Source: Bolinopsis microptera (lineage: Eukaryota; Ctenophora; Tentaculata; Lobata; Bolinopsidae). From it: DNA of 64,000 nt. The notes below the pieces were generated by a model. It did no database searches. It was not told the DNA's origin and saw only the letters and a program-made list of their open reading frames with translations. This document shows, in pieces, positions 1 through 64,000 of this stretch (its first letter is position 1; every line of letters starts with the position of its first letter). The DNA is taken from positions 15,102,983 to 15,166,982 of the forward strand of contig NC_087077.1 of assembly GCF_026151205.1 (NCBI RefSeq), written 5' to 3'. A program made the translations under genes and the position numbers.

Positions 1-342
1 GGAACCAAAGATATGACAGAATAATACGACAAAAATAAACGAATTTTGTCAAATTACGCAACTTTTACAACTACTTTTGCACCAAAAGCCGCGCACCATC
101 AAATATGGCACCTAGCCTATATATAATATAATATATAATAGGCGAAACTTACTGATCTTTCCGAAAAGATATGACAAATTTGGTACTGCGAAAATTCTCA
201 CAGTCTCTAGAAAACAATGGTAAGAAAATTTTGTAAATTATCCGAGCAAGTTTATTTTTATCGTGCACCCCCTACCCATAAAGTTGTAGGTTTGTAACCT
301 ACCAAGACGCGCGCGCCGAGTTGAACTCGTCCGCGCGTCGAC
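1..342. other. AT-rich sequence, no gene seen
   Basis: No convincing coding potential on either strand. A GC-rich patch at about 306-342 (alternating CG runs) ends in the left target-site duplication of the adjacent MITE. Confidence 0.5.
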
Positions 343-741
343 CGCTCCTACTAAATCGCTCGCCCAAATTTTAAGAAAATTCTTGTGAAAAGGCCCTTTG
401 GGTATGAAATAGATCTCAATCGGTGTATTTTTGGACGCTGATTCCGAATCACCCCACATGACGTAGGGTAAAAATGCTACCCTGGAGAGTTATGGGCAAA
501 AAACCGTTCTGGTCACGTGACAGGCTATAGCCTGTCACGTGACCATATATAGTAAAACATGAATTCGATTGTTTAGGGCTCGGGTTAGGGTTAGGGTTGT
601 GGTAAGGGTTATGGATAGCTTCGGGGTTATGGTTAGGGTTAGGGTTGGGATTAGGGTTTATGTAAAACCGTTTTGTACGGCTGCAAAACCATAAAAACCA
701 AAGTCATGTGAAATTTTTGGGCGAGCGAATTAGTAAAAGCC
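343..741. mobile_element. MITE with 9-bp TSD, copy 1 (TTAGGG-bearing family)
   Basis: A 399-bp non-autonomous DNA transposon. The ends form imperfect terminal inverted repeats sharing TACTAA-TCGCTCGCCCAAA (one mismatch position), and the element is flanked by a perfect 9-bp direct repeat CGCGTCGAC (334-342 and 742-750). The interior holds degenerate TTAGGG/TAGGGTT repeats (about 570-660) and a perfect 34-bp palindrome (511-544). A second copy lies inverted at 57603-57990 with a different 9-bp TSD. A 9-bp TSD is typical of Mutator-like (MULE) elements; that family assignment is inference. No transposase is encoded. Confidence 0.85.
511..544. repeat. Perfect 34-bp palindrome inside the MITE
   Basis: Two 17-base arms with no spacer, each containing the E-box-like core TCACGTGA, centred on TA. 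The second copy of the MITE (57603-57990) keeps only one arm, so the palindrome is either an ancestral feature lost there or an inverted duplication gained here. Confidence 0.85.
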
Positions 742-750
742 CGCGTCGAC

Positions 751-1375
751 GGTCCTGGTAATATTTGGAACAAATATTTTAAGAGTATCACCCGTTAACC
801 ATAAAGTAACGTCGCTAACTACTACTAGTAGTACTACTAGTACTAGCAAAAACATGTCCCCACGCGCCGGGGGTGGTAAAGTAATTATTAAATCGATGAT
901 GAAGTCATGATATACCCAGGATGCCTACATGAAGAATTCGTTGTAACTTTGATTGACAACCATGAAACACGTACTGGTAAACTATAAACCCTGACGTATG
1001 CAGTGCAGGAATCGTTTATTAAACTTGACAGATCTGGTGCTAACAGCGGGGTTGCAAACGTAATAATTACTGGGCCGCGCTCAGCCTGTCATTCCGCCGA
1101 ATCTATGTTTATGAACAGGATAGCCTGAGGTCCCCAGGTAAACGTGATAAGGGTTGCAAACATGATAAAATTAAACGGAAAATAATCACTCGCAATAAGG
1201 AACATGGAGGCCTGGAACTTTTTCATTTTTCCGAATCTATTATAGGCCTTAAAATCAGTCTTATTTCCAAGCTACTTAATCATTAATAATTCCTTTCACC
1301 GCACTTGGAAAGATATTATGATCATGCAACTGAAATTTTCAAAGCATATATATCACCATCTCTGTAGAAAATGGT
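751..1375. other. Intergenic, no feature seen
   Basis: No supported ORF, RNA gene or element. There is a short ACTACTAGTAGT palindromic cluster near 820-846. Confidence 0.4.
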
Positions 1376-1378
1376 CTC

Positions 1379-1861
1379 GCTTTGACTGAAATTTTGATCA
1401 GTGACCAATCAGTGAGGTCGGTGAGAGTGACGCAAATCTCCATCAAGGCACTGGAAGCAGTATATATATCCGGAGAAACCTTTGATAAAATAACATTTTT
1501 GAATATGTCCTAATAGTACTGCATGGTAGGACATATTCGAATTTCAGCTTTCCGCACCCCAAATTTCACTGTTTGAATGAATTTTTCTTGAATGACCATT
1601 TTACAAATACAACGTCGCTGAGGATTGGGGTACTCAAGGTTCTATTCCCAAAAATCATGAGAATATAAGAGATTTTGGATATTTTTAAAGAAGAGCATTT
1701 CTGCCGTCCCCTTGACCAAAATTTCGCGGTTTTGACTGACATTTTGACCAGTGACCAATCAGTGAGGTTGGTAACAGTGACACAAGTCGTCACCAAGGTA
1801 CTGGAAGCAGTATATCCGGAGTAACCTTTGATGCAATGAACATTTTGAATGTGTCCTACTG
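1379..1861 (+). repeat. Diverged direct repeat pair
   Basis: A segment of about 130 bp (about 1379-1515) recurs at about 1735-1861. Shared landmarks in order are TTTGACTGA, CAGTGACCAATCAGTGAGG, ACTGGAAGCAGTATAT, CCGGAG, AACCTTTGAT and ATGTCCTA. Probably an old segmental duplication or two copies of a dispersed repeat. No coding capacity. Confidence 0.75.
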
Positions 1862-1990
1862 GTAGATTGATATAAATCAGTTAATCAATCATTCAGTCAT
1901 TAAATGTATAGAAAGCCGGAATCCTTGTAATGTGGAAATTGAATTTTATTACTCGCTGGTTGGATCATGAGCCCCTCGTAAAGACCCCTT

Positions 1991-2101
1991 CTTGAATGAT
2001 CTGCTAAGTTTCCTGATTCATTGAAAAAACAATTATTTAACAAAACAATCATTAATTAATTGTTTTATTAACGAATCAGGAAACTTATTAGATCATTCAA
2101 G
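1991..2101. repeat. Imperfect inverted repeat (hairpin) upstream of the LINE
   Basis: Left arm begins CTTGAATGATCT and contains AAGTTTCCTGATTC; the right arm is its near-exact reverse complement ending AGATCATTCAAG. Arms are about 45 bp with a short AT-rich loop. It could be a tiny foldback MITE. No clear TSD. Confidence 0.75.
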
Positions 2102-2161
2102 CAATCAGGCTGCAGAAGGCGTCATTGATTATATTATTATTACAGTAAGTAGTATTTTTAG

Positions 2162-3913
2162 ATGGACCGTATGGGTAACGCCAGCGGCGGAGAGACGACA
2201 ACATCGCCCTCCGTAATGTTTACCTCAGCTGCAGGACGATCCCTGTTTGCTACACTCCTCATCAGCTTCGCCACCTTTAACATACGTGGCCTCGGTTCTT
2301 GTGATGATCCAGACGACATCCACAGCAAACGGGAGCAACTGGGTACCGATTGTCTACGGTACGGCATAGATATCTGCGCTATTCAGGAGACTAAGGTTGT
2401 AAAACCGGATTCTTGCAGTCTTAGCAACGGATACAAACTATTATTGTTTGAGCAGAAAAATGGCCGGCAGTATGGACTCGGTTTTGTTATCAGTCCCCGA
2501 TTTATTGACTATGTGGTATGCTGGAACAGTATCAGTGATCGAGTAATCTTTTTGGACCTAGAACTCCCTACAAAATCTGGAAAATTTATCAAATGTAGGG
2601 TAGTCAATGTATATGGGCCACACAAGAAACTTGCAGAAAATGATCAACAACTGTTGATTAATTTTTACGGCCAAGTTAGGGACGCTCTAAACGTCCCTGC
2701 TAATGTTGATATATTTGTTTTGGGAGATTTTAATTCAAAGTTGGGAAAAATGACTGCTTCAGATAAGGACTTTGGTTTTGGTCGTTTCATGGGTAAACAT
2801 GGTATGGGTTTGCGCAACGATATGGGAGAAAACTTGTTAGACTTGTTATCAGAATTTGACCTCTTTGCCTCCAACACTGGTTTTTATCATCCTGCTCGAC
2901 ATACGACCACCTACACTGGCTGGAGGAAGGACTGGAGTGCCGGGCGAAATAGTAAAAAGACGATCCCGGTCTATTCTCAGATCGATTTCATCCTGTGTCG
3001 AAGTAGGTCGAAGCCAATGCTACAAGATTCTAGATCTTATGCAGGCACCTTGACATACTCTGATCACAGATTTGTTGTCACTAGAGTAGACTTTAAGGAC
3101 ATCTGTCTTTGCTATAAACGCCACTCCAAGTCATCCTTAAAGTTCAACACCTCTGAACTCACCTCGAACCCCACCATTCAGGTGAAATATCGTCAATCCT
3201 TAGATGATAACTTAAGTAACACTGTTTCTGCTCTGGATCCAAATTCAGACTTGAATGGCTTACTTGAGTCCATAAAGGATGCTGCAAAATCGTCAATTGG
3301 TGTCATCAGACACAGGAAACGTAATCGCAGCGACGATGATGAGGTGAAAAACTTATCTAGCCAGCGTTACTTGTTGAGACAGCAGCTTAATGATAACCAG
3401 TCTTTAGACAGAACCTCACTTAGATCATCTATTAACTGCCTCACCAATCAGATCAAGCAGAGACTTTCTAACATACGATCAGCTGCTGCTGATGCTATCT
3501 GTAATACCATCAGTTCAACAACAGATAGTAAGAAAATGTTTGAAGCTGTTCGAACCCTGAACTTACCTGAAAGTAAAGCCCCTTCTAGTATTGGTGTTCA
3601 TGATGAGCAAGGGTGCAATATTGCAACAGACACTGGTAAAGCTGCCGTAGTTGCTAAGTACCTTGAGCAACAACTTACTCGTGATGAAGCACCTTTAGAT
3701 TCTTTTGTAGGACCTCCTCGCCCACTAGTTAAGCCATTCACTAGTGAAGAAATCGGATCAGCTGCTAGAAGTCTCAAAAATGGTCGAGCTAACGGCCCAG
3801 ATGGGATTCCTAATGAGCTTCTCAAGTATTCTACTGGATCAGTACACAGTCGTTTTGCAGACATTATCAATAGAAGCTTCGAGACCAATTCCTACCTTGA
3901 CCCCATTGGATAG
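2162..3913 (+). pseudogene. LINE ORF, 5' part: AP endonuclease and start of RT
   Basis: 583 codons before the premature stop. The endonuclease motifs appear in order: FATFNIRGLG (about residue 36), the catalytic-acid motif IQETK (about 75), VLGDFNSKLG (about 185), then QIDFILC and a terminal SDHRFVV (about 300). A basic linker follows (about 380-470), then the RT entry motif GPDGIPNELLK (about 550). Downstream sequence in the same frame (ANIAPLQKPNKPIGPVKNLRPLTL) shows that the TAG at 3911-3913 interrupts a once continuous ORF. The true start may be further downstream, as the first ~30 residues have no recognisable motif. Confidence 0.88.
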
Positions 3914-5271
3914 GCAAACATTGCCCCCTTACAGAAGCCAAATAAGCCCATTGGTCCAGTGAAGAATCTACGACCCCTCACTCTCTCAAATGCTGTTAGA
4001 AAGATTCTTTCAATGGCAACCTTGAAGAGAATTGAGAATAAAGTCAATGCCTTCACTGGTCCATGGCAATGTGCTTACAAGCAGGGTAGATCATGTGCTG
4101 ACATTGTATGGTGCCAGCGTGTGATGTTATCAGTTGTCCAGAGGAAGAGGTGGGAATACCATCGTATGGGGATCGACATGTCTAGTGCCTTTGACACTAT
4201 ACGACGATCTACCATCCTCGATCTTCTTGTTGAGTGTGGCTGTGATGATGACGAAGTCCGTTTGGTAAGACTTTTGCTTTCCAACACCAAGCTCAAAGTC
4301 AACATCAACGGTACACTGTCTGCTGAATTCCAGAGTTTTCTCGGTGCATTCCAAGGTGACTGTCTGTCTGGATGCTTGTTCACACTTGTCTTAGCGGGTG
4401 CCTTGCGTGACCTCCGTAACAGGCTTGAAACTGCAACGAATAGGCCTAACCCACCTATCACCGATATTGGTCTTCCACTTGACAGTGAGTATGCTGATGA
4501 TATCGACTTCAATGATGAAGATGAAGACAATTTGAGGGAGCTGTTGCCTATTGCAACAGAAGTCCTTAAAGATTGGAATCTCTTCGTTAACGAAGACAAA
4601 ACTGATTTCACTCATGTGTACTTAGCTGAAAAGGGAGCTAATATAAAGACGATCAGGGTAAGCCAATTGCAGGGAACGAGCTCTGGAGAAAGAGTATCAC
4701 GCTTGGCTCCATGCTTTGTAGTAAGGAGGACATCTTTAGAAGGATATGTCTGGGATATGCCGCGTTTAACAAATACAAGAAAGCTTGGAACCATAAGATC
4801 CCTCTGAGCAAGAGGCTTCTGTTGTATGAGGCTCTGGTAGTATCCGTTTTAATGTACAATTCATCTTGCTGGGCTGCCCCTAAATCAGTATTGGAAAAAC
4901 TAGATATTGCTCACAGACGTCATCTGCGATCAATTTTGAATTACAAATACCCTCACATCATCTCCAACAAGAACTTGTATAAACGCTGCAATAGCGAACC
5001 ATTGTCAGCTAAAGTGGCTCGTAGTCGGTGGAGGATGCTCGGACATGTACTGCGTGGGCCTACAGATGGTCCAGCCTATTCGTCGCTTGTTTTTGCTGTC
5101 AACACCTTACAGCTTCAAGGGCGGCGTGGAAGACCGCAGTCAAACCTTTTCTCACTGATTCTACACGACCTTAGTGTCCGAAAATTATCGTTAAATAATT
5201 TATGTGATTTGGACTATTTAACGTTAATTGCTCAGAATAGAGTTAAATGGAGAAGTATGCAAATTGCATGA
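3914..5271 (+). pseudogene. LINE ORF, 3' part: RT core and C-terminal domain
   Basis: Continues the same protein. RT motif A is DMSSAFDTIRR, motif B is GAFQGDCLSGCLF and motif C is EYADDIDF, so the catalytic aspartates are intact. The frame then changes between about 4650 and 4690, and the sequence continues as GNELWRKSITLGSMLCSKED and onward to a stop at 5269-5271. The C-terminal RRHLRSILNYKYPH...RSRWRMLGHVLRGP block is typical of LINE C-termini. One stop plus one frameshift make it a recent but inactive copy. Confidence 0.88.
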
Positions 5272-5348
5272 CTTTTGTTTGAGAAAGATTAGGGGACAGA
5301 AATGTTTACTTTGTTTACTATCTGTTTCTTAGAGCTTTTGTTTATATA

Positions 5349-6115
5349 CAGGGTGGGCCAAAAGTCAGTACCCATACGTTGGCCTTAATAGCTCCGCCGT
5401 GTTGTATATTTGAGAGCTGTTGCTTTGCAGATGGCATACTGTACTTACTGGTTCGAGGATTCCGTCGTCAAAATTTGAAAATTCGAATATTTTAGACCAC
5501 GCCCATTCAATATTAAAACACCTATATTGTTTTCTCTGAACATGCTGAACCCCTGATTTTTTTAGTGACGGTAGATTATCAAATGTTGCATATGATCTGA
5601 AAACATGAGGCAAAACGGATTAGAAATGACGAAGTTATCAAGCATTTTCTGTATCTCGTTAACAATATTGACTGGGTGATTATGTGACACCGTGACACGA
5701 CACCTTAATTGGGCACCCTTAATAATTCCCATAATGTTTAACGGGGTAGTTAACGGGGGAACCTTATCACGTGATTAGGTAAACCAATCACCTGATCACA
5801 CGTAATGAATAAACTCGTTATGCTTCATATCTCGGTCATCTGAGAAGCTACAGTTCTAATTCTTTCAGGACAAACGTAATTCGAATGGCCAAACACAATT
5901 AAATAACATTTAGCTTGATCCGACTATCCAAACTATCAAATAAATGTGAAAATGAACCTCCATTTGAAAAAAATGAACGCGAATATTTTTCGAGTTGACA
6001 AATTCCTCGAACCAGTGGTGGTACTAAGTCATACCAGAAAGACGTATTTAAATTGGGCACTCAGTGACTGAGCTATATAGGCCAACGTATGGGTACTGAC
6101 TTTTGGCCCACCCTG
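5349..6115. mobile_element. Mariner/Tc1-type TIR element, non-autonomous
   Basis: A 767-bp element with near-perfect inverted termini of about 36 bp beginning CAGGGTGGGCCAAAAGTCAG, flanked by TA on both sides (5347-5348 and 6116-6117), as expected for Tc1/mariner insertion. No transposase ORF survives. Related single ends appear near 46209-46240 and possibly 48134. Superfamily assignment rests on the TA and the CAGGGTG terminus. Confidence 0.85.
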
Positions 6116-6117
6116 TA

Positions 6118-6486
6118 TTATAGTATTATATTACTACACTATTATAATATCATATTACTACAGTATTATATTACGACACTATTATAATATCATATTACTA
6201 CAGTATTATATTACTACACTATTATAATATCATATTACTACAGTATTATATTACTACACTATTATAATATCATATTACTACAGTATTATATTACTACACT
6301 ATTATAATATCATATTACTACAGTATTATATTACTACACTATTATAATATCATATTACTACAGTATTATATTATTACACTATTATAATATCATATTACTA
6401 CAGTATTATATTACTACACTATTATAATATCATATTACTACAGTATTATATTACTACACTATTATAATATCATATTACTACAGTAT
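6118..6486 (+). repeat. 40-bp AT-rich tandem satellite, about 9 copies
   Basis: Head-to-tail 40-bp units built from TATTATATTACTACAC and TATTATAATATCATATTACT blocks, nearly identical between copies (one unit has TTATTACAC). It starts immediately at the right TA of the mariner-type element, so the array may have grown at the transposon edge. Confidence 0.9.
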
Positions 6487-7140
6487 GTAAGTAATCCCAT
6501 GTCAGCCGTGTTTAATGTTTTCACTTTTTCTTGCCACGAAAAAGTGTGATGAGTATTGCAATGTAAATTTAGATTATAATTATTTGGTTCCTACTCTCAT
6601 GCAACATGCATTTTTCTCTTTAGTTTGTATTTCTCTTTTCCACTATATTGAATAGTATGTTTACTGAGTTGTTGAAAATGTAACTTTGGTTTTTCTCCGC
6701 TATTGATAGATATGCATTCCGCAATATACACGCGAGCACTGATCGCACCAAAATAACATATGGAAGCGAAATTGAGTGTTCGACGTTCGTATGCGATCTT
6801 GCGCCGATAAATTACTTTTAGCCCATTTACTATTGATTCAGGCCAATTGATTGAGTCCTACACTCTGCAGCATCATTTGAATCAAGACTCGATCTGTATT
6901 TCGTAATTATTCATACACTAGTGTAACCCGTGCCTACGGCCGGGACTTCACTATCGCAGTTGAATTGCAAAAGTATAAACAATGCAAAAGTTAAAATTGT
7001 GCTAAAGTATAAATTCGCTCAGTTGAAACCGGCCGCATTTGAATAAATTTAATTCTGAGCGCCCATCACGCAATACGTATCCAATAGCAATACTTAATAG
7101 GCTTCACTGCCAAATTACCTAATTATGTACAAAGCAGTAA
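6487..7140. other. Intergenic, no feature seen
   Basis: No supported gene. AT-rich with ordinary complexity. Confidence 0.4.
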
Positions 7141-7159
7141 TTAGGGGAGCTGTAAATGG

Positions 7160-7188
7160 GGAGAGAGAGTGAGAGAGAGAGAGACAAA
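7160..7188 (+). repeat. (GA)n microsatellite
   Basis: Short GAGAGA tract with minor interruptions, followed by a purine run. Confidence 0.8.
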
Positions 7189-7367
7189 AAGGGGGTCACT
7201 TTGATATAAAATTTGATATAAAATTTTAAGTACAAAACCATCGATTAAACCACTTACCACCAGCCAATTTTAATCATTTGGCTTCGTCAGAGATTTGTCG
7301 AAATATTCCGGAAAAACCAGTCTCATAACTCCTACCGTTTTCTTGATTAAACCGCTCGGAAATTACC

Positions 7368-7668
7368 CACAGACAGACAGACACACAGACACACATACAC
7401 ACATACACACAGACCCACAGACACACAGACACACAGACACACAGACACACAGACACACAGACAGACACACAGACACACAGACACACAGACACACAGACAC
7501 ACAGACACACAGACACACAGACACACAGACACACAGACACACAGACACACAGACACACAGACACACAGACACACAGACACACAGACACACAGACACACAG
7601 ACAGACACACAGACACACAGACACACATACACACAGACCCACAGACACACAGACACACAGACACACAT
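7368..7668 (+). repeat. (ACACACAG)n octamer minisatellite
   Basis: About 300 bp of CACACAGA octamers with CAGACAGA and CATACACA variants near both ends. The mirror-like placement of variants at each end suggests replication slippage plus expansion from the centre. It creates long spurious ORFs (Thr/His/Gln-rich on +, Cys/Val-rich on -), which are not genes. Confidence 0.95.
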
Positions 7669-7886
7669 CTTGAGAATATTATTCATACATTCAGCACCAT
7701 TTAATGAGCTCTGCTGCCTCATTTGAATAACTTTCAATTCATGAGCAATTGATCCTTCTTTAGTACCTTTAATAACAAAGGTAAAGATACAACCGCGGTC
7801 GAGTATAAATTAAACGTACACACATGCTATAGTCCTAATTAAACACTAAACAGTCCTATAATAGCATGGGTGTAGGTCTAAATTAT

Positions 7887-8251
7887 CTGTGCTGCACGCC
7901 GCCGTTTTTTTCAAAACGGCGGCGTGGTTAAAAACGGTGGCGGCGGCGTAATCGGCGTGAGGTCATGTGATTTCGCAGATTAAATTTTCCTCTAGAATAA
8001 TGCCATGTGGAGAGCAATTTCTAAAATATCGACATTAGCGATGCCTGCTAGTGCTACAGTATCCACTCGTGTAGAAATTATATAGAAAATAATATGGTCT
8101 GAAATGTTGGATTCCGTTCAAAAAATTCTTGCCAAAATTACGAAACGGCGCATTCAGCGTATAAACAGGTCCACGCCGTGTACGCCGTTTAAAAACGGCG
8201 GCGGCGGCGTGGCCGGAAAATCTTTGGCGGCGGCGGCGGCGTGCAGCACTG
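7887..8251. mobile_element. GC-rich hAT-type MITE
   Basis: A 365-bp element flanked by a perfect 8-bp duplication TAAATTAT (7879-7886 and 8252-8259). Its termini are inverted and begin C(A/T)GTGCTGCACGCCGCCG. An 8-bp TSD with a CAGTG-type end is characteristic of hAT elements. Internal subterminal sequence is packed with GGCGGC/GCCGCC trinucleotide runs that can form hairpins (7896-7925 and 8185-8240), unusual in this AT-rich region. No transposase. Confidence 0.87.
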
Positions 8252-8259
8252 TAAATTAT

Positions 8260-8933
8260 ACCCGGACCCGGGCCGTTTGCTGTAATAGTAACCCACAAGT
8301 TCGCAAGGTACTGTTATACATTTGCTTTGTCAAGAAAAACTTTTGTCACATGCCTCAGTCTTAAATTGTGTAGGAACCGTTTATTCTCAATTCTCAGTAT
8401 AATAGATAGCATGATGAGTTTGACCAAGTTAATTGTGTGCACTGTGCAGCTGCGTTCTTGTTGAACCTTTGTCTTATCCTGTCTTATAGTGTGCCGTGCC
8501 GTTTTCTTTAGCTTGAGCAAATGTTAATTAACATTTACCCCCCCCGGCCCCCCTAATTAACATTTAGCCCCCCCCCCCCTAATTCACATCACGTGACAAT
8601 TAAACAGGTTTTGCAGTTATCATACTGTTTCATTGACATTTTGCAGGTAATTCAAAATTCTTAGTATTGCCTATAGTTATAGTGTCAATCACATTGAGGT
8701 CGTAGCTATCGAAATTCGAGCAACTTCCGTTTTTACTCTTTAGCCGATCACTTCTCCCTTTCCCTATATGCCCGCTACAACCTTCCCTACCCTTTGTCCC
8801 TTTTACACTTCCTCCTCTCTACTAAACTCAAATGAGCCATGTAATTTAATTTTAAAATATCAATTATCGACCTAATCTATGGCAGTAAGTAATTAATGTT
8901 AACTTTAACATTGTTAAGCAACGTCACGGCAGT
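8260..8933. other. Upstream region of GPCR-A with C-homopolymer runs
   Basis: No gene seen. Two runs of C (about 8538-8545 and 8570-8579), each preceded by TAATTAACATTTA, look like a small duplication around homopolymers. Confidence 0.4.
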
Positions 8934-10099
8934 ATGGAGGAGTCTCACAATGATACAGTCATAGGACCTATAATTGAAAAGCCAATTATTGGCTTTAGGA
9001 AAACAGAACCTATTAACCAGGAAAACGGCAGTGAACAACCTGAGTACACTGATGATGCCTTTTCTGCTTCGACCGATCATTTTATTGGAGCTTTTGTCAT
9101 CTTTCTGATGATCATTGGATTCATAGGCCACATTTTTCCTTTTTCTATTTCTGGAAAAGAAGAAAGAAGACAATTCATAACTTCCTTTATTCAGTCATCT
9201 GTGTTGTTGACGCTTTGATCTCTGCAGCAAGTGTTCCGGTTATAGCGTCTCTGCTCAATTCAAGATTTGAAATGCTATTTTTCAACTCAGCAATTTGCAA
9301 TTCATGGCCGGTTACATTCTACCTTCTTATCAGAGTTTCGATGCTATTGGTTATCTTGGTGAGTGTGACCCGGAGTGTTGCCATTGTGAGACCAGCGAAA
9401 CATAACAGCGTTAAACTTGAGCCCAAACATGTGGTTGTAGGTATGATGGCATGTTCTATCCTGCTAGTCACTATCGACCTTGCTTTTCTCTTATCTGGAA
9501 ATGGATCGGTTGGTAGAGGAATAAGGTACATGAAGCGAGCATCTTTCTGTGAGATGTTCACTGTATTAAATGAGGATTGGGAAATTGAGGATTTTCGATC
9601 AGAATGGTCCACACGTCTCTACGCAGCAATTTTTAACCTTGGACTTATTCTACCATGTCTGGTGGTTTTTGTAAGCTTTTCAGTGAGCGTAATCGCCTTG
9701 TCAAGAAGAAAAGCATTGCAGAGTAAAGATGAAAAGAAGTTCCGATTTGTCTCCATCACCATAGGGCTCTTTACCGCCCTATTCCTGTTCTGCTACCTAC
9801 CGTTGTTCCTGTTGCAAGTGGTCTACTTTACCTCCTACTTCATCATCAGGTTGCCAATTCTTGAGATTAGTGGATTCAAACATTATGGTCACTTGCTGAT
9901 CCAATTCTTTCTCCCCCTCCTGAATGCCACCATAAAGCCTTACCTGTTCATGCTAAGAATGCCTCAGTACCGAAAATGGCTGATTCATTTACTTAAAATG
10001 ACTCACTGTTATCCAGCCGAGACAGTGGAAAGCTCCAATACAAGTGGCGCTTGTGCAGTCACTGCAGGTAAAGCTGGAACACGTCTTCTTAAGCAATGA
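8934..10099 (+). pseudogene. GPCR-A: class A (rhodopsin-like) GPCR, frameshifted tandem copy
   Basis: Clear paralogue of the intact receptor at 14637-16094. The N-terminal part with TM1 (DHFIGAFVIFLMIIGFIG) is in one frame; from about 9135-9160 the homology moves to another frame, where KRRKKTIHNFLY corresponds to the paralogue's first intracellular loop, and the rest runs on from ISAASVPVIASLLNSR to the C-terminus. TM3 ends SVTRSVAIVRP (DRY-like), TM6 has CYLP, and TM7 reads ATIKPYLF, so the NPxxY asparagine is lysine here. Frameshift plus damaged NPxxY argue for a decaying pseudogene. A sequencing indel could explain the frameshift but not the substitution. Confidence 0.85.
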
Positions 10100-10554
10100 T
10101 TTACTGGCCTATCTCACTGATGTCCCACATTGTCAGGGGTATTGGATCTGGACACACCATACCAAAGTTTAGAACTGGTAAATGCTACTGGTACTTCACT
10201 GGTACTTCATCCAGTTGTTCATATGAAGACCATCCTCAAAAAACCTTGTCAAAAACGATAATAAAACAGTCGGACTTCATTAAGTGCAAAATCATTTGTC
10301 AAGGCGTCGATCACAAACTGTGAAACTCTAAGACAATAGTCTGTGATTACCTCCTTATTAAGAAACAAAGAATATACATAATATGTAATGTTTATTTGTG
10401 ATGGGAGCATTTTTGTGTGAATAATTGCTTAATAGTTAAATCGTATTTTGTTTGATCATGGACAATCAAATAATGTTTAAACATGTTTTGAATTTATATC
10501 GCCTAAAACTGATAGATTGCTACTCTAGCTCTAATATAAATGGTAGGAAAAAGT
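10100..10554. other. Downstream of GPCR-A, no gene seen
   Basis: 3' flank of the pseudogene. A segment at about 10385-10500 resembles about 10925-11065 (TATTTGTGATGG/TTTATTATTGATGG, TGATCATG, GAATTTATATC), a weak direct repeat. Confidence 0.35.
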
Positions 10555-10706
10555 TAACTTTAGTCGAAGTCTCATGTCTCTACGAGTACGACACCTTAAG
10601 CAAATCTCGCGGCATATAATGCTGCGGAGGAGCGAGATCGCTGCGCCTGAGCCCTGAACCAAAGGTCGTGACTCGTGGAGACTTGAGACTTTGACTAAAA
10701 ATAACC
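10555..10706. repeat. Foldback MITE-like hairpin
   Basis: Inverted arms: TTTAGTCGAAGTCTCATGTC on the left pairs with the reverse complement of the right end (TTTTAGTCAAAGTCTCAAGTC). Arms are about 36 bp with mismatches. The interior (about 10605-10660) contains a second smaller inverted repeat around GCAAATCTCG / CGAGATCGCTGC. Total about 150 bp. No TSD could be fixed. Confidence 0.7.
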
Positions 10707-11216
10707 TTTTTCTATCATTTATGAAAGACAAACACTCTTTTGAAGCACTTAACGCACTCCTTCATGCCTAAATTGATGGGCGTGGCCCGTGGCCGGTGGC
10801 AGTGCTTCATGTTTGAATTGAAGCTTCAAAAATTTGAGTTATTTGACCTTAGGAACAACAGATAAGCCGGAGGTACAGTAGCAATTATTTGAGGATATTT
10901 TGTTATTATGAACGTCCCTAATATTTATTATTGATGGAAGTACGAAATTTAATTTATAATCAGAATTTTTATGTGAATGATTGTTTGATATTTAAATCAT
11001 ACTTTATTTGACCATGTACAATGGACGATGAATAAAGTTTGATCATGTTTTGAATTTATATCTGATCGATTTTCCCCGAATTAATGGAGTATTTAACACA
11101 TTTTCAATCCTTTTCTTCACGTGGAACTGATGCATTCATTCTACTCTTGATTATATTGATTCAATTGTTTTGCTTAATTATTTTCTGTTGAATTATTCAA
11201 TTTCTTGTAAACTTCT

Positions 11217-11777
11217 TTGCTTGATCTAATATTTCTTTACTGTGGTAAAGCTTTTAAAACCCCTTTTAACCAAGAATGGAATTTTTTTTCTTTTCAGAAA
11301 ATTAAAATTAATGCACTAACTCCGCTTTACCGAGAGTCCTGTGGGAAAGCTGATTTCGACAAAATTTCCTGGTTATCGAAAATTCAGATAAGTTGGGATT
11401 TCGATGTACACGAAACACTTGTAGAATTGGATACCGAAGAAACTCCCGGTGAGCAGAAAATGGTCATGCAAAGAGCCCGAAAATTGGGGGTTTTATTATT
11501 TTTTGTTTGCAATTTGACGAAAAATGTGCAGAATCCTGAAATCAAAAATATTTTGGCTACCGATGAACAAAATGATGCAACATTAAATTATATAGTATGG
11601 CAGACAATACAAATTAAAGTTATGAACACAATAGTGACATCATCATTCGTATCACATACTATTATTAATGATAAAGCGATCCGAGTCATTTTACGTCAAA
11701 TTTCTGCGATTACATTATTTACAGCACTCACGAGTCACGCCCTAATGAGATATTCCTATGTGGTCCCGCTCGCTTAA
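11217..11777 (+). CDS. Hypothetical 186-residue ORF, unrecognised
   Basis: An open frame of 561 bp that I do not recognise. It has mixed composition, no signal peptide and no repeated motif, with a moderately hydrophobic C-terminal stretch. In AT-rich DNA this length is uncommon by chance but not exceptional, and no splice or promoter evidence supports it. It ends just before a triplicated 11-bp repeat. It could be a relic of a mobile element or noise. Confidence 0.18.
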   Translation: MLDLIFLYCGKAFKTPFNQEWNFFSFQKIKINALTPLYRESCGKADFDKISWLSKIQISWDFDVHETLVELDTEETPGEQKMVMQRARKLGVLLFFVCNLTKNVQNPEIKNILATDEQNDATLNYIVWQTIQIKVMNTIVTSSFVSHTIINDKAIRVILRQISAITLFTALTSHALMRYSYVVPLA

Positions 11778-11786
11778 ACGCTAGAA

Positions 11787-11822
11787 TGCCGTACAGTGCC
11801 GTACAGTGCCGTACAGTGCCTG
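11787..11822 (+). repeat. GCCGTACAGT triplication
   Basis: Three tandem copies of an 11-bp unit (TGCCGTACAGT). Short. Confidence 0.8.
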
Positions 11823-13390
11823 TCTTGTACATACACTACCCAGTCATTATACCCAGTTCGCTTAGATTTGCTATCAATCTGCGTCAAAGCGTGACCATTA
11901 TAAACTGATCTCTTTTGTTGATTTCGACGTTTTCTCCTGAGTGAATTAATTAAGTTACTACTATTTAACTATTATAGAAGATCGAAATTGCACAAATTGT
12001 CTGGGGCTTCCAGCTTTTCCCTCTCTCCACACTCCACCCCCCCCCCCCACGCCAGGCTACCAACACTCAACAGCCCCATCAAACGAAAGACAAAGTGTAT
12101 CCTGTATAATGTCTTTGGTTGACTGCAGCAGGTGTTGCCAAAAAGACACTTGATCTCTACTATAAAGAGCTCTGTAACACTTTGACAATGTGGACTAATC
12201 AAATTATCATCACTAAATCAGGTTAATCTGTATTCTGTTCTTCAGGGAATCTGATTTATATTATTTATAGTTCTTATTTGTCAGTACTCTTTACTACTCT
12301 TTATAGGACCGGGCATGTTACCTAAGTACCGACTACCTGAGATCAGAATTGCAAATACTTACTGCAAGTGGCCACGTGAACTGACGCTAAGGACCCGGCA
12401 TGTTGCCTAAATTACCTAATTTTAAACGTTAACACGTGACACCTCTAATCCCTCCCTGGACCAACCATTGTTCCATTCTGCAAATCACAACACAAGTCAT
12501 CAGCCCCCAACCCAAACTCAAGTAGCATCCATTTCATTCCTTGGAGTGGTATCATCTATTCTTATGTTCTAACTTCTAAAGAAGGGTCGAAATATTGTTC
12601 CTATTATGATGTTAATGTTTTAAGAAGTCCAGTTCGGAGCATTAGGAGTTGACTTTAATGCCCGTTTAAATCGTGCCTCCGTAAATTGTGCCCAGAAATT
12701 TTGGGGCTATTATTTTCCGTTACATGTGAACGATCTCTAACCCAGCTTCTTTTGTTGTACATTTTTTATAAACGGTCGTTCTCAAACATTGTAATTGCTC
12801 GAAAATTGATCATATGTTCCCTGTCAAGTGTCATCAGTCTCTTAGAAGCTCAAGCTCGTTAGATATTTAAAAACTGCAATCTGGTTATTGGACATTCGAT
12901 ATGAGAACGAAACATTGCATTGAGCAGCTAATTTGGAGTACATCCAGAGATCTTACTGTAAGTGTAAACTATGGAAAGGATAATTTAGCTGAAAATGTGT
13001 GGTGAATGCCAGAGGAATGAGCATTTTCAGGACGGCATAATGAGTTGTTCTAATCGTGTGCTGATGATAACTTCTCAGTTTTTACTCGCTATTAAATGTA
13101 CCATTACGTTAATCTTTGGTATTCATCATCTCTCTGTTTCTATTGAACCAATTATTTCAACTTTTTGGGCTATTGAACTTAGGTAGTATCCAAGAAACCC
13201 GACCCAGTCCGCGGACTGCTTATGCCATGATGGTAAGCAGATCATATGAATGGTATATATTGAATGCAATTAGTAATAAGTTGCAACAAGCATTCATTTT
13301 AACGTTGTAAATTGAGCTGAATTAAATTAACGATTACAATTCGAATAGGGTATAACATAAGTCATTCGATTTCTGGGGAGCCATGCAAAG
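11823..13390. other. Intergenic, no gene seen
   Basis: Contains a C homopolymer near 12037-12049 and a repeated phrase ACCGGGCATGTTACCTAA / CCCGGCATGTTGCCTAA (12309 and 12392), indicating a small local duplication. No supported ORF. Confidence 0.35.
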
Positions 13391-13399
13391 GGAGCAACG

Positions 13400-13783
13400 C
13401 TATGTCGGTCCATCTGGACGCGAGCAGGGAAACATGAAGGACATGGACATGTTACTCTCGGGACAGGACATGCAATTCTTAAGAAGGTTTTTCTGAAATA
13501 AGAAGTCTCTAGCATTCTCTGTGAAGGCCGTGGGTCCATTGATTTCGTCTAGTACTAGTAGACAGCTAGTAGAGTACCATGTCATGAATTGGAATAGTTG
13601 TTGTTGCACGATACTAGTCTTAACTCGTTGCTTCCAACAAATCGATTGAAGAGAATCGGTATCTGAAAAGTTTTTAATCATACTAAGATCTTGATTGCTT
13701 GTGTAAATATCTTCAAAGCATGCAGCGACAGCATTAGTAGTGAGAGCACTAGGAAACAAAACGTAGACACCTCCTTCTGATGC
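13400..13783 (-). CDS. Hypothetical minus-strand ORF, unrecognised
   Basis: About 125 codons open on the minus strand, with several cysteines and a C-terminal CPESNMSMSFMFPCSRPDGP. Upstream of its first ATG the frame stays open to a possible acceptor-like GCATCAG. It has protein-like composition but no family is recognised and no partner exon was found, so it may be a chance ORF or an exon of an unidentified gene. Confidence 0.2.
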   Translation of the reverse strand, partial: ASEGGVYVLFPSALTTNAVAACFEDIYTSNQDLSMIKNFSDTDSLQSICWKQRVKTSIVQQQLFQFMTWYSTSCLLVLDEINGPTAFTENARDFLFQKNLLKNCMSCPESNMSMSFMFPCSRPDGPT

Positions 13784-14636
13784 GTCAGTGCACGATATTC
13801 ACTTCTGCTTTGTTTCTATAGAGGTATTCTGATGACTGGACAATGGACATGGACACCATCTTCCTTTCGTGAATTTTATTATACTTTTTTAGATATAATT
13901 ATAGGATTTGAACTTGCATGGATCGTATTTTATGATGAAGTCTGACTTTAGCGAAATGAATTAATGGTTGAACTACTAACAATCGTATTAAGGTGCCATT
14001 TGGGCCATTTGTACTCTGAGTTGATTGCTACAGTTTATGAATAATATAATTTGCATAGATCATTAGTAATATTTGTATGCTCACTCCGTCTCGGCTCCAA
14101 TCATCTCGCGCTTGTTAATGCCGAGATGATACTATTGTACAGTCAGGCTACACCGGGGCTGCTATTAAACTATTATGATGCGACCTAGCAGCTGAGGTTC
14201 TTGAGATAATTATAGGTTCTTCAGATTATTATAAAGCTGTTATAGGCTTATCGCCTGCTAATCATTTCGTCTCAACCATCGCTAAGTAAGTCATTATAAC
14301 GTAAGAACAGTTCTAATTTGATAGTTTCATTTTTAACCTCTGATTATCCATTCGAATTTAGGCCGTGTTTAAATCGCTATAAGAATGATATAATTTTACT
14401 TGCACATACATTTTGAAAATTGACCACCAATTATTGTACTCGAACCACGATTTTTGTATCTTTGCATTATCTTTTAACCCATCAAAAGGAAACAATCAAG
14501 TTTGAGAAGGTTAGAATCTAGATTCTTTTTGTTCTTCTACTGTACCGATTTATACAAGTTAATAACCAAACTAGTTTTTTCTCTAATTTTGTTTACTGGA
14601 ATTAACCTATCTCTGTTGTCGCAGTATCGCAACAGC
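13784..14636. other. Intergenic / 5' region of GPCR-B
   Basis: Nothing recognised up to a candidate 3' splice site at about 14624 (TCTCTGTTGTCGCAG) just before the GPCR-B start. This suggests a 5'UTR intron, so the upstream in-frame codons from 14502 are probably not translated. Confidence 0.4.
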
Positions 14637-16094
14637 ATGGACTTGGAACCGGAAGCTACAACGACATTTCACATTATCCAACAGAATGAATCAGGATATG
14701 AAACAGCATTGAAACCAGATGTCAAGCCCGAGATGATGGAGCAAGAATTTATTACCATGGTCGTGGAGACACTTCCGACATCAATATTTGAAGGTTTGAC
14801 CATGAAAGTGGAACCATTACCTACGGCCTTGGCAATACAATCATCTCCCGGTACCATTCCTGAACTTATAACAATGGTTATGGAACTTATTACCGATAAA
14901 TTCGATAACGAAGGCCTCATTATTGGAGTTGCTACAGAGATGCACCGTAACGGGACAGAACTTACGAGTGTAACTTCACTCGACCATTTTATTGGAGCTG
15001 TGGCGATCTTTCTGACAATTATTGGAATCATAGGCAATGCTCTGTCTTTTGTTTACTTCTGGAAAAGACGAAGAAAAAAAATTCATGACTTTCTCTATTT
15101 ATTAATCTCGGTTGTTGACGCTTTGACTTCTGCGGCAAGTTTTCCAGTCATAGTGTCCCTGTTCAATTCAAGATCTGAAATGCTGTTTAGTAACATGGGG
15201 ATCTGCTATTCATGGCCGGTTATATTCTACCTTCTTATCAGAGTTTCAATGTTGTTGGTTATTTTCATCAGTGTGACCAGGGCTATCGCTATCGTGAAAC
15301 CACTAAAACGCATCGTAAATCTTCAGCTCAAACATATGCTTTTAGCAGTGCTCAGTTATTCTGTCCTATTGATCACGACGGACTTAACTTTCCTCTTAAC
15401 TGGAAATGGGCTGATTAAAAAAGAAATTCGGTATATAAAAGAAGTCTCCTTTTGTGAAATTTTCACCATGTCTGGGCAATTGGAAAAGAACGGGCATTTT
15501 CAATCAAAATGGTCAACTCGTCTCTACTCAGGAATTCTTCATCTTGAGCTCATTGTACCAAGTTTGCTAGTGTTCTCAAGCTTCTTAGTGAGCACGATTT
15601 CTTTGACGAGAAGAAAAGCAATGCATAGTGAAGATGAAAAGAGGTTCCGGAGAGTCTCGGTTACCATAGGGCTCTTTACCGCTATATTTCTCATCTGTTA
15701 CCTGCCATGTTTTGTACTGCAGGTCATTTACTTTATCTCCCTCTTTAATGTAAGATTAAACTTCGTTGGGAATAACGGATTTCGTCAATATGGCCATTTG
15801 CTGATCCAGTTTGCCCTCCCTCTACTTAATGTAGCTATCAATCCCTGCCTTTATTTACTTAGGATGCCACGATATCGAACTTGGATGACAGAGGTATACA
15901 CTATAGTGAGATGCCCAAACAGAAGTGGAAGTAGTGCTCCAAGAGAAACTGGAGGATTGAAAGAAGACGAGCAGCTCTGCCTTAACATAGAGTCGTCTTT
16001 CCAGGACAAATCTTTACAAAACTTATTGAGTGATTCTGCGGCAACAAAAAGGACCCATATCGCATTGATCGACCGATCGTACAAAGACCTGTAG
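14637..16094 (+). CDS. GPCR-B: class A (rhodopsin-like) G protein-coupled receptor, intact
   Basis: 485 codons from the chosen ATG (14637). The frame stays open back to an ATG at 14502, but an acceptor-like CAG at about 14624 and the lack of matching sequence in the paralogue favour the later start. An acidic N-terminus of about 110 residues has one N-glycosylation site (NES) and a degenerate repeat (ITMVVETLP / ITMVMELIT). TM1 contains GIIGNALSF. TM3 ends SVTRAIAIVKP, a DRY variant with T for D. Candidate disulfide cysteines are in GICYSWP (before TM3) and SFCEIF (ECL2). TM6 has ICYLPCF and TM7 has VAINPCLYLLR, a good NPxxY. A Ser-rich tail follows. Ligand unknown. It is a tandem duplicate of the pseudogene at 8934-10099. 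Confidence 0.9.
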   Translation: MDLEPEATTTFHIIQQNESGYETALKPDVKPEMMEQEFITMVVETLPTSIFEGLTMKVEPLPTALAIQSSPGTIPELITMVMELITDKFDNEGLIIGVATEMHRNGTELTSVTSLDHFIGAVAIFLTIIGIIGNALSFVYFWKRRRKKIHDFLYLLISVVDALTSAASFPVIVSLFNSRSEMLFSNMGICYSWPVIFYLLIRVSMLLVIFISVTRAIAIVKPLKRIVNLQLKHMLLAVLSYSVLLITTDLTFLLTGNGLIKKEIRYIKEVSFCEIFTMSGQLEKNGHFQSKWSTRLYSGILHLELIVPSLLVFSSFLVSTISLTRRKAMHSEDEKRFRRVSVTIGLFTAIFLICYLPCFVLQVIYFISLFNVRLNFVGNNGFRQYGHLLIQFALPLLNVAINPCLYLLRMPRYRTWMTEVYTIVRCPNRSGSSAPRETGGLKEDEQLCLNIESSFQDKSLQNLLSDSAATKRTHIALIDRSYKDL

Positions 16095-16429
16095 AAATTC
16101 AAATAGCAATTACTATGCAGTAAGATATCATTTCTGTAGAGAGAATGATTTAATGCTTTACTGATATTTTAAAAGAACACCGCTGTACAATTGTTCAAAA
16201 AAAGTAAAAAACAAAACAAGATGGTTTTTCAAGAGCCTTTTTTGTGAAGCGCTCGCTCCACTTTCAGAGTTCAGACTGAGGCCTCCTCCGCTGACGTCTG
16301 TTTTAGCTACTGTAGAATACCGTCCAAAGTCCTCCAAAGTGTTGTTTCCTGGAAATGACATCGGATGCATGTACACTTTTGGCTGTATATCTGATTCATT
16401 TTCATTGCTGATTTAATTTGAATTTTCTA

Positions 16430-16435
16430 AATAAA
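16430..16435 (+). terminator. AATAAA polyadenylation signal candidate for GPCR-B
   Basis: First canonical AATAAA after the GPCR-B stop, about 335 nt downstream. Plausible but unproven. Confidence 0.4.
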
Positions 16436-17610
16436 ATTTGCATTTGTTTGATTGCTGAAGACCATGAAATTTATATGTTAAATTAAATATTAAATGTTTT
16501 TCGTGTATCTTTATCTTATTAATCCAAACACGTATCTTCTTTCGCTGGCATTGTTCTGAAGGCTTTTTCTAAAGAAGAATCCTGATTTGGATTGACAATT
16601 AAAAGAAAATGATTCGAAAATGGCCTAAACTTTCAGATATGCATATTTGACTTGCAGCCATTACTGCATGGTGCCAATGAAAATTTGATGATTATGATAA
16701 CACATCTTTGATACATTTAAGCGAAATAACGCCTACAGTAAAAAACAATCGCTGTCAAAATCTTTGAATGCGAAATTGAAATAAAGTCAATAAGTTTTTT
16801 AAAAACTTTGAATTCGAAAATGAATAATAATCAATAATTTTTCGAAATAATCAAATCAATAATTTTTCGAAACTACCCATTTAAACTTAATTGAGAATTT
16901 GAATATGTATTGTCCACATTCTCGATTAAGTTTGCTACGAAATATCAATAGCCATACAATCATAGCTCATGCAAATAATCTTGTGGCAATCATTATAAAA
17001 TATTGAATGGTTACAACTTTATACTTTCATGATTATTATCTGATGTAGCTAGCTACTTGCATACATTATCTTTATGATTTAAATGGCTTCACAATTGAAC
17101 ACTAAAACTAACGAACCCTGCAGAATTGTAACCTTGTACATTTTCATCGGTGTGGATCATAACTGATAAGATATAATTGTATGTCACACTTTAGTTTTGG
17201 AAAAAATCAAGAACGAGATAATTTGTTAAATTATAACCGTATAATCGCTATTCCCAAAGGATAATTCTGAAAATTACATACAAAATAACCTATAATTCGG
17301 GGCTGATCCCATAACAATTCCATGATAGGTTTACCCGTTTAATAGCTGTTCATTATAGTTATACCTAAGTTGTGAAGTTGTATAATCAATTGCTATTTGC
17401 TTCAATTCTATTTCTTTTTACATTAACCAGCTTATTTTACTATTTGTAAAAAATTTTACGAGCTTGTTTTTTACTGGGCTTCCATCAGTCTCTGATCATA
17501 TGACAAATGGTTTCGGTTAGTAACCTGTATCAGTGTATTTGTGTGAGGATTAGAATCGATTCGGTTAAGATTAAAAACATGACATAACTTGTCTAATTTC
17601 TATATCTAGT
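16436..17610. other. AT-rich intergenic, no gene seen
   Basis: Between GPCR-B and the convergent iGluR. The phrase AATAATTTTTCGAAATAATCAA recurs near 16830 and 16860. No supported ORF. Confidence 0.4.
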
Positions 17611-20337
17611 TTATGAGAGAACTAAACTATTTCTGACGCTTCCAATGTTCATGTTCAGTCTTATTGACGATATAGTGCCCCCTATTTTAGAGGCTTGAGG
17701 AAGCAAGTATTCTCTTCTTAAGTCAAGTCTTGATTTGAGAGCTCTAGAAAAGGTAACACCTGGGTACCTCACGCAGTCTGCGATGCTTGAGTAGAGAATC
17801 TCACCTGTCACAATGATAAGAGACAAGCATATTCCAGCTCCAAGGATGTAGAACGCTCCTCCCAGCATCTTCATGTCCAGGACAACGTCGTTACCGACCT
17901 TCTGATCACAGAGAACCTTTTTGGCTGACCACTTCGACCACAAGTAATCAATCACTCCTTTCTCTCTGTACTGCAACAGATATTTATCCACTAGATTCTT
18001 ATATGGGGATCCTTTTGGTAGACCAAAGCTGTACTCAAAGGACTGAAACTCATTTCCTATGATGAACATGTCGCAGTCATCCTTGAGATGATGCCTCAGA
18101 ATAGGACCCTCGTCTATGAAGACGAATGAGCCGTTCCTCAACCTCTCCAAAGCCTCCTCCAATGATGCCAACTCAACTCCTCTCTCAGCTATCTGGGTGT
18201 AGACTTTGTCTTTGTTGGTCAGTAGGAGCGTTTCTGGGTTTCTGTTCCCTATCACACCCCACTCGTACTTGCTTTGTCCTAGGAGGCTCTGGACATCTTC
18301 TATTTGGACCCCTAAGTTGGACAAGGTCATGAAGGCTGTCAGATTTGCCGTGTACACTGACATGATGATGAGCATGAAGAACCACCATGAGAAAAGGAGG
18401 AACCTACCGGACATTGAGTAAGGGAAGAGTCTGGTGTTCTTCCCAACTAACCCTGATCCTACCATCCAAACGGAGTTGTAGAAAGACGTTTCCAGCGAGC
18501 TCTTGTCCTCCACTTTGTCGACCAGACAGCCTGTGCTGTTGGACCTCTGACGGAGTATGTTCGCTCCCTTTGTAGATCTCCATAAATCACAACTTCTACA
18601 ACTACATAGTTTCATGGCGTGCAATCTGGCTCCGTGGATACCCATTGGTGAGATCTTGCTCATTATTCCAATAAGCATTGCTACAACGAAATTGACCATT
18701 AAAAGTGATGCAAAGACTGTTTTGTCAAAAGGCGAAAGGAAGAACCACGGATTGTTAGTCCCTGATTCAGCTTTTACTATTGCTGTGATCGCTGCGTCCA
18801 TGAAGGGATATCCAAAATCAATAACTTCTTTTCTAGCCACACTGGTGGACAAAGGCAATGGCACCATGTCTATTCGAGATCCCTTCAGTTCATTTATCAG
18901 GCCACTCCATTCCTTCGTAATAGGATCGTATCCTCCCCAATGTCCATCTGGAGGTTTAACGTACTCGTATGTGAAACCAAGATCTATAGCCAGCATCTGG
19001 ACAATGTCATCACACATGCCTGTCCAACACCGATTCCCCTCACAATTATCTGATATCTCGTACATAAAGGGACCTTCAGCCAGGGCCCCCAATCTAAGGT
19101 GAACACCTTCAATGTCATTGGCAATGTGTGAGGGAACTTGGTAGGTTCCACCAAGAAATGTAAGTTTCCCGAACAGCTCAATATGCGAGGTGTTATGCCA
19201 GTGTCCAACTGTCTGGAAATTATCATCTCTGAAGTTGACTATGTCGTAAACAACCCTGGTGCTAACTCCAGTGCTTGTAAAGTTAATTTTACCTACCACC
19301 CCAGTATACTCAACTGAGAGGAGAGCATCGAGGACCTCTGGCCCTGAACTCCATCCCTCTTTAGAGAAACACTCTATACCAGACTGTTGCGGAGAACCAA
19401 TACTTCTTAAAGCCTGAGTGGAGAGGCCGAATGCATCGTACATCAGCAAGCTGTAGATCGTAAGATCGGTTACAGATGTTTCATCGCTTGATAAAAGGTA
19501 TGAGTCTTTGAACCTCCTGTAGGAATCTGTCTTAGTAACCGCCGCTCTCAAGCCAATCAAACCTTCGTAGTAGCTCGCGAAGGATCCGTTGATCATCAAA
19601 CTGGCTGGCTGAGAGACTGATGCCTCCGTGATGATCCAAACATACCCCTCTCCCATAAGTCCCATTTCATGGGCTTCTTCTAAAATGTTTCTAACATATT
19701 CCGACCCACAGTGTAGCAGAATCACCTTTGCCAAACTCGTTTTCAGCTCTTGAAGTTGGAAAGACACATTTGGACCGCCCTTATTCCTGTCGAAGAAGAG
19801 TGTGTGCTTTACAGTGTGTCCATAGTGCTTATTGATCATATTTTGAAGTTCGGCTATACCGTTCATTCCATATGAATCTGATGAAGCCATAATGGATATT
19901 TCTTTCCATTCGAACAGTTCCAGTAAATCGTAAATAGCACGACCCTGATAGTTGTCAGGAGGAGACAGCCTCAAGAGGTAGTCCCTATCACTGTTTTTCA
20001 GGTAGGGATCAGTAGCAGAAACCGATACAAGAGGGATGTTCAGTGGAGAGACCACATCAGCGTGAACAGCTGTATCCTGTGAAGTTGAGGAAGAGACAAC
20101 AACAGCTGCACCAGCTGCAATGACCTTGCAGCAAGCATCCACATTGTCTAGCAGGGTTTCACCGTACTCTTGGGTTATTATTGTGATGTTGAGCTTTTTC
20201 TCCGCGAAACGTACGATTTTCTGCCATGCTCTGTCGTAAGGATCTCCCTTCCGGTAAAGAAGACCGACCTTAACATCGGATGATGTAACCATAGTAATAA
20301 CAAGCCCTGCTAGACATGGTAGTGTTCGGAACATCAC
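17611..20337 (-). CDS. Ionotropic glutamate receptor subunit, single exon
   Basis: 908 residues with the full iGluR layout. Signal peptide about 1-20; amino-terminal (PBP1-like) domain about 22-390; ligand-binding S1 about 405-535, with PLSTSVARKEVIDF supplying the carboxylate-binding Arg502; M1 about 541-560; pore loop in NSVWMVGSGLVGKNTRL (620-636); M3 with the gating motif VYTANLTAFMTL (661-672); S2 with IDEGPILRH giving the amine-contacting Glu743, and a Cys755/Cys810 pair; M4 about 825-850. It should form a tetrameric ligand-gated cation channel in the plasma membrane. The aligned Q/R/N-site position appears to be Val or Gly rather than Q/N. The M1-M2 linker is long and Cys-rich (KLCSCRSCDLW). 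Absence of introns is unusual for animal iGluRs. Whether it binds glutamate or glycine cannot be told here. Confidence 0.95.
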   Translation of the reverse strand: MMFRTLPCLAGLVITMVTSSDVKVGLLYRKGDPYDRAWQKIVRFAEKKLNITIITQEYGETLLDNVDACCKVIAAGAAVVVSSSTSQDTAVHADVVSPLNIPLVSVSATDPYLKNSDRDYLLRLSPPDNYQGRAIYDLLELFEWKEISIMASSDSYGMNGIAELQNMINKHYGHTVKHTLFFDRNKGGPNVSFQLQELKTSLAKVILLHCGSEYVRNILEEAHEMGLMGEGYVWIITEASVSQPASLMINGSFASYYEGLIGLRAAVTKTDSYRRFKDSYLLSSDETSVTDLTIYSLLMYDAFGLSTQALRSIGSPQQSGIECFSKEGWSSGPEVLDALLSVEYTGVVGKINFTSTGVSTRVVYDIVNFRDDNFQTVGHWHNTSHIELFGKLTFLGGTYQVPSHIANDIEGVHLRLGALAEGPFMYEISDNCEGNRCWTGMCDDIVQMLAIDLGFTYEYVKPPDGHWGGYDPITKEWSGLINELKGSRIDMVPLPLSTSVARKEVIDFGYPFMDAAITAIVKAESGTNNPWFFLSPFDKTVFASLLMVNFVVAMLIGIMSKISPMGIHGARLHAMKLCSCRSCDLWRSTKGANILRQRSNSTGCLVDKVEDKSSLETSFYNSVWMVGSGLVGKNTRLFPYSMSGRFLLFSWWFFMLIIMSVYTANLTAFMTLSNLGVQIEDVQSLLGQSKYEWGVIGNRNPETLLLTNKDKVYTQIAERGVELASLEEALERLRNGSFVFIDEGPILRHHLKDDCDMFIIGNEFQSFEYSFGLPKGSPYKNLVDKYLLQYREKGVIDYLWSKWSAKKVLCDQKVGNDVVLDMKMLGGAFYILGAGICLSLIIVTGEILYSSIADCVRYPGVTFSRALKSRLDLRREYLLPQASKIGGTISSIRLNMNIGSVRNSLVLS

Positions 20338-21680
20338 TGATGTTTAAAACCAGGTCCTGAAAATACAGGGTGAGGTTTCTTAAGCTAGTGATGAAATGAA
20401 GCTTGAATTTCGGTCGTAATAGATACTTTATCAGAGCAAGATTGAAGTTTATTTTAAAAACGAAACGGACGCGACGCAAATATTTATGAATAACGACTAG
20501 CCACTGAAATTGATGTAATTTCACGCAATCAACGCAAGCTAAAACTAAAAGGCTATGTTACTGTATTAAGACGAAAATATCGCATAAAATTAAACGTTTA
20601 CAGATAAAATTTAGCTGCGGAAATTGATGGCAGCTGCAGTGCACAAAAGTGATAGCACCTCCCATAGTCTTATCTTATAACGATTCTACATATCAAGAAT
20701 TTGAGAGCGTTAATCAAACTTTGCTGAATAACACAAAAAATAACTGGCTGTGTTGCTGTAGACCTGAAATTAGGAAGGCCGAGAGAATAATTGAGAAGTC
20801 ACGAATTTAAATTAGACATGGTGCATTCAGTCTGGCATGCAAATAATTGGCTCGATTTAATTACATTAGAAGTGATGTTAAACCATGACTCATGAGTCAA
20901 TTGCAAAATTTGAATTGTAAAATTTAAATATATTAAAAATTAACTCTCCCTTTGTTCATCACTTATAATATTTGTTCTTCAAAGTTAATTGAGAAAAAGA
21001 TCTGCGAAGTTTTTACTGGCACTCAAATTTTTAATTTTGCTATTACACCTTCTAAAAATACGCGAATACAATACTGCTATGAAATAAATAGTAAGTAAAA
21101 CATGACATAAAACATTACATATTTGTAAAATGGACAATTACGTTATACTTATTTCGAAAATTTAGAAACCGTAGAAGTTTTAACAAGAGTTTAATCCAAG
21201 CTGCTGTAATTATAGTAATTATGTAATTGTATAATTAACCTAAATGAATTGTTCGAAAGCCAAAGCTTGTACCAAATCGAAGATTAAAGATGATGTTTCT
21301 CTTTACTTAGAACCCGGATGTGTTACCTGTAGAGCTAACGATTAGTCGACAGTTTGGTCGAAACTCAAAGACTGGAATAGTTTTAAAATTCCGTAAATCG
21401 TGCAGTTTATAGTTTATACCTGATTCATGTTTGAGATGTAAATGACGACCACCATTGATAAGAACTGATACAAAGTTTTCAGAAGTGATCTTTTATAAAT
21501 TATAATTGAGTTATGGTGATTTAGAGCCAATATTAGTTTTGACTTTCGACTATTAACTTTCGACTAATTAGCACATAATTTCCGGGTACTAAGAGCTGAT
21601 TAGGAGCAGTAACGAAGTTTGAACTTAATAAATGAATCTATAAAAGAGTTTTGCAAGTCTTGGAGGATGTACTACATGCG
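20338..21680. other. 5' flank of the iGluR gene, no gene seen
   Basis: AT-rich. No ORF, RNA gene or element could be supported. The iGluR promoter presumably lies here on the minus strand, but no TATA or initiator is convincing. Confidence 0.35.
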
Positions 21681-21684
21681 TTGT

Positions 21685-22507
21685 CGAACAAGAAAGAATA
21701 CAATTCAGTCATGTACAATTCGCTATTCAGTGAAGTACAATATTTTAATCACGTACAATTCGGTCACGTTCTATTCAGTGAAGTACAATAATTGAATCAC
21801 GTACAATTCAGTCATGTACTATTCAGTGAAGTACTATAATTTAATCACGTACAATTCAGTAACGTACTGTTCAGTGATGTACAATAATTTAATCACGTAC
21901 AATTCAGTCATGTACAATTCAGTGAAGTAAAATAATTTAATCACGTACAATTCAGTCACGTTCTATTCAGTGAAGTACAATAATTTAATCACGTACAATT
22001 CAGTAACGTACTGTTCAGTGAAGTACAATAATTGAATCACGTACAATTCAGTCACGTACTATTCAGTGAAGTACAATAATTTAATCACGTACAATTCGGT
22101 CCTGTACTATTCAGTGAAGTACAATAATTTAATCACGTACAATTCGGTCATGCACTATTCAGTGAAGTACAATAATTTAATCACGTACAATTCAGTCACG
22201 TACTATTCAGTGAAGTACAATAATTTAATCACGTACAATTCAGTCACGTACTATTCAGTGAAGTATAATAATTTAATCACGTACAATTCAGTCACGTACT
22301 ATTCAGTGAAGTACGATAATTTAATCACGTACAATTCAGTCCTGTACCATTCAGTGAAGTACTATAATTTAATCACGTACAATTCAGTAACGTACTATTC
22401 AGTGAAGTACAATAATTTAATCACGTACAATTCAGTCACGTACTATTCAATGAAGTACAATAATTTAATCACGTACAATTCAGTCACGTACTATTCAATG
22501 AAGTAAG
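21685..22507 (+). repeat. 48-bp tandem satellite, about 17 copies
   Basis: The unit is built from AATTTAATCACGTACAATTC, AGTCACGTACTATTC and AGTGAAGTACAAT. The period is 48 bp (16 codons), so one frame stays open for 146 codons at 22066-22506 (YNNLITYNSVTYYSVK repeats). Each unit has two or three CACGTA motifs. Copies at the left edge are more diverged than those in the centre. The open frame is most simply a by-product of a period divisible by three. Confidence 0.93.
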
Positions 22508-25500
22508 GTTGAGCGAGGGCTTGGTTTAAAACTTCAAATTAAGAGTTCTAGTTATATCTATATTCTTGGTATTAAGTGGGAACTGGGAGACTTCTAGGAA
22601 AGTTTCAGTGAACTTGTGACCAAGGATAACAGAAAGGTGATGATATTACCATCTAAACTGTCTTTGATATTCAAGCTGAGTTTATCTGGAACAGAGTCGA
22701 CATATTTCCACACTTTCCTGAGTATAGGAACTGGTGAGTTCCCCAAACGTCCGCAAGTTGTACCTTTGTAGTGTTGTAGTGTTCCGCTGTTATAATATTA
22801 CATAATTACTTTATTAACTTAACTTAGCGCCCACCTGCCACACAATAACATTTCAACCAAAGTTCAGGTTACAACCACTCGGCCTACAACAGCTCTCATA
22901 TTACCACACTTTGTACACAACACATCTCAGTGATCCAGTTCCTCCTGTAGATCAGCTGTAGATTATTGAGTTGTTACTGACGTATCACTGTCTCACATCC
23001 ACACATCACCCCCGTTGCAGCCCTGTGATGACAGCCTCTCAACCAGGTTTCGCTCCAGTTGCTCTTCTTCAACCCTTGGCTGGCTACTTTTGCTGCTGTT
23101 CTGACACTGCTCCCACTTAGTTTTGGATGAGGTAACTTTCTGTAGAAAGGCGGAGGGGGTCTGTGTGATTGGGGGGCTTCGTGCTAACTACAGCCTAACG
23201 GTAACAGTGTGACACGCCCTCTGACAACATGTTTGGTATGATATATACCTGGGTGTACCCACGTGTCATAACGGTTATCGAATATATAACACATCTTATG
23301 CGGCTTATTTATTACTACACGTCTTGTCTGACATAATACCCGGTCAGACTATACTTTGTTTGGTTGTTTGTTGATGTTTTACCGTCCACTATCACAGGTT
23401 CTGACCACTGGATTTAGTATGACCGAGAAGCGAGAACCCTTAATTATAACCCTTTAAGTTTTTAACTCGTATGACTTTATGATTCGAAGCTTACATAATA
23501 CCTATTCTGTTAATATCTATTATGAGATATGAGTTCTTTTCGCAGCTCAATATTTAATCCCAATTAGACATTTTTTGTTTCATTCACTTTCTTCATCAAA
23601 CTTGTTGTTTCTGTTTCTGCTACATATCAAAGCTTCACCAATTTCAAGCACTTTTAATAGTCGAACGTTATCAATTAGTTATAATCTCTGTCTGAACGGA
23701 GAATCTGACATATTAATATGACATATTCATGCATGCGGTTAAGCAAATTACTAAATTAACATTCTTCTCAGACACTATAATTACTAAAGTCTAGAAAAAC
23801 GGAAGAAAGATTTTGTACCAATACTGTATAGTGTATAAGAGCCGCACCCATTTCTCAAAACAGAACAGTTTCGCCTGAACTTGTTCAATGTTCAAGAGAT
23901 GATACTTAGATCATAATATATGATTGAACACAAACACTCATTGCTAGAGAACCTCACAGGATTTCGTAATGACGTTTCATTGTTTCACGACAAGATATCA
24001 ACACTCACTACATATAGGAGACGTGTATATTTATGGAAGACAAAAGTACTGTCACTAAATGCTCGGTTTCCTTTCTGGGAGGACTGTCAGTCTTATAGAT
24101 TTCATATCCTAGTTGGAGATTTGGTTATTGTTGTTGTTGTGATGTGGTGCGTCAGAGGTTCGCTCCAGAAGTGTGTCCTATGCATAGTTCCTTTGCTAAG
24201 AACTTCTCTGAATTAGATGTCATCGTGTCTGGGATAACATCTGTTTTGCCAGAGATTCGCTCTCTTGTCTGGATGGTAGCTGTTGTTTTCGAGTGTAAGG
24301 TCATTGTTATAGTAACGTCATTGTTATAGTAACGCGAAACAAAAGATCATCATTTGCTTGAATGTTTTGGGTTCAATCTTCTAGGGAAAGTGCGGATGTT
24401 TTCTATATAAGAATATAGAGCGTAAGAGTCATTCTAGATTATTATAATCTCGTGTGGCACGTGTATTACACTGTACCGTACAGTGTACTTCAGCAATGTT
24501 AATTGCTTTACATTCTTATTCACAGTCATTTTATATTACTTATAGTCAGTTTATATTACTTGGGATTGGATTGGGGGAGCTGGGACACATTTCTTCCACT
24601 TTTGATATATCCGGTAGTAACTGGAATAACATTGTTACTTTTGCTCTATCCAGTCGAACCTTTCTCAGCCATATTTTTTTGTGACGATCTGTACACATGT
24701 ATCATTTTTGTATTTTCTGTACTATTTCAGTTAACGATAATTATATCACTAATAATCTGGGAATAGAAGACATTCATTCTCATCCGAAAGAAGATGTTTT
24801 CCTCACAGGATTAGTAAAATGGAAAATGGCTAACTTTAGATAATCTCATTTTTCACTTTTTTTGTAGTTTTTTCTTGGAAATTCAATTTCTTTCCCCGTA
24901 GAAGCTATAAGTGTCATCATAGAGACACAAAGACTTCGATATTAAATCTTGATGACAGTTCTTGTTGGTTCTTCATGAAAAGCAGAATTACCCGAATTAC
25001 CCGAATTATCCCGAAGTTACACCTCTTAAAGAAACAAGTGCCGAGTTTCATAATTTGCCAACCTCAGTTTTATTTAGTCTCGGGATATTTTGCTTGGAAT
25101 AGAACACATCGGTTAAAATTTTTTGCAACTTTATTGCAAGGAACTCGTATTTATAATTTCCGTGTTCAGATTTTTCAGATGATATATTAATGTTAACATA
25201 TTTTCGTTAGACCTTAATTCCTGGAACGTTTAAGAAATGCCACGAAGAATTTGTTAAATTTCGAGATCTGGCTTTGATCATTTCCAATTGTCTACTTATG
25301 TGACTAATTGGTTAACATGCTGGATTCATTTTGATAATATCATGCTTCCTTAATATGGGATCAATTTTGTAATTATCACGTATAAATCGTAACGGAAAGG
25401 TCTTGAGTCTATGATTAACATTGTCAAATTTTATACTAGTATTAGGATACGAATTTGATACCATATAAATCGTTAATAAACTTTATTTTGATATTACTTA

Positions 25501-26111
25501 TTTTCATTCCCACCGTATGACATAATCTCTAATGATAAACTTTTATCATATTTATATCCATACTCTTTAAACTTTCAAATAGCAATGACGACAGACAACT
25601 TAATATGGATGTTGAACCAAGAGATAACACACGAAAATACCTAATTTGGGCTGTGTTGAATATGTATACTATAAAGTACATATAATGTAGCATATATTTA
25701 ACCAAATTATGAAGCTCGCATCCGCTCGGCTGTCTCAGTGTCTCAGTAACTCAGTCCACTGTAAGTTAAGTTATCAACTCCTTCTTTGCTTCTTCTCTGA
25801 CACGGACACTCGGTGTCTCGATGTGGTGTGATGCACAAATCTTGTCAGCATCGACCGAGTATTATCATCCATCATCAACTCAGTATTATTTTATATGCTA
25901 TCTCAGATAATATCATCGCTGTGCTTTACGTTTTTCTGTGGATTGCATAAAGTTAGTGTTGAAGAGTAGATTTGTTCTTGCTGGCTGTGCTTGATTGTTT
26001 TTATCTGGTGCGGTGTAGTTTTTGGTAGAAAAGGAGTGGTCGGAAGTTTCGTAGAAAATTAAATTTGTTAAAATTGTCATTTTCTGAATTTTTTAGGCGC
26101 CCACATGTTTG
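22508..26111. other. Long intergenic stretch, no gene seen
   Basis: No recognised exon, RNA gene or mobile element across 3.6 kb. Minor items: a duplicated TCATTGTTATAGTAACG at about 24300-24334, and local ACCCGAATTA repeats near 24989. Several short ORFs have no protein-like features. Confidence 0.4.
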
Positions 26112-26480
<369 letters not shown>

Positions 26481-26517
26481 AACTAACTTCTAACACACAG
26501 AGTAAGGTGCTAGCAAG

Positions 26518-27921
26518 ATGACGTTCCGAAGTGTATCCCTAGACAAACACAACTATTACAGAGCAAAGCACGATGCAGCACCTCTTACCTGGGATAGGAA
26601 CTGTGAGAGTCATGCTCAGAACTGGGCTAACAACCTCCTCAGAACCAACACTTTCGGGCATTCCAGTGACAGGTCAGAGGGAGATCTGTCAATTTGGACG
26701 ACATGCCATCATTAGATATAATATGCCATCATTAGATATAATATGCCATCATTAGATATAATATGCCATCATTAGATATAATATGCCATCATTAGATAGG
26801 GGGTTAATCCTGATGGAAAAGAGTATTATTTGGGAAAAACAATGGAATCTTCATCCTCATACTCCATATCCTAATACTCCACACCTCACAGGAACGATAT
26901 GGGTGAGAATATCTGGGCTTACTACATGACGCGTGGTACGAACACGAAAACAGACGAACAGATGGCTGAGGAGGCTATTAAAGCTTGGTAAGTTAAACTT
27001 CCCTATCTTCTGAAGCCTCCGTTGGGAATTGGGATCACAAGAATGTATTATGAGACAATATAGGACACGAGATTAAATCTAGAAGCGCTAGATGTATAAA
27101 CGGACCGGCTGTAATCCTACAGTGAAACTTCACGGATCAGCTTTGTTTACACTTAAATTTAGAGCTGAGTATTAATGTTTGTGTTCATGTAATATTGTAA
27201 TTGTGATGTTCACTATTTCAATGTAAATTGGAATGTCTATCCTGTCCAGGTTCTGTAAATTACTAACTCGCCCATGCTGTCCAGGTTCTGTAAATTACTA
27301 ACTCGCTATCCTGTCCAGGTTCTGTAACTTACTAACTCGCTATCCTGTCCAGGTTCTGTAAATTACTAACTCGCTATCCTGTCCAGGTTCTGTAAATTAC
27401 TAACTCGCTATCCTGTCCAGGTTCTGTAAATTACTAACTCGCTATCCTGTCCAGGTTCTGTAAATTACTAACTCGCTATCCTGTCCAGGTTCTGTAAATT
27501 ACTAACTCGCTATCCTGTCCAGGTTTTGTAAATTACTAACTCGCTTTGCTGTCCAGGTACGATGAGGTGAAGAAGTACAGCTACATTTTCCCTGGTTTTA
27601 GTAAGAAGACCGGCCACTTCACTCAGGTCGTGTGGAAAGATACCACTAAAGTAGGAATGGCTATTGCTAAGAGTGACGAGAAAGCTTTCATTTGTGCTAA
27701 CTATGGTCCCCAGGTAGGTTTCATTCGGTTCCTTGCCCCAAGTGCCAGTTTGTGAGTTCGTTGATTAGGCGGGAGAGCTAACAGGGTTTGATGTTGCGAT
27801 TGTTATCAAGATATCTGTCTGTTTTCCTGACTAACTCTATAAATTTCAGGGAAATGTCTTGGCTAAAAGTGAGTTCAAGAGGTGCGTGAAACGAAAGAAA
27901 GGAGCTTGTTCCATCATGTAA
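26518..27921 (+). CDS. CAP/SCP-domain protein, GAPR-1 (GLIPR2)-like, four exons
   Basis: Exons 26518-26672, 26892-26987, 27557-27713 and 27850-27921 join in compatible phases to give 159 codons plus stop, close to the ~154-residue GAPR-1 proteins. CAP signatures appear in order: HNYYRAKHDAAPLTWD with the first His; LRTNTFGHS; NDMGENIWAYY with the conserved GEN(I/L)W; then GHFTQVVWKDTTKVGMA, the CAP1 motif; and ICANYGPQGN. There is no signal peptide, which fits the intracellular, membrane-associated GAPR-1 group rather than secreted CRISPs. The gene is bracketed by tandem arrays: (CTAA)n before exon 1, a 20-bp array in intron 1 and a branch-point/acceptor array in intron 2. The start ATG follows an acceptor-like CACACAG closely, so an untranslated upstream exon is likely. 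Confidence 0.88.
26703..26797 (+). repeat. 20-bp tandem repeat in CAP intron 1
   Basis: Five units of about 20 bp containing GCCATCATTAGATATAATAT. It starts 30 bp after the exon 1 donor (GTCAGA at 26673). Confidence 0.9.
27237..27556 (+). repeat. 34-bp array of branch point plus 3' splice site in CAP intron 2
   Basis: Nine 34-bp periods (ten acceptor copies) of GTTCTGTAAAT-TACTAAC-TCGCTATCCTGTCCAG. Each unit contains the exact TACTAAC branch consensus 16 bases before a CCAG|GT. The last copy is the acceptor of CAP exon 3 (exon starts 27557 with GTAC). Copies are almost identical; the exceptions are one CCCATG variant, one AACTTACT variant, one GTTTTG and one TTTG. Confidence 0.93.
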
Positions 27922-28237
27922 ATGTGTAAAGTTGTTAAAACTGTACAATTGTTTTGGGATTTGAAACAGTTTTTATTTTTAAAGACGTTCATACTGGAGC
28001 AAAGGATTAGGTATTACTATTTATATCAAGGTTGCTTCATGACATTTTTACCTTCCTTTTTTTGGACAAATTTAAATTAATTGACATAATTACTGATAAT
28101 ATTGCTACGAATACGTGATCGCAGATGAACTATTATTGAAATATATTATTTTTATCTCATTTTTAAGGGATGTTGTTTTGGTTAAGAAAGCTATTTTCAA
28201 TCGCTCGAATAGAAACTGAAAAAATTCATTTATAGTA

Positions 28238-28243
28238 AATAAA
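28238..28243 (+). terminator. AATAAA polyadenylation signal candidate for the CAP gene
   Basis: Canonical hexamer about 317 nt after the CAP stop codon. Unproven. Confidence 0.35.
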
Positions 28244-28574
28244 ATTCGTTAAATGATTCTCTTTTCTTAGAGCATGTGAAAGAAGGGAGGTTGCTGTTCA
28301 AATTATTTTGTATTTTTTGCCAAATTTTTAATTTTGATGATGTTTCTAATTAAATAATTGTTAAAAAATAGCTGCCTGTTTTTTTGCGTTCACACACGTC
28401 ATATTTCATAAGTTTGTTCATTCTAGTCTATTCGAATTCGAATCTCAACGAAACAATGCTTACAACTACATAAAAATACGCTGATAACATAGTTGATTTG
28501 AAGCAGGTAAAACCAAAAACTAATACATAGGTTCTGTCAAAATTCCAAAATAGAACTAATGAACAAATGGCGGG

Positions 28575-28715
28575 AACCAGAAATTACGGCGGAGGATACT
28601 ATAGCGGAACTTTTCAAAATAGGTGGACAGAATACGGCGAAATCACTTGACCCCTTCATTATTTTTATAGATTCATTCGAATATGATTCACATTATTTAC
28701 TTATTTTTCTAGAAC
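28575..28715 (+). repeat. Dispersed repeat, copy 1
   Basis: Matches 29462-29612. Shared blocks are AATTACGGCGGAGGA, TTTTCAAAATAGGTGGACAG, AATACGGCGAAATCACTTGA and ATTCATTCGAATATGATTCA. It overlaps a short ORF of 87 codons that is therefore probably not a gene. Confidence 0.8.
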
Positions 28716-29282
28716 CTTCCAGTTCCACAGGACATGACATCCTTTACTGTTTGTTTGTTGAACTATACAGTATTGTGTTTATAACAAGACGTAAAATATT
28801 GAAGCTGATAACATCAAATTAACAACGTTTTTTGTTAGCGACGAAAACTGATATTTCAATGTTAATATTTTCGTGTAATACAGGACACTACTTGATGTGT
28901 TAGCCAAAAATGTTATCTTCTTCCAACCCAAAGTAAAAATATGTAGAGTTATTCTTTATATCAGAGCTAGGATGTATATGTGTACTTTTGGTAATGAATG
29001 TTGCTTTGACTAGAATCAGGAACAATGTAATCCTCATTACCCGAAATACGTTTCCTCTATTTCTTAAAAATCTGAGTATTTTTTATTTTATTCAGGATTT
29101 AGATTCTCAAATTTTGATGATTCAGGTTTGAATATCTTAATCTTATCGGCTAAAATTTGGCTACAATAACAAAATCTTACCTGTAAGCCAAGCCGAAAAA
29201 ATCATCAGCAGTTTACACCGGTCAGGCGGCTAGCTCTCACCTATAGATCCACACGGGGTTGTCCAAGTTATACACAAATTAT

Positions 29283-29349
29283 TGTTGAAGGATTACTAAC
29301 TTTAAGTTAGTAATCCTTCAACAAAACACTGTCTAGTTTAAAACTAGAC
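29283..29349. repeat. Two adjacent perfect hairpins
   Basis: 29283-29323 is a 20-bp perfect inverted repeat around a single T (arms begin TGTTGAAGGATTACTAACTT). It is followed at 29331-29349 by a 9-bp perfect inverted repeat (GTCTAGTTT). Side-by-side hairpins in otherwise ordinary sequence; no U-run or coding context explains them. Confidence 0.9.
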
Positions 29350-29461
29350 GGCGACGGCGTTTGAGTATCAAGAGGGCGTACAAGAGGGTGGTCTGTAAGA
29401 CTATATATTATAGCAATTGTAATTAATTATAGTTATCGTTATACACTTTTTAATGTTAATA

Positions 29462-29612
29462 AAAAAATTACGGCGGAGGACACTATAGTTCTATAGAGCG
29501 GATCTTTTCAAAATAGGTGGACAGAATACGGCGAAATCACTTGACACCTCCTTAGCTATTTTCAAAAATTCATTCGAATATGATTCACATTATTTCGTTA
29601 TTCTTCTAGAAG
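29462..29612 (+). repeat. Dispersed repeat, copy 2
   Basis: Direct copy of 28575-28715 with a small insertion (TTCTATAG duplication) and scattered substitutions. The two copies are 0.9 kb apart in the same orientation. Confidence 0.8.
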
Positions 29613-30096
29613 GAATAATATATTTAAATGCCCTCACTTTCACAAGTTTTTTAATTAAGAACCCGGCAGAAGGTTACCTAAACGAACGGATGAGCTAAAA
29701 TAATTTCCTTTACAATATTCTGGAACTTAAAAAATTTAATAGCATTTTGAACATTTTAATTTTGTACATTTTATTTAATTTTGTACATTTTGAACATTTT
29801 AATCGCATTTTGAACGCTTAGTCATTGGAACAGAAATTAAGTTTGAGTAATATTCACCATATGATGACAAACCAACATGCTGAGTCGTGTGACTTTTTAC
29901 TAATATATTATTCGTTTTGCATATTCGTTTTACAATATTGAATTGAAGCCACTTATTATATACCTTAGGACCAATAAATTTGGTTCACAATAAATTTGGT
30001 TACCATAATTTTAGTCACAAATTTCGCAAATTTTTAGTCTACAACAACTTAGTCAAATTTTTCGACTTTTCGAGACCATTTTCCATTCCATTTACC
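29613..30096. other. AT-rich intergenic with short repeats
   Basis: Contains local TTTTGTACATTTTATTTAA / TTTTGAACATTTTAAT repeats (about 29740-29815). No gene. Confidence 0.35.
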
Positions 30097-30100
30097 TTAA

Positions 30101-30588
30101 GAACGACAAATTTAGTCTACCCCGTCTGAGCATTACAGATTAAGCTGCAATGCATTACTCGGGAATTTCAATAACATCAGATCTAGATATGAGTTTGTGA
30201 CTATGAATCACTAAGTTCTTCAGTACACTGTTCAGTTTCTTTTTCACCCTTTTTCGACTTTACCTTTTTTGTCGGTACGACGTAGTTTTATCGATATGAT
30301 CCTTCAGCCGTTTCAACAGAGCATGCATTGGGATGGATCGATTAAAAATGTAATGTCCAAGAGGAGCTCTAACCCTTTAAGTGCAATAGGACTTTGGTAC
30401 GGTTTTGTGCAGTAGGAACGGTGCAGTGATTTCATATATTAATTATAAACAATGTTAGCCTAATAATATTCATGTCATATTTGCTGCTTTAAAATTAGTC
30501 GCCGAAAAATTTAGACTCATGAAATTTGGTTTACAACAATTTTAGTCAAAAGTTTGACTAAATTTATGGTAGACTAAATTTGTCGTTC
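30101..30588. mobile_element. TTAA-flanked MITE (piggyBac-like insertion)
   Basis: A 488-bp element between TTAA tetranucleotides (30097-30100 and 30589-30592), with inverted ends GAACGACAAATTTAGTCTACC. TTAA target duplication is the piggyBac hallmark, though the GAACGA end is not the usual CCC(T/A) terminus. Further TTTAGTC/GACTAAA motifs occur subterminally and just outside (29985-30060). No transposase. Confidence 0.72.
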
Positions 30589-30592
30589 TTAA

Positions 30593-31640
30593 AATAGTGT
30601 ACTACAGATTATACCGCGACTACTACTTTATTCTAGACAGGCATGGGTCTAGAGAATATTCTGCGTGTGCCAAATGTATTTGTTCTAGACTCTAGTAGTT
30701 AAACTGTGCTAACAATTCAATTTTCGCACACTTTGGTTTTTTCCGGTGTCAAAAGACATTATTTGTATTATAGGTCACATTGAAGGCGTGATATATTCCT
30801 TGTATTCCTTGTACCATGACAACTTCATCATTTCAAAGTAGGTGGTATTGTTTAATGTTTACCTCATGTTCTACAGTTCTATATTTGACAGTTCTAGTCA
30901 ATTATCAGCCGTATGGGATATTTCACTTTTAGGATTGAAGCCCTTTGTCTATTCTGTTTTCGTTTAACAAAATCCCAAAATTGCCGCTCAGCTTCGTTCA
31001 CCAATTTGCTATTTAGCGCAACCGATAGAAACACTTCTTTAATCGGGGTTTTTATGTCTCTGGTCTTAATTCATAGTTATGGTTGAGGACGTACGGTACA
31101 GACAAAATTTGTACTCATTGAAGGTAGAATTGATTGGCATTTATTTTCGAAATTTTGTAAATCTCGCAGTTAAATGGAAAAAGTTGAAAATTTAATCGAT
31201 CGCTGATCGCTGCAATACAAGAACCTTCCGCGAGAAACCAGCAACGACGAACTTTAAGTTGGTCAGTCGACTTTAGTTTAGTCAGAAATTTGGGTGTTCC
31301 TAGTTAGCTAGTTGACTTTCCGTCCATTGCGACTCTAAATAGTTATGAGTACCAACTGCCAACTGTCCAATTTACCTGCTATCACATGTATAACCGTAAT
31401 AAACTAAAAACGCTTCCGTGATTTTTAATTGCCTGCGTGTTGTAACATTCATCAAGCGAACAATGTGAAGAGTCGAGAATGCAATTCAGATCATATCTTC
31501 TTTAATCTAGAAATATTGGATAATTCTGGAGTCGATAGATCAGTATCTCATTTTACTTGTCGGCACCGCAAGAAGTCACTAGCACAAACATGCATAGATT
31601 AAGCATTCTTCGGAAAATTGTAAACTTGGCGAAGTAGCTG
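30593..31640. other. Intergenic, no gene seen
   Basis: No supported feature. Confidence 0.35.
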
Positions 31641-31654
31641 AATGATCAGAATAA

Positions 31655-31830
31655 AAGGGTTAAAAACAGGAAAGAATACGTGGTTTTCATTTGCTGAAAG
31701 TAAAATCGACTCGGGGGAGATCTAGATTCTTGGACCTGAAATTTCGCTATTATTTCACAACATTTTATTTTTGTTATACATAATATGTTATGTGCTGAAG
31801 AGGAGAAAGTAACATTAGAAATTTTGGAAA
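31655..31830 (+). repeat. Dispersed repeat family 2, copy 1
   Basis: Similar to 45015-45190 in the same orientation. Shared landmarks are TTAAAAACAGGAAA, AAAGTAAAATCGACTCG, GATTCTT.GACCTGAAATT and AAAGTAAC.TT.GAAA. An old dispersed element without coding capacity. Confidence 0.7.
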
Positions 31831-32859
31831 TCTGCAAAAACTAAAGAAGGGAGAGGAAAAGAAGGAAAATTAAAAACTACAATGCACTCGTGTAAAAATG
31901 ACGGCAAAATCTGAATACTGTTTGACGGATTCAGATTGGATGTTAATGACCAAGTGGTGTGGGAATTTGCGTCACCTGTTGCCGCTATATATAGTGCTAC
32001 TGTGAATGACAAAGCGTTGAATGATCTATGTCTATTGCATTTAACAACCGATTGACCTAAATGTTGAAATGAGCTAGCTCAGCTACTGGCTTAGTTTTCG
32101 TTTCTCGTCGACCCTGCTGCATAAGTCATATGCATACATTTTTCCAGTCGTTCTTTGATTTAATGCTTTCATAGATTTTTGTTCTTTTTGATCACTATAA
32201 TTGAATGAAACATTATGACGGTAATCTATTTATAGCCACTAATATCAACCTCAGGCCCCCCTTCATCAGCTTAGTCTTGTAACCAGGGGTTTTAAAACTA
32301 GCTCGAGCTCGCGTGCACACATCACATCGTCAGCATGCAAATCTCCAAACAATAGTTCTATCACAAAGCACTCCATTTTTATCAAGTGCTTGATTCTCAA
32401 ATTGTAAAGTTTCGATCTTTTATAACATCTGTTACGGAGCTTGATTGCATATTATCTGCTGCGTTCTAGAAGCAATATCATTGCTATAAAATGAAGTGTA
32501 GCATGCAGAGCTATCGAACCGGCGGCACTTCAGCTACTTTTTTATTATCTTTTTGTACAGCTAGCACCGCTGCTACGACTACCAGACTTTGATAATTTAA
32601 GATCATGTTCAACACGCTTAGCATACATTTCCTAGTTCATTCTTGTTTAGTTTAATGTTCATGTCAATACTAATGATCAGCTGATGATCAGTGAACTTGA
32701 AAAATATTAGAACATATCCATTTCGATACATAACTAGATATAAATAATCCAAAAATTGAATCAAAGTAAAACACAAACATTTCAAAAAATTACCCAAACT
32801 ATTTCTCAGTAGGAAAGAGTCCCTTGGGATCGGTTCCAGACACCACAAACTCCAACATC
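31831..32859. other. Intergenic, no gene seen
   Basis: No supported feature before the candidate exon at 32860. Confidence 0.35.
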
Positions 32860-32934
32860 ATGCCTCCTCAAAAAGAGCTGGACCAGTTTGGAATCGCTAC
32901 TGTCTACTCGTGCCATGGCGCTGAAATCAATGAC
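32860..32934 (+). CDS. Candidate first coding exon of an unidentified gene
   Basis: An ATG with 25 codons (MPPQKELDQFGIATVYSCHG then AEIND) runs exactly into a strong donor GAC|GTGAGT at 32935. Codon usage looks coding. No downstream exon in the correct phase was recognised, so the gene, if real, has a long first intron or was lost. No family recognised. Confidence 0.35.
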
Positions 32935-34441
32935 GTGAGTATCACTAAAATAGTCATATTATCGAATACCTATATTCAATATTCATATTGTCTACCATGA
33001 AATTACTAACAATTGGAAGTTTCCTCGGCCGGTAGCTGATCAATTAGTTGACTGAGAGTTGTAGTAGTTGGCTAGTAGGTATTTAACTTAACAACTGGCT
33101 TTTTTGGAAGATCCACACCTCGTACCAAATCCATACCCCAACCTTTTAACGGAAGATGATCGAAACAGTTTTTGTCAGAGAATAATTTTAACCTTATCGA
33201 ATGTGGGGTTATTCGGAATAAGCTTCTAAAATGCATCGAAGACTCCTCCGAAAAATGTCAATGTATGATTAAGCACGCTTGCTTTCAGTACTCGAAAAAT
33301 TCCACAAGATCTAGTCCCACATATTTTCTTTGACAGATTTAAAACTAGTGGTATGACCGTCAAGGGCGTTACAATTCGGTACCCAACCCCACCCGGTCCC
33401 TTTTTATACCCTAAATATTTTGTACCCCCAAATATTTTTTTCGCGTCGAGTTGGCTGGGCCGGGAATCCATTTTGCTGACAAATCGGACGATTTTTAAAA
33501 AGGACACCCACTTTGCTTTGGTAACATTTCAAAGAAATTTAGACCGTATCATCCGTCAAGTACTATAATGAGCCCTTGACTTATTTGTTACAAAATTACG
33601 TAGGGAAACTAAGTTCATTTTGATACTCATAATCGATTGATGGTATTAGATGGAGCCCATAATTCTATTAGATTTACCCAGAGACAGCGATTCTGTATTT
33701 TCCATTCGTTTGAAATATTAAATAGTTCGGTATTCGGTTGAGGATAAACTGATTTAACGAAATTTGCTGTTTTTCTGAACAGACTCGATTCAAGCCAGTA
33801 GTTATTATTTGTATTTGTTAAATGAGTTTTACCATGAGACTCAAAGACAATACATGACTTCAACAGGATAAAGTGGTGAAAGTTTTAAAGTTTTAATACG
33901 GCGTTATTATACTGGATGGCGATATCTCATATCGGTTTATACTATAGCTAGACTCAGTATTCTTCATTTGTCTCTGGGGGATCAGAATTACAAGATATCA
34001 TTATCATGTGTTGATAAATGGATTTGTTGTTTTTGTTTTTTGTTGTATCACCTACTCTACCTACATGGAGGCTACGTCAAATACGTCTAATGGGGTGCCT
34101 CCGTTGTAGGATACAGGTGTAGGTCACCTGACTAGAATCCCAACGGCATAACCAATAACCATGTCATGTTCATAACCATGGTTTCGCCGTCGGGAGTTTA
34201 GTCTACAACCGTCCGTTCATCGGTCTAAGTTCTAACACTCTTTTTAGGGAGTGCTAGGATCCAGATTCTCTTACAACGAGACATACGTTTAACGTTTCTA
34301 CCCTGCTGTCATGTGTTGACTACGGAAACGCTATCTCGAGTATACGGGGACCATGACGCCATATTATGGTGTTGTTTTTGTCTTTATTACATATATTGTA
34401 TACATCCATACACTTCTATATGAGTACATATTGTACTGCAC
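32935..34441. other. Intergenic or intronic, no gene seen
   Basis: Could be intron of the candidate gene starting at 32860. No element boundaries found. AT-rich with several pyrimidine tracts. Confidence 0.35.
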
Positions 34442-34443
34442 TA

Positions 34444-35107
34444 CAGTGTGTCCCAAAAATATTGACCCAATGAGAAGTGCTACTCATTTTGATTAATTTT
34501 ACCCCACTGGTCCTCATTTCCTAGGAAATGAGGACCAGTGGGGTAAAATTATGCCCTAGTTTCTACAATTATGCCCTAGTTCGAGCAGTCACCTTTTATT
34601 TTCCATCCTTTGGCAAATTTATTCTATCAATAAACATCTCTGGTAACATATGGATCGATAAAGCTATCAAATAAGTGAATTCCACCTCCTAAAATGCACA
34701 ATTTATGCCAAAGTGGCCTGACGTACATTCTCTGGGTTCAGGCCAGCTGAATAAATGACAGTCTGTGAACACCTATTGGGTCTAATGAGATCAAATGAGT
34801 TGTTTAGGGGTTAGATGAGAACAATAAGAACACATTAGGACCAAATATAGGCCACAAATGTTTACCACTTGGCAGTAGGCCCAGTGCTTAGAATCGTGGA
34901 CGAGCCCAAGATTCGAGGGTTTTTCCCCATATTTTTAAGCCTGCAAAATTAAAACATAAAAAAAGTTTTAGAACCTGTATAGTGGTCCTAAACAAATCTC
35001 CCAACCCTTTGGCTTTAGAACACCAAACTAGGAGATGAGGACCAATGGGGTGAAATTAATAAAATGAGGAGCACTTCTTATTGGGTCAATCTTTTTGTGA
35101 CATCACG
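34444..35107. mobile_element. TA-flanked MITE with long inverted ends
   Basis: A 664-bp element flanked by TA on both sides (34442-34443 and 35108-35109). The inverted ends extend about 80 bp: CAG(T)GTGTCCCAAAAA...TTGACCCAATGAGAAGTGC...GACCAGTGGGGT. Tc1/mariner-like by the TA and the CAGTGTGTCCC terminus. The left inner arm carries its own hairpin around TCCTCATTTCCTAGGAAATG (34510-34555). No transposase ORF. Confidence 0.82.
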
Positions 35108-35109
35108 TA

Positions 35110-35790
35110 TTAGTTCCTATTCGAAAGTCTCTGTTTATAACCCACCTATATTCTCACAAAATCGCAAAACAAAAGTCAGTTTTTCGCTAATAATTCGAAA
35201 AGTTAGTGTTTTAGGACATAGAGCTAGTTGAACATTTTTCAAAAATACGAGCGATATCCAATTTGTTCTCTATTCGTAATACATAGTCTACGACCCCCTA
35301 TTGAGCTCCTCAGTGCCTTCCTAATTCCTTATGGCAGATACAAATTAAAAAAAATTGTTCTTAGGTCGTTAATAGGAGAAAATATACTTTAGTTAGTTGT
35401 GCCCATCAGATTTACTTTTACAATTCTTTGTGATAATTCTTGGGAATATGGAAAATACATTCCTGCACAGAAATGTTTGTTACGAAATTTGGAGCCCCAG
35501 GCCCAAGTGATGTTAAAATTAAAAAATAGATACATTTGTTTTTTCTTGAGACTACTGTAGGCTTAGTTGTAGTGAACGGTGGATTTTGACGTATTGAAGG
35601 TACATACGTCATTTTGTAGAGAACGTTAGTGATTATCAAAAACAAAAATTCATGAAAATACAATTTTTGAAATCTTAATTTCCCCGGCCCAACTGATAAT
35701 TATTAATTTTCCCAGTCTGATACAAAATGAAGCAGTCCTATTTCTGTGCATAAAAGATTAAAAGGGTAATATTATTATAAATTAGTTATA
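35110..35790. other. Intergenic, no gene seen
   Basis: No supported feature. Confidence 0.35.
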
Positions 35791-36222
35791 AGATATTTTA
35801 CCAAAACCCATAATCATGGGTAGAGTGGACCGCTGCCAGTGTTTCTCTTTCCCAAACAAAAGGAAATGATATTAATTTGATTGACCGTTCTCAAATGCAA
35901 AATGATACCGAGAATGAAATCGGTCGCTCGCTTTTCCCATTCATTCACGGCTTACAATCAATCACATGCTGTAAAAATTCCTTTGGGTTGCGTTCGGGTC
36001 GATATACCTAGTATTTCGGGATAAGGGTGGTACTGGTAGTTAGTATTCATTCACGGCTTACAATCAATCACATGCTGTACAAATTCCTTTGGGTTGCGTT
36101 CGGGTCGATATACCTAGTATTTCGGGATAAGGGTGGTACTGGTAGTTAGTAAATTAGCTGAAGTTTATTGAATCTTTATTGCTGAGTACAGCTGCCTTCG
36201 GGTAGTTCTTCTTAATCTATCA

Positions 36223-36579
36223 CAGTGCTGGCAAGCACGACCGTTGCATTTATTGTGGGTATACTATGTTCCCCATTTACTATTATACCCCCTTTACTAT
36301 TATACCCCCTTTACTATTATACCCCTTTTACTATTATACCCCCTTTGGTACACGTTACAAGCCTCTTTTGTGCACGCGAAGCGTGCACTCCGGCCGGAGG
36401 CGGCGGCCGAAGGCCGCCGCCTCCGGCAGGAGTTTTCCAGGCATTAAGACTCATCGGAAGTCGTTCAGCAGATTTATTTTTAGTTCAAAACATTCTAATT
36501 TGATGTCAAAGATGACAGGAATAAAAAATAGTTATGTTCAGATTTTTAAGAAATTTGCATAAAATACTCGCCAGCACTG
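36223..36579 (+). mobile_element. hAT-like MITE within the left arm, with GAA-triloop hairpins
   Basis: A 357-bp unit bounded by inverted CAGTGCTGGC(A/G)AG ends, repeated inverted at 39746-40062. It contains tandem TACTATTATACCCCCTT units (about 36277-36345) and two very stable hairpins at 36370-36388 and 36393-36427. No matching 8-bp TSD (ATCTATCA versus TTATACGA), so it now moves or amplifies as part of the larger palindrome. Short Pro-rich ORFs across it are spurious. Confidence 0.7.
36370..36427. repeat. Paired GC-rich GAA-triloop hairpins
   Basis: 36370-36388 is an 8-bp stem GTGCACGC closed by GAA; it contains GCGAAGC, known as an exceptionally stable DNA mini-hairpin. 36393-36427 is a perfect 16-bp stem of almost pure G/C, also closed by GAA. 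Both recur without change in the right arm (39889-39923 and 39928-39946), although the surrounding arms have diverged. Confidence 0.92.
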
Positions 36580-39500
36580 TTATACGAAATTCGGTAAAAA
36601 ACCCAAAATCGCCATATTCAGGTGCCCTAAAAACCATGTTAAAATTGAGTTAGAGATCTGGAATTTTTCAGGGCGTCTAGACGTTGACCAAATTGACTGC
36701 AAAAAAAGTTTCAGGTTTCAGGAGCATCGGGAAATGGGTTTTCTAGAACCCCTGTTTTACGACAGATTGTCGGGACATATACATACAGATATACAGATAT
36801 ATATATTCAGGGATAGACGCTTTGCCAGTCAATTGTAGCCTGTATTTAAGTGTCCATAGATTCAAAAGTATAAAAGATACAGCCATTTCCGACCACAGGT
36901 CTTGCAAATAATTGTTTACACTTTAGTTTACATTGTATACAAAATTTATTTGACGTCATAAACACCCCTTGATGACGTCATCAAGTTAACCGTTTTTAAA
37001 ACTTGATTTTTGACAAAGTAATAACTTTTAAAATTAATTTTAACCCATTAAGGAGTAATTTTATTCAAAATCTGAGGAAATTTTCATCTTAGATAATTGT
37101 TCAAGCATTCTGAAAATCTACCGGAAAGTTTTTCTAGCTTGCTCCTTCATAAAGATATTTGTCATTGAAGTTTGTGCTTTTTTGAAGAATTATTTTATAA
37201 AAACGTCAATTTTGCGATTTAGTATTCTTTGGTGTTGGGCCATGCCTTGGGTTGTGGAGCTCAGTTCTGCTTCCTATAGGTATAAATTGTGCATTAGGCT
37301 AGTTTTAAAGTTGAAAATCGAAAAGTTGCACACGTGGGGACACGCCCAAATTGATAGAAAATTGCTAAAATCACTGAAAATTGCTGTTTTCGTCATTTTC
37401 TGTCAACTTTAGAGTGCCGTTGTGATTACAGTTCTTCTTGAAATACTTTGAAACTTTGCATGCTTAATAAGCTATATATAAAACAATTACATACAAAAAT
37501 TTACGGCGATTCAATATTGGATGCGCATGCAACGTCCGCTCAAAGTTTGCACGTGCGAAAGGTGAGAATTTTGCTCATTCGTGATTTCCAACAAATTCTG
37601 CTTTGCCACGACAGTTTAATGTCATTATATATGAATTTAATGTCAACTTGAATGAGTACCTATTAAGTGGTATATTCAGTCAGTGATGGACCGATATGCT
37701 TACCTAAACACAAGGAAATGTTTTTAAAGGAAAAATTTCGAAATCGTTGAAACTTCCTCCTTATTATAATGAAGATATCAGTTTATATTTCGACTTTATA
37801 AAGTACCCTGACATTATAATCAAAAAGAGATGATATTTTACCAAAACCCATAATCATGGGTAGAGTGGACCGCTGCCAGTGTCTCTCTTTCCCAAACAAA
37901 AGGAAATGATATTAATTTGATTGACCGTTCTCAAATGCAAAATGATACCGAGAATGAAATCGGTCGCTCGCTTTTCCCATTCATTTACAATTGTAATAGA
38001 TTAAGAAGAACTACCCAAAGGCAGCTGTACTCGGCAATAAAGATTCAATAAACTTCAGCTAATGCAATAAGTGATAACTACCACCCTTACCCCGAAATAC
38101 TAGGTATCGACCCGAACGCAACCCAAAGAGATTTTTACAGCATCTGATTGACATGTAATCAATCGAAAATTATTACAATTCGTAAGCCGTGAATGAATGG
38201 GAAAAGCGAGCGACCGATTTCATTCTCGGTATCATTTTGCATTTGAGAACGGTCAATCAAATTAATATCATTTCCTTTTGTTTGGGAAAGAGAGACACTG
38301 GCAGCGGTCCACTCTACCCATGATTATGGGTTTTGGTAAAATTACAATTGTAAATTAATGGAAAAAGCGAGCGACCGATTTCATTCTCGGTATCATTTTG
38401 CATTTGAGAACGGTCAATCAAATTAATATCATTTCCTTTTGTTTGGGAAAGAGAGACACTGGCAGCGGTCCACTCTACCCATGATTATGGGTTTTGGTAA
38501 AATATCATCTCTTTTTGATTATAATGTCATATCAGGATACTTTATAAAATCGAAATATAAACTGATGTCTTCATTAATAAGGAGGAAGTTTCAACGATTT
38601 CGAAATTTTTACTTTAAAAACATTTCCTTGTGTTTAAGTAAGCATATCGGTCTATCACTGACTGAACATAAAACATTATAATCATTCAAGTTGCCATTAA
38701 CTTCATTTATAATGACATTGAACTGTCGTGGTAAAGCAGAATTTGTTCGAAATCACGAATGAGCATAATTCTCACCGTTCGCACGTGCAAACTTTGAGCG
38801 GACGTTACGTGCGCATCCAATACTGAATCGCCGTAAATTTTTGCATAGCGGTATTTTATATATAGTTTGATAAGCGTGCAAAGTTTCAAAAGATTTCAAA
38901 TAGAACTTGGATCACAACGGGACTCCAAAGTTGATAAAAATCGTGAAAACACCAATTTTCAGTGATTTTAGCAATTTTTAATCAATTTGGGCGTGTCCCC
39001 ATGTGTGCAAATTTTTGATTTTCAACTTTAAAACTAGCCTAATGCACAATTTATACCTATAGGAAGCAGAACTGAGCTCCACAATCCAAGGGATAGCCCA
39101 ACACCAGAGAATACTAAATCGCAAAATTGACGTTTTAAAAAAATAATTTTTCAAAAAAGCACTAACTTCAAAGGCAAATATCTTTATGAAGGAGTAAGAT
39201 AAGAAAACTTTCCGGTAGATTTTCAGAATGCTTGAACAATTATCTAAGATGAAAATTTCCTCAGATGTTGAAAAAAATTACTTTTAAATAGTGTTAAATC
39301 AATTTTAGAAGTTATTACTTTGTCGAAAATCAAGTTTTAAAAACGGTTAACTTGATGACGTCATCAAGGGGTGTTTATGACGTCAAATAATTTTTTTATA
39401 CAATGTAAACTAAAGTGTAAACAATTATTTTAAAGACCTGTGGTCGGAAATGGCTGTATCTTTTATACTTTTGAATCTATGGACACCTAAATTTAGGATA

Positions 39501-39745
39501 CAATTGACTATATTTGACTGTCAAAGCGTCTATCCCTGAATATCATGTATCACGACAATCTGTCGTAAAACAGGGGTTCTAGAAAACCCACTTCCCGATG
39601 CTCCTGAAGCCTGAAACCTTTTTTGCAGTCGATTTGGTCAACGTCTAGACGCCCTGAAAAATTTCAGATCTCTAACTCAATTTTAATATGGTTTTTAAGG
39701 CACCTGAATATGGCGATTTTGGGTTTTTTACCGAATTTCGTATAA

Positions 39746-40062
39746 CAGTGCTGGCGAGTATTTTATGCAAATTTTTTAAAAATCTCAACATAACTATTTT
39801 TTATTCCTGTCATCTTTGACATCAAATTAGAATGTTTTGAACTAAAAATAAATCTGCTGAACGACTTCTTAATGCCTGAAAAACTCCTGCCGGAGGCGGC
39901 GGCCTTCGGCCGCCGCCTCCGGCCGGAGTGCACGCTTCGCGTGCACGAAAGAAGCTTGTAACGTGTACCAAAGGGGGTATAATTATAGTAAAGGGGGTAT
40001 AATAATAAATGGGGTACATAGTATACCCACAATAAATGCAACGGTCGTGCTTGCCAGCACTG
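39746..40062 (-). mobile_element. hAT-like MITE, right-arm copy
   Basis: Inverted copy of 36223-36579, about 40 bp shorter because it has fewer of the TACTATTATACCCC repeats and a small deletion near 39866. Both GAA-triloop hairpins (39889-39946) are intact. Confidence 0.7.
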
Positions 40063-40068
40063 TGATAA

Positions 40069-40448
40069 AATGACCACACATAGTATTTCTTAAATTTGAT
40101 CCTTCGAACAGCTGTTGAGCAATGAAACGCAAACATAATCTTAGCAAAATGAATACATTTCTTTTATCTTCAGCATTTAATCAGTCACATAATCTGAAAA
40201 TATCAATGGTTAGTTTGAAAATGTCAAAAATTCTCATCAAAAATGTAGTAAAGTCTCAAAAAATTAAATTAGCATCTCGTCAAAATGGAATAGTTTAAAA
40301 TCGGAACAAAATTAATGGCATATACTATAATAATGTGGAGTCTACAGTAGTTCATTAAATCAAAAAGACGCAATTAAAAAATTGATAGACTGCATATATA
40401 AACAAAAAATTGACGATTTAAAAATAAAATTCGGGACACCATGAAAAA
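40069..40448. other. Flank between the foldback element and the Penelope-like element
   Basis: AT-rich; part is probably the 3' untranslated region of the Penelope-like element on the minus strand. Confidence 0.35.
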
Positions 40449-42757
40449 TTAGCTTCCAGAAACGGAATTCACATTGTTCAGGCCAAACGGATAAAGTGTC
40501 TTCAATTTGTTAATATAAAACTGTTCTGACTTTCTAATGTTCTGACTTTCTAATATTATCTGGGGATGTAGAACACAAAATATCAAAATGGAAACTTTCA
40601 TTGAAATCAGATCTCTCCCTCAAATTATGGACTGAAAAAAGATGTGCCCCTAAAACATTCTCGTCATCAAAATCTCTGTGGCTCTCAACATTCCCCTTAC
40701 TACTCGCCTCTAAAATCTCATAATATTTACTGCGATGACCATTCACACGTTGGCTGAGGCTGGTGACTGTTTTTCCCACGTATACGTTATTAACAGTACA
40801 AAGTTTGCACGTCGCGCCGTACACAATGTTGCGTGTCTTCCAGTTACCACCTTGAGTTCTGACTGAGTGTCCATTATTGGAGACCATGGAATTGCCACTA
40901 ACAAGGTGACAAGTTTGGCAGGGTCTGCCTTTCTTCTTCTCACCAGATTTGGTGCATGGGTCAGTTGTTCTTGACTCTGAACCTAAGGCAAGCTTCTTTC
41001 TCTTGAATAAAGTGTCCTTTAAGTTAGGGGCTCGCCTGGTCACCACTTGGAGTTTAGGGATCCTCTCAGGGTTCTCACTGCTCCATGTACGGCTATTTGA
41101 GATGATGTTACTGGCCTCTTTAGCCTTTTCCTTGGTTTCCTCATAGCCCGCACCGAATGTAACAATCCATGGTGTGAAAGAAGGGGGACCCTGATCCTTT
41201 GCCTTGTACTGTAAAGTTCTTGGTATCGATCTGACATCACTGATGACCTCTCTCACCATATCAGTAGGATATGAAGACCGCTCAAAAAACAACTGAAGCT
41301 CTGCCAATCTCTCATCCAGCAAGACGTCATCATTGATTATCCTTCTGTATCGAAGTGCCTGTGAGAAGACTATACTCCGGAAGGAATGTCGTGGATGGAA
41401 ACTTGAGAATTCAAGATACCTGTTGGCGTCAGTAGGTTTCCTAAACAGATCTGTTGTGAGTATCCCTCCAACAAACTTGTACTGAATGTCCAGGAACTGA
41501 GTGAACTCCGTGATTGGTTTCACTTCGTATGTAATATCTAAGCCATAGTCATCAACCATCTTACTGCGTAATGACCCTACCCATTCTTCAAAACCAATCA
41601 TAGAACCTCTCCACATACCTTGGCCCGAAATATCATCCACAAACCGATCAAGGTTCTTGAGCTCCTCTGGTCTAACAACCGGGTCGTAAACCAGACTCTT
41701 TAGGACAAAGAACAAATCAATGTTACCGCAATCCACTGAATTGATACCTCCAGTGGGTACACCGTTAACGACCTCATACCAGTTGTCTGCATTCTTCAAG
41801 ACTGCCGAATCAAAACTAAGCTGTATCAGTCCCTTCAGCCAAGTCCTGAACTCCTCAGACCAATCTGGTCTACACGACTCCATAGCATCATCTAAGGCTG
41901 ACATCACCAAGCTATGTTGCAGAGAATCGTATAGAGAAACAATATCAATACTGAAGCTGATCCAAGTATCGACTACTTGTCCGGAAGCTGCCAATTCCTC
42001 GAGTTTTATGAGAGCTGCAGTTGAATCTTTAACAAGATCTATACAGTAATCCCTGGCAAGAGGTCCCAACCACTTCCAAACAACAAACTTATCTGATCTT
42101 GCAGTTACTCCTCTAGAGAGATCAGTCACGAATCGACTGGGTGGAATCTTTTTCTCTCTAATTTCAGTCTCAGTCAGCTTGTGAATTTTCAGTAATGGGT
42201 AACCATACGGAATATCGGGCTTGACTAGATCAGAAGTGCTCTGTGAAAGAGTGTCCTGATCAGACTTCTGAATCAAACCAACCACACACTTAGACTGTTC
42301 ACCACTTACATACTTCCGCTCCAAACCAGATGACCACAGCTCTAACAACCTTCCTCTCAAAGATCCAGTAGGATCAGTTTGCAAAGGTCTGTATCTCAAA
42401 GGGTCCTCAACTTTGGCAGAAGTGATATCCTTGATTATCTGAGGGGTGACAATGATTATCGCACCGCCCTTATCAGCCGATGTTATGGCTATTAAGCCAT
42501 CCTTGACAGCCTTCTTCAACCACATATACCCTTCACTCTCATAGCGGTTCATATTAGATTCAAGTTTTCTGGGCTTGAAGTTGTCTACAAAATTGACAAT
42601 GTTTTCTTTTGCAGACTTGATGGCTGGGTCTTCAAAAGAAGTACAAGGAGCTGTTACTGGTTTCTTCAGTAGCTCCATAGGAACTTCGTTATCCCGTGCT
42701 AAGTTCTTAAAAACAGCTTTCCATGCTTGTTTGTTGGCAACATAGTATTTATATTAT
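40449..42757 (-). mobile_element. Penelope-like retroelement (RT plus GIY-YIG endonuclease)
   Basis: Minus-strand element with a nearly full-length ORF. The reading frame is open from about 42757 (no ATG until 42678) to a premature TAG at 40534-40536. The original C-terminal frame continues to a TAA at 40449-40451 but is displaced by a 16-bp tandem duplication at 40523-40554. AT-rich repeats GTAATTTAT (42760-42815) lie just upstream. No terminal repeat pair was found, so full element limits are uncertain. Confidence 0.9.
40534..42678 (-). pseudogene. Penelope-like element polyprotein, C-terminally frameshifted
   Basis: 714 residues. N-terminal SADKGGAIIIV (67-77) is the conserved Penelope pre-RT motif. 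RT motifs are SIDIVSLYDSL (243-253), GVPTGGINSVDCGNIDLF (306-323) and the catalytic RFVDDISG (345-352). The thumb has FLDIQ and KPTDANRYLEFSSFHP (414-429), diagnostic of Penelope-like elements. A Cys-bearing linker GRPCQTCHL (585-592) leads to the GIY-YIG endonuclease: NIVYGATCKLC (617-627), VYVGKTVTSLSQR (632-644) and His648. The last residues before the stop are RKSEH. A neighbouring frame carries the expected tail (FYINKL and FGLN), so the final segment was lost by a recent frameshift. Such elements transpose by target-primed reverse transcription. Confidence 0.9.
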
Positions 42758-43600
42758 TAGTAATTTATAATTATAAGTAATTTATCCATAATAATAAGTA
42801 ATTTATCCATACAGAAAATTTTTAGTTAACGTTCCGCACGTTCACCACAACTATAAAACTTTAGGGTTTGACGGGTTTCTGCTAGGAGCAACGAGGTGAC
42901 TGCGACATAAGGCTGGCTTCGTCTTCTAATATTAGTACCCAAAAGCGAAAGTACAATAGCAATGTGTCAACGCTTCATGCTTTAACTCCTTGAACAGGAC
43001 CCTGCAAAACCTTCGGAAAATTGAGTATTACAGGAACAAATAGCATTCTGAAGGTTTAAATTTATGTTCATATTAACTTACCAAAAAACAGTCAGATAAC
43101 TGGTAACAATGGAATCAAGTCATCACCAGAAGTCTTAAGTTAAATGTTGACAAATCCCATACCAATAAGTTTAAGTTGTCACAACATTCCTTGCCCTACA
43201 TTCTTACCTCGGCCCTACCTAGGTTGAGCGATATAAAGTGTGCACTTTGTAATATTTTCATTATTCTTCGCGTTATTTCTTTACATTTTACTTTAGCTAA
43301 TAACACCAATTCTTTATCAAAGTCTATATTTATCTTTTGAATATCAATTCTTGACTGGTGGCTACAACGTGCAATCGCATATCCTGGTGAATTACCATTT
43401 CCAGTATTTATCATGCCCTAAATATCTCTACTGACTTACTGACCGATTTAGGTCGGCTCCAAAGTCCGAGCATCGGCCCTATATAGGTTATAAATTAATG
43501 AATAAATTCTAACATTACACGCTTCCACATTTAAAAATACCCAAAGAATATGTTCATTTAAGTTATTCAAGCGAGATCACTGGCGTGGATAAAAGTTAAG
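42758..43600. other. Intergenic, no gene seen
   Basis: Starts with TAAGTAATTTATCCATA direct repeats that may belong to the Penelope-like element 5' end. No supported gene. Confidence 0.35.
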
Positions 43601-43629
43601 ATACTGAAATCGATACCGCCTTCTCAGTT

Positions 43630-43725
43630 CTCATTGGCTGATCAATCAGCCAATGAGAGGGCGTTGCACCAGAACCCCATTTTGTGATGATCAGTGACAC
43701 TTATCATCACAAAATTCTATAAATA
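43630..43725 (+). promoter_or_regulatory. Candidate promoter: palindromic CCAAT boxes and TATA box
   Basis: A 28-bp palindrome (43630-43657) places two CCAAT boxes back to back (ATTGGCTGAT / ATCAGCCAAT). A second inverted repeat with arms ATTTTGTGATGA / TATCATCACAAAAT follows (43679-43714), then TATAAATA at 43718-43725. The order CCAAT, then TATA 61-68 bp downstream is promoter-like. The only ORF nearby is 73 codons (43937-44158), which I do not recognise, so no target gene is proven. Confidence 0.4.
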
Positions 43726-43764
43726 GAATTGGTAGAACACGGTCTACAAATTCGGTATACTTTA

Positions 43765-43885
43765 CTAACGGGAGACGGACATCTTATATTATTTGTAGAA
43801 CAGGTGACGAGAGACGGATACCTTACATTATTTATAAAACAAGTGACGGTAGACTAGTACCTTATGTTATCTGTAAAGTAGACTG
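43765..43885 (+). repeat. Degenerate ~45-bp tandem triplet
   Basis: Three diverged units with the frame AGACGGA-A-CTTA-ATTATTTGTA-AACA-GTGACG. It lies just downstream of the candidate TATA box. Confidence 0.6.
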
Positions 43886-45010
43886 AATTTGTATTGTGAC
43901 TGAATCACCTTTGGTAGTAGTAGTACCGATCTGAAAATGTTGGCAAAATGCCTTAATGGATGGCTAGCGAGAGACCTCACGGTTGTTTTCAAAATGTGTG
44001 ATTCCGCATCTGCCCTCATGCCTAAAACCTTTAAATTTGGAGACAAAAAACACTGCAAAGCTAAACAATTCGCCAAATTTTCAGCCTTTAAGTTCTCTCA
44101 GGTTGGATTATTCAACTGCGTAATGTCAAGCGCAAGCCTTACACGATTGTTTTTGTGAGCACGACAATTAACTTACAAGGCACTATCTTACGTAATGTCT
44201 TAAACTGAGTTTCCTGACAATTCAAGATGTGTAAACTTATCCCCATGGAAGGTTTAATAATTAAATGGGTAGGATGGCCGGGGCTAGTTGATCTGGCGAT
44301 GAGCCAAATTGAAGTATAGAGTTGAGAGTATTCAATATCATAACTTTATAATTTTACATTATAATTATATTTATAAGATTCCAACACATCGTGTGTGTAT
44401 AAGCGATTAACGGGACTTCAATAGAGTGACTCAATTTTAATCTGTTGAGGAATTGCGATCCAGCTTACTGCTCAGTAATTAGTTCTTCACTTGCCAAGAT
44501 TCACCCTCATTTTTAATCAAATACCGATGGAATTACTCATTAAAAGTCAATGCATTATCAATGCAACTTGCTTTTATTTTTTAATAATAAAGTAATAATA
44601 ATAATGAACTTTCTGAATATATTTTTCCTGATTTTTAAAAGTAATTCTTTCCGATGTTTTTAATGTTACGTCATGAAAAATGTGTGACCACCCTAACCAT
44701 AGTTATGGACACAAGTCGAATTTTTTCCGAATTTTAGGTATTTTGAAAAGAAAAACGTCAGAATTGTTTATCATCCCGTTAAACATTTTGAACTTTATTT
44801 TGAGCCTAACAGGTATAAAGTGGAGTTTTTTTATTTAACACAATATACTGAGATGCCATACTTTTTGATGACAGAGTTGCACTAGTCTAAGAAACGAAGA
44901 ATGTTGGTGTCAACTAACTTAACTTTTAAGTCATTGGAAAGCTTACAACCATATGTTAATAAATTCGTTGGCACATAAATGTTTGTTTAAATATGCATAG
45001 ATTAAACTAA
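43886..45010. other. Intergenic, no gene supported
   Basis: Contains the unrecognised 73-codon ORF at 43937-44158 and otherwise AT-rich sequence. Confidence 0.3.
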
Positions 45011-45014
45011 AAGG

Positions 45015-45190
45015 TATATTAAAAACAGGAAATGATAGTTTTCTTTGCTAAAAGTAAAATCGACTCGAGTGCGATTCTTAGACCTGAAATTCGCAAAATT
45101 TTGCTGATATTTAACAAAATTTGATCCTTTGATCCCAGGTCAAAATAAGTACTGATAAGGATAAAGTAACCTTTGAAACCTTGCAAGCCT
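45015..45190 (+). repeat. Dispersed repeat family 2, copy 2
   Basis: Second copy of the element at 31655-31830. Confidence 0.7.
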
Positions 45191-47080
45191 TTTTAACTTC
45201 TGCTATAATATGTATCAATATTCAATATGTCAATCGGAAATTTTTTGTTTAACTGAACATTTGTACCCTGCTAACCCCCTTTATTTAAAAAAGTTATTTT
45301 GGGCGATTTAACACGTACTGCAGGGAACTTTGAACCAGAAACACCCCATTCCATTATATGATATAAGGACCCTAAATATTTTAATAAAACGGAGATGTCA
45401 AGCCTCCTGTCCGCGTTGCAAAACATTGGACATCGTCCAATAACAATCAGTTTACTAGTATTCACTGGTATTGGTCTTTATAAAACAATTTTAATCTAAT
45501 TATATTTCTTAAGGTAATTCTTCTGCTCACGTTTTTTCAGTATCTTCCTCGCGAGGAATTAACTTAGATTTATGTTAAGGTGAATGTCACTCCACATTCA
45601 TTATGTGTAAGGCGATATCCTTGCTGTAACTTACCATTTTTTTACTTCTTTTGTTATTTTATTTCGGAAATATTTCTTCCTTCTGGCATTGAAATATCTT
45701 TTTAAATTTATCAGATATTATGTAACATGATATAATTAATTATGCACATACAGCTCCTAACTCTACAGCAGCAGATAAATGCTAATCCAACTCTTATGAA
45801 AGTTGACCTGAATGCTACAGCAACAAAGCCGACATTTGTTGATGTGATCACTAAAATGTTTTTGTTCAGCTATATACCGTGAATGTAATATTACTCAATC
45901 ATTTATCACTTTAGAGTTTAGACCGCACGTCATTGTTCGTAATGTAAGGCACCTTCATGTTAACCGGTATCAATGCTAGAAGTCAATATAATTACATTGA
46001 ATATTTAATGTTATGTATCTAGCACTGATGGCTGTACAAACAGTAATTATTACTGAATATTTTTATTACATCAGTATATTTACTCAACTCAGGCAGTGGT
46101 TTACACTATGTTGAAATCTCTTTAGGGGGACTCCTTAGTTTTCCTAGGGATAGGGGCAGTAGTTAAGTGCGTCCTGTATCCTAGCACCCAGCCTAACTGT
46201 CCGGTAGACAGGGTGGTCATTTACACTGGCCCACCCTGTATATTTTGAAATCGATCCTGGACCTACGTGGCACGTTTGCTCCATAAACCAAAACCAAAAC
46301 TAAACCAAATATTTTATCAATTATGCTATAAATATGTATATACGTACATCACTATTAGACGATGTTTGTCCTATCAGTTCGTCCCCTTTACATAGATTTA
46401 GAATAGGATAAATTGTCAAAGCTTACTTAGCGAGCATTGAAGTTATCCTGAAAACATGTGATAATTTTCTAGTGACATGATTACATACCATACCTCGCTA
46501 CAATATGTCGACTGCATACCAGAATAGAAATCTTATTTTGTTTGAATCCCAACCTTTACTATGCGCCACATCATATATTTCCATTTATATTTTTCCTTCT
46601 TACATTGAACTACTTGGTAATAAGTAAAGTTACTTACTTAATTAAAGTAAGTAAATAGAATACGGTTGAGTAGTTTGGTAATTTGATAGTCGAAGTGATG
46701 TAACTGAGCCAATATATTTGATGTTGCCATGGGGACCGTTAGTTTTACCGCCTGGAATCACATTGAATCTCCACAAAATGTGCTCATGTAATTTATCCAC
46801 AGCTCCGTATGTAATATATCGTATATAGTTATCATTTGCTATAATTCTACTCACGTGCTTTAATTTCGCTTACATCCTGCATAACTTTATTGTAATCAAC
46901 CCCAAAATGAATGGTGTCTACGAATGTACACTATCGATTCAGAATGTTTCTATTAATTAATCAATCTTTTGTCTTGTTTAGCCTGCATTTTTTATCGCTA
47001 TAAATCCAACGCGCCCATATTAATTGTCGACTGTTGAATCCATCGGTTTTTGATCAACCTGATTCACCGCCAAGTCTAGT
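45191..47080. other. Intergenic upstream of SLC34
   Basis: No gene seen. At 46209-46240 there is an imperfect CAGGGTGG...CCCACCCTG inverted pair flanked by TA on the right, resembling the end of the mariner-type element at 5349-6115; probably a remnant. Confidence 0.4.
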
Positions 47081-47222
47081 GTTTTTGTTGATTATTGATA
47101 CCTCAACAATTGTGTTAGAGGTAGCGTTTTGTAAAGTTCTATTATAAGTGAAAGTGTTTTTGTTGATTATTGATACTTCAACAATTCTGTTGGAGGTAGT
47201 GTTTTGTAAAGCTCTATCGTGA
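47081..47222 (+). repeat. 70-bp tandem duplication in the SLC34 5' region
   Basis: GTGTTTTTGTTGATTATTGA units at 47081 and about 47153. Two copies of about 72 bp with about ten differences, lying 100 bp upstream of the SLC34 start codon. They may fall in the 5'UTR or core promoter. Confidence 0.8.
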
Positions 47223-47321
47223 TTATTTTATTCGATATTATACTAGTTTCCTTCTAAGATTGTTCATCAGTTCACAACTCTACTTGTTGCTAGCAAAGGT
47301 TGCAAGGTTATTGATGTTGCA

Positions 47322-50300
47322 ATGGGGGTTACGGACTTAAAGCCTGTACTACTAAAGAATGAGATAGATAACGAGGATGACGAGTCGGTAAAGTATTTTA
47401 TGGAATTTTTGCGTTAGACTTATTATTGTTTTTGTATATAACGAATCAATAGTGATAGGAGAAGAATGAAGTAAACATACATCAAAATATCATTTATAGC
47501 TACCTAACTTGCAAGTTAGTTAACCATGGTGACCACGGTTAATAAAACCTTTCGTGACAGCAGTAGGTATTCACGAGCAGTAGGTTATAATCCTATTAGG
47601 TTACATCATAATAGGTGCAACGCAGAATCAGACCAACGACTTCACGAGATAGTGTTAAAAATATATTGATATCCTAGAGTAAAACCTAATCCGTTCTGCT
47701 TGGAAGTCTATGACGTGGCATTTTACCACTCACAATTGAAACACTATCTTGTTAAGTCGTTGGTTAAATTGCTTCTAGCAACCGTGAAAAATCTAATTTT
47801 CACCATAATTGCTTCCTCCTAAACCGAGAGGCGAGACGGGTATGAGTACGTACATTTGAAATGGGTAAATAGATCAGTGCAACAAAGTTTAAATTTGTTA
47901 CATATTTTGTTCTTATTTGTATAGCCTTCTGTTATAGACTGCAAATTGTTATCTAACTTGACTGTGTGGTAAGTAGTAACTCCGTGCAAAGTATGATTAT
48001 TCATACTTTATGCATTATACTTTATGCATTATACTTTATGCATTACTACTTTCTTAAATGACCATGTTTCCCAATGAAATATTATAAACAATCTTACTAT
48101 ATATAAAGCAGAATATTTTATATCTCTGAAGAATGTACAGGGTGAGTTGAAAATAATGTGTGGATTTTAAATGGCTCTAATTTATGAGATAAAATAACAA
48201 ATCACTCTATTTTTGCATATAAATGTACGAAAATTAGAATAATGCAATAAAAATACTAAATAGTCAATAATTTGCTCAAACTGCCAGAGGAGACTGAGCA
48301 TGCGGTCTACAAGCTGTAACGGTGTATAATTTGTTAGAAAACGTTGTATGATAGGCTAGGTATTATTGTATTATAGGCTGCTGGCTGGGTCAACACTCCT
48401 GTAACAGGAAGGATACTTTGCCGAAATGTCCGACACTTATCCAGGCGAAGTACCGAAAACGTTGCACTAATGGTCTGCCACTCTGCAGAATGCTTAGAAA
48501 CAGTTTATTGCTATGATGATACGAGTTCACAGCGTAAAACGTTTGTATCACGTAAATTTGTAGACTTTGTAATTGCTTTTAAGTCTTAAGTAAACTTGCA
48601 TTGTTTATTGATAACACTTCAGTAAACTAATTAGGTGAACAAGTCGCTCCTTTTTGTCTATGACAATATGTTAATTCTTTAATTGTATCTTAGTTTCTAC
48701 AGTTTCATGTGTAGGAAACGTTTAACACGAGTGTGTTTTTTTGGAAAACGTTCGTGTTTGCAACATTTGTTATGTGCTCATACAAGTGACTGAAGGTGAT
48801 CAGGTTAGTTACTACGTTTAGCATTAAATCTAACAAGCGCAGCCCGATCGTCAGCGGCACAAGCTGTATAGAAGCAGTGAACATGGCAAATTGCTCAAAG
48901 TCAAATACAAGGGCCGTCTAGGTATTTGCAACACTCGTTATGTGCTGATACCAGTGACTTATAATAGTGATCGGGTTAGTTACTACGTTTAGCATTAAAT
49001 CTAACAAGCGCAGCCCGATCGTCAGCGGCACAAGCTGTATAGAAGCAGTGAACATAGCAAATTGCTCAAAGTCAAATACAAGGGCCGTCTAGGTATTTGC
49101 AACACTCGTTATTTGCTGATACCAGTGACTTATAATAGTGATCGGGTTAGTTACTACGTTTAGCATTAAATCTAACAAGCGCAGCCCAATCGTCAGCGGC
49201 ACAAGCTGTATAGAAGCAGTGAACATAGCAAATTGCTCAAAGTCAGATACAAGGGCCGTCTAGGTATTTGCAACACTCGTTATGTGCTGATACCAGTGAC
49301 TTATAATAGTGATCAGGTTAGTTACTACTTTTAACATTAAATCTAACAAGAGCGGCACAATCGTCAGCGGCCCAGGGTATAAGCAGTGCTCAGATTAGGG
49401 GCGTCTACAAAAGGGCGACAATATATTTATATGTAACCTTATGACTATAGCACCTGGCCCCATATTCATATTGAAACTACCTGTTACCAGCTGACAAACA
49501 TCCATACATCTGTTGATCAGATATACTGACTATTAAAGATGTAGAATACAGTGGATCCGTTACTTTTATTTTTACCGTGATCACCGCACTGACCTTTTAA
49601 GTTGTTACTTTCCGTGATTTGCTGCATCACTACATTTCGGTTGTAAAATCCGCTTGTAACAAAGGTTAGAGTATATAAATAAGGGAGCGTGAATGTAACA
49701 AAATGTACATGCTGTTTAGAACAGAATGAAGAGTCACTGTAGACCTTCTACCGGCCAAACCTTGTTAACAAAGCCGCAGTCAAGGTTCGGTGAGCGGTAG
49801 ATAAAAGCGCTTAAGGGACATAAGTCAAAGTGGTAAAGCAACATCAGGTAGTGGACATCTTGAGAAATGAGTAGTAGGTAGAATGTAAGGTTGCCTTCAT
49901 AAATCATATTTTTCTCCGATAATAAATTGACATCAAGTCTTGAAAATTATTGGAAGAATCTCGAATAATTTAGTTGCAGCGTAACTAAATTATTCGAGAT
50001 TCTTCTTACATTCTACCTACTACTCATTTCTCAAGATGTCCACTACATGATGTTGCTTTACCACTTTGACTTATGTCCCTTAAGCGCTTTTAACTTATAC
50101 CGTTCACCGAACCTCGACTCCGGCTTTGTTAACAAGGTTTGGCCGGTAGAGGGTCTGCAGTAGTCCCATTATCTTAATATTGCTATACAGTATACAACTG
50201 CTATAGATCAGTTCAATTCATGATATTATGGTTTTAACTGTTAAGATACGGAAAACACTTGTGATTCAATATAATTGCCGTAAAAATTGCCGTGGAACTT

Positions 50301-53300
50301 AACTTTTATCTGTAATATAAGAAATTGGAAGCCAAACGTGAACTATACTCAATTCTTATACACATCAGTTCACGGGAAAAATGATGAGTTGGGAGCCACC
50401 CTGGCAACTCCATAACGGTTTGAAATAAAGTTTCTGGTAAAAATTCAAATTTAGATAGGTTTTAAAAGAAAACTTAGATAGGTTTTTTAAGTATTTTAAT
50501 AACAGAATCGAGTTATCCAGGACCTCTTATGAATGTGTTGATAGAAAATTCTGTCATAATTTTAAACCATTTAATATGTAATATTATAATTTGGTATGTT
50601 AAAGTGTTAACATATGGTCGGTGGATTTATAAAATTGCAGATAAGTTAATAATCGTGGTTAAGTAAATAGTTCTATGCTTTCATTAAAATTAAAATCGTA
50701 ATTTCGCGTATTTTTGTTGGTTTAAGAGGACGTAAGAAGTCCAGAAACGTCCGATTCTCTTTGCTTTTGCCGTTTTAACAATACCTCTAATTGTTAAAAT
50801 TTCTTTGAACCCTTCTGATATAGTGAAGATTCTGGGGAAGAAGAAGAAACACTTCTCGTAATCCCGTACTGTTGAAGATTTATAGGTGAAAGCATCAGGT
50901 TTTCCTTGCTTTTGCAGTTTTAATAAGACTTATTTTATGTGATTTTTTAAGACGTTCATATAGAGGATATGTTGATGGTGGAGTTGGTTCTGCTTTTTTA
51001 ATCATATTATGAAACATGTGGTCCAGCTAGTCCTCTGATCTTTTGATAAGAACAGACAATGTAATGTAATCGTAAGATTGTAATGTCATCTATGATCACT
51101 ATTTGAAACGTAGTAAATAACAAAATATTCGCTATTCTAGCCTTCTAAGACTTTATTGCCACGTATCACAAATCAGCCCATATGCAGAAAAAAGGCAGTC
51201 TGGCATTATAGAATGCCAGAATATTCTGCGAGGAAATTTTGGATTCGAGAGGAAATTGGTGTCAAAGGGGAAATTGTTAAAAGACCTGATTAGAGAATCG
51301 CACCATTTCCGTTATCTCATTATTTTTAAGTTAATCAAAACTTGGCCCATTTGTAATGAAGAATTGATAAAAGAAAGTCCTATTCCGTTCCAGACAATAT
51401 GAATAAGGTTACGACATAATTTTAATGCACTCATCGATATGTTTGAATAAAGTAGTTTGAGTTAGTACCTTATATGATGGATCGTTCCATGAGAGTCACG
51501 CCATTGTCGACGGTACGGTAAATTTGGTCGACCCCTTATTTTTTCTTTTCGCTCTTTACTAGTCAACTTAATCTATTCTAACTTGTGATCTAAGATAGTA
51601 GATACAGTATTTGATAAACGTTACTGTCCGAACAATTTAAGTCCGATATGGTAACTCCAATTATTGCTATATATGTGCAACTTCGTGAAACTGATACCTC
51701 TGTAGTAATGACCTCACTGACCTCTATAATAATTTCTCACAGTCGACGTCGATGGAGCACCTTGAGGTGAAGGAGGTCGATGCCTGGAATGTGGTGGATG
51801 ATGAGCTGGATACTGATAACTTCGAGAAACCTTGGAACGGTGAGATTTCTTATTTTGGGAGAATAATTTGTTGTTTAGTTGTAATTTGGTAAGACAACCA
51901 GTCGACGGTATAATCGGCTGGTTCTGTAAACCTATCACTCTGTTTGTCTGATCAGATGGCTATCGATAAAAGTCTACAAAATATTATTATGGTATTATTA
52001 TGATCAACATATTTCCCCAGAAAAATCAACGAAAGGTAAAGTCATAAAAGTGTTGACATTGGTACTGAAGATGCTCATAGTTCTGGCCAGTCTGTACTTC
52101 TTCATTTGTTCCCTTTCTTTTCTCTCAAGTGCTTTCCAGTTACTCGGAGGAAAATCCGCCGGAGAGGTTAGTAACTCCTTTATAAACTATTTCTTTAACT
52201 TGAACTGCTATTTTTCGCTAAAATCATCTCAATTATCGAATGTAAAATTAATACATTATGCACAGTTAAAAGATCTTCACGCAAACTGTGCCTAATTTGG
52301 TCCCTCAGAAATCAGAGTTGCCGATAAAAGGTTGTTCACATATGACGTAATCAGTAAGGGGGACAGAGGGGTTTCTAATTGATTACGCTTATAGTGTAAC
52401 TTTAACAGAATAGTTATTCGTAAAAATGATTACAGAGGGGGTTAAACAACTGGTATAAAACTGATTACGTAATATAATATGTGAACGACTCTTAAAGTAT
52501 TCTAAATGTCTGATATTATATTCTGTTATGTTATTCAATATTCATTAATTATTCACCTTGATCCTTAAATTTCCGGTATCACATTCAACCCCGTGTAGGT
52601 ATTTGCAAGGAGTAAGATCCTGAACAACCCTATAATCGGACTGATGATAGGTGTTCTAGTGACTGTCCTGGTACAGAGTTCATCCACCTCAACCAGCATT
52701 GTTGTTGCCATGGTTTCAGCTGGAAGTAAGTTAAAAGTTTGTTCGCCCAGATCCACTAACAAAGTGACAACTTTTATTAGATTTGCAAAATCGGACATAT
52801 TTCCAGCGACCATAATTATTGGTTTTATCAACATATCGCGTAATATCGTATAAAATGTTTCCCACGATATTGATAGACGTACAATTCGTACATGTGAGCG
52901 GAAGACAGCCAATCCCTTCTAACACGGATTCTGTACTCACGAACTTATAATTTTGTTTTCTATTTGCATGTGATTTAAACTTTTAAAGCCACAAGTAATA
53001 AAATCTTAACAATATTGTTTTCAGTTGTCCAGCTGAGACCCGCTATTTCAATGGTGATGGGAGCCAACATTGGAACCACTGTGACCAACACAATCGTCAG
53101 TCTTGGTCAGTCCATGGATAGAAAAATGTTTCGACGAGCATTTGGTGGAGCCACAGGTAAGAGCCCGAAAAAAAGTTTTAACAGCTTTATAGCAAGAATA
53201 TCGAAATGAATGAATACATAGTATGCAGTTGGCATAAATTAACACAAATAAAATCTATATTGTAAAGCAAAATTATATTATCCTCAGTACACGATTGCTT

Positions 53301-56300
53301 TAACTGGCTATGTGTGTTTATCTTCCTGCCTCTAGAGGCTGTCCTCCATCCTTTGGAAAAGATCAGCTCAGCCCTGACTCAAGGTAGGTGAAAAATAGAA
53401 AGCATAAAAGTTGGTGTCTCATAATTATTAGTTGTGTCATTGTTGAAAGTAATTGAGAATAAATTAAAGATGCAGGATAAGAAAATGTGGTTTTTATGGG
53501 CCGCCCACAGAGGATTGCACTCTCGGTAGTTGTCATGACGACCTAGAGTGTGTCCCTGTGGAGCACCATCAATCCAGCTTACTTTAACAACAGGTATCAG
53601 CGATGATGACAAAGTCTCTAAACTTGATTTCCTTAAAGTCATAACTAAACCATTAACGAAGACCATAATCGGCATTGAAAAATCCACAATCAAGAACATA
53701 GCCAAGGTAAGTTGCTGGTAAGCAAGGTCTTTATGGTCTCCTCACTAGGTTTCAATGTAAAACTCCTACTTTTGAAAACCAATGCAATCTTCAAGGACCC
53801 CTTTTTAGTACTTGGTTCAATTGCATGCGGAGTATATCATGAAACGTAGTGCGAAGACTATACTGCACCACAGAAACTAAGCCTGTGTTCACACGTATAA
53901 TACAACCTCTTTCAGAACTAGTCGTATTTTAAACGAACATTCTCCTGACATAAGCCCCCCTTTTCAGTACTGCACACAGACAGGCGATCACTACAATATA
54001 TCTAAATGCGGCGGTGCTAGAAATGCTAGCATGATGAAGGCTTGTGATGACAAGTGTGGATACCTTTTTGCTCAAGCAGGCGAGTTACTCCGGGTGATAT
54101 CTATTATTCTATGTTTTTGTATATACTTAGGGAGTCCTGGAGTGTGGCTAGCAGGAGTCACACTCTGTTGGCACGGCGAGAAGGCATCCCTCTTCAATAG
54201 GAGGCCAGAAACCTTGACCAAAACAGAGAGAGAGAGAGAGAGAGAGTTACTCCGGGGACTATGAGCACCGAAACGGAATAGAATAGCTCGAAAAGGACTT
54301 TTAAAGAAGTTCCTTGTTGCAAGTTTAGTACACGACCCAGAAGTGTAATCGATTTAAGGAGTTTATTCAGAGAGGGGATAATATGTCAACAGTATTCCGT
54401 ATGACTCGTCCAAGCCGACAAATTGTGATCTGCAAGTACATACAATGTAATTTTTAACTGGCCTTCTGAATATGATATAACCACTCTCTCTTCAGGTCTT
54501 GGTGATACGACGACTGGTGTAATCTTACTTATTGCCAGTCTCATTCTACTGTGTGTGTGCCTAACTACCCTGGTAAAAACTCTCCAGTCTCTATTGCTGG
54601 GCAGAATGGCTCAGACCCTCAAGAAGCACATCAACTCCGACCTTCCTTCCCCCTTCGGCTGGCTTACCGGGTTAGTCATAAAATAAGTTTTTGATTTATG
54701 ATATGTATGTAAAATGGATGTAAACTGATATTTTATTTACACTAACAACATGAAAATTAAATTTCTTGAGATAATATTTACAAAGTTGATTAAATCCACA
54801 TTCCACGCACGGAGAGATTATTCCACATATTCACATACCAACTCACTGTTCACCACTCACCAGGTATCTGTTTATCTTGGTGGGAACTGGTATGTTATTT
54901 ACATAACAACTCACTGTTCACCACTCACCAGGTATCTGTTTATCTTGGTGGGAACTGGTATGTTATTTACATAACAACTCACTGTTCACAACTCACCAGG
55001 TATCTGTTTATCTTGGTGGGAACTGGTATGTTATTTAAATAACAACTCACTGTTCACCACTCACCAGGTATCTGTTTATCTTGGTGGGAACTGGTATGTT
55101 ATTTACATAACAACTCACTGTTCACAACTCACCAGGTATCTGTTTATCTTGGTGGGAACTGGTATGTTATTCACATAACAACTCACTGTTCACAACTCAC
55201 CAGGTATCTGTTTATCTTGGTGGGAACTGGTATGTTATTTACATAACAACTCACTGTTCACAACTCACCAGGTATCTGTTTATCTTGGTGGGAACTGGTA
55301 TGTTATTTACATAACAACTCACTGTTCACAACTCACCAGGTATCTGTTTATCTTGGTGGGAACTGGTATGTTATTTACATAACAACTCACTGGTCACAAC
55401 TCACCAGGTATCTGTTTATCTTGGTGGGAACTGGTATGTTATTTACATAACAACTCACTGTTCACCACTCACCAGGTATCTGTTTATCTTGGTGGGAACT
55501 GGTATGTTATTCACTTAACAACTCACTGTTCACAACTCACCAGGTATCTGTTTATCTTGGTGGGAACTGGTATGTTATTTACATAACAACTCACTGGTCA
55601 CAACTCACCAGGTATCTGTTTATCTTGGTGGGAACTGGTATGTTATTTACATAACAACTCACTGTTCACCACTCACCAGGTATCTGTTTATCTTGGTGGG
55701 AACTGGTATGTTATTTACATAACAACTCACTGGTCACAACTCACCAGGTATCTGTTTATCTTGGTGGGAACTGGTATGTTATTCACATAACAACTCACTG
55801 TTCACCACTCACCAGGTATCTGTTTATCTTGGTGGGAACTGGTATGTTATTTAAATAACAACTCACTGTTCACCACTCACCAGGTATCTGTTTATCTTGG
55901 TGGGAACTGGTATGTTATTCACATAACAACTCACTGTTCACAACTCACCAGGTATCTGTTTATCTTGGTGGGAACTGGTATGTTATTCACATAACAACTC
56001 ACTGTTCACAACTCACCAGGTATCTGTTTATCTTGGTGGGAACTGGTATGTTATTCACATAACAACTCACTGTTCACAACTCACCAGGTATCTGTTTATC
56101 TTGGTGGGAACTGGTATGTTATTCACATAACAACTCACTGTTCACCACTCACCAGGTATCTGTTTATCTTGGTGGGAACTGGTATGTTATTTACATAACA
56201 ACTCACTGTTCACAACTCACCAGGTATCTGTTTATCTTGGTGGGAACTGGTATGTTATTCACATAACAACTCACTGTTCACCACTCACCAGGTATCTGTT

Positions 56301-59211
56301 TATCTTGGTGGGAACTGGTATGTTATTCACATAACAACTCACTGTTCACAACTCACCAGGTATCTGTTTATCTTGGTGGGAACTGGTATGTTATTCACAT
56401 AACAACTCACTGTTCACAACTCACCAGGTATCTGTTTATCTTGGTGGGAACTGGTATGTTATTCACATAACAACTCACTGTTCACCACTCACCAGGTATC
56501 TGTTTATCTTGGTGGGAACATGGTATGTTATTCACATAACAACTCACTGTTCACCACTCACCAGGTATCTGTTTATCTTGGTGGGAACTGGTATGTTATT
56601 CACATAACAACTCACTGTTCACCACTCACCAGGTATCTGTTTATCTTGGTGGGAACTGGTATGTTATTTACATAACAACTCACTGTTCACAACTCACCAG
56701 GTATCTGTTTATCTTGGTGGGAACTGGTATGTTATTCACATAACAACTCACTGTTCACCACTCACCAGGTATCTGTTTATCTTGGTGGGAACTGGTATGT
56801 TATTTACATAACAACTCACTGTTCACCACTCACCAGGTATCTGTTTATCTTGGTGGGAACTGGTATGTTATTCACATAACAACTCACTGTTCACCACTCA
56901 CCAGGTATCTGTTTATCTTGGTGGGAACTGGTATGTTATTCACATAACAACTCACTGTTCACCACTCACCAGGTATCTGTTTATCTTGGTGGGAACTGGT
57001 ATGTTATTCACATAACAACTCACTGTTCACAACTCACCAGGTATCTGTTTATCTTGGTGGGAACTGGTATGTTATTCACATAACAACTCACTGTTCACAA
57101 CTCACCAGGTATCTGTTTATCTTGGTGGGAACATGGTATGTTATTCACATAACAACTCACTGTTCACAACTCACCAGGTATCTGTTTATCTTGGTGGGAA
57201 CTGGTATGTTATTTACATAACAACTCACTGTTCACCACTCACCAGGTATCTGTTTATCTTGGTGGGAACTGGTATGTTATTTACATAACAACTCACTGTT
57301 CACCACTCACCAGGTATCTGTTTATCTTGGTGGGAACTGGTATGACCATTCTAGTACAGAGCAGCAGTGTATTTACGTCAGCACTAACACCTCTAGTTGG
57401 ACTGGGTGTTATTAGTCTCGACAGGATGTACCCCCTCACTCTTGGAAGCAACATAGGTAAGCAATAAGCATGCTCATGTACCCCTTCACTCTTGGAAGCA
57501 ACATAGGTAAGCATGTTTATTGCTGGCGGACTTACAGGGACAATTGTAGAATTGATCATCATTCAAGTTGACTTGGAAATTGGCACACACCCTAATTTCT
57601 AGGGCTCTTAGTTCTTACTAATTCGCTCGCCCAAAAATTTCACGTAACTTTGGTTTTTATGGTTTTGCAGCAGTACAAAACGGTTGTACATAAACCCTAT
57701 TACCAACCCTAACCCTAGTCCCTAACCATAACACCGAAGCTATTTATAACCCGTACCACAACCCTAACCCTAACCTGAGCCCTAAACAATCGAATTCATG
57801 TTTTACTAGCCTGTCACGTGACCAAAACGGTTTTTTGCCCATAACTCTCCAGGGAAGCATTTTTACCCTACGTCATGGGGGTGATTCGGAATCAGCGTCC
57901 AAAAATACACCGATTAAAATCAACTTCATACCCAAAGGGCCTTTTCACAAGAATTTTCTTAAAATTTGGGCGAGCGATTTAGTAGGAGCGAATTTCTAGA
58001 CATATCTTATTGCTTATTTCCACAGTCCAAGAAAGCAAGAACGCTGCCCTAGAATATCCGTTTAATGAACAGAATTGCTTTTCCACGTATCCTAATCGAG
58101 CGATAACAGGTAAAGAGGACTGACTCTTCTTAATTTAGGTACCACGTGCACTGCAGTTCTGGCAGCTTTGGCAGCGACTGGAGACAAACGATCTGTCACT
58201 ATACAAGTTGCTGTAAGTCTCGACAAATTCCATAACAGTTATACTTTTGCTTTTGACTTTTCAGATTACTCACAGCATATTTTCAAAATATCAACTATGT
58301 ATAACGTCGTTAGTGTACACTGTACATAAAGCTTTATCCAAGCGTGTTCGTTGAAATGGTTGATGAATAATGGTGGTTCGTACGATTTGTATCATCTATA
58401 ATCAAATTAAAATCCTTTCTTCACTCAGATCTCACATCTGCTGTTCAACATCTTTGGTATCCTCGTTTTCTACCCTGTTCCTTTCATGAGGACCATTCCG
58501 ATTAATTTTGCCAAGATGCTGGGAAACACCACTGCTGACTACAGGTGATTGACAGTGCCACCTTTCTGGAATCGGACTATTTTACATTTTAAAATAATAT
58601 AAAATAACAGTTGCATAAGTATCACTGATTGTTGTCATAAGACAGCAGGTAAGTTTTTTGGTGATCACAATACTGACTATAACTATTTTCAGATGGTTTG
58701 CCATACTCTACCTAATAGTAGTATTCTTGTTGATGCCAATGCTCTTCATTGCCCTGTCCTTCAGTCTGCCTCTCCTCTACGTGGTTATCACACTTATTAT
58801 TGCTGCTATCCTCTTCATTACTATTCTCAACATTCTCCAGGATAAAATTCCCGAAAAGTAAGTTCAAATTTCGTATTACAACTAAATAACCTGATGAAAT
58901 TGTAAGTTTAAAGTTCTATTACAGTACATTATCGGCTAGCCGGGTTCAAGGAATCCTCTCGATCTTTAAGGTATGCGCTATTCTCAACGGCTTCCGCATT
59001 CCATAGCTATTACTATCCGAGACTAAAATTTAACCGCTCCGTTTTTGTCAGGCTGCCAGAATTTCTCCGAACCTGGGACTTCCTTCCCAAGCCAATGCGC
59101 TCTCTGGAACCCTACGATTCGGTTCTCTCAAAACTTATCTGCTGCCGGAAATCTGTCGACGATGCTGATGTGATTCCGTTATCAGTGGTAGCTAAAACTA
59201 ATCCAGTGTGA
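47322..59211 (+). CDS. SLC34 family sodium-dependent phosphate cotransporter (NaPi-II type), 14 exons
   Basis: Exons 47322-47387, 51743-51839, 52021-52166, 52599-52725, 53025-53156, 53288-53383, 53594-53706, 53968-54079, 54496-54670, 57314-57456, 58139-58212, 58429-58544, 58693-58857 and 59052-59211; phases all agree, giving 573 residues. Both inverted repeat signatures of the family are present: [16 protein letters not shown] in exon 4 and [17 protein letters not shown] in exon 10, each followed by GANIGTT / GSNIGTT. The first membrane span contains [20 protein letters not shown]. The loop exon 8 is Cys-rich with N-glycosylation sites (NIS, NAS), as in the family's large extracellular loop. 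The C-terminus has [12 protein letters not shown] and MRSLEPYD. Role: secondary active Na+/phosphate uptake at the plasma membrane. Exon 1 (22 codons) is least certain. Intron 8 uses a GC donor; intron 9 is almost entirely a 68-bp array. Confidence 0.9.
48755..49380 (+). repeat. 171-bp tandem repeat, about 3.7 copies
   Basis: The period is exactly 171 bp between the ACCAGTGACTTATAATAGTG landmarks at 48950, 49121 and 49292. The two central copies are nearly identical; the outer edges are diverged. Each unit has GCGCAGCCCGATCGTCAGCG and TACAAGGGCCGTC. No ORF. Confidence 0.9.
49738..50160. mobile_element. Foldback MITE with 150-bp arms
   Basis: Left arm 49738-49890 and right arm 50005-50160 are inverted copies (ends GTAGACC-TCTACCGGCCAAAC). 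Between them is a second perfect 23-bp hairpin (49953-50005, arms GAAGAATCTCGAATAATTTA). About 420 bp overall. No clear TSD. It lies within SLC34 intron 1. Confidence 0.85.
54080..54081 (+). other. Non-canonical GC 5' splice site (SLC34 intron 8)
   Basis: Exon 8 ends CAAGCAG and the intron begins GCGAGT. The codon phase (1) joins exon 9 to give the family sequence ..[15 protein letters not shown].. . No alternative GT nearby preserves the frame, so this is a GC-AG intron. Confidence 0.8.
54095..54243 (+). mobile_element. Short retroposon-like insertion beside the GC donor
   Basis: A 149-bp segment flanked by a perfect 13-bp duplication GAGTTACTCCGGG (54082-54094 and 54244-54256) and ending in an (AG)n tract. 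TSD plus simple-repeat tail is SINE-like. No clear tRNA A/B boxes, so the class is uncertain. It landed one base after the GC of the 5' splice site, so the first copy of the TSD now supplies the donor-side intron sequence. Confidence 0.65.
54829..57344 (+). repeat. 68-bp tandem array repeating the exon 10 splice acceptor, 37 copies
   Basis: Unit: the intron end (CAACTCACTGTTCAC then CACTCACCAG) plus the first 31 bases of exon 10 (GTATCTGTTTATCTTGGTGG...GGTATG) plus a TTATT(T/C)ACATAA linker. From the CACCACTCAC landmark at 54851 to the true acceptor copy at 57301 there are 36 periods of 68 bp plus two 1-bp insertions. Variation is confined to a few intronic positions; the exon-like part is invariant except for two ACATGG copies. 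The array fills almost all of SLC34 intron 9. Only the last copy reads on into the full exon. Confidence 0.96.
57426..57514 (+). repeat. Tandem duplication of the exon 10 end and its 5' splice site
   Basis: A 50-bp unit containing ATGTACCCC(C/T)TCACTCTT, GGAAGCAACATAG and the donor GTAAGC occurs at 57426 and again at 57476. Donors are at 57457 and 57507. Use of the second donor would put TAA in frame soon after the first junction. Confidence 0.9.
57603..57990. mobile_element. MITE with 9-bp TSD, copy 2 (TTAGGG-bearing family)
   Basis: A 388-bp element, inverted relative to copy 1 at 343-741. The perfect 9-bp TSD is AATTTCTAG (57594-57602 and 57991-57999). It contains CCCTAACC repeats at about 57700-57785 and one arm of the copy 1 palindrome. 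Inserted in SLC34 intron 10. Confidence 0.87.
58925..58970 (+). other. Possible alternative cassette exon of SLC34
   Basis: 46 bp bounded by TTCTATTACAG and AAG|GTATGC, between exons 13 and 14. The constitutive join 58857/59052 gives the conserved C-terminus. Inclusion changes frame but stays open through the segment and through most of exon 14 in another frame, giving a different C-terminal tail. It could equally be a fossil splice-site pair. Confidence 0.35.
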
Positions 59212-60390
59212 TGTAGATAAAGTTCATAGTTGCGCCATGAAGTTGGGCCATTGAGTCTTTAGGTGAGAGTAGTGTTAAACTTTGTGCATTTTGTATTTCT
59301 GCTTTTATATTTAATGATGAATTCATTATTGAGTATCGGTTCTGATGGGAGATATTTTATAAGTTTGTATGATACTTTGATAATTTTAGTCTTCTTTGAG
59401 CTTCTATCACTGATCATCGCAAAATTGGCAGGGTTTAACTTAATTTTAAGATTTATTTAATATGTTTATATTTCGATCTTTTTACCATCTTTTCCTGTTT
59501 TATTCTCTAACAGAAACATCTTCTATTCAAGATATATTTCTTATAGTTTTTGCTTGTCCAAATTTAATTTCATAAACCTTTTATAAAATCGAATCTTTCA
59601 TTTGTTCAAATTATTCTGCAAAACATTCAGGCAATTATTAAACTTCCTTGAAGGATCAAAATTATTTGAGTACTGATATTTTGAGCATCCTGAGACTACT
59701 TGCGGCATTCGTTAACCACTAATTTAAAGTGTTTCTTGGTATTCAATTGTCAGGGAAATTATTTGTCTGGGAAATTATTTGATTGAACAACCACGTTCCA
59801 CACAAAGTGAAATTGTTTGTATATATAAGTACTTAAGTAGTCTTATAGTGTTTCCATAAAGTAGGATAGTATAAACATCCTCGAAATTATAAAGTGAATG
59901 TCTTCGTTAGGAATACTGGCCCTTATGGTACCAGCGACAAAGTAGTCAGTGCTAGACAGGAAAGTCAGTACAAATGTTTTTGAAAATTACTAAATTATGA
60001 TTTTGTGACATCATCTTACGTAGCATTCGTCAGCACATTAACAAACAAAAAATACCGGAATTTATAAAAGACAAAAAATAACGATACATGAATTAAAAAG
60101 CACCTCGATTGTGCCATTTATAGTAAACTGACTAAGTGGTTACTGGACAAAATTCAGCCAAAACTGTGAAATCCCGGTACAGGAAATTTCATCTTCATAA
60201 CTTGGAAATGTAATATCCGGATTGGAACATTGTGTATTGGTCGCATAATTGTGATGTTTCTGATCAGAATTTATAATGAGTCTATGTAATGCGAGTCGCG
60301 ACAAAAGAAAAATTCTCGTTTTAGGAATTCGTAACGTTTCAATGTCACTACATCATATTCATGTTCTATTTCTCAAATTATTTATTATAC
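59212..60390. other. Intergenic between convergent SLC34 and GPCR-C
   Basis: 3'UTRs of both genes presumably lie here. No other gene seen. Confidence 0.4.
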
Positions 60391-63300
60391 TTATATATTA
60401 GTGTTTATAGTAACGAAATCGGTCTCTTTGATTTGAATAGGTATGGCAACACAAATTGGTTGCAATGGCATTATTTGAATCTCCGTAAAAGGCGGGAGAA
60501 GGGGGGAGAAGTTTTCTAATCTAGGAGGATTATCTTCATCGGTTCGGAAATTAGTCACAGTATCTTGAGAGAAAAGTATACTCTGTGAAGACATGGCTTC
60601 TTGTGAAAAATCTGTCACTAAATTTTGATCTTTGATGAACGTTCTTTCCGTAGGAGGGACAAAAGAGGCGGCATTATTGTTTACATTGAAAAATATAACA
60701 TGATCCTTTGATGGAGTATTGTTGTTGTCCCTCGGAGTAATGTTTTGTGGTATTACACTTAAACTTTCTGATAAATGAGCTGTTGTAGCAGGTGTGGTTA
60801 CAGATTGCGGCACTTCTGATTCTTGCTCCAGGCGGTAAAATGATATCGGCTGAATGGTGAGCGAATTCAACGAACTTATTTTTTTGGGGGAGGTATGATC
60901 CACGACCTCTGGCGCAGGTCGGATCCTCTCCGTGGTCACAAAATTTTTCTCCATAACCTTGGTTTTACCTTGGCTAAGCTCTTTCATTGTGTTTGACCAA
61001 GTCAAGCTTCTCTTGAATAGTTTGTGAGCTGAGTTCATCCGGCTAATGACTTTTGTAACGAAAGATAGTTGTCCGTGACGTGCACTTTCACTTACTTCCA
61101 ATGTCTGTACAACTGCTACATTTTCCTCCACCTTGTCTATGATCGTTGCTGTTTTCCTTTCAGCTTTGATCATCGTTCCTCCAGACTGCACTGCAACCAA
61201 CTTCCGCGCTTTGAGTTGCATGCTGTTTGCAGTGGATGGGTTCTTTTTCAAGATACGGAAGTACAGGAGAATTGGATTAACTGCGGCGTTGAAGTATGCT
61301 CCAAGAGGGTAGCTGGTAAACAGATGATTCTTGAAAGCTGAGTCCATTTGGAGGGGAGGTAATATTTTGAGCAGGCTGAGCATCGTACTCGTTATAACAA
61401 AGTGCCAGATTGCATAGCTGAAATATTGAGAGTTAGGGGCGAACAAGGTGATGCCGATTATTATTAGATTAATAAATGTATCACTATCAGGTATCTCCAT
61501 ACGATTTAAAATGAGAATTCAATGAAACCAGTCGAACAATTTAATGTGTAATTTTGACCGATTGCTAAATCAAATGCAATTTTAAAAGACTATATATAAT
61601 AAAAATCTAAATATAATAAAAAGCTGCCAAAATTCTAGTTTACCTGAAAATATGGAATATGGTAACCAGGGTTACAGTCGTCGCGGCGTAAGAAACTTTG
61701 GATGTTTTCCTATTCCTCCGGTAGTCTTTCCTCTTGATAGAGTGAAGTTTTCGTATCACTGTAAACGCAAACCTGAACAAATGTTGTTCGAGATCGCTTG
61801 TCATTTGGCGGCGAATCGTAAAACTTCGATCTCATCATCATGTTCTTGATACTTTATTTGTGTTTTATTACTCCTAAATGGTTATATCCAACTTCGTAAG
61901 TTGATGACCTACAAACCCACTCGACTGGCTTCGTCTCGTCGCCAGGTATAATATTTGAAACAAATATTTGCTCAGTTTATAGCATTAAGTCTATCAGTAA
62001 ATTGCTGCTATAATCCGTAAAATCTAACTTACATGATGGTTAGTAGAAGGGGTAAAACTATGGGCAGAATCACGTACACCATGTAGAGAAATAAATAGAG
62101 ACCTCTCTCTTTTTGTCGTACTCCCAACTGAGATTTATAGTTATTATATAAGTTGAGAGATATTTACAAGCTTCGATGATGGCGGTGAACTCTGTTTGAT
62201 ATACAGTGCAATAATCAGGAAGCTTGAATGATCTTTCCTCTAGGGTAGTGTTTTTATTGTCAGTGGTGATGCGATATAGCCAGCCTCGCTACCTGAGTCT
62301 GTGCGTGACCCGTCTGTGTAGCAGGTGATAGTCTCACTGGTGATATTGTCGATGGTGTTTTGAAGTGAATCTCTATATTCAATGTTGTCAGCTCCAGGAG
62401 TTGTGACGGTGAAGTGCCGTCCCAGCATCATGGTTGGTGTTGTTAGGTCTCTCGTTGCTCTAGGTAGGATAATGAGATCTGCCATGAATTGTTTGTTGAT
62501 AGTGGTATGATTTTTGATAGTTCAATGTTGTCAGCTCCAGGAGAAACTTGGCAAGTTGTCCAGACACAGAAGAGATCTTGGTTGAATTTTAAATTTGTGA
62601 CGCGTGGGATCAATTTAGCATGACAATGATTGATGATTAATAATCATTGACTATATCTAAACCGTTTGACGGATCACGCGAAATCGTAGGCGGGGAAGTA
62701 GTTTATTAATTATTTAGTTCAAGCAGTTTATCTAGATTAGTTATTGACAGGGGTGAGACACAATATTGTCTGGGTAGTCGCCTTAAAAGGTGAATGTCTG
62801 GCGAGGTTAATTAATGGTTATCAGATTGCAATCTGAAGTTCAGAGTTTGACAGTTATATTATGTTATATTATGTTATATTATGTTATATAGCGAATTGTC
62901 GAACTTATATCATGGATATTATAGGTAAATACTACACGCTTATAAAATCAACTCTCCCGGTATTGTGAATTATACTAGAGAATATTTTGTAGATCGTAAA
63001 ATTAATCTTAAATTGTTGATAGGTATTTAGTATTTAAATACACGTGGCGAGACTAAACATCTTACGGCGACTTAACTTGAACTCCAATCATATGATAAGA
63101 ATTTTGACAGAATTAACTACTAAATTATGCAAATAAATTGCGCTGACGGGTTACATGTGAAATGATTTATTTGGTTCCAAGATAAAACTCACCATAGAGA
63201 AGTCCCAAGTACAGAGGGAAATGAACTTGTGCTGAAAAGTGTACAACTTTCCATTAGCAAAGGGAGAGCAGGAAGCGAGAAGGGAGCAGGTCCACAGAGC

Positions 63301-63438
63301 CATGATAACAACCCGATATCTCCTGATGTTGATCCACGTCCTATGTATCCGCGGGTAGACAATCGTCAACCATCTGAAGTGATGTTGTTGGTAGATTTGT
63401 TTACTTCTGTTCGTCATGGTAATCGTAATGGTAGAATA
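60391..63438 (-). CDS. GPCR-C: class A GPCR, 3' exons (5' end outside the window)
   Basis: Four exons join in phase on the minus strand: 63193-63438, 62033-62127, 61644-61772 and 60391-61483. The first visible exon gives the end of TM3/ICL2 and TM4 (VVIMALWTCSLLASCSPF) and an ECL2 with a cysteine (SLCTWDFSM). The second gives TM5 (LYMVYVILPIVLPLLLTI, with the usual proline). The third gives a basic ICL3 (RKLHSIKRKDYRRNRK) leading into TM6. The last has TM7 with FNAAVNPILLYF (NPxxxY) and a very long cytoplasmic tail (about 260 residues) rich in Ser/Thr and Pro. TM1-TM3 lie beyond the window. Unlike GPCR-A and GPCR-B it is split by introns, so it belongs to a different subfamily. Ligand unknown. 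Confidence 0.75.
62150..62485 (-). pseudogene. LINE RNase H domain fragment in a GPCR-C intron
   Basis: Minus-strand translation shows TITCYTDGSRTDSGSEAGYI, the RNase H first-strand motif with catalytic Asp. After a small frameshift near 62245 it continues SFKLPDYCTVYQTEFTAI with the second catalytic residue (Glu), as in LINE-encoded RNase H (I/Jockey-type elements). About 110 residues only. It lies in the intron between exons 63193-63438 and 62033-62127, in the same orientation as GPCR-C. The phrase TCCTGGAGCTGACAACATTG is repeated at about 62391 and 62523, so the fragment is rearranged. Confidence 0.7.
62858..62890 (+). repeat. TTATATTATG short tandem repeat
   Basis: About four copies of a 10-bp unit. 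In a GPCR-C intron. Confidence 0.8.
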
Positions 63439-63465
63439 CTTAGGGTTAGTCTTTCAATCGGATTG

Positions 63466-63957
63466 GTAGAACAAGTTTATAGAACAAGTTTATAGAACAA
63501 GTTTATAGAACAAGTTTACAACAAGTTTATAGAACAAGTTTATAGAACAAGTTTATAGAACAAGTTTATAGAACAAGTTTATAGAACAAGGTTATAGAAC
63601 AAGTTTACAGAACAAGTTTATAGAACAAGGTTATAACAAGTTTACAAAACAAGTTTATAGAACAAGTTTATAACAAGTTTATAGAACAAGGTTGTAGAAC
63701 AAGTTTATAGAACAAGGTTGTAGAACTTGTTTATAGAACAAGTTTATAGATTAAGTTTATAGAACAAGTTTATAGAACAAGTTTATATAAAAATTTTATA
63801 GCAAGTTTATAGAACACGTTTATAACAAGTTTATAGAACAAGTTTATAGAACAAGTTTATAGAACAAGTTTATAGAACAAGTTCACAACAAGTTTATAGA
63901 ACAAGTTTATAGAACAAGTTCACAACAAGTTTATAGAACAAGTTTATAACAAGTTTA
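63466..63957 (-). repeat. 13-bp tandem array next to a GPCR-C splice acceptor
   Basis: Units on the gene's strand read ATAAACTTGTTCT, with truncated ATAAACTTGTT and GTGAACTTGTT variants mixed in; roughly 38 copies. It ends 28 bp upstream of the acceptor at 63439. It is pyrimidine-containing on the transcribed strand. Confidence 0.92.
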
Positions 63958-64000
63958 TTAAATTGTATAAATACAATTAAATATAATGTTTGATAAACAC

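Follow-up and report, generated by a model that had tools for sequence, protein, structure and literature searches.

What does it mean when the gene for a conserved transporter carries the 3' splice site of one of its introns, together with the start of the following exon, 37 times in succession? The question is raised by a stretch of 64,000 nucleotides from the genome of the ctenophore Bolinopsis microptera (C6:15102983-15166982, hereafter the window), the whole of which was analyzed together with the 264,652,675 bases (232 contigs) of the searched genome. A first reading, made from the letters and their open reading frames (the sequence-only reading), had described the array and related it to intron gain by AGGT tandem duplication and to recursive splicing, at a copy number that was called unusual.

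A splice-site minisatellite in an SLC34 gene

The gene that carries the array could be rebuilt with an intact reading frame of 557 residues plus stop, running through 14 exons in a single frame (Table 1). Its full-length product contains two stretches of the Pfam domain Na_Pi_cotrans (PF02690, E 9e-32), which establishes the membership in the SLC34 transporters that the sequence-only reading had proposed, and the part encoded by exon 9 resembles zebrafish SLC34A2a structures (E 4.4e-12). Inclusion of a further 46-nt exon, at position 58925, was considered and rejected because it broke the frame. Several further features of the gene were observed. Intron 8 appears to start with GC (CAG/GCGAGT, window 54079-54080; here and below a slash marks the junction) and would then be a GC-AG intron, while intron 1 contains a 171-bp array of 3.6 copies (window 48757-49371) and a long inverted repeat (window 49740-50160), by eye perhaps a small DNA transposon.

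The minisatellite at the boundary of intron 9 and exon 10 was reported by TRF with a period of 68 and 37.0 copies (97% matches, score 4722). Direct parsing of the same stretch gave 37 acceptors of the form CACCAG/GTATC between positions 54864 and 57314, spaced by 68 nt in 34 of the 36 intervals and by 69 nt in the other two, the one-base insertions being limited to units 25 and 34. Copy number, period and content of the unit, a 3' splice site with 31 exon bases, were thus confirmed by two methods. Two details of the earlier description apply to part of the array: the acceptor stretch CACTCACCAG, which had been given for every unit, is present in 18 of the 37 while the other 19 read AACTCACCAG, and the second donor-like site, ACTG/GTATGT, is found in 34 units, two others carrying CATG/GTATGT and the last one GTATGA.

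Ignoring the one-base insertions, the units belong to eight types that follow each other in mixed order, as in real arrays; the 95-copy array of a paralogous gene, described below, contains 19 types. Adjacent units are no more alike than shuffled ones in the SLC34 array of the window (p 0.27) and are more alike than shuffled ones in the 95-copy array (0/5000 shuffles). All substitutions in the 37-copy array are intronic, with 7 of 37 intron columns variable as against none of the 31 exon columns (p 0.013), a difference that shrinks to 5 of 37 (p 0.058) if unit 1, which is divergent, is left out. The substitution-free exon part could mean constraint. Since the 95-copy array leans the opposite way (3/24 versus 9/31 variable columns, p 0.19), we treat this invariance as drift. 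The array as such is far beyond chance. A genome search that skips very common words returned no second match to it, and hence no second haplotype of the locus. Folding of three units as RNA paired the acceptor region with the exon start (z of -1.8, -1.9 and, for unit 1, -2.9); a hairpin that would discriminate between the copies was ruled out, the true unit folding alike.

The array has the form of the 'mirages' known from amphioxus, tandem units lying across an exon-intron boundary, each here with 37 nt of intron and 31 nt of exon, and the coding sequence being unaffected, the intact 14-exon frame running through the last copy. A second and much shorter duplication was found on the far side of exon 10, at its donor (Table 1). 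Birth of intron 10 from this duplication of its own donor was rejected by eye, the acceptor side of the intron (CTTAATTTAG) being unlike the duplicated stretch and GTAAGC being present already in both copies.

Table 1 Coordinates of the features discussed (window positions unless a locus is named)
Feature	Position	Strand	Basis or remark
SLC34 coding region with 14 exons and 13 introns (148-4355 nt)	47322..59211	+	Gene rebuilt from sequence
SLC34 exon 9, ending ACCGG/GTTAGT, phase 2	54496..54670	+	
68-bp x 37 minisatellite; unit = last 37 nt of intron 9 + 31 nt at the start of exon 10	54828..57344	+	TRF and parsing
SLC34 true exon 10; start within array unit 37, end AACATAG/GTAAGC	57314..57456	+	
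2-copy duplication at the donor end of exon 10 (final ~31 nt of exon + donor GTAAGC), period 50; donor mirage	57426..57512	+	TRF gave no call
CAP-family acceptor mirage, 34 bp x 9.4; ten TGTCCAG/GT copies, last = true acceptor	27237..27558	+	
CAP-family exon directly after the array	27557..27713	+	Upstream exon 26892-26987
C5 SLC34 paralogue, exon 13 acceptor array, 55 bp x 95 copies, 5.2 kb	L012:8254-10000 + L015:1-3479		Acceptors C5:4286276-4291446

Earlier acceptors lead to stop codons

From any of the 36 earlier acceptors of the array, a stop is met before exon 10 has been read to its end, in keeping with the proposal that the copies are near-identical decoys of which only the last yields the full exon. 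The length of the added peptide had been given as 12 residues; the stop is indeed reached, and copy 1 adds 19. Judged by the reading frame, the last acceptor is predicted to be the one that the full SLC34 protein requires, and yet the score of 17 decoys equals that of the true acceptor when 20 intron bases before and 3 exon bases after the junction are compared. The same pattern was observed at three other acceptor arrays (94/94, 9/9 and 2/2 decoys), so that 141 of the 141 AG-bearing decoy acceptors tested lead to stops.

At donors, the frame argument is weaker. Among 40 decoy donors in six genes, 31 meet a stop, three shift the frame and six would give an open in-frame insertion, the latter confined to two loci (three of four decoys in L057 and three of nine in L128). 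At donor mirages it is the first donor that agrees with the domain, contrary to what nearness across the intron would give, and at the acceptors nearness to the upstream donor would choose the first copy.

Arrays on the splice sites of other genes

A paralogous SLC34 gene was identified on C5, where its 5' and 3' halves are 70 kb apart and were taken as one gene. Its intron 9 interrupts the same codon in the same phase as intron 9 of the window gene, and the acceptor of its exon 10 also lies in an array, of 4.9 copies of a 31-bp unit that is unrelated to the unit in the window and extends about 4 nt into the exon; the decoys there read CAAG at the site, with the AG displaced by one. A far longer array covers the acceptor of its exon 13 (Table 1), with AG retained in 95 of 95 copies, a consensus of CATCAG/ATGGTTTGC and a junction, CATCAG/ATGG, that lacks AGGT. 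Three further observations concern this gene and its surroundings. Intron 10 of the window gene (window 57457-58138) is missing from the paralogue, by gain or loss; an interstitial CCCTAA array of 65 copies is located nearby (L012:2050-2447); and a small contig, C20 (L013, L014), repeats the 5' half of the paralogue with many short A/T homopolymer repeats, perhaps as a poor second haplotype.

Mirages were also found in genes of other families. In the window itself, the acceptor array of a CAP-family gene overlaps its exon by only about 2 nt. In kinase loci, exon end and donor are repeated five times (L057), three times (L060) and twice (L054). In a homeobox gene on C10 (L097:265-1017), approximately 20 further copies of the exon end with GTAAGT fill 93% of a 771-nt intron, roughly 28 of the 35 nt of each unit being exonic. 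Two copies of another homeobox gene on C6, about 100 kb apart on opposite strands and possibly paralogues, carry five (L078) and two (L077) exact copies of one donor motif, and in L077 a 21-bp array begins exactly at the donor, with the decoys further out. Ras-family loci contributed acceptor mirages in L116 and L103/L104 and donor mirages in L101, L126 and L128, the donor being lost from the second copy in L101 and L126 (GT changed to AT in L126).

Counting L103/L104 and L077/L078 once each, and including the SLC34 array of the window, we distinguish 15 mirage events, six at acceptors and nine at donors. Their periods of 68, 55, 50, 34, 31, 35, 53, 40 and 11 are not multiples of three, whereas 33 and 54 are. 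The description as unusual does not hold for this genome, in which similar arrays, most of them shorter, occupy donors and acceptors in other genes. Apart from the arrays, the kinase and Ras-family matches include tandem clusters at C11:1438036-1806000 and C1:12425539-12459122, most members of which span the domain in one open frame, and no Hox-class homeodomain was recognized among the best 30 of 111 homeobox matches.

How often arrays coincide with splice sites

To avoid a count led by the arrays themselves, exon edges were defined as the ends of truncated domain hits and chosen before the sequence was read. The sample was drawn from 30 kinase loci (37 of the 136 matches listed), 20 homeobox loci (from 111 matches), 33 loci for Ras (34 of 151 reported matches) and 7 for CCT (13 of 35); in near cases, whether an array spanned the site was judged by eye. 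Spanning arrays were found at none of 50 kinase edges, with an array at most 15 nt away at two of them, at 2 of 23 homeobox edges (L078 and L082, leaving out L077 with its displaced decoys and L089, where the array starts at the donor), at 6 of 68 Ras edges and at none of 25 CCT edges. Pooled, 8 of 166 pre-chosen edges (4.8%, 95% interval 2.1-9.3%) lie within spanning arrays, or 12 of 166 (7.2%) if four doubtful edges are added at which a short array touches the site (L107, the L116 donor, L124 and L137). Additional edges gave 2 of 19 in the SLC34 paralogue and, for the other edges of the window SLC34 gene, 1 of 25 (the one without a TRF call).

For comparison, arrays cover 13325 of 204305 bases (6.5%) outside the domain hits, a background that is mostly, not wholly, non-coding, in which some homeobox loci are near-copies of one another and for which the period cut-offs varied slightly (minimum of 10 or of 8). 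The kinase loci contribute 2445/41400 bases, the homeobox loci 5409/83970, the window minus the SLC34 exons and the array under study 4400/59840, and the Ras and CCT loci 1071/19095; the C5 SLC34 loci (6992/42002 in arrays) were excluded, being dominated by the 95-copy array. The edge rate does not differ from this background (binomial p 0.53). Within the exons of the kinase domain, arrays cover none of 15138 nt. Splice sites are thus neither clearly targeted nor spared by arrays, at a rate that is rough because the kinase and CCT samples (0/50 and 0/25) differ from those of the Ras and homeobox families. The presence of arrays with unrelated units on the acceptors of the same exon in both SLC34 genes is, under random placement, a coincidence of a few per cent.

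Origin and persistence of the array

We consider it likely that the SLC34 array is a mirage minisatellite that arose by tandem duplication, is tolerated through exon definition and has no special origin. A special origin is not needed since minisatellites are common in this genome and lie on splice sites about as often as in other DNA that is mostly non-coding. The array would have started with one tandem duplication that reached from intron 9 to 31 nt inside exon 10 and would then have grown to 37 copies, probably by slippage or unequal exchange. Because the exon-side copy remained whole, the coding sequence would have stayed unchanged, the other 36 copies persisting in the intron as decoy acceptors. 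On the simplest reading, arrays would more generally arise regardless of splice sites, those that change the protein being lost and those with a whole boundary copy on the exon side being retained.

The decoys would be harmless, or nearly so, if splice sites are chosen by exon definition, as is probable. The acceptor that should then win is one from which a good donor follows within the length of a normal exon; in the SLC34 array this is the last copy. By the same reasoning, the first copy should win at donor mirages. Pairing of sites across the exon would be a single rule for the acceptor and the donor sides, as far as the reading frames indicate.

Alternative explanations

A regulatory array, by which some transcripts would use one of the 36 decoys, gain a stop and be degraded, array length thereby adjusting the output of SLC34, seems unlikely. 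Several features of the locus are what such a device would be expected to have: the acceptor core is intact in 37 of 37 copies, 17 decoys equal the true site in score, a stop follows every decoy, the exon part of the unit is without substitution and the homologous acceptor of the paralogue has an array too. However, like arrays are present on donors as well and in genes unrelated to SLC34 (homeobox, kinases, Ras, CAP), which looks more like a habit of the genome than a device of a single gene, and the splice signal has been lost in decoys elsewhere (L126, L101 and the exon 10 acceptor of the paralogue). Some fraction of transcripts may nevertheless use a decoy, which would be compatible with the sequence.

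Active recruitment of minisatellites to splice sites, for example by DNA breaks formed during transcription, we regard as quite improbable. The idea is suggested by some arrays with one end exactly on a splice site (L089, L077 and the CAP array) and by the arrays at the exon 10 acceptor of both SLC34 genes, but it is opposed by the edge count, in which 8 edges of 166, or 12 with the doubtful ones, stand against a cover of 6.5% elsewhere.

Intron gain in progress or recursive splicing, the interpretation favored by the sequence-only reading, would make each unit a 68-nt (or 42-nt) intron that is removed stepwise, in line with the AGGT duplication model. AG/GT is found at each junction, ACTG/GTATGT recurs in 34 units, and potato provides a documented case of an intron gained from a duplication that crosses an intron-exon boundary (PMC4974935). 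We nonetheless hold this interpretation to be very unlikely. Intron 9 has the same position and phase in the paralogue, though the array there is unrelated, and is therefore older than the array; and the 95-copy array, with its junction of CAG/AT, expanded without AGGT, from which it follows that AGGT does not drive the expansion. Moreover, intron 9 is in phase 2 (ACC GG/G TAT CTG, translated T-G-Y-L), and in this frame the AG/GTATC at the junction is a by-product of the Gly-Tyr codon pair and not the sign of a proto-splice site. Stepwise removal would demand introns of 68 or 42 nt in a gene whose introns measure at least 148 nt, and the donors involved score poorly, on the weak evidence of a small PWM of hand-listed donors, the regenerated CGG/GTATCT exceeding only 2 of 32 donors and ACTG/GTATGT only 3 of 32. 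The shared intron and the AGGT-free array are the strongest of these points, the donor scores the weakest. Some mirages in this genome may have become introns, as in potato, although none was seen in the loci examined.

An assembly artefact is scarcely credible: long near-identical arrays are difficult to assemble, and the copy number itself may be off, but variant units occur in mixed order, only units 25 and 34 have a one-base insertion, and like arrays of just 2-5 copies are present elsewhere.

Implications for splice-site choice

Ctenophores are held to be the sister lineage to all other animals. Returning to the mirage minisatellite tolerated through exon definition, we tentatively propose, with a confidence somewhat short of even, that about 5% of the splice sites in this ctenophore may lie in arrays of their own copies, that with few exceptions only the exon-proximal copy can give the protein and that, if RNA confirms this, strict exon definition would be older than the bilaterian shift. 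That shift has been assigned to bilaterian ancestors in a study of 65 species, in which the exon-skipping values reported are higher for cnidarians and for the ctenophore Mnemiopsis and lower for sponges and for Trichoplax (PMC6142364). If true, the proposal would amount to a natural experiment over many genes and to strict exon definition in the lineage sister to other animals.

With near-identical decoys in tens of copies, at the donors and acceptors of different genes, it can readily be tested how the spliceosome decides between sites of equal quality: nearness across the intron predicts the first acceptor and the last donor, and exon definition the opposite. The choice among copies can be addressed without new experiments, since RNA-seq and Iso-Seq reads of Bolinopsis microptera exist (PMC10232365).

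Comparison with known systems

In searches of the open-licence literature, no related report of ctenophore minisatellites was found, and a term search of a paper on ctenophore chromatin loops (PMC12221973) returned no mention of tandem repeats or minisatellites. As far as that literature shows, what is new is the group of animals, the copy numbers (37 and 95) and the rough rate; within the same bounds, mirages are extended from lancelets to a second, distant group of animals, with a first rough rate that matches random placement.

In the human gene IFI6 (6-16), a minisatellite with multiple splice donor sites resembles the SLC34 array in that its units carry splice sites, there usable ones (Turri 1995, as cited in PMC4526556); it differs from the SLC34 array in being on the donor side and in that downstream units are reported to be used as donors, giving three mRNA species (PMC4526556). 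The RdRp intron of potato derives from a duplicated stretch made up, as in the SLC34 array, of the 3' end of an intron and the start of the next exon, but the duplicate is spliced there as a new intron, of which the sequence of the SLC34 array gives no sign (PMC4974935). The AGGT model of Rogers, as described in the same source, shares with our array the AG/GT in each unit; in SLC34, however, the unit is an old intron-exon boundary and not an exonic proto-splice site, and the sister array is without AGGT.

The closest likeness is to the amphioxus mirages in Adh3, the globins BflGb6 and BflGb9, PGBD5 and troponin C, which are minisatellite-like duplications across a boundary, occur at 3' or 5' splice sites, keep the exon-side copy intact and have AG/GT in many units (PMC3087553, PMC3902484). 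Adh aside, the copy numbers given there are 2-7, compared with 37 and 95 in Bolinopsis. Regular splicing has been reported for the amphioxus mirages (PMC3087553, PMC3902484), whereas those of Bolinopsis are known from genomic sequence, and it is for the latter that a rate per exon edge has been estimated.
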